Shown here: piece by piece, positions 1 to 64,000 of the stretch
Numbering within the stretch: position 1 is the stretch's first letter
How the letters are laid out: each line of letters begins with the position of its first letter
Assembly (NCBI RefSeq): GCF_002901705.1
Contig: NZ_PPPV01000012.1
Span: forward strand, 725,797-789,796
From: Staphylococcus lugdunensis
GTDB lineage: Bacteria > Bacillota > Bacilli > Staphylococcales > Staphylococcaceae
Direction: 5' to 3'
DNA length: 64,000 nt
Program-made: the position numbers and the translations under genes
The notes under the pieces: generated by a model
The model's database searches: none
What the model was told of the DNA's origin: nothing
What the model saw: the letters and a program-made list of their open reading frames with translations, nothing else

Positions 1-197
1 GAGAGAAATACGAAAAGTATTTCGTCGATCAAAGCAAGTTGGGGTGGCTGAGACGGCACCCTAGGAAAGCGAAGCCATTCAATACGAAGTATTGTGAAAA
101 TAGAGAACAGCAGCAAGATATTTTCAATTTAAAAATATCTTGCTGCTGTTTTTCTGAGATGTATGTCCCAGACCCTTTTTGTGCCTTTATTATTATG
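1..197 (+). repeat. Intergenic repeat (family B) with strong hairpin downstream of pyc
   Basis: No gene is seen here. The stretch carries GGGGTGGCTGAGACGG, then AAGCGAAGCCATTCAATACGA, then a perfect 18-bp stem (107-124 pairs with 132-149, 7-nt loop) followed by TTTTTCTGAGAT and GTCCCAGACCC. The same flanking words recur near 28.9 kb, 53.4 kb and 61 kb with different stems. The hairpin lies just beyond the 3' end of pyc, so it probably also ends transcription. The T-run is on the plus strand; on the pyc (minus) side it is weak. Confidence 0.7.
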
Positions 198-3100
198 TTA
201 TTTTTTTTCAATTTCGATAAGCAGATCACCAGTAGCGATGGCATCACCATTTGCCACAGTGACTTGCTTAATTATACCATTGAATGGTGCTTGTATTGTT
301 GTTTCCATTTTCATAGCTTCAGTTATTAATAACGGTTGATTTACAGAAACTTCATCTCCTACAGCAACTTTAACTTCTGTCACAGATCCAGGCATTTGCG
401 CACCAATATGACTTGGGTTCGTCTTGTCTGCTTTAGGTTTTACATTCACATTTGTTTTAACATTTTCATCTTTAATGTAGATACGTCGTGCTTGACCATT
501 CATCACAAAATAGATTGTACGATTGCCATTTTCATCTGGCTCACTAATCGTTTCCAATTTAATAATCAAACGTTTACCAGTATCAATTTCAATTTCTACT
601 GTTTCTCCATGACGCATTCCAAAGAAGAAAGTAGGTGTATCTAGTAATGATAAATTACCATATTGCTCTTTAGTCGCTATATATTGTTCGTATACTTTAG
701 GGTACAATACATAACTAATTAAATCTTGATCAGTCACTTCTTCTTGTTGTTTATTAGCCAATTCTTTACGCACTGTATCAAAGTTTACATCATCCAGATA
801 TTCACCTGGTCGTGCGATTAACGGCTGCTGACCTTTTAAAATAACATCCCGCAATTGCTTATTAAAACCATTAACTGGTTGTCCAATTTCCCCTTTAAAG
901 TAAGAAACTACTGATTCAGGAAAATCAAGTTTATGACCATCTCTAATCACGCTTTCTTCGTCCAAATCATTTTGAACCATATAAAGTGCCATATCCCCAA
1001 CAACTTTTGATGAAGGCGTAACTTTAACGATATCACCAAATAAGAAGTTAACGCGGCGATACATATCTTTAACTTCGTCAAAGCGTTCTCCTAAACCTAA
1101 ACTTTTAGCTTGTTGACTTAAATTTGAATATTGACCACCTGGCATTTCATGTTGGTAAATTTCAGTATTTGGAGATTTAATATCACTTTCAAAATCAATA
1201 TAATAATCACGCACATGCCCCCAGTAATGACTCAACGTTTCAAGTCCAGCGATATCAGTACGCATATTACGATCAAAGCCATTTAAAGCATAATATAAAG
1301 AGTTCGCGCTTGGTTGACTTGTTAAACCACTCATTGATGCGACTGCTGTATCAATAATATCTACCCCAGCATCAATTGCCTCTTTGTATGTCAACAATCC
1401 GTTGCCACTTGTATCATGTGTATGCAAATGAATAGGCATATCAACAGCTGCGCGCAATTCGCCAATTAATTCATATGCTGCTTTAGGTTTCAACAAACCT
1501 GCCATATCTTTAATCGCTAATATATGGAAACCTTCACGTTCTAATTGTTTAGCTAAATTTACATAGTATTCTAACGTAAAGACATTAGAACGCTCCGGAT
1601 TTAAAATATCACCTGTATAACAGATGGTACCTTCAGAAATCTTACCTGCTTCTTGCACCGCTTCATTGGCTACCTTCATTTGATCAACCCAATTTAATGA
1701 ATCGAAAATTCTAAAGACATCTACCCCAGCTTTGGCGCTTTCAGCAACAAATTTCTTGATAACATTATCGGGGTAATTCTTATACCCCACCGCATTCGAC
1801 GCACGCAACAACATTTGGAATAATACATTTGGAATTGCTTCACGAAGACGTTCTAATCGCTCCCATGGGTTTTCTTTAAGGAAATTATATGCAACATCAA
1901 AGGTTGCGCCACCCCACATTTCAAGTGAAAAACTATCTTTAAAGACTTCAGCTGTTTTTGAAGCAATATTCATTAAATCTTTTGTACGTACTCTCGTAGC
2001 TAAGAGAGATTGATGTGCATCTCTAAAAGTGGTATCAGTAATTAAGACATCATCTTGTTGACGCACCCATTGTGCAACATGATTTGGTCCATGCTGATCT
2101 AACAATTGTTTAGTACCAGACAAACTATTGATTTGTTTCTTTGCAATACGTGGTATAGAAGTCGTTTCATAATCTGGTTTAGGTCTTTGCTGAACATTTG
2201 GGAAGCCATTGATTGTAACATTGCCAATGTATTCAAGTGTTTTTGTTCCCCTATCCAGTGTCGGTTGTATATCAAATAATTCAGGTGTTTCCTCAATAAA
2301 TTTAGTTGTATAATCACCGCTTCTAAATTTTTCATTTCTCATCACATTAATCAAAAATGGAATATTCGTTTTCACACCACGGATACGCATCTCACGTAAT
2401 GATCGTTCCATTTTTTCTTCTGCTTGTTTAAAAGTCACGGCATGCGTTGATAATTTGACAAGCAATGAATCATAATAAGGTGAAATTTCAGCACCTTGGA
2501 ATCCATCACCAGCATCCAATCTAACGCCAAAGCCACCACTTGAACGATAAGCAATGATTGTACCTGAGTCAGGCATAAAATCATTAGTAGGATCTTCTGT
2601 TGTAATGCGGCATTGAATTGCATATCCTAAAGTATGAATATCTTGTTGTTGTGGTAAACCAATTTCCTCACCAAATAAGCTTGCACCATCAGCCACTAAT
2701 ATTTGAGTTTTAACAATATCAATACCTGTAATCATTTCAGTGATCGTATGTTCTACTTGGACACGAGGATTGACTTCAATAAAATAAAAGTCTTCACCTG
2801 AAACTAAAAATTCCACCGTACCGGCGTTTACATATTTGATTTTAGTCATTAATTGTAAAGCTGCATTACAAATTTTCTCTCGCAATTCTTTTGACAAACC
2901 AACAGATGGCGCTACCTCAACAACTTTTTGATGGCGACGTTGTACTGAACAATCACGCTCATATAGATGCACAATATTGCCAAATTCATCTCCAATAACT
3001 TGTACTTCAATATGTTTAGGATTATCAATGTATCTTTCAATATATACTTCACTATTGCCAAAAGATTTTTCAGCTTCAGATTTAGCACGATGAAAGGCAT

Positions 3101-3644
3101 CTTCTAATTCGTTCGCTTCCCTAACGATACGCATACCTTTACCGCCACCACCACTTGTGGCTTTAATCATTAACGGATAGCCCGCCTCATCCGCAAATGC
3201 ACGAGCACTTTCAAAGTTTTCTATCGGTCCATCTGTCCCTGGTATAACAGGTAAATCCGCATTTATTGCAGTTGTTCTTGCTTTAACCTTATCCCCAAAC
3301 ATATCTAAATGATCTAGATGAGGTCCTATAAATTTAATGCCTTCTTCATGGCATCGATGTGCAAAATGTTCATTTTCACTTAAAAAACCATACCCTGGAT
3401 GTATGGCATCTGCACCAGCTTCTTTAGCTACAGCTATAATGCGTTCGATGTTCAAATAACTTTCAGCTGGTCCCAAATCTTTACCAACTAAATAGGACTC
3501 ATCAGCTTTATATCTATGTAAAGAACTTTTATCCTCATTAGAATAAATTGCGACCGTTTTAATATTTAATTCAGTTGCTGCTCTAAAAATTCTTATTGCT
3601 ATTTCACCGCGGTTGGCAACCAGTAACTTTTTAATGTGTTTCAA
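198..3644 (-). CDS. pyc: Pyruvate carboxylase
   Basis: Biotin enzyme that carboxylates pyruvate to oxaloacetate with ATP and bicarbonate, refilling the TCA cycle in the cytoplasm. The 1148-residue length is normal for the single-chain form. The order is: biotin carboxylase domain from the N-terminus (ANRGEIA near residue 9, glycine-rich ATP loop SGGGGKGM), carboxyltransferase domain in the middle (DTTFRDAHQSLLATR; HLHTHDTSGNG), and a C-terminal biotinyl domain with EAMKMET, whose lysine (about residue 1112) is the biotin attachment site. It starts at ATG 3644. ftsW lies upstream in the same direction, 550 bases away, as is usual in staphylococci and bacilli. All key motifs are intact. Confidence 0.98.
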   Translation of the reverse strand: MKHIKKLLVANRGEIAIRIFRAATELNIKTVAIYSNEDKSSLHRYKADESYLVGKDLGPAESYLNIERIIAVAKEAGADAIHPGYGFLSENEHFAHRCHEEGIKFIGPHLDHLDMFGDKVKARTTAINADLPVIPGTDGPIENFESARAFADEAGYPLMIKATSGGGGKGMRIVREANELEDAFHRAKSEAEKSFGNSEVYIERYIDNPKHIEVQVIGDEFGNIVHLYERDCSVQRRHQKVVEVAPSVGLSKELREKICNAALQLMTKIKYVNAGTVEFLVSGEDFYFIEVNPRVQVEHTITEMITGIDIVKTQILVADGASLFGEEIGLPQQQDIHTLGYAIQCRITTEDPTNDFMPDSGTIIAYRSSGGFGVRLDAGDGFQGAEISPYYDSLLVKLSTHAVTFKQAEEKMERSLREMRIRGVKTNIPFLINVMRNEKFRSGDYTTKFIEETPELFDIQPTLDRGTKTLEYIGNVTINGFPNVQQRPKPDYETTSIPRIAKKQINSLSGTKQLLDQHGPNHVAQWVRQQDDVLITDTTFRDAHQSLLATRVRTKDLMNIASKTAEVFKDSFSLEMWGGATFDVAYNFLKENPWERLERLREAIPNVLFQMLLRASNAVGYKNYPDNVIKKFVAESAKAGVDVFRIFDSLNWVDQMKVANEAVQEAGKISEGTICYTGDILNPERSNVFTLEYYVNLAKQLEREGFHILAIKDMAGLLKPKAAYELIGELRAAVDMPIHLHTHDTSGNGLLTYKEAIDAGVDIIDTAVASMSGLTSQPSANSLYYALNGFDRNMRTDIAGLETLSHYWGHVRDYYIDFESDIKSPNTEIYQHEMPGGQYSNLSQQAKSLGLGERFDEVKDMYRRVNFLFGDIVKVTPSSKVVGDMALYMVQNDLDEESVIRDGHKLDFPESVVSYFKGEIGQPVNGFNKQLRDVILKGQQPLIARPGEYLDDVNFDTVRKELANKQQEEVTDQDLISYVLYPKVYEQYIATKEQYGNLSLLDTPTFFFGMRHGETVEIEIDTGKRLIIKLETISEPDENGNRTIYFVMNGQARRIYIKDENVKTNVNVKPKADKTNPSHIGAQMPGSVTEVKVAVGDEVSVNQPLLITEAMKMETTIQAPFNGIIKQVTVANGDAIATGDLLIEIEKK

Positions 3645-3884
3645 AGCAGTGACACCCCTCTTATTATTTGAAAATTCTAACTAATTAGATAATAAAATTT
3701 TATCTTAATTTACGCTAAAAAGCCATTAATATTTTGTGAAAATATGCTAACAATACACAAACTAAAACTGACCATAAGCGAATAAGTAAAAGTTATTATA
3801 TATCATAATTTAATTTTATCATCATTCAGTATTTGTTGCTATACTGTATCTAAAACTTAGTAAAATAATCATAAATGATTAAAA

Positions 3885-4030
3885 CCAGCTAGGACATACA
3901 TCTCTCCAAAATAGCATTAAAGGTAGTTTGACATATAAAGACAGACTTCAGCATCCCCAACTTGCGTTGTCTGTTGGCTTTCATTTCGAAAGCCTCTTTG
4001 TTGGGGCCCCACTTTTAAGTGTTTTGGTGA
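3885..4030 (-). repeat. STAR-like / family B intergenic repeat remnant
   Basis: It contains CCCCAACTTGCGTTGT, GGCTTTCATTTCGAAAGCC and TTTGTTGGGGCCCCAC, closely matching the block at 18.96-19.09 kb. The flank AGGACATACATCTCTCC is a decayed form of the GGGACATAAATCTCAG flank at 53.4 kb. GTTGGGGCCCC cores are typical of S. aureus repeat (STAR) elements. Confidence 0.65.
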
Positions 4031-4076
4031 AGGGCTTCGTATTTTGTCTTAATGGTACTTTAATGATAGAAATAAT

Positions 4077-4121
4077 GAAGAAGTCAATTTCTATTGAGTT
4101 TCAGTAGAAATTGACTTCTTC
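4077..4121. terminator. Hairpin downstream of ftsW
   Basis: Perfect 17-bp stem: 4077-4093 pairs with 4105-4121, loop of 11 nt. It sits 74 bases beyond the ftsW stop. The flanking T-tracts are weak on both strands, so termination may be partial or the stem may protect mRNA ends. The stem word AAGTCAATTTCTA resembles the rnjA terminator at 28467-28510. Confidence 0.6.
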
Positions 4122-4194
4122 AACTTGTCAGAGGCTTCTATGTCGCAACATCTTGGATGATAAATGATTCAAATAGCTATAAAGATAGATGTTA

Positions 4195-5445
4195 CTACAT
4201 TATGCGTTTTGGCATACTTTTTTGACGTTGTTTGCGTAATTTATCTTCTTTCTTAATTTGTTTACCAATCATAAGCAATAAGCCAAGTGCAATGCTTAAA
4301 CTAATCATTGACGAACCACCAAAACTAATAAATGGCAATGGCACACCTGTCAATGGAATGGTTGCAGAAATGCCTCCTAAATTAACAAATGTTTGACTGC
4401 CAATATAGCTTGCTACACCAACACATACAAGTTTATTGAAATATGATGTCGTTTTATTTGCAAGTATAAAAGCTCTATAGACAATAAAAAATAATAAGCC
4501 TATAACGAATAAACCACCGACTAATCCTAATTCTTCACAAATTATAGCAAAGATGAAATCGGTATGTGGTTCAGGTAAATAACCTAACTTCATCACACTG
4601 TTGCCTAGTCCTCGACCAAATAGACCTCCATTACCTATAGCTATAAGTGAGTTAGAAATGTGATAACCCGTTCCAGCCGATGATGCGAACGGATCAACTA
4701 ATGTACTAAAACGCGCTTGTAAATAGCCAGGCAAATGTCCTGATAATGCCACTATAAGTAATACTATGAAAAAAGCTGCAGCAATAGCCGTTAAGATGAT
4801 AAAGAACTTTCCTTTGAAAAACTTTTCAAAGCCTAAACCTGAATATAACAATATCGAACCAAATATAATAATAATCAATAATGTTTGCCCAACATCGCGC
4901 TGTAAAAAGACAAGCGCTAAACAGAATAAAACTAATCCCACAGGTGCAAATATTAAAGTAAAATCTTTTTTTACTCTAGGCATTTTTCTATCAATAATAA
5001 AAGGGATATACATAATAATGGCAATTTTAAGTAATTCTGACGCTTGTAAGTTCATAAATCCGAGGTTAATCCAACTTTTTGAACCATTAATGTTCTTCCC
5101 AATAATGAGCGTTAAAAGTAGTAATAGTATGATTGTTCCCATAATACCTACCTGCACTTGAGGGTTTTTCAAGATTTTGCCGTTTAGCAAAAATGCAATG
5201 ACAAATACAATCGCAAAACTCAAAATAACATAGAGTAATTGTCGATCGTAAAAATACGTACCAGCTACCTCGACGCCACCAGTTAACGTTCCTTTAGTGG
5301 CAGCAACCATACTTGCACTATATACCATAACTAATCCAATCAGGCACAATATCACATAAGCTATTAATAATGGATAATCGATAAATTTAGATGTTTTACC
5401 AATCTTTCTCATTAAATTTTTAAAATTATTCATAAAGTTGATCAT
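4195..5445 (-). CDS. ftsW: Cell-division SEDS protein FtsW (peptidoglycan glycosyltransferase)
   Basis: Polytopic membrane enzyme of the SEDS family (FtsW/RodA/SpoVE) that polymerises lipid II at the division septum with a partner class B penicillin-binding protein. It has 416 residues and about ten hydrophobic segments. SEDS signatures include the N-terminal MVYSAS after the first membrane helix, GSKSWINLGFMNLQASELLK, and the C-terminal TGVPLPFISFGGSS. The position directly upstream of pyc fits FtsW rather than RodA. ATG 5445 was taken, but ATG 5433 is an equally possible start because neither has a strong ribosome site. The C-terminus is basic (KKEDKLRKQRQK). Confidence 0.93.
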   Translation of the reverse strand: MINFMNNFKNLMRKIGKTSKFIDYPLLIAYVILCLIGLVMVYSASMVAATKGTLTGGVEVAGTYFYDRQLLYVILSFAIVFVIAFLLNGKILKNPQVQVGIMGTIILLLLLTLIIGKNINGSKSWINLGFMNLQASELLKIAIIMYIPFIIDRKMPRVKKDFTLIFAPVGLVLFCLALVFLQRDVGQTLLIIIIFGSILLYSGLGFEKFFKGKFFIILTAIAAAFFIVLLIVALSGHLPGYLQARFSTLVDPFASSAGTGYHISNSLIAIGNGGLFGRGLGNSVMKLGYLPEPHTDFIFAIICEELGLVGGLFVIGLLFFIVYRAFILANKTTSYFNKLVCVGVASYIGSQTFVNLGGISATIPLTGVPLPFISFGGSSMISLSIALGLLLMIGKQIKKEDKLRKQRQKSMPKRIM

Positions 5446-5613
5446 CCAATTCTAAATTTTAAACTAGTTATTCCATCTGAAAAATTTATATTTTAAAATT
5501 ATGTAAAGAAATCTTTCTAAACTATTATATACTTCAAGCGAGCTATTTCTCAAATATTAACTGACTATAGCTCATAAACAAAATCAAACACAACATTCAT
5601 CATACTTAACATA

Positions 5614-5657
5614 AAAGTGACTGAGAATATTAAGTTCAATTAATACTCCAGTCACTT
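5614..5657. terminator. Terminator-like hairpin between ylaN and ftsW
   Basis: The arm AAGTGACTG..AATATTA pairs with TAATACT.CAGTCACTT (5614-5632 with 5640-5656), with small internal mismatches. It lies about 80 bases past the end of ylaN on the minus strand. It probably ends ylaN transcription before the ftsW promoter. Confidence 0.55.
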
Positions 5658-5733
5658 GTCATCAACCCGCATGTATGTATCTTGTTAGTACGCAACACTT
5701 AATTATATATAAGTTATTAAAAACAACCATTTA

Positions 5734-6012
5734 TTATTTAACATCTGTAAATGCTTCATGTAATTTTGAAAGTTCTTTCTCAAGTCTTAACATTAAATCT
5801 TTGCCATCTTCTTTATCAACAAGCCCAAGTTGAACAGCAAAATCAACTTCTTTTTGTAGGCCAAACATTTGAGTATCGAGAACTTCTTCATATAATGGGC
5901 AAGATGGTAACGTTAAATTATCTATTTGAACTTTGATAAGTTGTAATATTCTATCTGCATCTTTGTTTAATTGTTCATATGCCACACTTTTTAAATTAGT
6001 TTGGTTCGCCAT
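5734..6012 (-). CDS. ylaN: YlaN family protein (DUF1507)
   Basis: Small cytoplasmic helical protein of 92 residues. The YlaN family is conserved in bacilli and staphylococci and has been linked to iron control through Fur; nothing in this sequence tests that. The position next to ftsW and ylaI/typA matches the Bacillus yla cluster. ATG 6012 was chosen over GTG 6015 because GGGGGAG lies six bases upstream of it. The sequence is acidic and helix-rich ([13 protein letters not shown] at the C-terminus), with no membrane segment. Confidence 0.85.
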
Positions 6013-6143
6013 CACATACTCCCCCTATCCTTAAATATCTTCATGTAAAAAGTTTATCTTACTACATACCAAAAAGCAAGTGAATTTCAGTAAAGGAAAT
6101 TTTAAATTTATGCTAAAATGAAATCGTAGTTTAAATTTAGGGA

Positions 6144-6641
6144 GTGGAACATATAATGATACAGATAACAGGTGAAGTTAAATATCCGATTACATTGGAT
6201 AGTACAACTTGGATTTTTGATGATCGTAAAGTCAGTATTTCTGACCTTGAACAAGGCGTTTTTGACGGATCTAAACCCATTGAATTTGATGATAATAGAG
6301 AATGGAATCGTGCCATACTTGAAGGTCAAACAAACCCACCAACACTTAATTCTGAGATTAAATATAAAAAACGTGCCGTCTTAGAGGACTCTTTCGTCAT
6401 TAATATGACTCCGTTTTTCAAAAATGCTGAACCGCATAATAATGCAACAATGATTCGCTTAATTGATAAAAACCAAGATGCTATCGATGTTCCATTAGAT
6501 TTACTCCCCTATTTATTTTTCCAATTCGCTAAAGATGGTAAACGTCTCTATGAAGACAATGCTGTTGATAGTTTTGTTTATATACAAAATAAAGGATATG
6601 ATTACCAGTTTAAGCATATAACTCATATCGAGGTGATTTAA
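6144..6641 (+). CDS. Conserved hypothetical protein, probable YlaL counterpart
   Basis: Soluble 165-residue protein beginning MIQITGEVKYPITLD, with no signal peptide or membrane helix. It lies between ylaN and ylaI, where Bacillus has ylaL, so orthology is suggested by position; I do not recognise a catalytic motif. ATG 6156 is a possible alternative start: GGGAGTGGAAC lies before ATG 6144, which also lines the start up with MEHIMIQ. The 3' end abuts ylaI with no gap, so the two are probably cotranscribed. Function unknown. Confidence 0.8.
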   Translation: MEHIMIQITGEVKYPITLDSTTWIFDDRKVSISDLEQGVFDGSKPIEFDDNREWNRAILEGQTNPPTLNSEIKYKKRAVLEDSFVINMTPFFKNAEPHNNATMIRLIDKNQDAIDVPLDLLPYLFFQFAKDGKRLYEDNAVDSFVYIQNKGYDYQFKHITHIEVI

Positions 6642-6642
6642 T

Positions 6643-6879
6643 TTGCGTGAAGTGCAATGTATCATTTGTGATCGCAAAGTATTTATTGATGAAGCAACCG
6701 TTGAAGCTAAGCGATTACAAAATAATCCTATACGCACGTTTATGTGCGATGATTGTAAGAGTCGACTGGATAAACCTAAACAACGACCTTATACACAAGA
6801 GACTCAAAGAAATGCAACAGATAAACGCTGTCACAAACAGCCGAAAAAGTCGCTCAAGAAGAATAAAAAAACTGATTGA
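6643..6879 (+). CDS. ylaI: YlaI-like small zinc-ribbon protein (DUF2197)
   Basis: Protein of 78 residues starting at TTG 6643, with GAGGTG seven bases upstream. CxxC pairs (QCIICD near residue 5 and CDDC near residue 35) are spaced for a zinc ribbon. The C-terminal third is very basic (KKSLKKNKK), which suggests nucleic-acid contact, although this is inferred. It directly follows the preceding hypothetical gene and runs into the convergent terminator shared with typA. The molecular role is unknown. Confidence 0.8.
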   Translation: MREVQCIICDRKVFIDEATVEAKRLQNNPIRTFMCDDCKSRLDKPKQRPYTQETQRNATDKRCHKQPKKSLKKNKKTD

Positions 6880-6903
6880 AGTCAATACTTCAATCAGCTT
6901 TTT
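6872..6903. terminator. Bidirectional terminator between ylaI and typA
   Basis: The 10-bp stem CTGATTGAAG (6872-6881) pairs with CTTCAATCAG (6888-6897). A T-run follows on the plus strand and an A-run precedes it, giving a T-run on the minus strand. It serves the convergent ylaI and typA genes. The ylaI stop codon lies inside the left arm. Confidence 0.85.
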
Positions 6904-6924
6904 TATATCACTTACTAATCTATT

Positions 6925-8772
6925 TTATTCGTTATCTTGCATCATTTGTTTTACACGTTTTGCTTCTTTTTCGCGTGCTGCTTTGTTTAAAATTTTCTTT
7001 CTCAAACGAATACTTTGCGGTGTTACCTCTACTAATTCATCATCATTAATATACTCTAACGCTTCTTCCAACGTTAAAATTCTAGGACGATTCATTGTTT
7101 GTGTTTGATCTTTTGTTGCAGATCGCACGTTTGTTTGGTGTTTTGCTTTTGTTATATTTACAGTTAAATCATTTTCACGATTGTGTTCTCCAACAATCAT
7201 ACCTTCATATACTTCAGTACCTGGTTCCATGAAGTTAACACCACGATCTTCTAAACCTATAATGGCATATGCTGTTGCTTGACCTTGATCCATTGAAATC
7301 AATGCACCATTACGACGACCACCAATTTGTGCTTTCACTCGCGGTCTAAACTCTTCAAATGTATGATTGATAATACCGTATCCACGTGTCATAGACATGA
7401 ATTCAGTTGTGTAACCAATCATACCACGTGCTGGAACCATAAAGATTAAGCGCGTTAAACCATTATCCGTTGTTGTCATATCAACCATTTCGCCTTTACG
7501 TGCACCTAATGATTCAATCACAGCACCTGCATTTTCAGAAGGTACTTCACATTGAACACGTTCAAATGGTTCACTTAATACACCATCAATTTCTCTTAAA
7601 ATAACTTGTGGTTTAGATACTTGAAGCTCGAACCCTTCACGTCTCATATTCTCAATTAAAATAGATAAATGTAATTCTCCACGACCAGCAACAATCCATG
7701 TATCAGGAGAGTCAGTTGGTGATACTTTTAAGGAAACATCTGTTTCAAGCTGTTGTTCTAGACGTTCTTGAATTTGACGTGCTGTCACAAAATCTCCTTC
7801 ACGCCCAGCAAATGGTGAATTATTCACCTTAAATGTCATTTCTAATGTAGGCTCATCAATACGTAACACCGGTAATGCTTCTTGATTATCCGTTGGCGTA
7901 ACCGTTTCACCTACGTTAATGTCCTCCATACCAGAAACAGCAATTAAATCACCGGCTTGCGCTTCTTCAATTTCCTCACGTTTTAAGCCGAAATAACCAA
8001 ATATTTTAGTCACACGGAAATTTTTTACACTGCCATCTAATTTAATTAATGAAACATTATCACCTACATGCATTTTCCCTCTGAAAACTCGCCCAATACC
8101 AATACGGCCAACGTAATCATTATAATCCAATAATGCTACTTGGAATTGTAATGGTTCATCACTGTTATCAATTGGTGCTGGCACATAATCAATAATTGTT
8201 TCATATAGTGATTGCATATTTTCATCTTGTTTCTCAGCATCAAGACTCGCTGTACCATTTACAGCTGAAGCATAAACTACTGGGAAATCTAATTGCTCAT
8301 CGTTAGCTTCTAATTCGATAAACAAATCTAGAACTTCATCTACTACACCTTCAGGTCTAGCAGATGGTTTGTCAATTTTATTAACAACCACAACTGGTTT
8401 TAAATTTTGTTCTAATGCTTTTTTCAATACAAAACGTGTCTGTGGCATCGTACCTTCATACGCATCTACTACTAAAACGACACCATCAACCATTTTCATG
8501 ATACGCTCTACTTCACCGCCAAAATCAGCGTGTCCAGGTGTATCTAAGATGTTAATTCTTGTTCCTTTATAGTCGACTGCAGTATTTTTGGCAAGAATTG
8601 TAATACCACGTTCTCTCTCTAAATCATTAGAGTCCATCGCTCTCTCGTCAACATGTTCATTCTCTCTAAAAATACCCGACTGTTTAAGTAATTCATCTAC
8701 TAATGTCGTTTTACCATGATCGACGTGAGCAATAATTGCGATATTACGTACATCTTCTCTTCTATTAGTCAT
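6925..8772 (-). CDS. typA: Ribosome-associated translational GTPase TypA/BipA
   Basis: Elongation-factor-like GTPase of 615 residues that binds 70S ribosomes and supports ribosome assembly and growth under stress or cold. G1 motif AHVDHGKTT is near residue 15, followed by [14 protein letters not shown] (G3) and [10 protein letters not shown] (G4). Next come an EF-Tu-like beta barrel, EF-G-like domains ([18 protein letters not shown]) and the BipA-specific C-terminal domain ending in a basic tail. Length and motifs are standard. It starts at ATG 8772 with GAAAGGAA upstream. The plus-strand ylaF-like gene diverges from it, as in Bacillus. Confidence 0.97.
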
Positions 8773-8870
8773 ATTATTATTTCCTTTCTTAGGTAAACTC
8801 CCACTTTTAATTACAACTTTTTTATTATATCATACTATTAAGAAATGATAAGCAAAAGGTGGGGTGGGGT

Positions 8871-9068
8871 ATGCAAAATCAAAAACAAAAATCAAAATCT
8901 ATATTTTGGATATTATCAATCTTAGCTGTTATATTTTTAGTGTTATTTAGCTTCAGTGTTGGTGCTGGAAGTGTTCCAATGATGATTTTAACACTTATAT
9001 TACTCATTGCAATATTTGGTATAGGCTTTACACTTAAGAAAAAATATCGTAATAATCATTGGCTATAA
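8871..9068 (+). CDS. YlaF-like small membrane protein (DUF5325)
   Basis: 65 residues with two hydrophobic helices (SIFWILSILAVIFLVLFSF and a second about residues 36-55) and basic ends, so a small integral membrane protein. ATG 8871 is chosen: the G-rich AGGTGGGGTGGGG just upstream looks like a ribosome site, so the in-frame GTG at 8859 is unlikely. The position next to typA matches ylaF of Bacillus. Function unknown. Confidence 0.75.
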   Translation: MQNQKQKSKSIFWILSILAVIFLVLFSFSVGAGSVPMMILTLILLIAIFGIGFTLKKKYRNNHWL

Positions 9069-9087
9069 ACTTCAGATGAATATTAGA

Positions 9088-9240
9088 AGAGCCTGGAACA
9101 TCATTCTTGTTCTGGGCTCTGAACTCTATATTGGCAGTAGTTGACTGGATTAAAGATACGCTTATACCAAGTTTTTTCAATCCTAGTCAACCATGCTGGG
9201 GCGGGACTTCGAATTTATAATGCATTCTGTTCCGCTCTCT
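9088..9240 (-). repeat. Dispersed intergenic repeat, family A
   Basis: Read on the minus strand: GAGAGCGGAACAGAATGCAT, then GTTGACTAGGATTGAAAAAA, then GGTATAAGCGTATC, TACTGCCAATATAGAG, ending in a GAGCC hairpin (9089-9120). The same order of words recurs at 19.4, 35.6 and 40.9 kb. Each end is a stem-loop (GAGCC..GGAACA with TGTTC..GGGCTC; GCGGGAC with GTTCCGC). It lies between convergent genes and probably acts as a terminator for both. Confidence 0.75.
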
Positions 9241-9241
9241 T

Positions 9242-10057
9242 TTATTTGTAATATTTAGCATGTAATTCTGTTAAAGTTTGTTGATGTGGTAAAAAGAACT
9301 GTTGAAGAAGTTCTTCGTGAACTGTTTGATTAGCCATTAAAACAGAATCAGGATGTGTAATCTCTAAAGTTTCTCCTAACAAATTACTTCCCTTGCCACC
9401 AACTTCATTTAGTATAATTAACCCGCCAGCAAAGTCCCAAGGTTGCAATCTTGGTGTAATGTATGCTGCTAGTTGTCCTTTAGCTACAGCAATAATTTCA
9501 AGTGCAGCACTCCCGTATGCACGGGAACTTCTAGCACGATTTACAACTGGCTGAAAAATCGGCCCAATGATAGGCTTTGTTACCCAGTTAGGATTTATAC
9601 CAATTAAACTTGATTTTAATTCTGATGTACCAATTGCTTCAAGACGATGATTATTTTCAAAGGCTCCCTCATGTACTTTTGCATGATATAAAGCATCTTT
9701 CATAACATCATAAACAAATCCTGCATAGGCTTCTCCGTTGTAATAAATACCAATAGAAATCGCAAAATTTTCACGTTGATGCACAAAATTAAGCGTGCCA
9801 TCAATAGGATCGACAACCCATACTACTCCATCAATATTTCTGATGTTATGTCCATGTCCTTCTTCTCCAATCACCTTATGTTCAGGATAGTTGGAGTGAA
9901 TTGCCTCATAAATATATGTTTCTGTTGCTTTATCAACATTAGTTACTAAATCATTCGGATTTGATTTCGTTTCAATACTTAACTTTTCTTTCATCATTAA
10001 TCTAACATTATTGCCTGCTTCTAGTATTAAACTTTTCGCAAAATCATATAGTGCCAC
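9242..10057 (-). CDS. Inositol monophosphatase family protein
   Basis: Cytoplasmic Mg2+-dependent phosphatase of the IMPase/FIG superfamily, 271 residues. The metal-site motifs are present: GEEGHG near residue 65, DPIDGTLNFVH near residue 84, and WDFAGGLIILNEVGG near residue 208. The family acts on inositol phosphates, 3'-phosphoadenosine phosphate or sugar phosphates; the actual substrate cannot be told from sequence. It starts at ATG 10057 and is monocistronic. It faces the ylaF-like gene across a family A repeat. Confidence 0.92.
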   Translation of the reverse strand: MALYDFAKSLILEAGNNVRLMMKEKLSIETKSNPNDLVTNVDKATETYIYEAIHSNYPEHKVIGEEGHGHNIRNIDGVVWVVDPIDGTLNFVHQRENFAISIGIYYNGEAYAGFVYDVMKDALYHAKVHEGAFENNHRLEAIGTSELKSSLIGINPNWVTKPIIGPIFQPVVNRARSSRAYGSAALEIIAVAKGQLAAYITPRLQPWDFAGGLIILNEVGGKGSNLLGETLEITHPDSVLMANQTVHEELLQQFFLPHQQTLTELHAKYYK

Positions 10058-10239
10058 GGTACCATCTCCTATTATCTATCATTATACATGATTCCACCTA
10101 CATTGTTATATACAATACAATTTTGTTTTCCTTTTCAATAGATCTTTAAACGTTATTTCTATAATCAACTTCGAAGTCGAATAGTGTGGACTTATGCTAC
10201 AATAGTAACAACCTTATTCCATTATAAAGGAGTTAAACA

Positions 10240-10851
10240 ATGACTAAGTATACGTTTAAACAAAAAGATTTTAAAGCATTTGATGTCGACGGTTTAGATG
10301 CACGCATGGAAGCTCTAGAAGCGCATGTTAGACCTCAATTACGTGCTTTAGGAGATTATTTTGCTGATTATTTTACATCTCAAACAGGTGAAACATTTTA
10401 TTCACATGTAGCAAAGCATGCACGTCGCAGTGTTAATCCACCTAAAGACACATGGGTAGCATTTGCAACGAATAAACGTGGTTATAAAATGTTGCCTCAT
10501 TTTCAAATTGGGCTATTTAAAGACCATCTGTTTATCATGTATGGCGTTATGCACGAAACTAAAGATAAAGCCCAACGTGTTAAGACATTTGATAAACACT
10601 TCGATACGTTAACACATTTACCTGAAGATTATCGCATTTGCCTTGATCACATGAAACCTGATAAACCACTTATCAAAGACTTATCCGTCGACGAATTACA
10701 TGAAGCAATTGATAGAGTCAAAAATGTGAAAAAAGGCGAATTCTTTGTTGCACGTACACTTGCACCAAACGATAAACGCTTAAAAAGCGATCGAGCTTTC
10801 CTAAATTTTGTTGAAGAAACATTTAACGAATTTATTAAATTCTACGCATAA
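10240..10851 (+). CDS. DUF1054 family protein (YktB-like)
   Basis: Soluble 203-residue protein of the UPF0637/DUF1054 family, common in bacilli and staphylococci, with no established biochemical role. It begins [18 protein letters not shown] after AAAGGAG. Conserved blocks include [27 protein letters not shown] residues around 67-90 and the C-terminal [16 protein letters not shown]. It stands alone and is followed by a strong terminator. Confidence 0.85.
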
Positions 10852-10878
10852 TTTTAGCCATATAATTATTCTAACCTT

Positions 10879-10922
10879 GCCACTGACAATGAATCATTTC
10901 AAATGTCAGTGGCAGTTTTTTA
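10879..10922 (+). terminator. Rho-independent terminator after the DUF1054 gene
   Basis: Perfect 11-bp stem TGCCACTGACA (10879-10889) with TGTCAGTGGCA (10904-10914), followed by GTTTTTTAA. Confidence 0.9.
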
Positions 10923-11046
10923 ATTGCGTTTTATTGTTTATGCATTCAACCGATATAGTTGATACTATAACTAGGTGTTATCGTACTGACCAAAAAAATA
11001 TATATTTTCTTAAATAAGCATAATTTTTTTCTAATAATAAAAAAAG

Positions 11047-11080
11047 TTTAGGTTGACCTAATTTTTATTTTAGGTTAATA
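11047..11080 (+). promoter_or_regulatory. MntR-type operator upstream of mntH
   Basis: The palindrome TTAGGTTGACCTAA (11048-11061) and a second partial copy TTAGGTTAAT (11070-11079) lie 33-64 bases before the mntH start. They match the TTTAGGTNNACCTAAA pattern bound by the DtxR-family manganese sensor MntR. Manganese-dependent repression of mntH is the expected outcome. Confidence 0.8.
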
Positions 11081-11111
11081 TTTATACATCTACTATTAAG
11101 GAGTTTTATGA

Positions 11112-12464
11112 ATGAATAAGAGAGACACTACACATCAACCTAAACATCTAAGCTTAGATGAAATTAATAATACGATTAAATTTGATTCAAATGGTACATC
11201 AAGCCAAAAATTTCTAGCATTTTTGGGCCCTGGCCTATTAGTTGCTGTTGGTTATATGGACCCCGGAAATTGGATTACTTCAATGCAAGGTGGAGCACAA
11301 TTTGGATATACCTTATTATTTATTATCTTAATATCCAGTTTATCTGCTATGCTACTGCAAAGCATGACACTGCGTCTAGGGATTGCGACCAGTCATGATT
11401 TAGCTCAAATGACAAAACATTATCTTTCAAAACCAGTGGCAATTATTTTCTGGATTATTGCAGAACTTGCCATTATAGCAACAGATATTGCAGAAGTTAT
11501 AGGTAGTGCCATCGCACTAAATTTGTTGTTAGGCATCCCATTGATTGTTGGCGCGATTATTACAGTCTGTGATGTATTTTTATTACTATTTATAATGAAA
11601 TTTGGTTTTAGAAAAATCGAAGCCATTGTTGGAACATTAATTTTTACTGTATTAGCCATTTTTGTCTTTGAGGTATTTATCTCTTCTCCAAGTACAACAG
11701 CTATTTTAGAAGGATTTGTTCCTCATAAAGAAATCATTACAAATCATGGAATTTTATATATCGCGTTGGGTATTGTTGGAGCTACAATTATGCCACATAA
11801 TTTGTATCTACATTCATCTATTGTCCAATCACGCCAATATGATAGACACTCTATAAAAGAAAAAGCACAGGCAATTAAGTATGCAACAATTGATTCTAAT
11901 CTACAATTATCCGTTGCCTTTGTAGTTAATTGTTTATTATTAGTATTAGGTGCATCACTATTTTATGGCGTTAACCAAGATCAACTAGGTGGCTTTTATG
12001 ATTTATACCATGCATTACGGACACAACCTATTCTTGGAGCTGCGTTAGGTGCTATCATGAGTACACTTTTTGCTGTTGCCTTGTTAGCTTCAGGTCAAAA
12101 TTCGACCATTACAGGAACATTAGCAGGTCAAATTGTTATGGAAGGTTTTTTAAATATTTCATTACCTAACTGGTTAAGACGTCTTGTCACTCGAGCAATT
12201 GCTGTTATTCCAGTTATTATTTGCCTCATCATTTTTAAAGGTAATGAAGAGAAAATTGAACAATTACTAGTATTTTCACAAGTATTTTTAAGTATTGCCT
12301 TGCCGTTTTCACTTATACCGTTGCAGCTATCTACAAGTAACAAACAGCTAATGGGACCTTTCGTAAATAAATCATGGGTTAATTATTGCTCATGGATACT
12401 TATCATTGTTTTAAGTGTATTAAATGTTTATTTGATTATCGAAACATTTAAAGAATTTATATAA
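11112..12464 (+). CDS. mntH: Nramp manganese/divalent-metal transporter MntH
   Basis: Proton-coupled Mn2+ importer of the Nramp family: 450 residues, about eleven membrane helices. The metal-site motifs are intact: DPGNW in the first unwound helix (about residue 51) and [10 protein letters not shown] in the sixth helix (about residue 226). ATG 11112 follows AAGGAG. ATG 11108 is out, as it runs into a stop after three codons. Two MntR-like boxes directly upstream tie its expression to manganese supply. The gene is monocistronic. Confidence 0.96.
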
Positions 12465-12499
12465 ATGGCTCCTAATTTAAAATAAAACTCGATCTATAG

Positions 12500-12668
12500 G
12501 ACATGCTAAAGACCGAGACTCGGTAAAAATTTTTCAAAGCGAAAGATTACAAACCCTTTCATTTGGGATTGGTTATGAACGTTCTTCTAGGAGAACCAAG
12601 CTATTCAATATGAAGTATCAAGATAAAAAAGCTCGTAGATGATTGTGAAAAATCATTTACGAGCTTTT
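12500..12668 (+). repeat. Decayed family B repeat with hairpin after mntH
   Basis: It contains AAGCTATTCAATATGAAGTATC, a decayed form of the family B flank, and then an 18-bp stem with one G-T mismatch (12627-12644 with 12651-12668) around GTGAA. TTTTATTTT follows. It probably terminates mntH. Confidence 0.6.
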
Positions 12669-12726
12669 ATTTTATAAATTATGTCTTAAACGCTATTAAT
12701 ATACACGTAATGCTTCAACTTTTCAT

Positions 12727-13182
12727 TTAATAGATATATGGATTTTCTTTCTTTTCTGCATGTTTATATTGTTCTGCATGCCAATCGGAATCATTTTTAT
12801 ATTGGTTTCTTTTAACAATCAACAACACAATAACGATTAACCATAAAATCATTGCAATGATGTTCATACTAAATAGTCCTATTAAAACTGCAGAAATAAA
12901 TAGAAATATTGCAATAAGTGAACGATTTTTTATCAATGTTGTCGCAGCGATTCCCAATATAGTTGAAAATGCTAAAATGCCTATGAAAAACACCATAATA
13001 AAATGAATTAGCTCTGGGGTCACTGTAACGTTTTTACCAGCAAATTGTTTCGCCATTTGTTCATATTCTTTCACATTATTCTTTTCATCTGTTAAAAGCA
13101 TGGATAAGATATTAAAAAGCAAAAAAATTAGACTTAGACCATTTGCTATCCATGCAATGACCAGCTCTTTCTTTGTCTTCAA
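12727..13182 (-). CDS. Small membrane protein, DUF4064-like
   Basis: 151 residues with four predicted membrane helices (around residues 10-28, 60-82, 88-105 and 110-130) and a charged, Lys/Glu-rich tail ending NPYIY. TTG 13182 is chosen because AAGGGAGAG lies seven bases upstream; the longer reading from TTG 13209 would put that site inside the gene. The N-terminus KTKKELVIAWIANGLS resembles the DUF4064 pattern. It sits just downstream of a larger membrane protein of similar type, separated by a terminator hairpin. Function unknown. Confidence 0.7.
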   Translation of the reverse strand: MKTKKELVIAWIANGLSLIFLLFNILSMLLTDEKNNVKEYEQMAKQFAGKNVTVTPELIHFIMVFFIGILAFSTILGIAATTLIKNRSLIAIFLFISAVLIGLFSMNIIAMILWLIVIVLLIVKRNQYKNDSDWHAEQYKHAEKKENPYIY

Positions 13183-13263
13183 ATAGCAACTCTCCCTTAT
13201 TGTACTCAATATCTATCATACTAAAAATATATGTTAAAAGCGAATACATTATAATAATAAAAA

Positions 13264-13303
13264 GCGGAACATCAGTCTTTATTGACTTGATGCTCCGCGC
13301 TTT
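13264..13303 (-). terminator. Terminator hairpin between the two DUF4064-like genes
   Basis: The stem GCGGAACATCA (13264-13274) pairs with TGATGCTCCGC (13288-13298), with one internal mismatch. An A-rich flank on the left gives a T-run on the minus strand. It follows the stop of the 348-residue gene by about 10 bases. Confidence 0.75.
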
Positions 13304-13313
13304 ACTTCATAGT

Positions 13314-14360
13314 TTATTTTGAATCATCAAGATGACTTTCTTGCTGATCTTTTGCACTATTTTCATGATTAAATATTTGTTTACGCTCTTCATAGTTCAT
13401 ACGTCGCTGATTTACTGCGCTTGGCTGATTTTTACGTTTTTCTTTCATACGCTGATTATAAGCTTTTCGTTTTTCACGTTTTCTTGCTTTAATTTCAGCT
13501 TTTTCTTGTTTGCGTTGCGCTTTTAACTCTTTTTTATCTAATACCGGTTCTTGTTGGACAACTGCTTCATTAAATGGGGCAGCTCCTTCATCGCTAAATT
13601 CATCTTGATATTTATTCTTATGATATTTTGCCTGTCTTGAGAGTACTTGTGGTGCTTCATCTTCATCGTCTGTTGATTGATAGTCACTCATAATCGCACG
13701 TTTAGGATATTGATCGTATTTATCATCTTCGTTAAATGATGAATTGCTCGTTTCTTGTGGCATGTGATATGCCATGTCGTCGTTAGGCTGATGACGTTCA
13801 TAATCATCATATATCGGTGGCTGTTGTTGATAATCCGGCTCATTATAGCGATAATCAAAGTTATCATCATAACCAGGATAGCCATATGCAGGTACTATTT
13901 CTACCTTATTCTTTCTTGCAAACATCATAATAGCAATGATAAAGAAGAAAATAGGAATGATTAATGTCACAAATAAAAGTACGAGTGGTAGCGTAACAAC
14001 AGATGCAACTAAAAATAATATTCCTGATAATATTCTAATATTCATTGAAATCAGTGCTAAAAATGAGATGAGCAAACAAATAATAAAATATACTATCACT
14101 GCCCAAATACCGTTTTGTAACCAAATTACAAACTGAGTTGTATTAAAACCATTATTACCTAATATTTGTTGAATTAAATCATTGTTATTTAATGTGGCTT
14201 CTAAATTCTGTATTGACGTATCATTACTGAATGAAACTAATGCAATAAACATAGTAATAATTGTCATTAGCAACAAGAAAATCCAGCTAAACCAACCAAG
14301 TATTTTTTCAGTTAAACGACTTACAGGCCGTTTGATTTGAGTATACTGTTCTCCTGACAT
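13314..14360 (-). CDS. Membrane protein with DUF4064-like N-terminus and charged cytoplasmic tail
   Basis: 348 residues. The first 145 carry four membrane helices (SWIFLLLMTIITMFIALVSF first). The rest is hydrophilic: an acidic Tyr/Asp/Gln-rich stretch (about 160-245) and then a basic stretch from about 275 (KKELKAQRKQEKAEIKARKR) likely to be helical. The layout of a membrane anchor plus a long disordered or coiled tail suggests a scaffold role, but this is inference only. It starts at ATG 14360 with AGGGAG upstream. The staphylococcal counterpart lies between mntH and the pot operon as here. Confidence 0.8.
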   Translation of the reverse strand: MSGEQYTQIKRPVSRLTEKILGWFSWIFLLLMTIITMFIALVSFSNDTSIQNLEATLNNNDLIQQILGNNGFNTTQFVIWLQNGIWAVIVYFIICLLISFLALISMNIRILSGILFLVASVVTLPLVLLFVTLIIPIFFFIIAIMMFARKNKVEIVPAYGYPGYDDNFDYRYNEPDYQQQPPIYDDYERHQPNDDMAYHMPQETSNSSFNEDDKYDQYPKRAIMSDYQSTDDEDEAPQVLSRQAKYHKNKYQDEFSDEGAAPFNEAVVQQEPVLDKKELKAQRKQEKAEIKARKREKRKAYNQRMKEKRKNQPSAVNQRRMNYEERKQIFNHENSAKDQQESHLDDSK

Positions 14361-14432
14361 TTATTACAACTCCCTTACCATCCTTATCAAATAATTATAT
14401 CGAATTTTAACTTAAATAACTACAATTTTATG

Positions 14433-15506
14433 CTACTTTAACGACATTTTAAAATTCAAAAAGCTTTCATTATAATTCCCAAGTGTTCGCTGACCAAGAT
14501 CTTTATATACTTCTAAGCGGGCTTGTTCTTGTTGTGTTGGATAGAAACGATAATCGTTTCTAATTTCATTAGGTAGTAACTGACGTGCTGCTTTATTTGG
14601 TGTCGCATAGCCTACCCATTCCGTATTTTTCTTGCTATTTTCCGCATCTAAAAGGAAGTTTATAAATTGATATGCGCCCTCTTTATTTTGAGCTGTCCTT
14701 GGTATCACCATATTGTCGAACCATAGATTGGAGCCTTCTTTAGGAACAACGTAATTATACTTATCGCTTCCTTGCACAAGTGGTGCAGCAACACCACTCC
14801 ACACTACCGCGATGTTACCTTCATTTTGCTGCAACATCATTGTTACTTCATCACCAACAACGCCTCGAACTTGTGGCCCTAGCTTTTTCAAATCTTGTTC
14901 AGCTTGTCGTAAATGTTGTGAATTGGTGTCATTTAAACTATAACCTAATTTATTTAAACTTAATCCTATAATTTCTCGCGCCCCATCGACAAGTAATACA
15001 TCATTACGATATCGTTCTTGATATAAATCAGACCAATGATTAAATGACGCGTCTGGATATGCTTGTTTATTGTATAATATACCCACTGTACCAAAAAAAT
15101 ATGGAATAGAATATTGATTTCCCTTATCATAAGACTTGTCTAAATAATCTGGGTCTAAATTTCGCATATTAGGTAATTTATGATGATTCAATGGCACAAG
15201 TAAGTTTGCACGCTTTAATTTTTGTACCGTATATTCACTTGGAAAAGCAACGTCATAGTGAGTACCACCATTTTTTATTTTGGCTTCCATCGCCTCGTTA
15301 GAATCAAACGTTTCATATATAACTTCTATCCCCGTTTGATTTTCAAATTGTTTAATCAATTCAGGATCAATGTATTCTCCCCAATTATAAACATATATTT
15401 TTTTGCCAGATTTTGCTTTTTCATGTCCACTAAAAAGATGACTTATCCCTAGACAAAGTAATCCAATAACCAGCGCGCCGCAAACTAATTGAAGAAACTG
15501 TTTCAT
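14433..15506 (-). CDS. potD: Spermidine/putrescine ABC transporter substrate-binding protein
   Basis: Extracellular polyamine receptor of the PotD/PotF family, 357 residues. An N-terminal hydrophobic segment (about residues 5-22) acts as signal or anchor; it lacks a proper lipobox. The mature part opens with KIYVYNWGEYIDPELIKQFE, the family signature around residue 37, and includes WSDLYQ, NEGNIAVVWSGVA and later WVGYATPNKAARQLLP. Its start overlaps the potC stop by four bases (ATGA), so the two are coupled. It is the last gene of XRE-potABCD. Confidence 0.93.
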   Translation of the reverse strand: MKQFLQLVCGALVIGLLCLGISHLFSGHEKAKSGKKIYVYNWGEYIDPELIKQFENQTGIEVIYETFDSNEAMEAKIKNGGTHYDVAFPSEYTVQKLKRANLLVPLNHHKLPNMRNLDPDYLDKSYDKGNQYSIPYFFGTVGILYNKQAYPDASFNHWSDLYQERYRNDVLLVDGAREIIGLSLNKLGYSLNDTNSQHLRQAEQDLKKLGPQVRGVVGDEVTMMLQQNEGNIAVVWSGVAAPLVQGSDKYNYVVPKEGSNLWFDNMVIPRTAQNKEGAYQFINFLLDAENSKKNTEWVGYATPNKAARQLLPNEIRNDYRFYPTQQEQARLEVYKDLGQRTLGNYNESFLNFKMSLK

Positions 15507-16324
15507 CGTAGCATACCTCTTTTCAATCTAGGTTTACGCTTTAAGGAACGCTGGATACCATAATAACCAACTATACCAATGACGATAACAACAAATAACA
15601 GTGTTGAGATCGCATTTACTTCCATACTTATTCCTTTTCTAGCCATGGCATAGACTTCAACTGATAGGACACTAAAACCATTCCCAGTCACAAAAAAGCT
15701 AACCGTAAAATCGTCTAATGAATATGTTAAAGCCATAAAAAAACCACCTATAATCGCAGGCATTAAATTTGGAATAAGTACGCGACTTAAAATTTGTGAT
15801 TCTGTTGCCCCTAAATCTCGTGCAGCATTTAATATATTGTGATTCATTTCATAAAGTTGTGGTAAAACAACAATAACTACAATTGGAATACAAAACGCAA
15901 TATGCGATGCTAAAACAGTACCGAAACCTAATCCGATTCCCGTAAAATGTCCAAGCGCAGTAAACATAATTAAAAATGAAGCACCGATAACTACATCAGA
16001 TGACACCATAAGTACATTGTTTAATGTCAATAATGTTACTTTAAGTTTCTTCTGTCTTAAATAGAAGAGTGCTATCGCACCAAATGTTCCTATAACAGTT
16101 GAAATTGATGCAGCCAATAGCGCTACTGCTATTGTATTAAAAATAATTGCCATGAGTTTGTCATTTTTAAATAAGCTTTGATAATGTTCGAACGTAAAAT
16201 GCTCAAAATGTATCATATTTCCACCAGAATTAAATGAATAAAACATTAGAAAAAATATTGGGACATATAAGATGACCAATAAGATACTTATATATAATTT
16301 GCCATACCATTTCACATTGGTCAC
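15503..16324 (-). CDS. potC: Polyamine ABC transporter permease PotC
   Basis: Inner-membrane permease of 273 residues with six predicted helices. The EAA loop that docks the ATPase is visible as AARDLGATESQILSRVLIPN (around residue 188). With PotB it forms the channel for spermidine/putrescine. The start overlaps potB by four bases and the stop overlaps potD. The C-terminus is basic (SLKRKPRLKRG). Confidence 0.93.
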   Translation of the reverse strand: MTNVKWYGKLYISILLVILYVPIFFLMFYSFNSGGNMIHFEHFTFEHYQSLFKNDKLMAIIFNTIAVALLAASISTVIGTFGAIALFYLRQKKLKVTLLTLNNVLMVSSDVVIGASFLIMFTALGHFTGIGLGFGTVLASHIAFCIPIVVIVVLPQLYEMNHNILNAARDLGATESQILSRVLIPNLMPAIIGGFFMALTYSLDDFTVSFFVTGNGFSVLSVEVYAMARKGISMEVNAISTLLFVVIVIGIVGYYGIQRSLKRKPRLKRGMLR

Positions 16325-17121
16325 CTTCTTTCATCGTTAGATTTCGTAATGATAAGGATGAGTGCCATAAATACAATTAAGACGATTGCAATCGTAGCTC
16401 CCATACCATAATTTTGAATCACTAAAAACTGTTCTTCAATAGAAGTACCTATGTTGATTACTTTGTTACCTGCAATTAATCGCGTTATCATAAATAACGA
16501 TAATGAGGGAATAAAAGTAACTTGTACCCCTGTCAAAACACCTTCTTTTGTTAGTGGCAATATCACTTTTCTAAATGTTGTAAATGGGTTTGCACCTAAA
16601 TCACTAGATGCTTGAATTAGATTTACAGGTATTGATTTCATACTGTTGAAAATCGGCAATATCATAAAAGGAATATAAATATAACTAGCTACAACTAAAA
16701 AGGCAGCTGATGTAAATAGCATGTCTACTTTTGGAACATTTAATATTCCAAGTACTTTATTAATCAGCCCATCGTGACTAAGCAAACCAATAAAAGCATA
16801 TGTTTTTAATAACAGATTAATCCAAGTTGGAATAATAAGTATTAATAACCAGAAATTAGGATTTTTAGCGTTTCTAATAAAATATGCAGTTGGGTAACTG
16901 ATGAACAGCGTGATCATAGTAATTAATGCGGCATAAAGAATTGAGTCCCAAAACATTTCAAAATACTTATACTGAAATATTTGTTGATAATTAGTGAAAC
17001 TAAAATGTCCATTTATATCGGTAAATGAAAAATATATTAACAATAATACAGGCAAAATTATGAAGATAATCATCCATAATATATAAGGCACTAATAGTAT
17101 CTTTTTAATATTACTCATCAT
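16321..17121 (-). CDS. potB: Polyamine ABC transporter permease PotB
   Basis: Membrane permease of 266 residues with six helices and an EAA-type loop ([20 protein letters not shown]). The open frame extends upstream to 17265, but that extension lies inside potA and reads as basic shadow sequence. The true start is ATG 17121 (or the adjacent ATG 17118), preceded by GAGGA seven or more bases upstream within the potA end, giving an 11-base overlap. It partners with PotC, PotA and PotD. Confidence 0.92.
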
Positions 17122-18205
17122 CAGTATCCTCATAGCTTTCAATACGTTTATCAAATTCCTCTTCAGTTTCTCCTGGAACCATGATATGAATAGATTCTGG
17201 TTCAAAATATAAACCAACTTCACTACCCACATCCGCCTTTTTAGTAGTTTGTATAACCCATTCATAGCCCTTTCGATCTACACAACAAATTTCATAATGC
17301 ACACCTCTAAAGAGCAAAGAATCCACTGTAGCTTTAAACAAACCAGCTTCGGCTTCTATTAAAGAGATATCTTCTGGACGAATCACAACTTCAACCTTTT
17401 TACCAGAAGGAATCCCCATATCAACACAATCAAAATCCTGCCCATAAATATTAACTACATAATCTTTGACCATGGTGCCATTTACAATATTTGATTCGCC
17501 AATAAAATCAGCTACAAAACGATTCACAGGTTCATCATAAATATCTGTTGGTGTACCAAATTGTTGTATTTTTCCGTCTTTCATCACAAAAATGTAGTCA
17601 CTTAATGCTAAGGCTTCTTCTTGATCATGCGTAACAAAAATAAATGTAATACCCAATCGTGATTGTAATTCTCTGAGCTCATATTGCATTTCAGTACGTA
17701 GTTTTAAGTCTAAGGCTGATAATGATTCATCTAACAATAATATTTCTGGCTCATTAACAATCGCTCGAGCTATAGCTACACGTTGTTTTTGACCACCACT
17801 CATATCATTAATACTGCGCTGTTCGTAACCTGATAACTTTACTAACTTCAAGGCATCTGTCACTTTTTGATCAATATCTTTTTTAGATAATTTCTTAAGC
17901 TTTAAACCAAAAGCAATATTATCATAAACATTGAGATGCGGGAATAACGCATAATCTTGAAAAACGGTATTGACCTTACGTTTATTAGCCGGTAAATTTT
18001 CGATAGAACGATTTTGATAAATAATCTCTCCACTGTCTGGTGTCTCGAACCCCGCAATAAGCTTTAAAATAGTCGTCTTACCACATCCTGATGGACCCAA
18101 TAAAGTATAGAAATAGCCTGATTCAATATCTAAGTCCATATGGTCAAGAATATTTAAATCATCATAGCCTTTACTCACTGATTTAAATGATAATAATGGT
18201 TGCAT
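17111..18205 (-). CDS. potA: Polyamine ABC transporter ATP-binding protein PotA
   Basis: ATPase of 364 residues driving PotBC. Walker [10 protein letters not shown] is at about 37-45, followed by the Q-loop, signature [15 protein letters not shown] near 135, Walker [13 protein letters not shown] and the switch histidine in [13 protein letters not shown]. The C-terminal TOBE-type regulatory domain (about 235-350) includes VVIRPEDI. The gene begins 14 bases after the XRE regulator stop and overlaps potB. The acidic C-terminus ends DTDDE. Confidence 0.95.
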
Positions 18206-18219
18206 AACGTCATAACTCC

Positions 18220-18759
18220 TTATAAATATGATGCAGTTGCTACAATCAATATCGTAACGTTCTGCTTGCTGTTATTGCATAATTGATGGACATCATTTGC
18301 CCTGAAATAAAGTGCGTCTTCTGCATTTGCACGATAAAGTTGGTTCCCGAGTGACAAAGTAATTTGCCCTTCTAAACAATAAATAAAGGTATCTGAATTA
18401 GAAGGCTGAAAATGTTTATATGATGCACCAGGCTTTAACGTAAGCATGAGTGGTTCCATGTCATACTCATTTGAATTTGTGACTAACCATTTTAAAATAT
18501 AGCCCTTGTCATATTCATCATAAATTGTTTGATCTTCAGCTGTATAAAGCACCTTTTCTTTAGTTTTCTCCTGAAAAAAATCACTTGGCCGCGTACCTAA
18601 AACTTCTAATATATTTAGAAATGTCTCCATACTTGGAGACGCATGTTGACTCTCAATTTGAGAAATATATCCCTTCGTTAAGTCAGTACGTTCAGCTAAT
18701 TCTTCCTGTGTTAAATTTTTGAGCATCCTTAAATTTTTCAATTTCATTCCAATATCCAT
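18220..18759 (-). CDS. XRE-cupin transcriptional regulator of the pot operon
   Basis: 179 residues. The N-terminal helix-turn-helix ([20 protein letters not shown], then [19 protein letters not shown]) is of the XRE/SinR type. The C-terminal cupin barrel (about 105-175) contains [20 protein letters not shown] and [12 protein letters not shown]. This two-domain layout is that of PuuR-like regulators, which sense polyamines or related amines. First gene of the operon, directly upstream of potA, so autoregulation and control of polyamine uptake are likely. Ligand not visible from sequence. Confidence 0.9.
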
Positions 18760-18944
18760 CTATGTAACCACCTAAAAATAGCTGTATCATGTTTAGTAAT
18801 ATTAAACATTTTGTTTAATGCTTAATAAAAATAACAAAATACAGCTCATGTTGCAATACTTTTTATAATTATTTAATTATGAATGGAAAAAAATAATGCA
18901 TAATAAGATTCTTAGTATTATCTCAGCTTGTTTTGCTTGTTGGA

Positions 18945-19090
18945 TTTCTGACCGAACTTCTCCAAGTTGGGGCCACCCCAACTTGCTTTGTCCGTGGAAA
19001 TGCTTGTTGCATTTCTTTTTGTTGGGGCCCCACCCCAACTTGCGTTGTTCGTTGGCTTTCGTTTTGAAAGCCTCTGTGTTGGGGCCCCTA
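18945..19090. repeat. STAR-type repeat array
   Basis: A cluster of GC-rich units: palindrome CAAGTTGGGG/CCCCAACTTG (18963-18985, 3-nt loop), GAAATGCTTGTTGCATTTC, TTTGTTGGGGCCCCACCCC, GGCTTTCGTTTTGAAAGCC and GTGTTGGGGCCCC. These are hallmark parts of S. aureus repeat (STAR) elements. Long overlapping ORFs on both strands here are repeat artefacts. The whole 18760-19087 gap holds this array plus the promoter region of the XRE gene; no gene is seen. Confidence 0.85.
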
Positions 19091-19375
19091 TGTTCTTGTG
19101 TTGTTTTTTTGTTGTATGTGTGTTGGTTTATTTTGTGTTGTTGCTTCTTTAATGACTTGGTAGCTGTTGTAACCGCTGTTTTGCTCGAATTCTTTAAATA
19201 TTTGTTTTTCTTCTGCTTTTCCAGGTACAATTTGTTTAAAATTTCGATAGTGCGCTATAACTTGATTGGATAACACAGATGACTCATAATAGCGCTCTAT
19301 TTGATTAAAAAAGGCAATCACCTTTAACATTTCATCATGTGTCCAGTCCATATCTAAAGGATATTGATATTCCAT
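19088..19375 (-). CDS. UPF0223 family protein (YktA-like)
   Basis: Small soluble protein of 95 residues, beginning [16 protein letters not shown]. The UPF0223 family, about 90 residues long, has no known function. The block [20 protein letters not shown] matches the family core. The last 17 or so residues ([17 protein letters not shown]) are low-complexity, are encoded by T/G-rich DNA and run up to the STAR array, so the 3' end seems to have been remodelled by the repeat. It starts at ATG 19375 after AAGGAGG. Confidence 0.85.
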
Positions 19376-19404
19376 TAATTTACCTCCTTAAGTAATATAG
19401 CAAA

Positions 19405-19562
19405 AAAGAGAGCGGGACAGAGTTCATTTTGAATTCGTATTCCCGCCCTGGCAAGGTTGATTTAAATTGAAAAAACTTAGTATAAGCGTGTTTTCAATTC
19501 AGTCAACTGCCGCCAATATATAGCTTAGAGCCTAAAACATAATGATGTCTTAGGCTCTAAAC
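19405..19562 (+). repeat. Dispersed intergenic repeat, family A
   Basis: Read on plus: GAGAGCGGGACAGAGTTCAT, TTCCCGCCCTGGCAAGGTTGA, AACTTAGTATAAGCGTGTTT, CAGTCAACTGCCGCCAATAT, ending in GAGCCTAAAACATAATGATG and TCTTAGGCTC. It lies in the gap between the UPF0223 gene and the end of pdhD, where it probably terminates pdhD transcription. Confidence 0.75.
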
Positions 19563-19578
19563 GATTTATAAATCACTA

Positions 19579-20985
19579 TTACATAGTGTGGATTGGTAAT
19601 CCAATAGCTTTTTCAGCTGCTTCCATAGACATTTCACCTAATGTTGGGTGAGCATGTACTGTTAATGCGATATCTTCAGCGTTCATTCCTGCTTCAATAG
19701 CTAAACCTAATTCAGAAATGATATCAGAAGCACCATTACCAGCAACTTGTGCACCGATAAGTGTGTCATCTTCTTTTAATGTGATCAATTTAACGAAACC
19801 AGTAGTATCATCTAATGATAACGCACGGCCATTTGCTGCATAAGGGAATTTAGAAGCTTTGTATTCTAAACCTTCCTCTTTAGCTTGAGCTTCAGTGTAA
19901 CCAACTTGAGCTAATTCTGGTTCAGTGAAGCATACAGCAGGCATACCAATATAATCAACTTCTGAAGCTTGTCCAGAGATAGCTTCAGCAGCTACTTTAG
20001 CTTCATAGCTTGCTTTATGAGCAAGTGGTAAACCAGGAACGATATCACCAATTGCATAAATATTGTCGATAGAAGTACGGCTTTGTTTGTCTACTTCTAA
20101 TAATCCACGATCAGCAAATTTAAGACCTAATTCTTCTAAGCCTAATTCGTCTGTATTTGGACGACGGCCAACAGTTACTAATACGTAATCAGCTTCGATT
20201 GTTTGTTCTTCACCTTTAGCTTCATAAGTAACTTTAACGCCATTTTCAGTTTCTTCAGCATTTTTAGCCATTGCTTCAGTAATGATCTCAATACCTTTGT
20301 CTTTCATGCCTTTTTTAACAGGTTGTGTCATTTGTTTTTCAAATCCACCTAAGATGTCTTTCGCACCTTCAAGGATTGTAACTTCAGAACCGAAGTTAGC
20401 AAATGCAGTACCAAGTTCAGAACCAATATAACCGCCACCAACAACAACTAATTTACCTGGAACTTCTTGTAAGTTCAACGCACCAGTTGAGTCGATAACA
20501 CGTTTACCAAATTCAAAGTTAGGAATTTCTATTGGTCTAGAACCAGTTGCGATAATAGCGTTTTTGAAGTTATAAGTTTGAGCACTTTTTTCATCCATAA
20601 CACGTAAGCTATTGTTATCTACGAAGTAAGCTTCGCCTTTAACAATTTCCACTTTATTACTTTTTAATAAGCCTTCAACACCACCAGTTAATTTGTTTAC
20701 AACTGATTGTTTGAATTCTTGAACTTTGTCAAATTTAAGTGATACGCTTTCAGCGATTACACCTAAGTTTTCAGAGTGTTGTGCTTCAACAAAGCGATGA
20801 GAAGCGTGTAATAATGCTTTTGAAGGAATACAACCAACGTTCAAGCATACGCCACCTAAGTTACCTTTTTCTACGATTGTAACTTTTTGTCCTAATTGTG
20901 CTGCGCGAATTGCTGCAACATAGCCACCTGGGCCTGCTCCAATAACAATAGTATCTGTTTCAATTGGGAAATCTCCAACTACCAT
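19579..20985 (-). CDS. pdhD: Dihydrolipoamide dehydrogenase (E3)
   Basis: Flavoenzyme of 468 residues that reoxidises dihydrolipoyl groups of E2 and reduces NAD+. FAD-binding [11 protein letters not shown] starts near residue 17, the redox disulfide is C47/C52 in [13 protein letters not shown]-binding [10 protein letters not shown] lies in the middle, and the C-terminal dimer interface has HAHPTLGEM with the catalytic His-Glu pair. It follows pdhC with a 3-base gap, its GGAGGGG ribosome site lying in the end of pdhC. It likely also serves other 2-oxoacid complexes and the glycine cleavage system. Confidence 0.97.
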
Positions 20986-20988
20986 GTT

Positions 20989-22293
20989 TTACCCCTCCAT
21001 TAATAATAATTCTGGATTATTTAATAATCGTTTAATATGGTTCATTGCATTTTGTCCAGTTGCACCATCAATTTGTCTGTGGTCAAAGCTTAATGATAAT
21101 GCTAATACAGGAGCTGCAACGATTTCGCCGTCTTTAACGATTGGTTTTTGTGCAATACGGCCAATACCTAAGATAGCTACTTCTGGGTGATTGATAACTG
21201 GAGTGAACCATTGTCCACCAGCAGAACCGATATTACTGATAGTACATGTAGCACCTTTCATTTCTTCAGAAGTTAATTTACCGTCGCGAGCTTTAACAGC
21301 TAATTCGTTAATTTCATCTGAAATTTGGAAGATAGATTTACGATCTGCATTTTTAACTACTGGCACTAATAAACCTCTGTCAGTGTCAGCTGCGATACCA
21401 ATATTCCAATAATGTTTGTGAACAATTTCGCCAGCTTCTTCATTGAATGAAGTATTAAGTGCTGGATATTTTTTAAGTGCAGAAACAAGTGCTTTAACTA
21501 CATATGGTAAGAATGTTAATTTAATACCTTGTTCAGCTGCAATTTCTTTGAATTTTTTACGGTGATCCCATAAGTCTTGAACATCAATTTCATCCATTAA
21601 TGTTACGTGAGGTGCAGTGTGTTTAGAGTTAACCATTGCTTTAGCAATTGCTCTACGCATTGCAGGGATTTTTTCAGTTGTTTCAGGGAAGTCGCCTTCT
21701 GGAACCGATTGAGTTTGAGGTGCAGAAGTCTCTTCAGAAGTTGAAGCAGCTGCACTTTCATTAGAAGCAGATGCAGCTTGAGCACCGCCACCATTTAAGT
21801 GGTTGTCAATGTCTTCTTTTGTGATACGGCCATTTTTACCTGAACCAGCAACCGCTTTAATATTAACACCTTTTTCACGTGCATATTTACGAACTGAAGG
21901 CATTGCTTTAATTTTTCTGTTTTCGTCTACTTCTTCATCTTGTGAAGCTGATGCTGCTGGCGCTTCTTCAGTTTCAGCTTTAGCTTCTTCTTTAGCTGGC
22001 TCTTCTTTAGCTGATGAATCGTCATCATGACCTTTAAATTGCATTTCTTCAGCATCAGGTGCATCAATTTTAACGATGACGTCTCCTACTACTGCAACAG
22101 TTCCTTCGTCTACTACCACTTCTTCAATTGTACCGCTTACTGGAGAAGGGATTTCAACTACGGATTTATCGTTTTGAACTTCAGCTAACACATCATCTTC
22201 TTCAATAGTGTCTCCGGCTTTAACAAACCACTTTACAATTTCACCTTCGTGGATACCTTCACCAATGTCGGGTAATCTAAATTCAAATGCCAC
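20989..22293 (-). CDS. pdhC: Dihydrolipoyllysine acetyltransferase (E2) of pyruvate dehydrogenase
   Basis: 434 residues. One N-terminal lipoyl domain (K43 in NDKSVVEI), then an Ala/Glu/Ser-rich linker (about 90-125), the E1/E3-binding domain ([20 protein letters not shown], about 130-165), a second flexible linker (about 170-200), and the catalytic CoA-acyltransferase core with [12 protein letters not shown] near the C-terminus. It transfers acetyl groups to CoA and forms the complex core. It starts at ATG 22293 after AGGAGGAC. It is set apart from pdhB by 212 bases containing a hairpin. Confidence 0.97.
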
Positions 22294-22346
22294 GTTCTTG
22301 TCCTCCTAATAATGTCATTTTCAATTATTTCATTAAATTTATAACA

Positions 22347-22438
22347 TGAGGTTGAGACATCAGCTTAATATGCAACTAGAAAAGCTTTTTTAATGCGTTT
22401 TACCAGATGATACAAAACCCTTAGTTGTCCCGACCTCA
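22347..22438 (-). promoter_or_regulatory. Long stem-loop between pdhB and pdhC
   Basis: TGAGGTTGAGACA (22347-22359) can pair with TGTCCCGACCTCA (22426-22438), allowing for two mismatches or wobbles, closing a 66-base loop that contains AAAAGCTTTTTTAATGCG. It lies inside the operon, between E1 and E2 genes. It may be an RNA processing site, an internal terminator/attenuator or another dispersed repeat; nothing here decides which. Confidence 0.45.
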
Positions 22439-22505
22439 TAGTTCATTTTTACACATCTAAATCATTTATTCAAAAGTAAGTCTTGCAATTTTTTACAACA
22501 AATTA

Positions 22506-23483
22506 TTAGAACTCTAATGTTGCTTTTGCTTGTTCAACAATATCATTTTTGTTTGGTAACCAAACATTTTCAGCTTGAGTGAATGGATAAACTGTATCAG
22601 CAGCAGCAACACGTGCAATTGGTGCTTCTAATGATAAAATTGCTCTTTCTTGTAATTCAGCAGCAACATTTGCGCCAACACCTGATTGACGTTGTGCTTC
22701 TTGAACAACAACAACGCGTCCTGTTTTTTCAACAGAAGCAACTAGCGTATCCATATCTAATGGCTGAACAGTACGTAAGTCAATCACTTCTACTGAATGA
22801 CCATCTTTTTCAAGTTCTTCAGCAGCTTTAACGGATTCTTGAACCATTGCACCATAAGCGATTAAAGTGATATCTGTACCTTCTTTAACAACTTTAGCTT
22901 TGCCAATTTCAATTGTATATTCTTCTTCAGGTACCTCTTCACGGAATGAACGGTATAATTTCATATGTTCTAAATAAACAACTGGGTCATTAGATCTAAT
23001 AGATGAAATTAATAAACCTTTTGCATCGTAAGGGCCTGAAGGAATAACCACTTTAATACCAGGTGATTGAGCTAAAATACCTTCCAAGTTATCAGCGTGT
23101 AACTCAGGCGTATGTACCCCACCACCAAATGGTGTACGAATAGTTACAGGAGCTGTTTTTGTACCACCTGAACGGAAACGAGTACGCGCGATTTGTCCAG
23201 CAACTTCGTCAAACACTTCAAAAACGAAGCCAAGGAATTGAATTTCCATAACTGGACGATATCCTTGAGTAGTTAAACCAAGAGCCAAACCACCAATACC
23301 TGATTCAGCTAATGGAGTATCGAATACACGGTCTTCACCGAATTCTTTTTGTAAACCTTCAGTAACACGGAATACACCGCCGTTAACACCAACGTCTTCA
23401 CCGAAAATTAAAACATTTTCGTCATTTTGCAATTCAGTTTTAAGCGCATTGTTAATCGCTTGAACCATTGTCATTTGTGCCAT
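22506..23483 (-). CDS. pdhB: Pyruvate dehydrogenase E1 component, beta subunit
   Basis: 325 residues, usual length. It forms the alpha2beta2 thiamine-diphosphate enzyme with PdhA that decarboxylates pyruvate and acetylates the E2 lipoyl group. Family blocks: [18 protein letters not shown] (about 27-45), [15 protein letters not shown], and [19 protein letters not shown] with the conserved His. The C-terminal transketolase domain has [20 protein letters not shown]. It starts at ATG 23483, three bases after pdhA. Confidence 0.96.
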
Positions 23484-23486
23484 GGC

Positions 23487-24599
<1,113 letters not shown>

Positions 24600-24705
24600 T
24601 CAATTCACCATACCTTTCCCATATAATAGAAATTCATTTTATCCATTTGTATTGTATCATAAATAAATAGACCTGTTAATCAATTTGGAAAAGTTCTGTG
24701 TTACT

Positions 24706-24758
24706 AAAAAAGAATACAGATTGTCCATCTGTATTAGTCCATTTAGACAATCTGTATT
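24706..24758 (-). terminator. Terminator of the ykyA-like gene with two alternative stems
   Basis: On the minus strand AATACAGATTGTC (24746-24758) pairs perfectly with GACAATCTGTATT (24713-24725), followed by CTTTTTT. A middle AATACAGA (24728-24735) can pair instead with the same right arm. It ends the lipoprotein transcript just before the pdhA promoter. Confidence 0.8.
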
Positions 24759-24765
24759 AGTTAAA

Positions 24766-25395
24766 TCATTCGCTTATTTTGTCAATATCTCCTTTTTCTT
24801 TATTGACCTTATTCAACGCTTTTATGTATGCTTCAAATTTTTGCTTAAATGTTTTTTGAGCCTTGTTAATTGCTTCTCCCTTTTCTTTTTCTTGTTGTTG
24901 CATAACCGTTTTTTGTTTCAACAATTTAAAGTATGATCGTTCTTTATCTAAAATATTACGATATGCTGCGGCATAATCATCGTGCTTTTTGTATTTATCT
25001 TTGAGTGCATCATCAAGTTCCTTGAGTTCTTTTCTTTTGGAATCATCTTTAATTTGATTAATATGCTTGCTTGCTTTTTTGAATTCTTTATTTGAAGCAT
25101 TCATAGCTTTGACTTCTTTATTAAATTCTTTGCTTCTTTCATTGATATTACTAATCATCTTATCAGCAACTTTAACACGTGTGTCTGGATTATTAGTTAC
25201 AATTTTTTTATAATACTGTTGCTTTTGCTTTTCTAAATCATTTAATTTTTGACCAGTTGAGTTTATAACTTGTTCATTGCTAGAGGCTTGTTGTATCGTA
25301 TCTTCATAAGCTCTCACTTCTTTTCTATCCGTTGTACATCCGGCCAGCAAAAGAGTGGATGCAAGCAAGACACCCAAAGCTCGATATAATTTCAT
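24766..25395 (-). CDS. YkyA-like lipoprotein, helical
   Basis: 209-residue surface lipoprotein. The signal peptide ends in lipobox LLLAGC (Cys near 20), so it is lipid-anchored outside the membrane. The rest is Lys/Glu/Gln-rich and strongly helical, with heptad-like stretches (NDLEKQKQQYYKKI; SKHINQIKDDSKRKELKELDD), suggesting a coiled coil. YkyA-type cell-wall-binding lipoproteins lie between pdf and pdhA in other bacilli too. The precise role is unknown. It has its own terminator before pdhA and is divergent from def. Confidence 0.85.
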   Translation of the reverse strand: MKLYRALGVLLASTLLLAGCTTDRKEVRAYEDTIQQASSNEQVINSTGQKLNDLEKQKQQYYKKIVTNNPDTRVKVADKMISNINERSKEFNKEVKAMNASNKEFKKASKHINQIKDDSKRKELKELDDALKDKYKKHDDYAAAYRNILDKERSYFKLLKQKTVMQQQEKEKGEAINKAQKTFKQKFEAYIKALNKVNKEKGDIDKISE

Positions 25396-25532
25396 TTATA
25401 GTCCCTCCCGAGATATACTCACTGTAATGATTGTAATGATATAGAAAGTATTTTTATAAATCAAATCAAATAGCGTATAATAAATGCTATTCAATATAAT
25501 AGATTATAATTAATAAAGGAAGGTGTATATTC

Positions 25533-26084
25533 ATGTTAACTATGAAAGATATAATTAAAGACGGTCATCCAACATTACGTGCCGAAGCTCAAGATGTTGA
25601 TTTTCCACTGTCTGATGAAGATAAACAAACTTTAAAATCTATGCGTGAATTTTTAATTAATAGTCAAGACGATGAAATTGCTAATCGATATGGCTTACGA
25701 TCAGGTGTTGGCTTAGCAGCACCTCAAATAGATATTTCAAAGAAAATGATTGCTGTCTATTTACCTGATGATGGAAATGGTCGTTCTTACGATTTAATGT
25801 TAGTCAATCCTAAAGTGGTAAGCTATAGTGTTCAGTACGCGTATTTACCTACTGGCGAAGGTTGCCTAAGCGTTGATAAAAACATACCTGGTCTCGTTCA
25901 TAGACACTACCGAGTAACAGTGAAAGCTAAAGACATTGATGGTAAAGATGTTAAACTTAGATTAAAAGGATATCCTGCTATTGTCGTTCAACATGAAATT
26001 GATCATTTAAACGGTATCATGTTCTATGATCATATTGATGCCGAACACCCTTTAACGCCACTACCTGATTCAATAGAAGTATAA
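25533..26084 (+). CDS. def: Peptide deformylase
   Basis: Metalloenzyme of 183 residues that removes the formyl group from the initiator methionine of new proteins. The three family motifs are intact: GVGLAAPQ (about 57-64), EGCLSV (about 110-114, metal Cys) and QHEIDHLNG (about 153-161, two metal His and catalytic Glu). This is the type II (Gram-positive) form with the inserted loop. It starts at ATG 25533 after AAGGAAGG. Divergent from the lipoprotein gene. Confidence 0.96.
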
Positions 26085-26518
26085 TTTAGGAACTGCTAAG
26101 CAGTATATTTACAATATTATATAGTCATCAATATATCATGGTAACATCATCACAGCTAGTATTTTTAAAACGAGATACTAGCTGTTCATTTTGGCCATAA
26201 AGCTTAGTTTTTTTATAATAATTATCAGTATATTATAAACTGCTTTATTTATTCCGTTACTTCATGTAAAATAATGAATAACTGGAATTTTAGTAAAGTA
26301 CTTACTAATTTCAATACATGAACGACGAAATATACCCTAGAAAATATAACGGGCAGTAAGATTTTAATTTCAATTAAAAGGCTTGTATGTTGTGACATTT
26401 TATATCATTAATTAAAAAACGAGCAGGACATTGGTACTTAGTTTAGCTACCCTGTGTATGTACTAGGTTCTTATTTAAATTCATTTAAAAGTTAACGTAT
26501 TAGGAGGAAATAGATAAC
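26085..26518. other. 434-base gap between def and rpoY without a gene
   Basis: No ORF of note. A 10-bp hairpin CAGCTAGTAT/ATACTAGCTG (26153-26162 with 26175-26184) followed by TTCATTTT probably ends def. The rest is AT-rich and should hold the rpoY-rnjA promoter and a long 5' leader. The rpoY ribosome site AGGAGG is at 26502-26507. A GAGCAGGACA word near 26421 recalls the end of a family A repeat. Confidence 0.55.
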
Positions 26519-28416
<1,898 letters not shown>

Positions 28417-28466
28417 TGTTTAGACCATACTAAGGGTCTCAGACATTAAGTTCTTAAACAATGTAA

Positions 28467-28514
28467 AAAAGCCAATTTCTATTAAAATTATTTGATAGAA
28501 ATTGGCTTTTCCCT
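28467..28514 (+). terminator. Rho-independent terminator of rpoY-rnjA
   Basis: Perfect 16-bp stem AAAAGCCAATTTCTAT (28467-28482) with ATAGAAATTGGCTTTT (28495-28510), A-run before and T-rich end. Possibly bidirectional. Confidence 0.9.
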
Positions 28515-28687
28515 TATGTATTAGATAATATACAGCTCGTTATCATTTTAGGGTGGTAAGATGTAGCCCCACGATGGTGTTTGAATTCATTATCTGGAAT
28601 TATTTCAACAATTTCATTTACATATCGAGAAATATCATTTGTAGGAATAAGTATTGAAGTTTCCATTGGTAGTGTAAGTTGAGTCAT
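28514..28687 (-). pseudogene. IS1182-family transposase remnant (N-terminus only)
   Basis: A 57-codon minus-strand frame starts MTQLTLPMETSILIPTND and continues through ISRYVNEIVE and HHRGATSYHPKM, which is the N-terminal signature of IS1182/IS1272-type transposases common in staphylococci. After HPKM the frame diverges (ITSCILSNT) and stops; the catalytic part (about 500 residues) is absent. The flank 28703-28762 carries a terminal ATAAGGCAC/GTGCCTTAT inverted pair followed by T's, as expected for an element end. A dead insertion-sequence scar. Confidence 0.85.
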
Positions 28688-28699
28688 GTTATATCTTCA

Positions 28700-28770
28700 T
28701 ACATAAGGCACCTCGTTAATTTAGTTTAGTGAAGTTTATTAAATGATACGAAAGTGCCTTATTTTTTTAA
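28700..28770 (+). repeat. Terminal inverted-repeat region of the IS1182-type relic
   Basis: ATAAGGCAC (28703-28711) pairs with GTGCCTTAT (28754-28762) and is followed by TTTTTTT. Between them lie TTAATTTAGTTTAGTGAAG and TTTATTAAATGATACGA, which recur in decayed form near 60.92 kb. It may also work as a terminator. Confidence 0.65.
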
Positions 28771-28789
28771 AGTATGTTGATGTAAAATT

Positions 28790-28985
28790 ACATATAAATG
28801 CGACGTATTTTGGCGAGACTCTTGAGGAAACAGGACGAGCTGAAGACTACAGGCTGAAGCTGTCCCCTAAGAAAGCGAGCCAACAATACGAAGTATTGAA
28901 TAAAAAGAAGCGCTCAGATGAGTTGAATTCAATTCATCTGAGCGCTATTTTTCTGAGATTTATATCCCAGCCTCTTTTTATGTTT
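28790..28985 (+). repeat. Dispersed intergenic repeat, family B
   Basis: TTTTGGCGAGACTCTTGAGG, GACGAGCTGAAGACTACAGG, CTGTCCCCTAAGAAAGCGAG, CCAACAATACGAAGTATTGA, then a 38-base near-perfect palindrome (28909-28946, AGCGCTCAGATGA arms) and TTTTTCTGAGATTTATATCC. The copy at 53.42-53.65 kb is the same unit in the opposite orientation, with a STAR unit inserted. It lies downstream of ktrC and probably ends it. Confidence 0.85.
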
Positions 28986-29000
28986 AAAATAGATTATTTC

Positions 29001-29660
29001 TTAGCGAACAATTTTCTTTTCAAAGCGATTTAAATCATTATCATGTCCAATCATGATTAAAATATCGCCAATTTCAATATTGATATTTGGGTCTGGTGAT
29101 ACAATAATTTCTTTACCCCGCTTTATTGCAATGATATTGATTCCATATTGAGCTCGAATATCTAAATTGACAATGGACTGTCCAGCCATCTTTTCACTCG
29201 CCTTAAGTTCAACTAGTGAATGTTCATCAGATAACTCTAAATAATCAAGCACACTGGCACTTGCTACATTATGTGCAATACGTCGTCCCATATCCCGTTC
29301 TGGATGTACTACCGTATCTGCCCCAATTTTATTTAATATTTTAGCATGATAATCATTTTGGGCTTTAGCCGTTACTTTCTTAACACCTAGTTCCTTTAAT
29401 ATCAACGTTGTTAAAGTACTAGATTGAATATTTTCCCCTATGGCTACGATGACATGATCAAAGTTTCGAATACCTAAACTTTTCATTACTGCTTCATCCG
29501 TAGTGTCAGCAATGACCGCATGTGTTGCAATATCACTATATTCATTAACTCTAGCTTCATCGTGGTCAATCGCCATAACATCCATATCAAGTGCGTTTAG
29601 TTCTCTAACAATACTTCCCCCAAAACGTCCTAATCCAATCACAACGTACTCTTTATCCAT
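29001..29660 (-). CDS. ktrC: KtrA/KtrC-type potassium channel regulatory subunit
   Basis: 219-residue cytoplasmic RCK protein that gates Ktr K+ uptake channels. The N-domain Rossmann fold begins EYVVIGLGRFGGSIVREL (nucleotide-binding GxGxxG) and AIDHDEARV; the C-terminal TrkA_C domain includes ADTVVHPERDMGRRIAHNV and ALKR/IGDILIMIG-like blocks. ATG 29660 was chosen because AGGAGT precedes it; the open frame to 29714 adds a non-family leader. The named staphylococcal counterpart lies in the same place, between cydB and rnjA. The membrane partner (KtrB/KtrD) is not in the window. Confidence 0.93.
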   Translation of the reverse strand: MDKEYVVIGLGRFGGSIVRELNALDMDVMAIDHDEARVNEYSDIATHAVIADTTDEAVMKSLGIRNFDHVIVAIGENIQSSTLTTLILKELGVKKVTAKAQNDYHAKILNKIGADTVVHPERDMGRRIAHNVASASVLDYLELSDEHSLVELKASEKMAGQSIVNLDIRAQYGINIIAIKRGKEIIVSPDPNINIEIGDILIMIGHDNDLNRFEKKIVR

Positions 29661-29728
29661 AGTAAGTATACTCCTATCATGATAGAAATGAGGATAGGTA
29701 TAATAAGAACCCAATCCTCACTCAATCT

Positions 29729-30745
29729 TTATTTCTGATTTTTGACAATCCCTTTATTGTCTGTTGCTAATCTCAATAATAATATTAACGATGGAATAAG
29801 TAAAAGTAAACCTAAAATAATAACAATCATAAGTGTTAATCCTGTAGCAACACTAACTGTAGTATCTGTTATTTTAACAAATGGATATACAATATAAGGT
29901 AACTTACTCAACCCGTAACCGAAAAAAGCAAAAAACAGTTGTAATATCATCATAAGCATTGCGATTCCATGGTATTTTTTTAACAAAGCTAGAGACATCG
30001 CAATGATAAAACATAGTAAACTTAAAGTAAACATCCACCAATAATTATATATCGCATTGGTAAAATGATTCGCATTTTGAATTCGTAATGATAGAAAAAC
30101 AAATAATGAGACCATAATCATTGGCATACTCCAAAGCAACAGCCACTTTCTTACAGTTAAATATACGTGTGTATCTTTTAATTTTGCTGCAGAATATGTT
30201 AAAAAACCTGCTGAAATATACAACACTGTTATCACGGCTAAAAAGACTACTGACCAAGCAAACGGACTAATGACCAGTTGTACCCAATTCAAATCAAGGT
30301 GTGCGCCATCTTCTACAATATAACCGCCTTCTGATATAGTGAGAACAGATGCTAATGCAGCCGGAATTCCTAATCCAGACAAACAATATATCAACAGCCA
30401 TGGTAGACTTATGTCAGCTCTTTTATTGATAAAAATATAACTGCAACCTCTGATGATTATACAGATAAGTGCTATTGAACCAGGAATTAAAATCATTGTA
30501 TTCAAATAGTGAATTGCTGATGGAAATAAAGCAATCATACCTACATAACAAAACACGCAACATATATTAATTAAGCCCCAAATGGGATTTATCATATATT
30601 TATAAAGTACTTTTGACTTCTTCTCTTCACCAGACATGTGCATATAAAAAGCAAAGCAGCCTGTTCCAAAATAAATACCCGCAGCAATGACATAAAAAAA
30701 TAAACAAATCCAAAGCACCAGCATACTTATCCCAGTGTATGCCAT
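29729..30745 (-). CDS. cydB: Cytochrome bd-type quinol oxidase subunit II (CydB)
   Basis: 338-residue membrane protein with about eight or nine helices, full length for staphylococcal CydB. Subunit II of the bd oxidase, which needs heme-carrying CydA to act. The frame is intact from ATG 30745, whose start overlaps the upstream stop (TAATG), so translation is coupled to the cydA remnant. No frameshift or premature stop is visible. Given the loss of cydA, the protein probably has no oxidase activity unless a cydA lies elsewhere. Confidence 0.92.
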   Translation of the reverse strand: MAYTGISMLVLWICLFFYVIAAGIYFGTGCFAFYMHMSGEEKKSKVLYKYMINPIWGLINICCVFCYVGMIALFPSAIHYLNTMILIPGSIALICIIIRGCSYIFINKRADISLPWLLIYCLSGLGIPAALASVLTISEGGYIVEDGAHLDLNWVQLVISPFAWSVVFLAVITVLYISAGFLTYSAAKLKDTHVYLTVRKWLLLWSMPMIMVSLFVFLSLRIQNANHFTNAIYNYWWMFTLSLLCFIIAMSLALLKKYHGIAMLMMILQLFFAFFGYGLSKLPYIVYPFVKITDTTVSVATGLTLMIVIILGLLLLIPSLILLLRLATDNKGIVKNQK

Positions 30746-30882
30746 TACTGCTCACCTCTTTCCATTAGAACAGAATTAAATACATCATATGTAAAACTAC
30801 AAGGACACTTACATGCCACTATAGTGTTTAATTCATTGTTATATGGTGCTAATAATACATATCTCTTTTTAACTAAATTCAT
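30745..30882 (-). pseudogene. Vestigial cydA (about 45 codons left) coupled to cydB
   Basis: In staphylococci a roughly 450-codon cydA (subunit I with all three hemes) precedes cydB. Here only 138 bases remain between a good ribosome site (AGGGTG, nine bases before ATG 30882) and the cydB start. The peptide starts MNLVKKRYVLLAPYNNEL, whose VLLAPY..NEL..IVA resembles the late CydA helix VLLPYxANxxGWIxxEVGRQP, and ends TYDVFNSVLMERGEQ, probably the CydA tail. Heme-ligand histidines and the GRQPW motif are absent. This looks like large internal deletions that kept start, stop and coupling. It could instead be a new small protein (note CKCPC). Confidence 0.6.
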
Positions 30883-31055
30883 GCTTAATATCACCCTCAC
30901 GTTGATTTCATAGTATAAACAATTAGATATATAGTATATAAATATATGCACTATAAAAAAATCATTTTGTCCTATTTTCACATATTGTTCATAAGTTGAT
31001 TTTTGAGCGTTATTTTTATATAGTAAATCCAGTATAAAAATGAAAGGATAACTTT

Positions 31056-31289
31056 ATGGCACACATTACACTTTATACACAAGACGATTGTCCACCTTGT
31101 TCCTTTATTAAGAATTATTTACATGAACATCAAATTCCTTTTGAAGAAAAACATATAAAACATCAAGCTTATCGTGTGGAAATGTTAGATTATGATGCGT
31201 TTGCAACACCGTTTATATTGCTTAATGACGAACCAATGTATACTGTAGATATTGATAAAATTAATCACGCATTCAACATAACAGTATAA
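31056..31289 (+). CDS. Glutaredoxin/NrdH-like small redoxin
   Basis: 77 residues, thioredoxin fold. The active site CPPC is at about 13-16 (QDDCPPCSFIKNYL) and the cis-proline region is FATPFILL (about 50-57). Such proteins reduce ribonucleotide reductase or other disulfides; the partner is not evident here. ATG 31056 follows GAAAGGATAA. It diverges from the cyd genes, as in S. aureus. Cytoplasmic. Confidence 0.88.
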   Translation: MAHITLYTQDDCPPCSFIKNYLHEHQIPFEEKHIKHQAYRVEMLDYDAFATPFILLNDEPMYTVDIDKINHAFNITV

Positions 31290-31329
31290 TCAGTTAGACA
31301 CTGACTATCGTTTTTATTTATAAAAAGAT

Positions 31330-31368
31330 GAACCTTACTGACAATAATTGCCAATAAGGTTCTTCTTT
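31330..31368. terminator. Convergent terminator between the redoxin and ptsI
   Basis: GAACCTTA (31330-31337) pairs with TAAGGTTC (31354-31361), extended by partly paired bases, with T-rich flank TTCTTTATT. Shared by the plus-strand redoxin and minus-strand ptsI. Confidence 0.65.
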
Positions 31369-31384
31369 ATTGTGAAATTAAATT

Positions 31385-33100
31385 TTATCGAGCTATATTG
31401 TGAACTAATTCTTTTACTTGTTCTTGTGTTGAACAATTAATCGCTCTATTAGCTAATTCCGTCATTTCATTTTTACTTAATCCATTAATTTGACGTCTTG
31501 CTTTTAAGATAGATGTTGCACTCATAGAGAATTCATCTAAACCTAAACCAAGTAATAATGGAATTGCTGTTTCATCGCCAGCCATCTCGCCACACATACC
31601 AGTCCATTTACCTTCTTTATGAGAAGCTTCAATCACTTGTTTCACTAGACGTAAAATAGCTGGATTATATGGTTGATAAAGGTATGATACACGTTCTGAC
31701 ATGCGGTCAGCAGCCATTGTGTATTGAATCAAATCATTAGTACCGATACTGAAGAAATCAACTTCTTTAGCAAAGATATCAGCTAATGCAGCTGTTGATG
31801 GGATTTCTACCATTATTCCGAGCTCGATATCATCTGACACGTCATGTCCTTCATTTTTTAGATTTTCTTTTTCTTCTAAAAGAAGCGCTTTGGCATCTCT
31901 AAACTCATTAATAGTAGCAACCATTGGGAACATAATATTTAATTTTCCATATGCTGAAGCACGCAAAAGAGCGCGCAACTGTGGTCTGAAAATATCAGGT
32001 TGATCTAAGCACAATCGAATCGCACGGTAACCTAAGAATGGGTTCATTTCTTTAGGCAAATTAAGATAAGGTAGTTCTTTATCTCCACCAATATCTAATG
32101 TACGGACTACGACGCGTTTATCTTTCATCGTTTCAAGCACTTTTTTATATGCTTCAAATTGCTCATCTTCAGTTGGCATTTGATCTCTGCCCATATATAA
32201 AAATTCTGTTCTATATAAGCCAATGCCTTCAGCACCGTTTTCAATAACGCCATACAAGTCATCTGGCGTACCGATATTCGCTGCAAGTTCAGCATGAATA
32301 CCATCTAAAGAAACCGTTTCAGCATCACGTAGTTTTTGAAGTTCTTTTTTATCTTCAAAGAAACGTTCACGTTTATGTTGATATGCGATCAGTTCATCTT
32401 CAGTTGGATCAATAATAACATCACCAGTTATACCATCAACAATAATCATATCTCCTTGTTTAACTTGGTGTGTGATTGATTTTGTACCAACGACAGCAGG
32501 GATTTCAAGTGAACGACTCATAATTGCTGAATGACTTGTTCTACCGCCAATGTTTGTCACAAATCCTTGAACAAAGTCTTTATTTAATTGTGCAGTATCT
32601 GAAGGTGTTAAGTCATTCCCCACAATAACGACACTTTCATCAATAATACTTGGGTTAGGTAATTCCACGCCTAGAATATGTGCAAGTAAACGTTTAGATA
32701 CGTCTCTAATATCTGCAGCACGCTCTTTCATATATTCATTATCCATTGATTCAAAAATCGTAATGAATTGTGATGTCACTTCATTTAATGCTTGAGGTGC
32801 ATTCACTTTCTCATTAGAGATTTTATCTTCAATTGGTTGAATTAATTCAGGATCATCTAGGACTAATAAATGCGCATCAAAAATAGCTGCTTTGTCAGCA
32901 CCTAATTGTTTTTCTGCATTATTTCTAATTTTAGTCAATTCAATTTTAGATGCTTCTACAGCATTTTTAAATTTATTGATTTCAGCATCTATATCAGTGA
33001 TTTTTTCATTGGTGAATGATAAATCTGGTTCAACAAGTAAATATGCTTTTGCAATAGCAACCCCATCTGAAGCTGCAATGCCGTTGATTAAGTTAGACAT
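31385..33100 (-). CDS. ptsI: Phosphoenolpyruvate-protein phosphotransferase (enzyme I)
   Basis: 571-residue cytoplasmic enzyme that autophosphorylates from PEP and passes phosphate to HPr. The active-site His is H190 in [13 protein letters not shown]. The PEP-binding C-terminal barrel has [27 protein letters not shown] and [18 protein letters not shown], and [20 protein letters not shown] with the proton-donor Cys. It lies two bases after ptsH. Standard length. Confidence 0.97.
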
Positions 33101-33102
33101 AA

Positions 33103-33369
33103 TTATTCAGTTAAACCTTCTTTAGATAAGACATCACTGATTGATTGAATTGCATCCGCTTCATCGCTACCATCTGCATAAATAGTGATTTCTGCGTCTT
33201 TACCTACACCTAAGCTCATTACACCCATGATTGATTTTAAGTTAACTTTTTTACCGTTATATTCTAATTGAATATCTGAATCAAATTTAGAAGCAGTCTG
33301 AACTAACATTGTAGCTGGACGTGCATGAATTCCTGTTTCATCAATAATTACATATGATTTTTGTTCCAT
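33103..33369 (-). CDS. ptsH: Phosphocarrier protein HPr
   Basis: 88 residues. H15 (GIHARPA) takes phosphate from enzyme I for sugar PTS permeases; S46 ([11 protein letters not shown]) is the HPr-kinase site used in CcpA-dependent carbon catabolite control. Both sites are intact. It starts at ATG 33369 after AAGGAG and is the first gene of ptsHI, with its promoter in 33370-33520. Confidence 0.97.
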
Positions 33370-33520
33370 AGTAAAAGTCTCCTTCTTACAGTTAGAAAAT
33401 TCATTTTTCAGTCATCTAACGTATTTTTATACAATAACACTACCAAATTATATTAATAAATTCAATTCGTATATAGTGAGATATTGTTGTATATGTTGAT
33501 TATACTACATAAAGTTACAT

Positions 33521-34063
33521 TTAAATAATATCCTTGATTACTTTTTCACATTTTTCAATATGATCTTGTCCCAATTTGTTCATAAAATAATAACTAATAG
33601 ATGCTGAAATTGCTTGACCTACTAATGGAAACCATCGCGTTTGTTTGGCAGCTGCTCGCTTAGCCATGTCCTTAATAACAATTTTAAGCACAGCACTTGA
33701 TACTTTTTTGCCGATGAATTGACTACCTTGAATAGCAGCCGCAGCAAAAATACGTTCTCTTAAATCATCTCCAAGTGTGTTTACTTGTTTATGATCTAAT
33801 CCATATAGTTTGTTTACATCTTCAATAATATCGCGCATCAATTTAATATCTACACCAAAGTCCAATCCAGGAATAGGTACAACAGAAGCCGTTGAAGACA
33901 TCAAAGATTTTCTTTTAACGATTGCCTCTGCCCTTTCACGACATCTAGCTAACTCATCCTGTGTCGTTGGCATGGCATTTTTTTCTTTAATATCCTCTAT
34001 TTTAAATACTTTTTGACCTACTTTAGTCGTTATTCGATTACTTAAATTTTGTCTAATCCCCAT
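33521..34063 (-). CDS. Conserved hypothetical protein, DUF697-like
   Basis: 180 residues. The central VVPIPGLDFGVDIKLMRDII followed by NKLYGL resembles the DUF697 pattern (PIPxxD..., I..YG). Alanine-rich amphipathic stretches (FAAAAIQGSQFIGKKV; AVLKIVIKDMAKRAAA) suggest membrane association. It starts at ATG 34063 with AGGTGA upstream. It sits alone between ptsH and the methyltransferase gene, both also on minus. Function unknown. Confidence 0.75.
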   Translation of the reverse strand: MGIRQNLSNRITTKVGQKVFKIEDIKEKNAMPTTQDELARCRERAEAIVKRKSLMSSTASVVPIPGLDFGVDIKLMRDIIEDVNKLYGLDHKQVNTLGDDLRERIFAAAAIQGSQFIGKKVSSAVLKIVIKDMAKRAAAKQTRWFPLVGQAISASISYYFMNKLGQDHIEKCEKVIKDII

Positions 34064-34117
34064 GAAATATCACCTTTCATTTTGTGTCATGACGGTATTA
34101 TACCCACTTCACTAAAT

Positions 34118-35290
34118 TTAATTCTTGATTTGAATAAAAACTGCTTTCAAATATTTAGACGGTTTATAATGCGGATGCGTTTTAAAGTCCTTCGGCAAAC
34201 CCATGACTTCTTTAATTTCATAATCTACATTCGCCTGTTCTAAAGTCGATTTAATGACAGATTTAAATGCTTTTAATGAGAAGATACTTGAGTTTGTGCA
34301 TAATAACAATACACCATTTGGCGCTAGAACGCTTAATGCACCATTTATGAGCTCATCATAATTTTTTTGTACGGAAAAAGTTTTCTTTTTATTACGTGCA
34401 AAACTTGGCGGATCAATCACAATCGTATCATAAAAGCGATTGTGTCTATGCGCATATTTATAAAAATCAAATGTATCCATTACATAAATGAATTGTGTCT
34501 TAGGATCTATGCCGTTAAGACCAAAATTTTCTTCCGTTAAAGCTCTAGAACGATTAGCCAAATCAACACTTGTCGTTGATTGTGCATGATTAGCTGCAAT
34601 AACTGAAAAAGCTCCTGTATAGCTGAATAAATTAAGGACATTTTTTTGTTCAGCATATTGATCACGTAACTTTTTACGCACTTCTTTTTGGTCTAAAAAT
34701 ATTCCTGTCATTAATCCATCATTTAAATCAACATTGTAAAATGTAAAATTCTCTTCAATAACTATCGGAAATTGTGGTGCTTCTCCTTTGACGAAACCAC
34801 CTGAATAATCAGCATCTTTAAATCTCATTTTTTCGTAAATAGATTTGTAAGGGAAAACTGTTTCTATCGCTTGCAAAATTTCAAATTTAAATTTGTAGAT
34901 ACCTTTTGAATACCATTGAACAAGTAAATGACCGTTATAATTATCAATCGTTAAACCGCCAATTCCATCTCCTTCTGCATTAAACAAGCGAAATGCATTT
35001 GTACCATCAATATGAAAATAGTAGTCACGTTCAGCTAAAGCATCTGTGAATAATTGTGTGAAAAATGAAGTAGTAATCTCTTCACTTGGATTATAACTTA
35101 ACACCCATCCTAATCCTTTATGTTGCCGTCCTACATATGCTGTGGCAATATAACGACCTTGATCAGTTGTTAACTGAAATAAATCGCCCTCTTTTAAATG
35201 ATCCTGGCGAAAAATATCTTCTTCATCTACTAAAGGATAATGATTTAAATATTTTTGTTCTTTCCCTTTATTTATAATAGCAGTCTTCAT
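34118..35290 (-). CDS. Class I rRNA methyltransferase (RlmI/YwbD type, PUA + SAM domains)
   Basis: 390 residues. The N-terminal PUA-like RNA-binding domain (about 1-75) is followed by an RlmI-type central region and a Rossmann methyltransferase: NLFSYTGAFSVIAANH (SAM motif I, about 218), VDLANRSRALTEENF (motif II), and YDTIVIDPPSFARNKK (motif IV, DPPSF). The family methylates a cytosine C5 in 23S rRNA. Which position this one targets is inference. It starts at ATG 35290. Confidence 0.92.
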   Translation of the reverse strand: MKTAIINKGKEQKYLNHYPLVDEEDIFRQDHLKEGDLFQLTTDQGRYIATAYVGRQHKGLGWVLSYNPSEEITTSFFTQLFTDALAERDYYFHIDGTNAFRLFNAEGDGIGGLTIDNYNGHLLVQWYSKGIYKFKFEILQAIETVFPYKSIYEKMRFKDADYSGGFVKGEAPQFPIVIEENFTFYNVDLNDGLMTGIFLDQKEVRKKLRDQYAEQKNVLNLFSYTGAFSVIAANHAQSTTSVDLANRSRALTEENFGLNGIDPKTQFIYVMDTFDFYKYAHRHNRFYDTIVIDPPSFARNKKKTFSVQKNYDELINGALSVLAPNGVLLLCTNSSIFSLKAFKSVIKSTLEQANVDYEIKEVMGLPKDFKTHPHYKPSKYLKAVFIQIKN

Positions 35291-35992
35291 AAACGTTCTC
35301 TGCCTTCCTTTATTAAAATATGTTAGGCTTTATCACTGTTTCTTTTATATTAACAAATTTATAGATATCATCATAAAAAAGAGATTGGCCTGTAAATCGT
35401 TTCTAATCAAAGAAAAATGGCAATTTCCATCCAAATCGTGGCAAAACTACCATTTTTATAATTGATACATTATATTTTAGTTTGTAAAGCGTTTATTCTT
35501 AATTATATTTAGCAATCATTTATTAAATTATACGTGAGTGTGTTATGTTTTAAAACTATTCTGGAGCAAGACAGCATTCATAATGAAATTTTAGTTCCAC
35601 CCCGGCAAGATTGTGTAGGATTGAAAAAGCCTGGTATAAGCGTATTTTCAATCTGGTCAACTACTGCCAATATAGCGTTCATAACCTATAACATCAATGA
35701 TATCCTAGACTCATTGATGACAAGGTTCTTGAAAGAATAAGCCAAGTTAAAAACTAGGATCCTATCAAAAAATTTCAAGCACTACCAGCTTGTGTAGACT
35801 CAAGCTGTACCTTAGAAAAATGGAGAAAATGGAGAAATATGATATTTAACATAAACTAAGCTCTAAGACAATTCTTCAATTTTGAAATCATCTTAGAGCT
35901 ATGCCTTTGTATTTAAATACTGACCTTTATTATTTTAGCATTCATATTCCAGCCACTATCAGAACGACATTCGTTGGTCGATCATATATCAT
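35291..35992. other. 702-base gene-free gap with repeats
   Basis: No supported gene. 35395-35460 holds an imperfect hairpin (AAAAATGG.. with ..CCATTTTT). 35560-35712 is a family A repeat. 35715-35990 is a low-complexity AT-rich tail containing decayed hairpins (TAAGCTCTAAGACAATTC / GAAATCATCTTAGAGCTA around 35856-35901), which may end the downstream membrane-protein gene. Confidence 0.6.
35560..35712 (+). repeat. Dispersed intergenic repeat, family A (decayed)
   Basis: Order of words: GAGCAAGACAGCATTCATAA, CCACCCCGGCAAGATTGTG, GGATTGAAAAAGCCTGGTAT, AAGCGTATTTTCAATCTGGT, CAACTACTGCCAATATAGCG, CATAACCTATAACATCAATG. It matches the copies at 9.1, 19.4 and 40.9 kb with point changes. Confidence 0.75.
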
Positions 35993-37285
35993 TTATGGCT
36001 CATCTCTAACTTGTAAACTAAATGCTACAATAACTGCTATCAACATAATGATTAATGTTGGCGTAATAAATACGGATAATAGTAATCCATGAATCATGAT
36101 GTTGATAAATTCTGTAAGTAATTTAAAGAACAGAATACTAATCATAAACAGTTGCAAATAATAAAATTTACCGCGTAAATAGTGTGTCAACGTCGTTGCA
36201 ATATACACAATAATAATAAATATTAGTATAAGCAATGTAACCCATTCAATGACATACTGTGTTTGAGATATTTTCCACTCACCAGAAACAAAAAGCGAAT
36301 TTCTATTGTTAAATTCAATAAAGGTAAATAAGAAAATAATAATACCACAAAAGATTTCTACAAATACTGGCTTTACCCATTTTGGCTTACGCATCCAATT
36401 TGGAATATCATCTTCTTCAATATTAATGATATTTTTAACTTTGTTTTTGAATTTGTCTCTTTTCGTTCTAATTTTATCTAAATCGACACTTCTTCTAGTC
36501 TTACGTGCATATTCTGTTGTCTTATCTTGAAGTTGCTTTAAGTGAACTTTCGTTTGATTTGAAACATTGCCTTTTGATGTTCTAGATAAATCATATTCTT
36601 CACCTAACTCTTCTTTTGTTAATGGTAGCGCACGTCTTAAGAATAAAAAGTTCCAAATAGACATTTGCCCTAACAACCACATAATAATGAAGAAAGTATT
36701 TACACTTAAAATATCAATAGGTGCAATTTCATTAGCATCTACTTTGCCGTATAAAGAAATTTGTGTAATAAGGTAACTAATACCATATGACAATATAATC
36801 CACAAATAATGATTCTTTCTATTGTTTGGATTTAATTCATCTTTATATACAATATAACCAATATGAATGACAAATGGGAAAATAAAAATAATTGCCCAGA
36901 AACCATAAACTTGCGTCATTAATAAAATCGTAATGATAAAGAAAACGATTCCGAATATTAAATAAAAAATTGAAATATCATAATCATACTTCGTTGTTCT
37001 AAATAATGTGTAGCCAATAAAGATGACTAAGACACCAAAAAGGATAATGATTATAGCACTTATAATAGGAAAAGCGCCTATAAACCTACTCATCACTCTA
37101 ATAATTTCACTAAAAAATGCATTCAGGAAGTCCCATACCGAAAAAATCTTTAAATCAACTTTTTCCTTTTGATTAAGTTCTTTAATTAAAGGCAAGTTAA
37201 TCAAAATAATGAGACCTGTGAAAAGTGAAACGAAACCGATGATATAACTGAAAATAATCTCGGTGTGTTTCTTAAGAAAAGACAT
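35993..37285 (-). CDS. Polytopic membrane protein of unknown function
   Basis: 430 residues with about ten predicted membrane helices in two sets, separated by a charged cytoplasmic-looking segment (about 220-300: QLQDKTTEYARKTRRSVDLD, then KIRTKRDKFKNKVKNII). The start is ATG 37285 with GAGGTG six bases upstream; the GTG at 37294 overlaps that site. I recognise no catalytic or transport motif. The gene stands alone, divergent from the SigB-controlled small gene. Confidence 0.85.
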   Translation of the reverse strand: MSFLKKHTEIIFSYIIGFVSLFTGLIILINLPLIKELNQKEKVDLKIFSVWDFLNAFFSEIIRVMSRFIGAFPIISAIIIILFGVLVIFIGYTLFRTTKYDYDISIFYLIFGIVFFIITILLMTQVYGFWAIIFIFPFVIHIGYIVYKDELNPNNRKNHYLWIILSYGISYLITQISLYGKVDANEIAPIDILSVNTFFIIMWLLGQMSIWNFLFLRRALPLTKEELGEEYDLSRTSKGNVSNQTKVHLKQLQDKTTEYARKTRRSVDLDKIRTKRDKFKNKVKNIINIEEDDIPNWMRKPKWVKPVFVEIFCGIIIFLFTFIEFNNRNSLFVSGEWKISQTQYVIEWVTLLILIFIIIVYIATTLTHYLRGKFYYLQLFMISILFFKLLTEFINIMIHGLLLSVFITPTLIIMLIAVIVAFSLQVRDEP

Positions 37286-37370
37286 ACTGTTCACCTCAAA
37301 AGTTATTATATATGAAGAAGCCCGACTTGTCTTTAATATTTCATTAAATACGACTATAGACTTAGCAAAA

Positions 37371-37395
37371 GTTTAACAATAAATGGTCAGGGTAT
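37371..37395 (+). promoter_or_regulatory. SigB-type promoter
   Basis: GTTTAA (37371-37376), 13-base spacer, GGGTAT (37390-37395): an exact match to the alternative sigma factor B consensus of staphylococci and bacilli. It lies 36 bases before the 44-residue gene and on its strand. Confidence 0.88.
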
Positions 37396-37430
37396 ACAAC
37401 AAATATAATCACTATTAAGGAGTGTTATTT

Positions 37431-37565
37431 ATGTCAAATGAAGAATTAAATAAAAAATCCGCAGAAAAAGCTAAAGAAGCTGAAGAAAAGCTTAAAAAGG
37501 AAAAAGAAAGTACAGAAGATAGCATAGAACAAACTAAAAAAGATGTTCAAGACACATTAGACTAA
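37431..37565 (+). CDS. Small, highly charged helical protein under SigB control
   Basis: 44 residues, beginning MSNEELNKKSAEKAKEAEEK and ending DVQDTLD. It is almost entirely Lys, Glu, Asp, Ala, Ser, Thr and Gln, without hydrophobic core or aromatic residues, and likely to be a single helix or disordered. AAGGAGTG lies about seven bases upstream of ATG 37431, and a perfect SigB promoter precedes that. The composition resembles CsbD-like or other general-stress small proteins, but no family motif is certain. Probable stress-induced protein. Confidence 0.82.
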   Translation: MSNEELNKKSAEKAKEAEEKLKKEKESTEDSIEQTKKDVQDTLD

Positions 37566-37632
37566 ACGTAATATAATTTATTTCGCAGTGCACATTGCTT
37601 CTTATATTAAATTTAAATATGTTAAGTTAAAT

Positions 37633-37682
37633 CTATGGGAGCGGGACAGAATTCATAATAACTTCTGTCTCGCTCCCAAATT
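37633..37682 (+). terminator. GC-rich hairpin (family A end) after the SigB small gene
   Basis: GGGAGCGGGACAGAATT.. pairs with ..CTTCTGTCTCGCTCCC (about 37637-37678), followed by AAATTTT. The words match one end of the family A repeats, here reduced to a terminator-like stem. Confidence 0.75.
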
Positions 37683-37820
37683 TTCATTGTTAATCATTAA
37701 TGATAGATGTGAAAGTGTATGTAAGATGCTTTTTTATTTCTTAACCACTTTTATTATAATTTATTGAAATTGCCTTGACATCAAGTACCAAAAAGCATAC
37801 ATTTAAATTAAATTACATAA

Positions 37821-37906
37821 ACGCACTAGGGGTGTTTAAACTGAGATGAAGCCTTGCTTCAAACCCTTCGAACCTGATCTAGCTTGTACTAGCGTAGGAA
37901 AGTGAC
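37821..37906 (+). ncRNA. TPP riboswitch aptamer (THI element)
   Basis: All landmark boxes are present: AGGGGTG, CTGAGATGAAG, AACCCTTCGAACCTGATCTAG, GCGTAGGAAAGTG. Thiamine pyrophosphate binding is expected to switch off the downstream ykoEDC operon. Confidence 0.95.
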
Positions 37907-37945
37907 GATAAATTGCAATGCTTATCGTTTAAGCATTTATTTTTT

Positions 37946-37983
37946 AACGCACATCTTTCTACGTGAAGGTTGTGCGTTTTTTA
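37946..37983 (+). terminator. Expression-platform terminator of the TPP riboswitch
   Basis: AACGCACA (37946-37953) pairs with TGTGCGTT (37971-37978), the stem extending inward, followed by TTTTT; the AGGAGG ribosome site starts at once after it (37983). This points to transcriptional attenuation. Confidence 0.85.
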
Positions 37984-37996
37984 GGAGGCAATTTTT

Positions 37997-38572
37997 ATGT
38001 CAAAAGGTTTAAAATTATCTGAAATACTAGTTACAGTGTTAATCGCTGTTATTTTTGCCATCATTTATAACTTGTGGTGGTTTCCATATGAATTTGCAAA
38101 AGTTGCTGGTTTACACCTTGAACAACTGACTTATGGTGTATGGTTTATGGCCGCAATCGTGGCATACTTAATCATACCTAAACCAGGAATTGCAATCATC
38201 GCTGAATTTGCAGCTGGTGCTGGGGAAACAATTGTTATGGGTAAATTTGATATTCCTACTATTATTTATGCCATACTGCAAGGTGTTGCATGTGAAATTA
38301 TTTTTGCTATCTTTAAATATCAATCTCGTAGCGCTGTAGTAGCTATGTTAGCCGGGTTACTTACTGCACTTATTTCATTCCCAGTTGATTACTTTTATGG
38401 CTATTTAAATGAAGTTGCTGGTTGGAACTTACTTCTATTTATCGTTTTCCGCGCCATTAGTGGTATCATCCTTGCTGGTTTATTATCTTACATCGTCGTC
38501 AAAGCGCTGGATCAAACCGGTGTTACAAAATTATTCCGCCCAGCATCTAAACAAGATTATGACAACCTATAA
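37997..38572 (+). CDS. ykoE: ECF transporter substrate-binding component YkoE (thiamine/HMP)
   Basis: 191-residue membrane S-component with about five or six helices; the NLWWFPYEFAKVAG block near residue 26 and AEFAAGAGETIVMGKFD near 76 fit YkoE. YkoEDC is the Firmicute ECF system for thiamine or its hydroxymethylpyrimidine precursor. First gene behind a TPP riboswitch, which supports the substrate class. It starts at ATG 37997 after TTAGGAGG. YkoD and YkoC follow. Confidence 0.93.
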   Translation: MSKGLKLSEILVTVLIAVIFAIIYNLWWFPYEFAKVAGLHLEQLTYGVWFMAAIVAYLIIPKPGIAIIAEFAAGAGETIVMGKFDIPTIIYAILQGVACEIIFAIFKYQSRSAVVAMLAGLLTALISFPVDYFYGYLNEVAGWNLLLFIVFRAISGIILAGLLSYIVVKALDQTGVTKLFRPASKQDYDNL

Positions 38573-38584
38573 GGGGACATTGAC

Positions 38585-39988
38585 GTGTTAAAAGTTACAA
38601 ATTTACGTTTGAAATATCCAAACGGAGAACGCAAAATTTTTGATCATCTTAATATTGAAATTAAAGACAAAGAAAAAGTGCTTTTACTAGGTCCATCTGG
38701 ATCTGGTAAAAGCACCTTGCTTAATGTATTAAGTGGTATCGTACCCAATTTGATTGATTTGCCAATGAAATATGATGAGCTTGAAATCGACCCTCATAGT
38801 GGTGTGATTTTTCAAGACCCTGATACACAATTTTGTATGCCTAAAGTTTATGAAGAACTAGCGTTTGTTTTAGAAAATAAGCAAGTACCGCAACATGAGA
38901 TGAATGCTCAAATTGAAGCTGCTTTGAACTCTGTAGACTTGAAAGTAACAGATCAAACATTTGTCAATCACTTAAGTGGTGGTATGAAACAAAAGCTTGC
39001 GATCGTAGAAACAATCCTTCAAGATGCAAGTACACTATTTTTAGACGAACCAACTGCGATGCTCGATGTCGAAGCAACTGCAGAACTATGGAATAAACTT
39101 ATTGAACTATGGGCAGATCAAACTGTACTTATTGTCGAACATAAAGTTGAACATATTTGGAATCATGTCGATAGAGTAATACTTATGGATTATGAGGGAC
39201 ATATTATTGCAGATAACACTCCGGACTATGTATTAACACATTGTGAGGATTTATTAACTGAATTTGGCGTGTGGCATCCAAAAGCCTGGGAACATGCACC
39301 AACTCGACAACTGATATCAACAGAAAAATCTGAGCCACGCTTTAATTACAAAAATGGAGAAATTATCCGAGGAAAGAAAACATTAATTCAAATCCCTGAA
39401 ATATCTATTGGTACAGGCGAATGGATAACGATAACTGGGAAAAACGGCACAGGTAAAACCTCATTAATAGAATCGATTCTTCAATTAATAAAGTATAAAG
39501 GCCAAATGTATTATAATGGCACAGTCATTAGTAAGATTAAACAAGCAGCCCAACATATGTATTTGGTATACCAAAATCCTGAATTACAATTTATTACCAA
39601 TTCTGTTTATGATGAGATACATATTCATTATAATCACCAAGATCCACAAGTTGCAGATGATAGAACAAATGAACTACTTACATTGTTAAATTTAGACGCC
39701 GTCAAACAGCAACACCCTTTCGAACTTTCCATGGGCCAAAAACGACGTTTAAGTGTAGCAACTGCATTAAGTTCTAAAGCGGATATCATTTTACTAGATG
39801 AGCCGACATTTGGATTGGATAGTCATAATACTTTCCAACTTATTGAACGCTTCCAGCAACGCGTGAAGCGTGGGCAAACGATCGTTATGGTTACACATGA
39901 CCCAGAAATCATCAAACGTTATCCTACACGTCGTTTACATGTGGAAAATGGACAACTTCTTGAAATGGCAGGTGTTACACATGTTTGA
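38585..39988 (+). CDS. ykoD: ECF transporter double ATPase YkoD
   Basis: 467 residues with two ABC ATPase halves fused. First half: Walker A GPSGSGKST (about 36-44), signature LSGGMKQKLAIVE, Walker B TLFLDEPTAMLD. Second half: Walker A GKNGTGKTS (about 288), signature LSMGQKRRLSVATAL, Walker B IILLDEPTFGLD. This serves as both A components of the YkoEDC importer. GTG 38585 start follows AAGGGGAC. It overlaps ykoC by eight bases. Confidence 0.94.
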   Translation: MLKVTNLRLKYPNGERKIFDHLNIEIKDKEKVLLLGPSGSGKSTLLNVLSGIVPNLIDLPMKYDELEIDPHSGVIFQDPDTQFCMPKVYEELAFVLENKQVPQHEMNAQIEAALNSVDLKVTDQTFVNHLSGGMKQKLAIVETILQDASTLFLDEPTAMLDVEATAELWNKLIELWADQTVLIVEHKVEHIWNHVDRVILMDYEGHIIADNTPDYVLTHCEDLLTEFGVWHPKAWEHAPTRQLISTEKSEPRFNYKNGEIIRGKKTLIQIPEISIGTGEWITITGKNGTGKTSLIESILQLIKYKGQMYYNGTVISKIKQAAQHMYLVYQNPELQFITNSVYDEIHIHYNHQDPQVADDRTNELLTLLNLDAVKQQHPFELSMGQKRRLSVATALSSKADIILLDEPTFGLDSHNTFQLIERFQQRVKRGQTIVMVTHDPEIIKRYPTRRLHVENGQLLEMAGVTHV

Positions 39989-40790
39989 ACGATGGAAAAA
40001 ACGCTATACCTTCATGGATGATGTGAATATTATCACTAAATTACTTTTAGGTATTACCCTGTTTTTCTTTGTTATTTTTATTCACAATTTTGATTACATG
40101 CTTTATATTTCAGCATTAATGTTCATCTTTTTAATGCTTTTTAATGGTACTGAGTTAAAAATTACACTTGCTTTCTTATTTGCTACAATCTTATTTGCAC
40201 TCATGTCATCATTATTTATGATTTTATATGGCAATGGCGAACATTTTATTTTTAAACTAGGAATTATTCAAATAAGTACAGAAAGTATTGTCAGAGGACT
40301 TCATATTTCATTGCGTACTATTACAGTTTCAATGTTTGGTATTCTTATTGCACTAACCTCTCAAATCGTCATGATTTTTTACAGTTTAATGCAACATTTA
40401 AAAATAAAACCGAAAATCGCTTATGCGTTTATGGCAGCTATTCGTATGGTACCTCTGATTATCTCATCACTTATTCAATTACGCCGTTCGTTAAAGATGC
40501 GTTATCAAATGATAGATAAGTCGAACTATAAAGGTTTAAAACGCTTTAAGCATTTATTAATTCCGATACTCAGTCAAAACATCCGTCGTGCCCATCAACT
40601 TTCAGTAGCTATGGAAACGAAAGGATTTAAAGATGGTCCCAGAACATATTACTACAATGCGCCATTTTCCTATAAGGATGTCTTATTAGTGCTTTGTTTT
40701 GTAGGTATTATCCTATTATCATTTTATTTATCAGCACACTTCCCTATTACAGGCATTCAAGATGCTCGCGTATCCGGGAAGCTTAGCTAA
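39981..40790 (+). CDS. ykoC: ECF transporter transmembrane (T) component YkoC
   Basis: 269 residues, four or five helices plus the coupling region with the Arg-rich LQRRSLKMR-type segment around 175 and AxR-like AMETKGFKDGPR near 210 typical of energy-coupling (T) subunits. ATG 39981 lies inside the end of ykoD with GGCAGGTG upstream; the longer open frame to 39870 is a shadow of ykoD. It links YkoE to the ATPase. Confidence 0.92.
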   Translation: MFERWKKRYTFMDDVNIITKLLLGITLFFFVIFIHNFDYMLYISALMFIFLMLFNGTELKITLAFLFATILFALMSSLFMILYGNGEHFIFKLGIIQISTESIVRGLHISLRTITVSMFGILIALTSQIVMIFYSLMQHLKIKPKIAYAFMAAIRMVPLIISSLIQLRRSLKMRYQMIDKSNYKGLKRFKHLLIPILSQNIRRAHQLSVAMETKGFKDGPRTYYYNAPFSYKDVLLVLCFVGIILLSFYLSAHFPITGIQDARVSGKLS

Positions 40791-40799
40791 ATATTGTTT

Positions 40800-40875
40800 G
40801 AGCGCTGGGACACAAATCCCAAAATAATAGCACAAAGATGGTTTGACATAAATCATCTTTGTGCTTCTTTATATT
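40800..40875 (-). repeat. Family B repeat (short) after ykoC
   Basis: GCTGGGACACAAATCCCAA, then the stem AGCACAAAGATG..TTTGAC with CATCTTTGTGCTTC, then TTTATATTCAAAA. It is the family B flank around a different stem; the same stem type recurs at 61.0 kb in the opposite direction. Likely terminates ykoEDC. Confidence 0.65.
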
Positions 40876-40933
40876 CAAAACACCATATTATACGATTTCG
40901 CATTCCTAGAGTGTTGTCTCAAACTGTTTATTT

Positions 40934-41086
40934 TATGAGGGAGCGGAACAGCATTCATTATGAATTCTAGTCCTGCCTCGGCAAGGTTGACTAGGATTGA
41001 AACAAGCTTGGTATCAGCGTATTTTCAGTCAACTCTTGACAAAATATATAGTTCATAGCCTAAAACATAATGATGTCCCAAACTGA
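40934..41086 (+). repeat. Dispersed intergenic repeat, family A
   Basis: GAGGGAGCGGAACAGCATTC, CCTGCCTCGGCAAGGTTGAC, TAGGATTGAAACAAGCTTGG, TATCAGCGTATTTTCAGTCA and GCCTAAAACATAATGATGTC. It lies at the end of the purine operon and ykoEDC. Most of the 40791-41103 gap is repeat; no gene is seen. Confidence 0.78.
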
Positions 41087-41103
41087 ATTCACATTATTAA
41101 TCA

Positions 41104-42351
41104 TTAATTTTCTTTAGCAATTGCTTTATTACCGATATCACGTCGGTAAAATAGATTGTCACTTTTTATGTGCTTGACCTTTTGGTATGCTTCATGTTGT
41201 GCCTGCTGTATTGTCTGACCTTCACCAATGGCTAAAATGACACGTCCGCCTGATGTCACGAAATCCGCTTCATCCTTTGTTAAACCACTTACAAAATAAG
41301 AATTATCTAAAGTAAACCCAGAAACTTTGTGCCCTTTAACATAAGTACCAGGGTAACCTTGTGAAGCCAACATTACTCCAACAACGAAACCTGGTTTCCA
41401 TTGAACATGAATCGGTTCCTTATTTGCTAAAGCGATAATTTGCGCCATTAAATCACTTTCTAAATGTGCAAGTAATACTTGTGCTTCAGGATCACCAAAA
41501 CGCGCATTAAATTCAATCACTTTTGGACCTTCAGAAGTTAGTATTGCACCAATATAGAGTAAACCAAAGTAATGATAGCCTTCCAGTTTCATTGCTTTGG
41601 CTATAGGTTGCGCAATATCTTTGTTGGTTTGACTTAGTACCTCTTCAGAAATATGTGGTACTGGGCAATAGGCACCCATACCCCCTGTATTAGGTCCTTT
41701 ATCATTATCATAAGCACGCTTATGATCTTGCGCAATGCAATCAAACGGTACAGCATAATCACCATTAATAAAGGTCATTAATGAAAATTCTTCACCTTCT
41801 AAAAACGCTTCAAAGATAACTTTACCTTGCGCTTTGGGATACAGTTCTTCTACTGCTGCAATAGCATCTTTTCTAGTTTCCGCAATAATGACACCTTTAC
41901 CTGCTGCTAAACCGTCTTTTTTAATGACTATCGGTAACTCACAATCTTTTACGTAAGTTAATGCTTCACTTTTACTATTTACTTCTTTATATTCTGCTGT
42001 TGGTATATGATATTTCTCCATTAATTGCTTAGCAAATAATTTTGAACCTTCAATTTGTGCAGCATCCTGATTGGGACCAAACACCTTAAATCCATGTTGT
42101 CTTAGTAAATCTGACAAGCCATCTATCAATGGTTGTTCAGGACCTATAATGATCCATTCAATTTGATGTGCTTGAGCAAATTTTAAAATTTGCTGGTGGT
42201 CACTTTCTGCAATATCTTTATGAATATCAGCAATTTGACTCATCGCATCATTTCCAGGTATCACATCTATATGATTGACAAGTGGTGACGTATTGAGCTT
42301 TGAGACTAATGCATGCTCTCTTCCGCCCGAACCAATAACTAGAATGTTCAT
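41104..42351 (-). CDS. purD: Phosphoribosylamine-glycine ligase
   Basis: 415-residue ATP-grasp enzyme joining glycine to phosphoribosylamine, giving GAR, the second step of purine synthesis. N-terminal [12 protein letters not shown]-grasp loops ([13 protein letters not shown] near 140) and [19 protein letters not shown] region plus [13 protein letters not shown] (metal-binding). Last gene of purEKCSQLFMNHD. It starts at ATG 42351. Confidence 0.97.
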
Positions 42352-42373
42352 ATATTTCTCCCTTCCTATTAGT

Positions 42374-43852
42374 TTAATGTCTGAAATGACGAGTTCCTGT
42401 CATTACCATCGCTATACCATATTTGTTTGCCATGTCGATAGAATCTTGGTCTTTAATTGAACCACCTGGTTGTATTATTGCTTTAATGCCATGTTGCGCT
42501 GCTAATTCTACTGTATCTTCCATTGGAAAGAACCCATCTGATACCATCACCACATTATCATTGATTTCAATTGCACGTTCTAAAGCAATCTTTGCAGCAC
42601 CTACACGATTCATTTGTCCAGCACCAATACCAACTGTTTGTTTGGAATTACTTAAGATGACCGCGTTACTTTTTACGGAAGGAATGACTTTCCAACCTAG
42701 CAGCATGGCATCCCATTGATCATCAGTAGGTACTGCATGCGTTACAACTTTCATATCCTCTTTTGTAATTTCATCATTATCTTTGTCTTGCACTAAGTAA
42801 CCACCTGAAACAGAGACAAATTCTTCTTCACGTTTATCAATTGTCATAGCAATTTCTAATAACCGTATATTTTTCTTTTTTGTCAAAATATCTAAGGCTT
42901 CATCTGTAAATCTTGGCGCAATGACTACTTCTAAAAAGATAGCATGCAATGTCTCAGCTAATTCTGCAGTGACCGTTCTATTTAAAGCAATAATCCCTCC
43001 GAAAATGGATTGATTATCTGCATCGTAAGCATTTTTAAATGCGATTTCTATATTTTCACCAATTCCTACGCCACATGGGTTCATATGTTTAACAGCAACA
43101 GCAGCTGGCTCTTTAAATTTCTTTACTAATGATAAAGCAGAATCTGCATCTTTAATATTATTGAAACTTAATGCTTTACCATGTAACTGTTTCGCACCAG
43201 CAATGGTATGTTTACTACTTGATGTACGTACAAAACGTGCAGATTGTTGAGGATTTTCACCATATCTTAATTGTTCACTGGCTCCTTTAAAGAAACTAAC
43301 AATCGCATGATCATATTCATTTGTATGAGCAAACACTTTTATCATTAATGCTTTACGAAAATTTTCGTCTAAACGATGCGCTTTAATACGCTCAATAACT
43401 TCATTGTAATCTGATGGATGAACAATCGTTGTTACATGTTTAAAGTTTTTTGCTGCGGCGCGTAACATGGTTGGCCCACCAATATCTATGTTTTCAATCG
43501 CTTCCTCTTCTGTAACATCTGGACGAGCTACGGTATTTTGAAAAGGATATAAATTAACAACAACCATATCGATTAAATCAATGTGCTGAGCTGCTAATTG
43601 TTCAAGATGTTCAGGTTTATCCCGATCGGCCAAGATACCTCCATGCACAGCAGGATGTAATGTTTTAACTCGTCCATCCATAATTTCAGGAAATTGAGTT
43701 AAATCAGAAACTGAGTTAACTTGAACGTTTGCTTCTTCTAGTACACGTTTAGTTCCACCGGTTGAATATAATTCATAGTCTAAATCACTTAATGCTTTAG
43801 CAAATTCCACAATGCCACTTTTATTTGAAACACTTAAAATTGCTTTTTTCAT
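42374..43852 (-). CDS. purH: Bifunctional AICAR formyltransferase / IMP cyclohydrolase
   Basis: 492 residues; catalyses the last two steps to IMP. The N-terminal cyclohydrolase has [15 protein letters not shown] and [11 protein letters not shown]; the C-terminal formyltransferase has [12 protein letters not shown] (about 194), [11 protein letters not shown] and [22 protein letters not shown]. It uses 10-formyl-THF made with the help of FolD nearby. Between purN and purD. Confidence 0.97.
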
Positions 43853-43867
43853 GATTAACTTAACTCC

Positions 43868-44434
43868 TTATTTAATAACCTTAGCTATAACACTAGGATA
43901 AAGTTCATATTCTAATTGTTTGACACGTTCTTCCAAATTTTCTTTGGTATCATCCGGTTTGATCTCGCATTGTTTTTGTTCAATAATTTCTCCCGTATCC
44001 ATGCCACTATCGACATAATGAACTGTTGATCCTGTAACATTATCACCACTATTAAAAGCCTGACCAATAGCATCTTTCCCCTTATATTTTGGCAATAATG
44101 ATGGATGAATATTTAAAATCTTACCTTCGTATGCGTCTAACAAATCAGGACCAATTAGCCTCATATAACCTGCGAGAATAATCCATTCAACTTCTTCACG
44201 CTCTAGTATACGAATCAAATGGTGTTCATAGGCAGATTTTGAGTCAAAATCTTTTGGTTCGTTGATATTAACTGCTACCTTTAACTGTTTTGCGCGTTCA
44301 ATACAATACGCATCGTGATGATCAGTATAAAGTGAAGTAATTTCTATATTGTTGAGTTCTCCTTTATCCACTTTTAAAACAATATTTTCGAAATTACTGC
44401 CCGATCCAGAGGCAAAAATAGCTACCTTAGTCAC
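43868..44434 (-). CDS. purN: Phosphoribosylglycinamide formyltransferase
   Basis: 188 residues; transfers the formyl group from 10-formyl-THF to GAR. N-terminal [12 protein letters not shown] (phosphate loop), catalytic [12 protein letters not shown] with the Asn/His pair, and [15 protein letters not shown] with the catalytic Asp. The start is GTG 44434, overlapping the purM stop by one base. Clearly divergent from the S. aureus protein as I recall it. Confidence 0.96.
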
Positions 44435-45465
44435 TATTCTACCCCCTTGAGATAAATAGGCACATGTGCATCTTCTATAACATTGCCTATGTGATAAGCA
44501 GGGACATCGTGTTTTTTTAGGACATCTAGTGCTTTAGCAATGTCATCTTGACTAACGATGACCGTATACCCTATTCCCATATTAAAAATGTTATACATTT
44601 CATCCGTAGAAATTTGTCCTTGTTGTTGTAACCAGTCAAAAATAGGAGGTGTTGGGAATGTATTCACATCAATTTGCGCAGCTAAACCATCAGGTAACAC
44701 TCTAGGAATATTTTCATAAAATCCACCACCAGTGATATGATTCATCCCCATGATTGTTACTTTATCTTTTAAATCAAGTATCGGTTTCACATAGAGTCGC
44801 GTAGGTGTTAAGAATGTATCTAAATATGTTTGACCATTGAAGTCATCGTATAAATCAATGTCAGTCTGTTTAATTAATTTACGTACTAAGCTATAACCAT
44901 TTGAATGTATCCCACTAGAAGCTAAACCAATAATTGCATGACCTGCTTTTATATTTGAGCCATCAATGTATTCTGCTTTTTCAACAGCACCGACAGCAAA
45001 GCCAGCTAAGTCATACTCACCTTCATGATACATTTCTCCCATCTCCGCGGTTTCACCACCAATCAGTGCGGTATTTGTTTGTTGACATCCTTCGCTGACT
45101 CCTTTTACAATCTGCTCAATAACTTCTGGAACAACTTTATTTGCCGCAATATAATCTAAAAAATATAATGGTTCTGCTCCAGTTGTAAGAATGTCATTCA
45201 CACACATGGCTACGGCATCAATTCCAATGGTGTCATGTCTGTCATAATCGATAGCTAACTTTAACTTTGTTCCTACACCGTCTGTACCTGACACAAGCAT
45301 AGGCGCTGTCATCTGCAATTGTGATAAGTCAAATGTCGCACCAAAACCACCTAAGCCACCTAAGACTTCTTTTCGTAGTGTTCGCTTTACATGTGCTGAC
45401 ATTCTTTCTACTGCTTCATATCCTGCTTCTATATCTACTCCAGATTGTTCATAAGCTTTAGACAT
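44434..45465 (-). CDS. purM: Phosphoribosylformylglycinamidine cyclo-ligase (AIR synthetase)
   Basis: 343 residues, ATP-dependent closure of the imidazole ring. Key blocks: [42 protein letters not shown] and [18 protein letters not shown] 45465 chosen ([16 protein letters not shown] follows), as the AGAGGGAAAT ribosome site precedes it; this gives an eight-base overlap with purF. Confidence 0.96.
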
Positions 45466-46942
45466 TTTTATTTCCCTCTCGATCATAATAGTGTTGGTGA
45501 TTCTCGATATATGCTTTTTGTCGTGGGCTCAAGTGCTTAAAATAATTTTCTTCATAATCATACAAACCAGCTGGATAATCACCTGTAAAACTTTCTAAAC
45601 ATAGACCACTATATGGCGCATCATAGTCTAAGCCAATAGCTTCTATTAAACCATCAACGCTTAAATAGGCTAATGAGTCGGCACCTATATGGTCACAAAT
45701 TTCTTCAGGTGATTTACTCGCTGAAATCAACTCAGCAGTAGTTGAAACATCAATACCATAAAAGCTTGGAAACATAAATTCTGGTGATGCGATCCTTACA
45801 TGTACTTCTTTAGCACCGGAATCTTTGAGCATTTTGACTATACGTTTAATAGTTGTGCCACGTACAATTGAGTCATCGACTAAAATAATTTTTTTACCTT
45901 CTACAATGTCTTTGACAGCTGATAGTTTGACACGTACCCCTTGTTCTCTCAATTCTTGAGTTGGTTGGATGAACGTTCTAGCGACATATTGATTTTTAAC
46001 TAATCCCATTTCATAAGGCAGCTGGCTTTCTTCAGCATAGCCACTAGCTGCTGATAATGATGAATTAGGTACACCAATAACCATATCTGCTTCTACAGGA
46101 TTTTCTTGAGCTAATTTCTTTCCAGAAGCTTTACGAACTGCATGCACATTCTTACCAGCTATTGTAGAGTCTGGACGCGCAAAATAAATATATTCCATTG
46201 CTGAAATCGCAGTACTTGTGTGTTTTGTATATGATTTTATTTTTATACCTTCGTCATTGATAACGACATATTCTCCTGCGTGAACATCTTGGATAAATTC
46301 TCCACCTAAAACATCAATAGCGCATGTTTCACTTGCTAATATATAAGTTCCATCTTGCATTTTACCGACCGCTAATGGTCTAATGGCATTAGGATCAACT
46401 GCACCATATAAAGCATCCTTCGTCAAAATCGTAAAGGTAAAACCACCTTTAATTTGGCGTAGACTTTCTTTTAGTGCTTCTTCAAATGTTGGTGCTTTAC
46501 TTCTACGAATTAAATGCATAATCACTTCAGTATCTGAAGACGAATGAAATATTGCCCCATGCTTTTCTAAGTATTGTCGTAATGATTGTGCGTTGATCAA
46601 ATTTCCGTTATGACATACTGCAACGCTCATATCATAAAAATGATAGAGAAATGGTTGAATATTCTCGATACCTTTATTGCCTGATGTTGCATAACGTACA
46701 TGACCTATAGCGTTACGACCTGTTTTTAATTGTTCCATTTGCACTTCTTTGATTGCTTCAGTTAACAGCCCTACACCACGTTCACCTTTTAATGTGTTAC
46801 CATCTGTGACAACAATTCCAGCGCCTTCTTGACCGCGATGTTGTAAACTATGCAATCCCATATATGTCAATTGAGCTGCCTCTGCATGGTTCCAAATTCC
46901 AAATACGCCACACTCTTCGTTTAATCCACTGTAGTTAAACAT
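45458..46942 (-). CDS. purF: Amidophosphoribosyltransferase
   Basis: 494 residues; first committed enzyme, making phosphoribosylamine from PRPP and glutamine. A short propeptide ([10 protein letters not shown]) precedes the catalytic Cys11 of the glutaminase domain, as in the Bacillus-type enzyme. PRPP loop: [22 protein letters not shown] 46942 was taken over the upstream frame because it gives the exact family length and propeptide. It overlaps purL by 22 bases. Feedback-inhibited by purine nucleotides in known members. Confidence 0.96.
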
Positions 46943-49110
46943 TGCGCAATAGCTCCTTCCCATTGTGCTTTTATATCAGAAGCTCTCTTAGAAATTGATG
47001 TATGAGCAGCTGCAACATTAAATTCATCCGTATCTGTAAGTTGACCTATTTCAATTGCATGCTCAATATTTAATTCTTGTCCTGCTTTAACAGCAATCAC
47101 ATAACGTCCTTGCGTTTCACTGAATAACTGTGCATCTGAAAGATTTACTTTAGCTTTTAATCCAAGACTATAATGCGCACTGATTCTAGCGAGAGTAATT
47201 AACAATCCACCTTTGCCAACAGTCTGTACGTGTGAAGCCACACCATTTCTAATTGCCTTTTTAACGGCTTCACCCTTTGTCACTTCATCGCTTAAATCAA
47301 TCGCTTCAAATTCATGATTCACTTTGCCGTATAACAATTTTTCAATTTGACTGCCACCGAAATCATCCCTAGTATCTCCAACTAAGTACAATTTATGTCC
47401 TGCTTGAGGATGGAAATCATTTAAATATTCGATATTTTCAATTAGCCCTACCACACCAACAACTGGTGTTGGAAAAATAGATGTACCACGTGTTTCGTTA
47501 TAAAGCGAAACATTACCAGATACTACTGGTGTTTTTAAAATTTCACATGCTTCTGACATCCCTTTTGTTGAATCTATTAATTGTTGATAGATTTCTTTTT
47601 TCTCAGGAGAACCATAATTTAAGCAATCTGTCATTGCAAGTGGCGTGGCACCAACAGCAATTAAATTGCGATAGGCTTCTGCCACTACCATTTTTCCACC
47701 TTCATATGGTTGATTAAAGACATAACGTGCTTCGCCATCAATGGTAGAAGCAATCGCTTTTTGGGTACCTTCAACACGAACAACTGAAGCCTGTAAACCT
47801 GGTTTAATGATTGTATTGGCACCCACTTGTTGATCATATTGTTCATATAAATAATGTTTTGATGCAATTGTTGGATGTGTGAGTAACTGGTCAAATACCT
47901 CTTGAACATTGATAGAATTATAATCATTTTTAGAAGTATTATATGCCTTTTCTTCGCCTTCAAGCACATAAACAGGTGCTTCATCAGCTAGTGATTGCAC
48001 TGGAATATCTGCAAATACTTCATCCTCATATTTAAGTATAAAACGGTCTGTATTTGTTACTTCACCAATAACAGCACTATCTAATTCATGTTTATCAAAT
48101 AAATCTAAGAATTTTTGTTCCGTACCCTTTTCAACAACAAGTAACATTCTTTCTTGTGTTTCAGAAAGCATCATTTCATAAGGAGATATGCCAGGTTCTC
48201 TAGTCGGCACTTGGTCTAAATTTAATATTAAGCCACTGCCACCTTTAGCTGCCATTTCAGACGATGACGATGTTAATCCGGCTGCTCCCATATCTTGAAT
48301 ACCTACGAGCTCTTTGTATGTAATTGCTTCTAGGGTAGCTTCCATTAATTTCTTACCTACAAAAGGGTCGCCAATTTGAACTGAAGGACGTTTACTTTCA
48401 CTTTCTTCCGTCAATTCTTCAGACGCAAACGTTGCACCATGAATACCATCACGACCTGTTTTCAAACCAACATATATAACTGAATTTCCTTCGCCTTTAG
48501 CCGTCCCTTTTTGAATCATATCATGGTCAATAATACCTACACACATCGCATTAACTAATGGATTGCCATCATAACGATCATCAAATTCAATTTCACCTGC
48601 AGTAGTAGGAATACCGATACAGTTACCATAGCCACCTATACCGCGAACGACCCCTTTTAGTAGTCGTTGATTTTGTTTCACTGATAATTCACCAAAACGC
48701 AAACTGTTTAATAAATTAATAGGTCGTGCACCTATTGACACAATGTCACGAATAATCCCACCTACGCCAGTTGCTGCACCTTGATATGGTTCAATTGCTG
48801 AAGGGTGATTATGTGATTCAACTTTAAAAACGACCGCTTGGTTATCACCAATATCAACTACACCAGCACCTTCACCTGGTCCCATCAATATACGCTCACC
48901 TGTAGTGGGAAATTGTTTTAAAAATGGTTTAGAATGTTTATATGAACAATGTTCACTCCACATAACAGAAAATATACCTACTTCAGTAAAGTTTGGTTCT
49001 CTACCTAGAACATCACAAACTTTAGTGTACTCAGCATCACTTAAACCCATATCTTGATATAATTTTTCAACTTTAATTTCTTCAATACTAGGTTCAATAA
49101 ACTTAGACAT
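46921..49110 (-). CDS. purL: Phosphoribosylformylglycinamidine synthase subunit PurL (small form)
   Basis: 729 residues; the short Gram-positive PurL that works as a complex with PurS and PurQ to convert FGAR to FGAM. ATP-binding and FGAR blocks: [20 protein letters not shown] (about 49), [39 protein letters not shown], and [16 protein letters not shown]. It overlaps purQ by eight bases upstream. Confidence 0.97.
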
Positions 49111-49774
49111 GTTGTTCCCTCCAACTATTAACCATTGCTTCGAATAATTTTACGCCACTATCAGTACCAAGAATTGTTTCAAGTGCACGTTCTGGATGAG
49201 GCATCATACCACACACATTCCCTTCTTTATTCACGATGCCAGCAATATCTTTATATGAGCCATTAGGATTGTCTTGATACGTTAATATGATTTGGTTATT
49301 GGTTACTAATTCTTCATATATGTCATCAGTGCAATAATAGTGCCCTTCACCATGTGCTACTGGATATACTACGAGATCATTGTTTTCATATAAGTTAGTA
49401 AAAGGCGTTTGATTATTAACAATTTTTAAGGTTTCATTTCTACTAATAAATAAATGGGAATCGTTATGAAGTAAAGCTCCTGGTAATAAGCCAATTTCAG
49501 TTAAAATTTGAAAACCATTGCATACACCTAATACTGGTTTACCTTCACTTGCTAAACGTTTAACTTCATCAATTACTGGGGCTACGCTAGCCATGGCGCC
49601 TGAGCGCAAATAATCTCCAAATGAAAATCCTCCTGGTATAAGTACACCATCAAAACCTTCAAGTGATGTCTCACGATAATCTACATATTCAGCTTCAGCA
49701 CCTGTTTTAATCGCCGCGTTATACATATCTCTATCACAATTAGAACCAGGGAATACGAGAACTGCAAATTTCAT
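49103..49774 (-). CDS. purQ: Phosphoribosylformylglycinamidine synthase subunit PurQ (glutaminase)
   Basis: 223-residue class I glutamine amidotransferase feeding ammonia to PurL. Triad blocks: [15 protein letters not shown] (nucleophile Cys) and the C-terminal [10 protein letters not shown] (His, Glu); N-terminal [16 protein letters not shown]. The start is ATG 49774 with GGAG upstream; the longer frame to 49933 is purS read in another frame. Two bases separate it from purS. Confidence 0.96.
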
Positions 49775-49775
49775 A

Positions 49776-50036
49776 TCATGCATTCTCCTTTTCATCAACG
49801 ATTTTATAGCTGTATTCTTCAATGACTGTATTGGCAAATAACTTTTCACTAAGCGTTGTAATGATGTTATCAACTGCTTCATCCGTAGCTTCATCAACAG
49901 ACATATATAATACTTTGCCGACGCGGATATCATTGACTTGCGTATAACCTAAGTCATGTACAGCACGATTTAATGCTTGACCTTGAGTATCTAATACTTG
50001 TGGTTGTAAAGTAATATGAAGTTCAATCGTTTTCAT
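49776..50036 (-). CDS. purS: Phosphoribosylformylglycinamidine synthase subunit PurS
   Basis: 86 residues; small structural subunit of the PurLQS complex. [20 protein letters not shown] at the start and [14 protein letters not shown] are family hallmarks. The start overlaps the purC stop by one base; the stop is next to purQ. Confidence 0.95.
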
Positions 50037-50740
50037 TATTTAACTTCCTCCAATTTATTTAAAAATGTTTGATATGTGTCAATCAGTGAGCCTGTTTCAT
50101 TTCTGTATACATCTTTGTCAAAATTCGTACCTGAATCCTTGTCCCATATACGACAAGTGTCTGGTGAAATTTCATCTGCTAATAAAATTTTTCCATCTTG
50201 TGTTTTTCCAAATTCTATTTTGAAATCCACAAGCTGTAAATCCATTTCATCCATAAGTTGTATCAGTACATGATTGATATCCTTAGCCATTTGTTTTAAT
50301 GTTTGTATTTCTTCATCGTTGGCAATGTTTAATAGTTTGACATGGTCATCAGTAATTAGCGGATCATTTAAGTCATCATTTTTATAAAAAAATTCAACTA
50401 GTGGTTCGTTAAATTGATATCCTTTATCTAAACCTAAGCGTTTCGTGATGGAGCCCGCTGCAACGTTACGAACAACAACTTCTAATGGAATAATCTTTAC
50501 TTCTTTAACTAATTGTTCTGTCTCAGATAATTGTTTAATAAAATGACTCTCTATACCTTTATGGCTTAAATAATCAAATATAATAGATGTAATTTGATTG
50601 TTTAAGCGACCTTTGCCTTTCATGGTATCTTTTTTCGCACCATTGCCAGCCGTTACTTCATCTTTATACTCAACACGCAATTGATTTTCTACTTCAGTAG
50701 AAAATACTCTTTTTGCTTTACCTTCATATAATAATGCCAT
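50036..50740 (-). CDS. purC: Phosphoribosylaminoimidazole-succinocarboxamide synthase (SAICAR synthetase)
   Basis: 234 residues; ATP-dependent ligation of aspartate to CAIR. Family blocks: [13 protein letters not shown] (start), [20 protein letters not shown] [15 protein letters not shown] and [14 protein letters not shown] (about 175-190). It follows purK with no gap and overlaps purS by one base. Confidence 0.97.
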
Positions 50741-51868
50741 TTATAACTCTCTCCCTTCGAATTGTTTAAGCATGGTAGCTTCAGTGGCATTTACATCATC
50801 TGTTAGTATCGTCATGTGACCCATCTTGCGATCTGGTTTACGTTCAGCTTTGCCATAAATATGAACATGCCATTCTGGATGTTGACCAAAATCGTCTTCT
50901 AATAAATCTAAATCTCGACCAAGTAAATTCATCATAACGGCAGGCTTTAGCAGTTCTATAGTCTGAGGTAATGTCTGACCAGTTATCGCAAGAATATGCG
51001 TATCGAATTGAGAATAATCACATGCTTCAATAGAATAGTGACCTGAATTATGTGGCCTTGGTGCAATTTCATTAACATATAATTGATTTTGTTTATCGAT
51101 AAAGAATTCCACTGTAAACGTGCCAACAAAATGTACAGTATCGATGATTTTGTTTACTTCTATTCTTGCTAGTTGTTCTTTGTCACTGCGTGCTGGAACA
51201 ATTGTTTTAAATAATATTTGATTGCGATGTTCATTTTCTTGTAATGGGAAATACGTCGTTTGTTTTTGATTACCGATTGTGACAGTTAATGATACTTCGC
51301 GTTCAATGTCGAGGTATTGCTCAGCTACACATTCTTGTTGCGCAATAAGCTGTTTGGCTTCTTCTATCGCCGTATGATCTTTAACTAAAATTTGTCCTTT
51401 CCCGTCGTAACCACCAAATCGTGTTTTGATGATAAAAGGATAGCCTAACTCTTCTATGGCATTGTATAAATCATCTATATTGTTTATTGATAAAAATGGA
51501 ACAATATGAGCCCCGGCTCGCTCTAATGTTTGTTTTTCGGTTAGTCGATCTTGAAGTAATTCTATTGCTTGGTAACCTTGAGGAATATTAAATTGTTCAG
51601 ATAACGTCTTTAATTGTTGTGCTGAGATATTTTCAAATTCATACGTAATGACATCTGATTTTTCACCAAGTTCTTGTAAAGCTTGTGTATCATCATAGGC
51701 AGCAGTGATAAACTCATTAGCAATATGATGGCATGGGCAATCTGTATTTGGATCTAAACAAATAACTTTAAAACCCATTTTTTGAGCAGATTGGGTCATC
51801 ATTTTTCCTAACTGTCCACCACCAATAATGCCTATAGTGTCGCCAAACTTTAACTTATTGAAGCTCAT
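50741..51868 (-). CDS. purK: N5-carboxyaminoimidazole ribonucleotide synthase
   Basis: 375-residue ATP-grasp enzyme using bicarbonate to make N5-[24 protein letters not shown] (about 13), [18 protein letters not shown] (ATP-grasp) and [19 protein letters not shown] are diagnostic. ATG 51868 lies inside the end of purE (14-base overlap). Confidence 0.96.
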
Positions 51869-52337
51869 GCTGCATGTCCCCTACTTTCTTAACGAGTGTT
51901 TTTTCATAATTTTCTAACTTTTCAAGTACTGACTTGTGACTGATACTTAGAATTCTCGCAGCTAAAATACCCGCATTTTTAGCACCAGATTTCCCTATAG
52001 CTGTTGTAGCAACAGGAATACCTCCTGGCATTTGAACAATTGACAATAGCGAATCTAGTCCTTTTAAGCTTTTTGATTCGATTGGCACACCAATCACCGG
52101 TAAGGTTGTCATTGATGCTACCATACCCGGTAAATGCGCTGCACCACCAGCTCCCGCAATAATGATATCGTAATCATTAGCGCGCGCTTGGTTTGCGAAA
52201 TCGTACATTAATTTTGGTGTACGATGTGCCGAAACAACTTTCTTATCAAACGGAATACCAAATTCTTCTAACATCGCACAACTTTCTTGCATAATCTTCC
52301 AATCTGAAGAACTACCCATAATGACTGCTACTTTCAA
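51855..52337 (-). CDS. purE: N5-CAIR mutase (catalytic subunit PurE)
   Basis: 160 residues; converts N5-CAIR to [18 protein letters not shown] at the N-terminus, [15 protein letters not shown] (active-site His), and [16 protein letters not shown]. The start is TTG 52337, with AAGGGTG six bases upstream, matching the known length; the frame further upstream (to 52406) is leader. First gene of the eleven-gene purine operon. Confidence 0.95.
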
Positions 52338-52427
52338 TTTGTACACCCTTTCAAAAGTTTGAAATATAGAGACGATTAGTTGTATATTACAGATATAGCA
52401 TAACAATCATTGAAGTCTTTTTCAATC

Positions 52428-52453
52428 AAAAATCGAACTTTAATTCGATTTTT
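52428..52453. promoter_or_regulatory. PurR-box-like palindrome between purE and folD
   Basis: AAAAATCGAA (52428-52437) and TTCGATTTTT (52444-52453) form a perfect 10-bp inverted repeat around CTTTAA. The CGAA cores are the heart of the PurR boxes found upstream of pur operons in Gram-positives. A second inverted pair AAACGA/TCGTTT lies at 52481-52501, nearer folD. Both are in the divergent control region. Confidence 0.7.
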
Positions 52454-52547
52454 ACAATTAATTTACGTCTTTTGGCACAAAAACGACGTGATTAATCGTT
52501 TAAAGTTAAGCTATAACTATGTTTGAGTAAACAAGGAGGAATTTTTT

Positions 52548-53405
52548 GTGGTTGCAAAAATTTTAGATGGGAAACAAATTGCTAAAGATTACAGACAAGG
52601 CTTGAAAGATCAAGTTGAGCAATTAAAAGAGCAAGGTTATACTCCAAAACTATCTGTGATTTTAGTAGGTAATGACGGTGCAAGCCAAAGTTATGTTAAT
52701 TCAAAAAAGAAAGCTGCCGAAAAAATTGGTATGATTTCTGAAATCGTACATTTAGCTGAAGATACGTCTGAAGAAGATGTATTAAAAGAACTTGACCGTT
52801 TAAATAATGATGATTCAGTCAGTGGCATTCTTGTCCAAGTGCCGCTTCCAAAACAAGTAAGCGAACAAAAAGTATTAGAAGCAATCAATCCTGATAAAGA
52901 TGTTGATGGTTTCCACCCGTCAAATATAGGCAAACTATATATTGATGAGCAAACTTTTGTACCTTGTACACCACTGGGCATTATGGAAATCTTAAAACAT
53001 GCCGATATAGATTTAGAAGGCAAAAATGCTGTAGTGATTGGCCGCAGCCATATTGTAGGACAACCGGTATCTAAGCTATTATTACAAGCGAACGCAACAG
53101 TAACTATTCTACATTCTCGTACTAAAGATATGCATGCACACCTTAAAGAAGCAGATGTCATTGTCAGTGCAGTCGGAAAGCCAGGACTCGTCACAAAAGA
53201 AGATGTTAAAGAAGGTGCTGTCATTGTTGATGTCGGTAATACTCCTGATGAAAACGGTAAACTTAAGGGAGATGTCGACTATGAAGCTGTAAAAGAAGTT
53301 GCAGGAGCGATAACACCTGTTCCTGGAGGCGTAGGCCCATTAACAATTACAATGGTATTAAATAATACATTATTAGCCGAAAAACTTCGTCGTGGCATTC
53401 AATAA
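52548..53405 (+). CDS. folD: Bifunctional methylene-THF dehydrogenase / cyclohydrolase
   Basis: 285 residues; interconverts 5,10-methylene-THF and 10-formyl-THF, the latter being the cofactor for PurN and PurH. Active-site block [15 protein letters not shown] (Tyr, Lys), [37 protein letters not shown] (nucleotide site) and [15 protein letters not shown]. The start is GTG 52548 after AAGGAGGA. It diverges from the purine operon and may share PurR control. Confidence 0.97.
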
Positions 53406-53419
53406 TTAGTACTCAAATT

Positions 53420-53655
53420 ATAGAAAAGGCTGGGACATAAATCTCAGAAAAATAGCACTCAGATGAATTGAATTCAACTCATCTGAGTGTTTCTTTTTAT
53501 TCAATACTTCGTATTGTTGGCTCGCTTTCTTAGGGGACAGCTTCAGCCACCCCAACAAAGAGAAATGCTTTTCGCATTTCTCTTTGTTGGGGCCCCTGTC
53601 TTCAGCTTGTCCTGTTCCCTCAAGAGTCTCGCCAAAATACGTCATATTTATATCT
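53420..53655 (-). repeat. Family B repeat with an embedded STAR stem, after folD
   Basis: Reverse orientation of the 28.8-29.0 kb unit: GGCTGGGACATAAATCTCAG, a 38-base palindrome (53454-53491), CTTTTTATTCAATACTTCGT, GGCTCGCTTTCTTAGGGGAC, then a perfect 19-bp STAR stem (53550-53568 with 53574-53592, loop TTTTC) absent from the 28.9-kb copy, then CTTCAGCTTGTCCTGTTCC and AGTCTCGCCAAAATACGTC. It covers most of the folD-hmp gap and probably ends both convergent genes. Confidence 0.88.
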
Positions 53656-53690
53656 TAGCAAGGCGTTTTCTAGATCGTTTTTATCCAATA

Positions 53691-54836
53691 TTATACTTCA
53701 ACACTTAATTTAGGCACAAATGTTTCAAAATGAATCTGACTTTCATTTACACCCATTTCTCTTAACATACTAATCATTGATTGTAAAAATTTAGTACCTC
53801 CACAAACATATACTGCAGTTTGTTCATCAATATGTTGTACTAAATCAGCTTGTTTTAAATATCCTTGCACTGAGCGATCATATAATTCATAGCTTGCATC
53901 TGTAGCATTATCACTATACTGAGATAATATATTAACAAATGGCGTATCATCAGTATCTGCAGTTACTTGAATAAAATGTGATTGTTTATCATTATCGATT
54001 ACTTGTTTAAACATTGGAACGAGCGGTGTTACACCAATACCTGCACCTAAAAACAAATGTTTGTCTCTGTTATTATCTACTTTAAATGGTCCCACCGGCG
54101 CGGAGAGATTAATATCGTCCCCTTCATGCAGTTCATCATGCAAAATAGTAGACACTTCACCTTCATGGTGGGTAGAAACATCTCTTTTAACTGCAAAGGT
54201 TAAATGCTGTGGTGTTCCAGCTACAATTGAATAATGACGTTTAGCTCGGTAAGGCATTTTATCACTTGAGACATCGACCGTAATATATTCACCAGGTTCA
54301 AAGCGACTTAAATCATATTGCGATGATTCAACAGTAAATGCTTTAATATCGGAAGATAATTCTTCAATTTTAACAATTTTAAATGGTTGAAAGCCTTCCC
54401 ATAACATATGACTGTATATCTCTTGCTCTACATCAATAAATACTTGTGCTATTTCTCGATAAGCATTTTTCCATGTTTGTATGATTGGACTACTATCATC
54501 AAGTCCGACAACATCTTTAATAGCAGCAATTAAATTTTCTCCTACAATATCATATCCTGCTGGTGGTACTTGTAAAGCACAATGTTTATAAGCAATTTCT
54601 TTTACCACTGGCATAATCCGTTCTAAATGTTCTATATTAATAGCTGCTGCTAATACACTTTGTGCTAACGCTGTGGATTGAAATCCTTTTTGTTGATTGG
54701 TTTGGTTAAACATATTTTTTAACTCTGGATGTTGCTTAAACATTCTGTTATAAAAGTTTGATGTAATTTCTGTTCCTTTTTCTTGCAATACGGGTACTGT
54801 TTGTTGAACAATATCCATTTCTTTCTCAGTTAACAT
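53691..54836 (-). CDS. hmp: Flavohemoprotein (nitric oxide dioxygenase)
   Basis: 381 residues; oxidises NO to nitrate with O2 and NADPH/NADH, protecting against nitrosative stress. Globin domain: B10 Tyr29, E7 Gln53, proximal His85 (AYKHCALQV). FAD domain: RAKRHYSIVAG. NAD domain: LGAGIGVTPLVPMF and the C-terminal CGGTKFLQSM. All catalytic residues are present. It lies between folD and the Ig-like gene, a place where S. aureus, as I recall, has no hmp (its copy lies elsewhere), so this may be an extra or relocated gene. It starts at ATG 54836. Confidence 0.95.
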   Translation of the reverse strand: MLTEKEMDIVQQTVPVLQEKGTEITSNFYNRMFKQHPELKNMFNQTNQQKGFQSTALAQSVLAAAINIEHLERIMPVVKEIAYKHCALQVPPAGYDIVGENLIAAIKDVVGLDDSSPIIQTWKNAYREIAQVFIDVEQEIYSHMLWEGFQPFKIVKIEELSSDIKAFTVESSQYDLSRFEPGEYITVDVSSDKMPYRAKRHYSIVAGTPQHLTFAVKRDVSTHHEGEVSTILHDELHEGDDINLSAPVGPFKVDNNRDKHLFLGAGIGVTPLVPMFKQVIDNDKQSHFIQVTADTDDTPFVNILSQYSDNATDASYELYDRSVQGYLKQADLVQHIDEQTAVYVCGGTKFLQSMISMLREMGVNESQIHFETFVPKLSVEV

Positions 54837-55094
54837 AACTTCAACTCCCTTAATGATACAAACTTATTTCCACTTTTTATTCTAAACCTTAGATTGGACC
54901 TAATTCACTATTATGCAAAATAATTCACAAATTAGTCATTTTACAAAACCTTAATAAATATTTTTCTAGATGTTTATTTAATTTAAATTTTATTTATTGT
55001 ATATTAGGACTATAGTACGATGAATTATAAAAACTAAACGTGTATAGTGAAGATAAATAGATAGACGACTTAATGACTCGGAGGTAAACAAAAT

Positions 55095-55412
55095 ATGAAT
55101 AAACTAATACAGTCACTTTCAGCGCTTGGTGTCTCCGCTACCCTTGTTACCCCAAATTTAAGTGCAGAAGCAACTACTAACCACGCACCCGAATTAAAGG
55201 GAGTAAATGATATAGTTATTGAAAAAGGACAACAATACCATCCTTTGAAAGGTATACGCGCGTATGATAAAGAGGATGGAGATTTAACACATAAAATTCA
55301 AGTTGACGGCCATGTTGACACAACAAAAGCAGGAAAATATAAAGTTAAATATGAAGTCGTTGATTCGGATGGCGCACTTGAAACTTCAACCCGATATATC
55401 GAAGTTAAATAA
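55095..55412 (+). CDS. Small secreted Ig-like protein (DUF5011-type domain)
   Basis: 105 residues. N-terminal hydrophobic stretch LIQSLSALGVSATLVTPN with probable cleavage near SAEA is a signal peptide; the rest is one Ig-like fold of the kind found in cell-wall and chitinase-like proteins (ELKGVNDIVIEKGQQYHPLK, YDKEDGDLTHKIQVDG, AGKYKVKYEVVDSDG). It ends soon after the domain, with no LPXTG anchor. ATG 55095 follows CTCGGAGGTAA. It lies just upstream of qoxA, as in S. aureus. Function unknown. Confidence 0.85.
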   Translation: MNKLIQSLSALGVSATLVTPNLSAEATTNHAPELKGVNDIVIEKGQQYHPLKGIRAYDKEDGDLTHKIQVDGHVDTTKAGKYKVKYEVVDSDGALETSTRYIEVK

Positions 55413-55422
55413 TAGATACATA

Positions 55423-55452
55423 GACAGAGCGTTTTAACTCTGTCTTTTTTAA
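55423..55452 (+). terminator. Terminator after the Ig-like gene
   Basis: AGACAGAG (55423-55430) pairs with CTCTGTCT (55439-55446), loop CGTTTTAA, then TTTTTTAA. The rest of the 55413-55713 gap is AT-rich and should hold the qox promoter; the qoxA ribosome site GGAGGT is at 55701. Confidence 0.85.
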
Positions 55453-55713
55453 TATTCTGGAAACCGCTTAACCCCTACAAATGATAACCGTTCTCAACTA
55501 TTCCCTTGATCTGCTATTCTTCCCGCTAAAATATTAGGTTTCACAGAATGGACACATAATTTTAACAAATCTCGGACTTCCCGCCACAACTCACATTATT
55601 AGTCTTTCCCTACATATAATTTTAATTTTTTTCTTATAGGTACTTGTAAATATTGCGTAATAAACTAAAATTAATGATAAGCCCTACATTTGTAGTATTA
55701 GGAGGTCAAAAAA

Positions 55714-56826
55714 GTGTCAAAATTTAAGTCTTTGCTTCTAATGTTTGGGACACTGGTATTGCTTAGTGGTTGTTCCAATTTAGAAGTTTTTAATGCAAAA
55801 GGGCCAGTAGCAAGTAGTCAGAAGTTCTTGATTATCTACTCAATCGTCTTCATGCTTGTTATTGTTGCTGTTGTACTTACGATGTTCGCCGTTTTTATCT
55901 TTAAGTACAGTTATAATAAAAATGACGAATCTGGTAAGATGCACCACAATGGTTTAATTGAAACTATTTGGTTTGTGGTACCAATCTTAATCGTAACTGC
56001 TTTAGCTATTCCAACAGTTAAAACTTTATACGATTACGAAAAACCACCTCAAAAGGACAAAGATCCTATTACAATCTACGCAGTAAGTGCTGGATATAAA
56101 TGGTTCTTTGCTTATCCAGATCAGAAGGTCGAAACGGTGAATACATTAACTATTCCTAAAGACCGTCCGGTAACATTCAAGCTTCAAGCGATGGATACCA
56201 TGACAAGTTTCTGGATTCCACAATTGGGTGGTCAAAAATATGCCATGACTGGCATGACTATGGATTGGACTTTAACAGCCGATCAATTAGGTACTTTCAG
56301 AGGACGTAACTCTAACTTCAATGGTGAAGGTTTCTCACGTCAAACATTTAAAGTTCACTCTGTAAGTGAAAAAGATTTTGATTCATGGGTTAAAGAAGCA
56401 CACAGTAAGAAAACGTTAGATCAAGATACCTTTGATAAACAACTCTTACCAAGTACTTCTAATAAAGAACTCACATTCAATGGTACACATATGGCATTTG
56501 TTGACCCTGCAGCTGATCCAGAATACATCTTCTATGCTTATAAACGTTTTAATTTCGAGCTAAAAGATCCTAACTTCACAGATGAAAAAGATCTTTACAA
56601 AGATGTAACTGATAAACCAATCAAGCCTGCACGTAAAGTTAAAGTTACAAATGCTAACTATGCACGTCATGGAATGAAACCTATGATTCTTGGCAACGAT
56701 GATCCTTATGAAGGTAAATTTAAGGATGAAGAAAAACACAATCATAAGGAAATGGAAAAAATCTCAAAATCTGCTAAAGACGAAAATGCGTCTAAGCACG
56801 ATGATGATCATGGAGGTGGACATTAA
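55714..56826 (+). CDS. qoxA: Quinol oxidase subunit II (QoxA)
   Basis: 370 residues. Lipoprotein signal with lipobox LLSGC (Cys about 20), two membrane helices (about 38-60 and 82-105) and a periplasmic-side cupredoxin domain lacking the CuA ligands, as expected for a quinol rather than cytochrome c oxidase ([20 protein letters not shown]). The start is GTG 55714. The C-terminus is His/Asp-rich (DDDHGGGH) and overlaps qoxB by one base (TAATG). Confidence 0.95.
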
Positions 56827-58814
56827 TGAATTTTCCATGGGATCAATTACTAGTTAAAGGTAACTGGATGATTACAGCTGCACAAATTGGTGCACCATTC
56901 TTAGTCATCGCTGTTATTGCGGTAATTACTTATTTCAAATTATGGAAATATCTATACACTGAATGGTTCACATCCGTAGACCATAAAAAAATCGGCTTAA
57001 TGTATTTAATCTGTGCAGTATTAATGTTCGTTCGTGGTGGTATTGATGCACTGTTAATTCGTACGCAATTAACTGTACCAGACAACAAGTTCTTAGAATC
57101 AAACCACTATAATGAAATTTTTAGTACACACGGTGTTATCATGATTATCTTTATGGCTATGCCATTTGTGTTCGGTTTATGGAATGTTGTTATTCCATTA
57201 CAAATTGGTGCGCGTGATGTAGCCTTCCCAGTTATGAATAACATTAGTTTCTGGTTATTCTTTGCTGGTATGATTTTATTCAACTTATCATTTATTATTG
57301 GTGGTTCACCAGCTGCTGGTTGGACAAACTATGCACCACTAGCTGGCGAATTCAGTCCTGGTCCAGGTGTAAACTACTATTTGATTGCAATTCAGCTATC
57401 GGGTATTGGTACACTGATGACCGGTATCAACTTCTTCGTTACAATTCTTAGAGCGAAGACGCCAACAATGAAATTTATGCAAATGCCAATGTTCTCAGTG
57501 ACAGCATTTGTTACAACATTAATTATCATTTTGGCATTCCCAGTATTCACTGTTGTATTAGCGTTAATGACAGCTGATAGAATCTTTGGAACACACTTCT
57601 TTACCGTTGCAGACGGCGGTATGCCTATGTTATGGGCAAACTTCTTCTGGGTATGGGGGCACCCTGAAGTATATATCGTTATTTTACCTGCATTTGGTAT
57701 TTACTCTGAAATTATCCCAACATTTGCTCGTAAACGTTTATTCGGACATCAAAGTATGGTTTGGGCAACTGCTGGTATCGCATTCTTGAGTTTCTTAGTT
57801 TGGGTTCACCATTTCTTCACAATGGGTAATGGTGCATTAATCAACTCATTCTTCTCAATCTCAACAATGCTAATTGGTGTACCAACCGGTGTAAAACTAT
57901 TTAACTGGTTATTAACACTATACAAAGGTCGAATTACTTTCGAGTCACCGATGTTATTCTCATTAGCATTTATTCCTAACTTCCTATTAGGTGGGGTTAC
58001 TGGTGTAATGTTAGCGATGGCATCAGCTGACTATCAATATCACAACACTTATTTCTTAGTAGCTCACTTCCACTATACATTGGTTACTGGTGTAGTATTT
58101 GCCTGCTTAGCTGGTTTAATATTCTGGTATCCTAAGATGATGGGTTACAAATTAAATGAAACATTAAACAAATGGTGTTTCTGGTTGTTCATGATTGGAT
58201 TTAACGTTTGTTTCTTACCACAATTCATTCTTGGACTAGATGGTATGCCACGTCGTTTATACACGTATATGCCTTCAGATGGCTGGTTTTTACTAAACTT
58301 CATCTCAACAATCGGTGCCCTATTAATGACAGTAGGTTTCTTATTCCTTGTTGTTAGCATCGTTTATAGCCATATTAAAGCACCTCGTGAAGCAACTGGT
58401 GATAACTGGGATGGTCTTGGTCGTACATTAGAGTGGTCTACTGCTTCAGCTATTCCACCTAAATACAACTTTGCAATCACTCCAGACTGGAATGACTATG
58501 ATACATTTGTTGATATGAAAGAACATGGTCGTCACTACTTAGACAACCATAATTACAAAGACATTCACATGCCTAACAATACACACACTGGTTTCTGGAT
58601 GTGTATTTTCATGACTATCGGTGGTTTCTTCTTAATCTTCGAAACAATCATCCCTGCCCTAATCTGTTTAGTAGGTGTATTTGGTACGATGATTTATCAA
58701 AGTTTCGTTCAAGATCACGGATATCATATTCCAGCTTCTGAAGTTGCTGAAAATGAAGCTCGCTTAAGAGAAGCACGAATTAAAGAAAGGGAGGCTGTAA
58801 GTCATGAGTCATGA
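56826..58814 (+). CDS. qoxB: Quinol oxidase subunit I (QoxB), heme-copper oxidase
   Basis: 662 residues with fifteen or so helices; catalytic subunit that reduces O2 to water while pumping protons. Heme/copper ligands are in [16 protein letters not shown], the active-site [18 protein letters not shown], the HH pair in [10 protein letters not shown] and HFHYTLVTG near the C-terminal third. It lies between qoxA and qoxC with short overlaps, all typical. Confidence 0.97.
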
Positions 58815-59409
58815 TGTAAAAACTATTGATGCACGTACGCATGAAGGTGAACTAAATAAACTTGGCTTTTGGATTTTCCTTACAGCCGAATTTGCCTTAT
58901 TTGGTACACTATTTGCAACGTTATTAACGTTACAACATGGTGGCGATTATGCAGGTAAATTGACAACTGATTTATTCGAGTTAAAACTCGTATTGATTAT
59001 GACATTTGCCTTGTTATTAAGTTCTTACACATGTGGTATTGCAATTTACTATATGCGTAAAGAAAAGCAAAACTTAATGATGTTATGGATGATTATTACA
59101 CTTGCATTAGGCCTTGTATTCGTTGGATTTGAAATATACGAATTCGCGCACTATGCTAGCGAAGGTGTAAATCCAACAATCGGTTCGTTCTGGTCAAGTT
59201 TCTTCATCCTCTTAGGTACTCATGGTGCCCACGTTTCGTTAGGTATTGTTTGGATCATTTGCTTATTAATCCAAGTAGCAACTCGTGGATTGAATAAATA
59301 CAATGCTCCTAAGTTATTCATTGTAAGTTTATACTGGCACTTCTTAGATGTTGTTTGGATCTTCATCTTCACTGCCGTATATATGATAGGGATGGTGTAT
59401 AGCGGATGA
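58804..59409 (+). CDS. qoxC: Quinol oxidase subunit III (QoxC)
   Basis: 201 residues, five helices, COX3 family ([51 protein letters not shown]). It starts at ATG 58804 after AAGGGAGG inside the qoxB end (11-base overlap), and overlaps qoxD by four bases (ATGA). Confidence 0.96.
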
Positions 59410-59696
59410 ATACAATCGTAAAACATACAATCGGATTTATTGCTTCTATCGTATTAACGCTTTTAGCAGTGTTTGTAACTCTATACACAACATTGACTTT
59501 CCATGCTAAAGTTACAATCATCTTTGGATTTGCATTTATCCAAGCTGCCCTTCAATTATTAATGTTTATGCATTTAACTGAAGGTAAAGATGGACAAGTT
59601 CAATCATTCAAAGTTATTTTTGCCATTATCATCACCCTTGTTACTGTTATCGGTACGTACTGGGTAATGCAAGGTGGACACTCACACCACTTATAA
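59406..59696 (+). CDS. qoxD: Quinol oxidase subunit IV (QoxD)
   Basis: 96 residues, three helices, typical of the small CyoD/QoxD family ([20 protein letters not shown] around 54). It stabilises the aa3/bo3-type oxidase complex. Last gene of qoxABCD, followed by a strong terminator. Confidence 0.95.
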
Positions 59697-59723
59697 TGCG
59701 CTACTAACTTATGAATGTAAGTG

Positions 59724-59766
59724 AAAACCAGCTATCAAAGTAAAATCTTTGATAGCTGGTTTTTTG
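59724..59766 (+). terminator. Terminator of qoxABCD
   Basis: Perfect 17-bp stem AAAACCAGCTATCAAAG (59724-59740) with CTTTGATAGCTGGTTTT (59747-59763) and a T-run at the end. Confidence 0.92.
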
Positions 59767-59824
59767 TTTGCATTTATTTTTTAAGGTAAACTAAGACTAA
59801 AAATGACATAAGGAGAAGATAATA

Positions 59825-60733
59825 ATGACTTTCCCTATTATTATTGATACGGACCCTGGTATTGATGATGCAGCAGCAATTAGTATTGCTTTAAATCATC
59901 CCTACATAGACGTAAAAATGATTTCAACCGTGAATGGTAATGTCGACATTGAGAATACAACACGTAATGCGCTTAAATTAAAATCCTTTTTTAATAGTAA
60001 CGTACCCGTACATCGTGGTGCTGCTCATCCATTAATTAATGATTTATATGACGCACGAGAAGTCCATGGTGAATCAGGTATGGCAGGGTATGATTTCCCT
60101 CCAATAACCACTGCTGATTTAGCTTCTACTAAAGCTGTAGAAGCTATAAAAGATGTACTTATAGAAAGTATAGAACCCGTGATCATTATTGCTTTAGGAC
60201 CACTAACAAATATCGCTTTATTATTAGCAACCTACCCAGAAACCGCACACTATATTAAGGAAATTATTTTTATGGGTGGTAGTCTAGGTCGAGGAAATGT
60301 AACTCCCCTAGTTGAATTTAATATGTATTGTGACCCAGAAGCAGCCAATATTGTAGTAAACTCTGGTGTCCCGTTAACGATGGTCGGATTGGATTTAGCA
60401 AGACAATCTCCCTTGCCCCATTCAGTAGTTAAACAGCTAAAACAAATAAATCAAACTGGAACAATGCTCTATCATTTATTTCAGCATTATCGCACTGAAA
60501 ACATTGAACACGGTTTAAATGTCTATGATGTCTTTACAATTCTATATCTTTTAAATCCCAATCAATATCTTACTGTATCAGCAAGACTACAAATTGAGCT
60601 CAATGGTAAATATACAAAGGGTGCTACAGTAGTTGATATTAAGTCTAACAATCCGAATTGTACGGTCGTAACATCATCACAATCTAATCAGTATTTAGAA
60701 AGTTTCTTGTCTTCATTAGCATATTGTAAATAA
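59825..60733 (+). CDS. Inosine-uridine preferring nucleoside hydrolase family protein
   Basis: 302 residues. The N-terminal Ca2+/ribose-binding DTDPGIDDAAAI (D8, D10, D14, D15), then IIALGPLTNIALLLATYPE (about 120-140), FMGGSLGRGNVTPLVEFNMYCDPEAA (catalytic region) and YDVFTILYLLNP (conserved Asp, about 237) match the IunH/RihC family, which splits ribonucleosides into base and ribose for salvage. The exact substrate is unknown. ATG 59825 follows AAGGAG. It lies between qoxD and fmtA, where S. aureus as I recall has no gene, so possible insertion or lineage-specific retention. Confidence 0.92.
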   Translation: MTFPIIIDTDPGIDDAAAISIALNHPYIDVKMISTVNGNVDIENTTRNALKLKSFFNSNVPVHRGAAHPLINDLYDAREVHGESGMAGYDFPPITTADLASTKAVEAIKDVLIESIEPVIIIALGPLTNIALLLATYPETAHYIKEIIFMGGSLGRGNVTPLVEFNMYCDPEAANIVVNSGVPLTMVGLDLARQSPLPHSVVKQLKQINQTGTMLYHLFQHYRTENIEHGLNVYDVFTILYLLNPNQYLTVSARLQIELNGKYTKGATVVDIKSNNPNCTVVTSSQSNQYLESFLSSLAYCK

Positions 60734-60773
60734 GCATAACAATCAGTCTGAGACATTCATGTAACGATTTAAA

Positions 60774-60814
60774 ATGACATTATGAAAAGCCCTATATGCT
60801 TTTCATAATGTCAT
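60774..60814. terminator. Perfect hairpin after the nucleoside hydrolase gene
   Basis: 17-bp perfect stem (60774-60790 with 60798-60814), loop CCTATAT. No strong T-run, but about 40 bases past the stop, so probably a terminator or 3'-end stabiliser. Confidence 0.65.
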
Positions 60815-60819
60815 TAATG

Positions 60820-60965
60820 TGGTCAGAGATATCATTTGTAGGCTATTAAGACTGAAGTTTCTATTTGGTAACTTATGTAGAGGCAGGTTATTGTTTTTAT
60901 ACATAAGTCCTCTCATTTAGAGAAATTTATTAAATAATGTGAAAGGTTCTTATTTTTTAAAAATC
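60820..60965 (-). mobile_element. Second, more decayed IS1182-type end
   Basis: Read on minus: the words AGAAACTTCAGTCTTAATAG, CCTACAAATGATATCTCTGA match, with changes, GAAACTTCAATACTTATTCC, TACAAATGATATTTCTCGAT of the relic at 28.5-28.7 kb. Beyond it AAATTTATTAAATAATGTG and TCCTCTCATTTAGAGAAATT resemble the terminal region. The reading frame is lost. An old insertion scar downstream of the nucleoside hydrolase. Confidence 0.6.
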
Positions 60966-60984
60966 ATTTTAGTGTAAATTCATA

Positions 60985-61085
60985 TATAAACGCGCAGTAT
61001 TGAATATAAAAGAAGTACAAAGACGATTTTTAATGTCAAATCATCTTTGTGCTATTACTTTGAGATTGATGTCCCAGCCTGGTTA
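60985..61085 (+). repeat. Family B repeat (short) before the end of fmtA
   Basis: GTATTGAATATAAAAGAAG, stem ACAAAGACGATTT..AATCATCTTTGTG (61017-61053 or so), then ATTACTTTGAGATTGATGTC and CCAGCCTGG. It has the same flanks as other family B units. It probably ends fmtA. Confidence 0.7.
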
Positions 61086-61088
61086 TTT

Positions 61089-62303
61089 TTAATAGAACTT
61101 TTTACCATATACATTAATATCATAGTTTTGTTTTAAGATATTTTGGAATATATGCGTAATTTTATATTCGTTATTAGTAGTATTGGAGAGTATCTTGTTT
61201 GTCCCTAAAACCACTGTATATTTGCCATTAGAAAAACCAGTAAAATTTTGACCATTAAACATACCACTGACTCTATTATATTTAGGGAACGTATAAAAGC
61301 CATAGCGATAATTAGTTGGATAGCGTTTGGTACCAAATTCATGAATGAACGGATTAGTTACTGATTGATCAAAAATTTTATTATTAATTAATTTTTCTAG
61401 TAAAACACCCATATCTTTAGTCGTCATGAATAAATTACCGGCACCATAATATTCTTGTAGTGTATTCGGCTTGGCACTTATTAAATTATTATTTTTGTAA
61501 TAGTAGCCTATCGCCATATGTTGTTGAAATGGCTTTTCATTGAAAAATGCTGAGTTATTAAGTTTTAATGGTTTACCTAAGCGTTCATAATAATTTTGCG
61601 CGTATGGTTTGTGTGTTACCTCTTCTATAACTTTAGCTAACACAAGATAATTGCCGTCATTATATAAATGTTTATGATAGCCATTAGGGTCCATACCTTT
61701 TTCTTGTATAGCATGCACAGCATCATCCAAAGTTTCATAAGACGGAGATGCTTGGAATTTATATAATCCACTTTTATGTAGTTCTAAATCTTTTAACGTT
61801 ATCTTTTTTGATGTTTTAAACCAAGGTAAATATTTAGACACTGGTGCATTAATATTAATTTTATGCTCAAGTTCAAGTTGTTTAAGCATTAAACCAGTGG
61901 TGAATTTTTGAGCCGAACCTATCAAATACATTGTATTAGGTGAACTTTTGATCTTATGTTCAAAATCTTGATAACCATAGCCTTTGTTCATAACTAATTT
62001 ACCATCTTTAAAAACCGCAATTGTTCCATTAAATTTTTGCTTTTTAAGATATTTATTTATTTCTTGATATTGCTTGCCTTTAGCTTCTATTGTCTTTAAA
62101 TTGGCAACATCTTTTACACTTTTATTTCTTTTTGCTATGTAATCCTCATTCGAGTCGGCACTATCTTCTTTATTCGTTGATATCTTTATTTGAGATTTAT
62201 TGCCCGTGTCATCATTCCACATTTGATGAAATGAAAATACTAAAATTCCTAGCAATACAAATGGTATAACAATAATGCCTATTAACTTTTTATTTATATT
62301 CAT
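61089..62303 (-). CDS. fmtA: FmtA-like serine esterase / penicillin-recognising protein
   Basis: 404 residues. A single N-terminal membrane anchor (about 8-27) and a linker are followed by a beta-lactamase/DD-peptidase-like domain with SAQK at 130-133 (SXXK nucleophile), YND in LYNDGNYLVLAK (SXN-like Tyr) and FNGQNFTGFSNG near the end. S. aureus FmtA is a D-Ala esterase acting on teichoic acids and affects methicillin resistance. The motifs are kept; identity to S. aureus FmtA looks only moderate from memory. It starts at ATG 62303 and diverges from lcpB. Confidence 0.88.
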   Translation of the reverse strand: MNINKKLIGIIVIPFVLLGILVFSFHQMWNDDTGNKSQIKISTNKEDSADSNEDYIAKRNKSVKDVANLKTIEAKGKQYQEINKYLKKQKFNGTIAVFKDGKLVMNKGYGYQDFEHKIKSSPNTMYLIGSAQKFTTGLMLKQLELEHKININAPVSKYLPWFKTSKKITLKDLELHKSGLYKFQASPSYETLDDAVHAIQEKGMDPNGYHKHLYNDGNYLVLAKVIEEVTHKPYAQNYYERLGKPLKLNNSAFFNEKPFQQHMAIGYYYKNNNLISAKPNTLQEYYGAGNLFMTTKDMGVLLEKLINNKIFDQSVTNPFIHEFGTKRYPTNYRYGFYTFPKYNRVSGMFNGQNFTGFSNGKYTVVLGTNKILSNTTNNEYKITHIFQNILKQNYDINVYGKKFY

Positions 62304-62650
62304 GCGCTTTGGTCCTCACAAAAATTTTCTTGTTTACACATCGTGTAATACATTTAGTTGCAATTCGTTAGTTAACTTTTTTATATTATAAGTTATTTAT
62401 TCAGCGATTGCACTAAGTTTATCTTATGCCATTCTACTAAAAATTCATCCTACTAAGGTCGTAGGATGTCTGATATAACAGTTTTGTTATACGGTTGACT
62501 ATTTAGTTTTCATCGGAAATATTGTTTTAACTTTGTAAAAACTTTGTTAAGATAAGTATTGTAATTTAGTCTATAAAGTTATAAAATTGAGGGCTATAAT
62601 GACAATTTAAAGTGGTCATCCACTATTTTTAATTCGTAGGAGCACAATAT
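62304..62650. other. Divergent control region between fmtA and lcpB
   Basis: 347 bases without a gene. An 8-bp perfect inverted repeat CATCCTAC/GTAGGATG (62446-62453 with 62461-62468, loop TAAGGTC) stands out in otherwise AT-rich sequence and may be an operator or a leader stem. The lcpB ribosome site is TAGGAGCA near 62637. Confidence 0.5.
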
Positions 62651-63853
62651 ATGAACAAAATCCTGAAATACTTTATGATATTATTAACTTTCGCTTTAAT
62701 TGCTGTGCCTGCAATTTTCGCTTACCAACTATTTAAAAGTTCTGAAAGTGCATTTCAAACATCGTATAGTAAAAATGATGCACAACGTCAATCTAACTTA
62801 CGTGAAGGAAAAGTTGACCCATCTAAAGATGCAGTTTCAATTCTATTCTTAGGTATAGACGATAATGACAGTAGACGTAAAAACGGTCAGTCAACTGAAC
62901 ATTCACGTACTGATGCAATGATCCTATCAACATTTAGCCCTAAGAAAGAACAAATTAGATTGCTAAGTATTCCACGTGATACAATCAGTTACATACCAAA
63001 AGTAGGCTATTATGATAAAATCACACACGCGCATGCTTATGGTGGCCCTATAGCTGCAATGGATTCTGTAGAAGCAACTTTAAATGTACCAGTAGATTTT
63101 TATGTGCGCATAAATATGGAAGCCTTTGTACAAGCAGTGGATGAACTTGGTGGAATCTATTATGATGTACCCTATAATTTAAGTGAACCGAACAAAGAAG
63201 ATTCAGGTAAAATAAAAATTAAAAAAGGTTATCAAAAATTAAACGGTGATCAAGCACTAGCCGTTGCCAGAACACGTCATCATGATTCAGACTTAAAACG
63301 TGGTGAGCGTCAAATGGAATTAATAAAATTACTATTTAAAAAAGCCAAAGAAATGGATTCTTACGATAAATTAGACAACCTCATAGAGATTGCTGGCAAA
63401 AATGCCAAACATAATTTAACTACAAAACAAATTGAGGCTTTAGCATCACGATACCTTTCTGATGATGTTGATTTTAAAACTTCGCAACTTAAAGGTAGCG
63501 ATGACTATCTAAATGGAATTTATTATTACAATCCTAGTGTGAAAAGCATTCAAAAATATTCAAATATTTTGCGTTCTGACTTAGGTCTATCTAAAATTAC
63601 AGATAAAGATGATTTCTTAGACGAACGCGTAATCAAACACTATGGTTCTCTCGTTCCATTAACCGAATTAGAAGAAAGCTTATTGCGTAAAAATCAAAAA
63701 GACAGCACAGCTTCAAATGATGATAAGGAGTCATCGAACCAAGATAATTCAGCTAATCAAACTAACAATCAACAAAATGGAAATACTGGTAACACTCAAT
63801 ACAACAATGATGTGAATAATCAAAGTCAAACTAATTCAGCACAAACGTATTAA
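62651..63853 (+). CDS. lcpB: LytR-CpsA-Psr (LCP) family cell-wall ligase, probable LcpB
   Basis: 400 residues. An N-terminal membrane anchor (about 7-25) is followed by the LCP catalytic domain, which attaches teichoic acids or capsule to peptidoglycan. Conserved Asp/Arg blocks: ILFLGIDDNDSRR, HSRTDAMILSTFSPKKEQIR, LLSIPRDTISYIP (Arg), YDKITHAHAYGG and ALAVARTRHHDSDLKRGERQ. A low-complexity Asn/Gln/Ser-rich tail (about 350-400) is wall-exposed. The position beside fmtA matches LcpB of S. aureus. Confidence 0.9.
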   Translation: MNKILKYFMILLTFALIAVPAIFAYQLFKSSESAFQTSYSKNDAQRQSNLREGKVDPSKDAVSILFLGIDDNDSRRKNGQSTEHSRTDAMILSTFSPKKEQIRLLSIPRDTISYIPKVGYYDKITHAHAYGGPIAAMDSVEATLNVPVDFYVRINMEAFVQAVDELGGIYYDVPYNLSEPNKEDSGKIKIKKGYQKLNGDQALAVARTRHHDSDLKRGERQMELIKLLFKKAKEMDSYDKLDNLIEIAGKNAKHNLTTKQIEALASRYLSDDVDFKTSQLKGSDDYLNGIYYYNPSVKSIQKYSNILRSDLGLSKITDKDDFLDERVIKHYGSLVPLTELEESLLRKNQKDSTASNDDKESSNQDNSANQTNNQQNGNTGNTQYNNDVNNQSQTNSAQTY

Positions 63854-63873
63854 TATGGAGAGGAGTTCATTAA

Positions 63874-64000
63874 ATGTCTCGTAAAACTTACGAAAAAATT
63901 GCCAATATTAATGGAATGTTTAATATGTTAGAACAACAAATTATCCATAGTAAAGATATGGCTTTGTTTAGAAATGAATTCTTTTATGTCAATCACGAAC
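63874..64000 (+). CDS. DUF2538 family protein (partial, cut by window end)
   Basis: First 42 codons only: starts MSRKTYEKIANINGMFNMLE after GGAGAGGAG. This is the N-terminus of a staphylococcal DUF2538 protein of unknown function (about 155 residues in S. aureus). It follows lcpB by 20 bases and may be cotranscribed. The 3' end is beyond the window. Confidence 0.85.
   Translation, partial: MSRKTYEKIANINGMFNMLEQQIIHSKDMALFRNEFFYVNHE

What the first reader, a model, noticed from the sequence alone, without database searches (positions are those of the whole stretch)
30745..31055. cydA almost entirely lost in front of an intact cydB
Staphylococcal cydAB encodes both subunits of cytochrome bd oxidase, and cydA should fill about 1.36 kb upstream of cydB. 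Here only 138 bases of ORF lie between a good AGGGTG ribosome site and the TAATG junction with cydB, and the divergent redoxin gene follows 173 bases further on. The 45-residue product has a CydA-like start, a piece resembling the late CydA helix, and a tail joined to cydB, but no heme ligands. cydB has no visible decay, which suggests either a recent loss or a CydB still made for another purpose. Quinol oxidase Qox (55.7-59.7 kb) would then be the only terminal oxidase in the window.
Basis: partly seen in the sequence, partly recalled or inferred. Interest (0 to 1): 0.78.

Follow-up and report, generated by a model that had tools for sequence, protein, structure and literature searches.

The report
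Oxidase subunit B outliving subunit A
A Staphylococcus has lost almost the whole gene for the heme-carrying half of an oxygen-using enzyme, yet still keeps an intact but strongly changed gene for the other half, which suggests that this partner protein has found a job of its own.

Summary
Upstream of an intact 338-codon cydB lies a 45-codon ORF that starts like cydA (ribosome site, first codons) and ends like cydA (last ~15 codons, TAATG overlap). The genome has no CydA match. Assembly collapse is unlikely: the remnant peptide is in 15 contigs and the CydB cluster has 55 members.

This CydB is 56-59% identical to those of ten sister species, which are 88-98% identical to each other, while flanking PtsI and KtrC keep 91-95%. 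It lost 30 of 121 residues invariant in 50 other staphylococcal CydBs (none of those lost more than 2), most in helix 2, which faces CydA, Asp25 and Glu57 included. Yet it has no stop or indel, and a neutral branch is rejected (p 3.5e-10).

In the order, 1 of 146 cydB-bearing genomes lacks cydA. In a class sample, 3 more (2 genera) do; all three also lack the Glu57 equivalent. Best reading: an old loss of cydA, with CydB kept for a CydA-independent role. That role is unknown, and the order of events is inferred, not dated.

The parts
29729..30745 (-). orphan cydB, 338 codons, intact, 9 predicted TM helices; Asp25 to Tyr and Glu57 to Gly among 30 lost invariant residues
30745..30882 (-). 45-codon remnant of cydA: original start region fused to the last ~15 codons; stop overlaps the cydB start (TAATG)
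   Evidence: same peptide in 15 contigs
30890..30897 (-). AGGGTGAT, ribosome site of the remnant, aligned with AAGGTGAT or AAGGAGAT before cydA in sister species
30753..30759 (-). AGAGGTG, ribosome site of cydB, inside the retained 3' end of cydA as in sister species
30883..31055 (-). former cydA upstream region between the divergent redoxin gene and the remnant; alignable in part with sister species
   Evidence: no promoter or terminator call above chance
30977..30994 (-). TTATGAACAATATGTGAA, matching the position and much of TGTGAAAATTATGTGAA upstream of cydA in sister species; a possible regulator site (inference)
29001..29660 (-). KtrC/TrkA-type gene downstream of cydB, the native neighbour; conserved control gene (the name KtrC is recalled)
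31056..31289 (+). divergent glutaredoxin-like gene, native neighbour
31385..33100 (-). ptsI, conserved control gene (name recalled from the sequence)
55714..59696 (+). qoxABCD, the remaining menaquinol oxidase in the window
   Evidence: QoxD by position and size only

Best explanation
Shown: in this Staphylococcus lineage cydA is gone except for its start and its last codons, fused into a 45-codon ORF that keeps the ribosome sites of both genes and the TAATG junction with cydB. Inferred: an old internal deletion removed about 405 codons in frame, so cydB stayed expressible (translation coupled through the mini-ORF) while cytochrome bd was lost and respiration rests on Qox. Shown: cydB changed far faster than its neighbours, most of all in helix 2, which packs against CydA, and lost acids Asp25 and Glu57, but it stayed free of stops and indels, with net purifying selection over the branch. 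Inferred: most of this change followed the loss of CydA, and CydB has been kept for a CydA-independent role, as a stand-alone or homodimeric nine-helix membrane protein, possibly quinone- or lipid-binding, since E. coli CydB holds a structural quinone. That biochemical role is a guess (about 0.2).
For: No CydA match in the genome. Genus: cydA in 74 of 84, cydB in 75 of 84; G000 is the only genome with cydB alone. Order: 145 and 146 of 157, again only G000. CydB 56-59% to ten sister species, 88-98% among them; PtsI 91-93%, KtrC 93-95% to the same. cydB branch 2.5 substitutions/site, every other branch under 0.3. Codon model, 15 species: omega 0.093 on this branch, 0.026 elsewhere; omega 1 rejected, 2 delta lnL 39.4, p 3.5e-10; in ptsI the same branch has a lower omega than the rest (0.008 against 0.021). 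Neutral simulation: at 63% identity 0 of 90 runs stop-free, at 80% 0 of 90, at 90% 3 of 90. Invariant residues lost 30 of 121, against at most 2 of 123 in leave-one-out of the 50 other CydBs aligned. Helices 2, 3, 9 lost 16 of 37 invariants, other helices 7 of 62, p 4.6e-4; 13 of 32 against 10 of 66, p 0.01, with helix bounds from the model. Helices 2, 3 and 9 are the CydA contact in solved structures (PMC6853902, PMC9846854, passages). Remnant ends drifted beyond relatives. Parallel cases G202, G283, G204.
Against: Synonymous sites are saturated on this branch, and two omegas beat one only at 2 delta lnL 3.5 (p about 0.06), because one omega can stretch the branch to 32 neutral units, against 5.4 for ptsI and 7.7 for ktrC. 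In a constrained-then-neutral model the likelihood is nearly flat for neutral phases up to 0.2 units (loss 0.5), so a brief recent release is opposed only by the lack of stops (0.1 units: 1.8 expected), not by the substitutions. Omega averages time before and after the loss; that the divergence followed the loss is inferred from where it lies. No DNA polymorphism, expression or protein data. The CydB tree attaches G000 one node away from its place in the species tree, as a long branch can. Nine cysteines against 0-3 elsewhere could be drift. The predicted model is only moderately confident (mean pLDDT 66.9).
Confidence: 0.65

Rival explanations
1. cydB is a pseudogene in waiting: cydA was lost recently, CydB has no function now, and its frame has not yet been broken.
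For: Elevated nonsynonymous rate and loss of 30 of 121 invariant residues. Dead operons exist in the genus: G055 has stops in both genes, G057 a broken cydB. The substitutions alone do not exclude a short final neutral phase.
Against: A wholly neutral branch is rejected at p 3.5e-10. A neutral phase of 0.2 units predicts 3.7 stops, and a branch of the neighbours' length needs 0.8 neutral units, 6.8 lnL worse and 14.7 expected stops. 0 of 90 simulated neutral runs at this divergence were stop-free. Losses are clustered. The remnant ends have drifted.
Confidence: 0.17
2. The divergent cydB was imported from an unsampled lineage, with or without its own cydA, and replaced the native gene; its divergence then predates the cydA loss.
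For: Similar identity, 53-59%, to the 29 best-matching other genomes; very long branch.
Against: Native flanks on both sides and cydA-like start and end at the joint. Identity falls with distance (up to 59% in the sister clade, 45% in far staphylococci), and the tree, built from staphylococcal sequences only, gives no outside donor. In the protein collection the next listed protein after the 99% cluster and its frameshifted copy is 58% identical (8000 candidates scored, 120 of 921 hits listed).
Confidence: 0.08
3. The 45-residue peptide itself is a working small subunit that pairs with CydB in place of CydA.
For: Intact ORF with a good ribosome site, identical peptide in 15 contigs.
Against: No Pfam match, no clear transmembrane helix (maximum 19-residue hydropathy 1.04). 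Its plainest role is to carry the cydB ribosome site.
Confidence: 0.05
4. Assembly collapse or contamination hides a full cydA.
For: Draft genome of 19 contigs.
Against: Genome rated 100% complete; no CydA match anywhere; remnant peptide in 15 contigs and 55 CydB cluster members, among them a variant differing at a few residues.
Confidence: 0.02

Closest known systems
CydB, subunit II of cytochrome bd (PF02322; Geobacillus 5doq_B)
   Same: Homologous over the full length (phmmer E 6.8e-70 to 5doq_B), nine predicted helices, same gene place as in the genus.
   Different: No CydA partner in the genome; Asp25, Glu57 and 28 other residues invariant in 50 staphylococcal CydBs are changed.
Canonical staphylococcal cydAB operon
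   Same: Same neighbours, ribosome sites in the same places, TAATG junction as in the ten nearest species.
   Different: About 405 of 450 cydA codons missing; no cytochrome bd can form.
CydB-like proteins without CydA in G202 and G283 (L110, L109) and G204 (L111), found here
   Same: PF02322 protein in a genome with no PF01654 match; Glu57 equivalent lost.
   Different: Different gene place (beside transketolase in L109 and L110); L111 lacks the helix 2-3 stretch; only 21-36% identical to the window CydB.
Dead cyd operon of G055
   Same: Cytochrome bd lost in a staphylococcus.
   Different: There cydB carries several stops; here it carries none.

Membership tests
CydB family (PF02322) | Profile match over the cut-off across the whole protein | tested here: met
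   101.2 bits, cut-off 35.6, residues 6-325
CydB family (PF02322) | Nine transmembrane helices | tested here: met
   Predicted model with nine long helices, mean pLDDT 66.9; hydropathy segments agree when overlapping ones are merged by hand; not experimentally shown
CydB family (PF02322) | Conserved acids Asp25 and Glu57 (their equation with the proton-pathway acids of E. coli is recalled) | tested here: not met
   Asp25 to Tyr, Glu57 to Gly; both invariant in the 50 other staphylococcal CydBs aligned
Cytochrome bd oxidase | CydA with heme ligands and quinol loop | tested here: not met
   No PF01654 match in the genome; 45-codon remnant only
Pseudogene | Broken frame, or neutral rate over the branch | tested here: not met
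   338 intact codons, no indel; omega 1 over the whole branch rejected; a short final neutral phase is not excluded
CydX/CydS-type small subunit (for the 45-residue peptide) | Single transmembrane helix | tested here: not met
   Maximum 19-residue hydropathy 1.04; no Pfam match
Stand-alone CydB with its own function | Expression and phenotype without CydA | not testable with these tools
   No expression or mutant data

The most novel reading that the evidence does not exclude
CydB can be freed from CydA and kept as a protein in its own right. This has happened at least three times in this class (this Staphylococcus; genus g52 with G202 and G283; G204), each time with loss of the helix-2 acid equivalent to Glu57, and in two of them with decay or deletion of the CydA-facing helices 2-3 while the rest of the protein was kept.
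Probability: 0.4. Interest if true: 0.8.

Novelty: new variant of a known kind. Interest (0 to 1): 0.6.

Why it matters
CydB is described as the cofactor-free half of cytochrome bd, and my paper searches showed no use for it apart from CydA. A CydB that outlives CydA under selection would show that this fold does something alone, and would offer a natural system in which that can be tested. It also marks a Staphylococcus species without cytochrome bd, which would be expected to respire through Qox and to be fully sensitive to low cyanide; in S. aureus without cydA, 100 uM cyanide stops all membrane oxygen use (PMC4958251, passages).

Tried and rejected
Recent-loss model: fitted as a constrained then neutral branch; the neutral part went to nearly zero, the likelihood was almost flat up to 0.2 units and fell beyond, and expected stops did most of the rejecting. 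Horizontal import: no donor seen. Assembly collapse: unlikely from other contigs. Gapped alignment of the remnant ends to cydA against shuffles was mostly uninformative (start no better than shuffles in 8 species; end good in G072, G020 and G050 only; G047 was skipped and the script then stopped on an error); the anchored tests replaced it. RNA folding of the remnant region gave no signal (z 0.31) and promoter scans none above chance. Naming the species: the genome-contig scan found no relative and the third protein search gave no name for the own protein. Six NEAT-domain matches with recalled knowledge of Isd loci suggest S. lugdunensis, unproven. YN00 dN/dS for L109 and L110 failed; only NG86 is given. 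Voggu 2006 is not held; seen only through a review passage.

Full report
What is there. On the minus strand cydB runs from 30745 to 29729 as one ORF of 338 codons, with a PF02322 match over residues 6-325 and a match to Geobacillus CydB 5doq_B at E 6.8e-70. Before it lies a 45-codon ORF (30882-30745) whose stop overlaps the cydB start. Sister species hold a cydA of about 450 codons in this place with the same kind of junction; in one of them, G047, cydA carries one in-frame TAA. The ribosome site AGGGTGAT and ATG of the remnant line up with AAGGTGAT and ATG of cydA in sister species. Against ten sister species the first 24 nt score above all but 6 of 2781 other ATGs in the window, and the last 45 nt plus TAATG above all but 1 of 353 other TAATG sites (mean identity); other lengths gave 51 to 125 of about 2781 and 3 to 8 of 353. 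So both ends of cydA survive and about 405 codons between them are gone. The middle of the peptide has no detectable source.

It is not an obvious artefact. The genome (2.52 Mb, 19 contigs, rated 100% complete) has no PF01654 match at E 0.001 and one PF02322 match. The remnant peptide occurs, as part of a 78-residue ORF, in 15 contigs, which may include the window's own, and a CydB cluster whose listed member is 99% identical has 55 member sequences. One listed protein, P0002, reads as a frameshifted copy of the same gene, probably from a poor contig.

How rare. In the genus 74 of 84 genomes have cydA and 75 of 84 have cydB; nine lack both and only this one has cydB alone. In the order it is 145 and 146 of 157, with the same single exception. 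In an even draw of 151 genomes of the class cydB is in 126 and cydA in 123; cydB without cydA occurs in G000, G202, G283 and G204, and cydA without cydB in G224, which is 79% complete.

CydB here is 56-59% identical to the ten nearest species, which are 88-98% identical to each other, while PtsI is 91-93% and KtrC 93-95% to the same species. The redoxin neighbour is a fast gene too (56-71%). In the nucleotide tree the cydB branch is 2.5 substitutions per site, against 0.2 for ptsI plus ktrC. The protein tree, made of staphylococcal sequences only, puts it one node from its place in the species tree. The remnant ends have drifted as well: 13-15 of 24 nt at the start against 20-24 among relatives, and 23-26 of 50 at the end against a mean of 39.7 among relatives, which speaks for an old loss.

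Selection. A branch codon model on 15 species gives omega 0.026 elsewhere and 0.093 on this branch; omega 1 is rejected (2 delta lnL 39.4, p 3.5e-10); at omega 0.2 the likelihood is 2.3 units below the best and it falls further above. Two omegas are only marginally better than one (2 delta lnL 3.5), because synonymous sites are saturated and one omega can be kept by stretching the branch to 32 neutral units, against 5.4 for ptsI and 7.7 for ktrC. In ptsI the same branch has a lower omega than the rest (0.008 against 0.021), so there is no general relaxation. A branch that was first constrained and then neutral is not preferred; its likelihood is nearly flat up to 0.2 neutral units (0.5 lost) and 6.8 lower at 0.8, where the constrained part has the length of the neighbours' branches; 0.2 units would bring 3.7 expected stops and 0.8 units 14.7. 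So a brief recent release cannot be excluded, a long one can. Simulated neutral change from three relatives left 3 of 90 runs without a stop at 90% identity, 0 of 90 at 80% and 0 of 90 at 63%. The gene has none, and no indel.

Where it changed. I aligned CydB of 50 other staphylococcal genomes, of the 74 that have a cydB match besides this one; the others had no fetched locus or, for G041, no ORF was picked up. Of 121 positions invariant in those 50, 30 are changed here; in leave-one-out none of the 50 lost more than 2. The remaining positions differ from the consensus more often than invariant ones (110 of 217 against 30 of 121, p 3.6e-6), so constraint still shows. Losses concentrate in helix 2 (11 of 19) and in helices 2, 3 and 9 together (16 of 37 against 7 of 62 elsewhere, p 4.6e-4, helix bounds by hydropathy; 13 of 32 against 10 of 66, p 0.01, with helix bounds from the predicted model). 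Published structures place the CydA-CydB contact on helices 2, 3 and 9 (PMC6853902 and PMC9846854, passages) and a proton path flanked by helices 2 and 3 of both subunits (PMC8951039, passages). Glu57 is changed to Gly; it aligns with the Asp of a WD pair in 8b4o_B, and I recall that this corresponds to E. coli Asp58, to which a water chain leads protons (PMC6853902, passage). Asp25 is changed to Tyr. The protein has 9 cysteines against 0-3 in the others, which drift could explain.

Parallel cases. G202 and G283, two species of one genus, hold a PF02322 protein of 350 and 358 residues beside what read as transketolase and transporter genes (neighbours named from their sequences, by recall), 59% identical to each other with dN 0.35 and dS 1.71 (NG86), against 93% for the transketolase part. 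G204 (one contig) holds a 277-residue CydB in which a stretch after Trp56, covering helices 2-3, is missing and Asp25 is His. In these three the Glu57 equivalent is Thr, Thr and absent; Asp25 is kept in G202 and G283. Only four genomes and three lineages stand behind this, and the G204 protein may be a decaying gene.

How it most likely works. An old internal deletion in cydA left the upstream region, both ribosome sites and the coupled junction, so that CydB could continue to be made without CydA (inferred). Cytochrome bd cannot form. QoxABCD in the window is complete (QoxD by position and size). Freed from CydA, CydB lost much of its contact face and its acids but kept its fold and the second helix bundle, so something still selects it, or did until very recently. 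A quinone- or lipid-binding membrane protein acting alone or as a homodimer is my guess for the role, with low confidence.

Literature. Ten paper searches showed no description of CydB without CydA in their listings. A review passage reports that CydA is the more conserved subunit in staphylococci while CydB differs between groups, in relation to Pseudomonas respiratory toxins (PMC5376567). In S. aureus without cydA, 100 uM cyanide stops all membrane oxygen use (PMC4958251, passages). The species of the window is probably S. lugdunensis, from six NEAT-domain matches and recall, not from a named record.

Noticed in passing
L109 1345-2418 and L110 1489-2538: Stand-alone CydB-like protein in two species of one genus of the class whose genomes have no CydA match; 59% identical to each other, beside a transketolase-like gene.
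   Followed up: partly
L111 1453-2283: 277-residue CydB without helices 2-3 in a one-contig genome that has no CydA match.
   Followed up: partly
G047 cydA: cydA of a sister species carries one in-frame TAA while cydB is intact: an early stage of the same loss, or a sequencing error.
   Followed up: no
G055, G057, G031: Broken or split cydB genes in three other staphylococcal genomes; G055 has stops in both cydA and cydB.
   Followed up: no
nine genus genomes G002, G007, G042, G043, G044, G054, G070, G073, G074: No match to cydA or cydB, so cytochrome bd seems to be missing from several staphylococci.
   Followed up: no
L043 (G032), after ptsI: What looks by eye like a transposase gene lies right after ptsI, where the sister species have the redoxin gene.
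   Followed up: no
61089-62303: FmtA-like serine hydrolase only 51-61% identical to the other relatives listed.
   Followed up: no
31056-31289: The divergent redoxin gene is itself fast-evolving (56-71% identity), unlike ptsI and ktrC.
   Followed up: no
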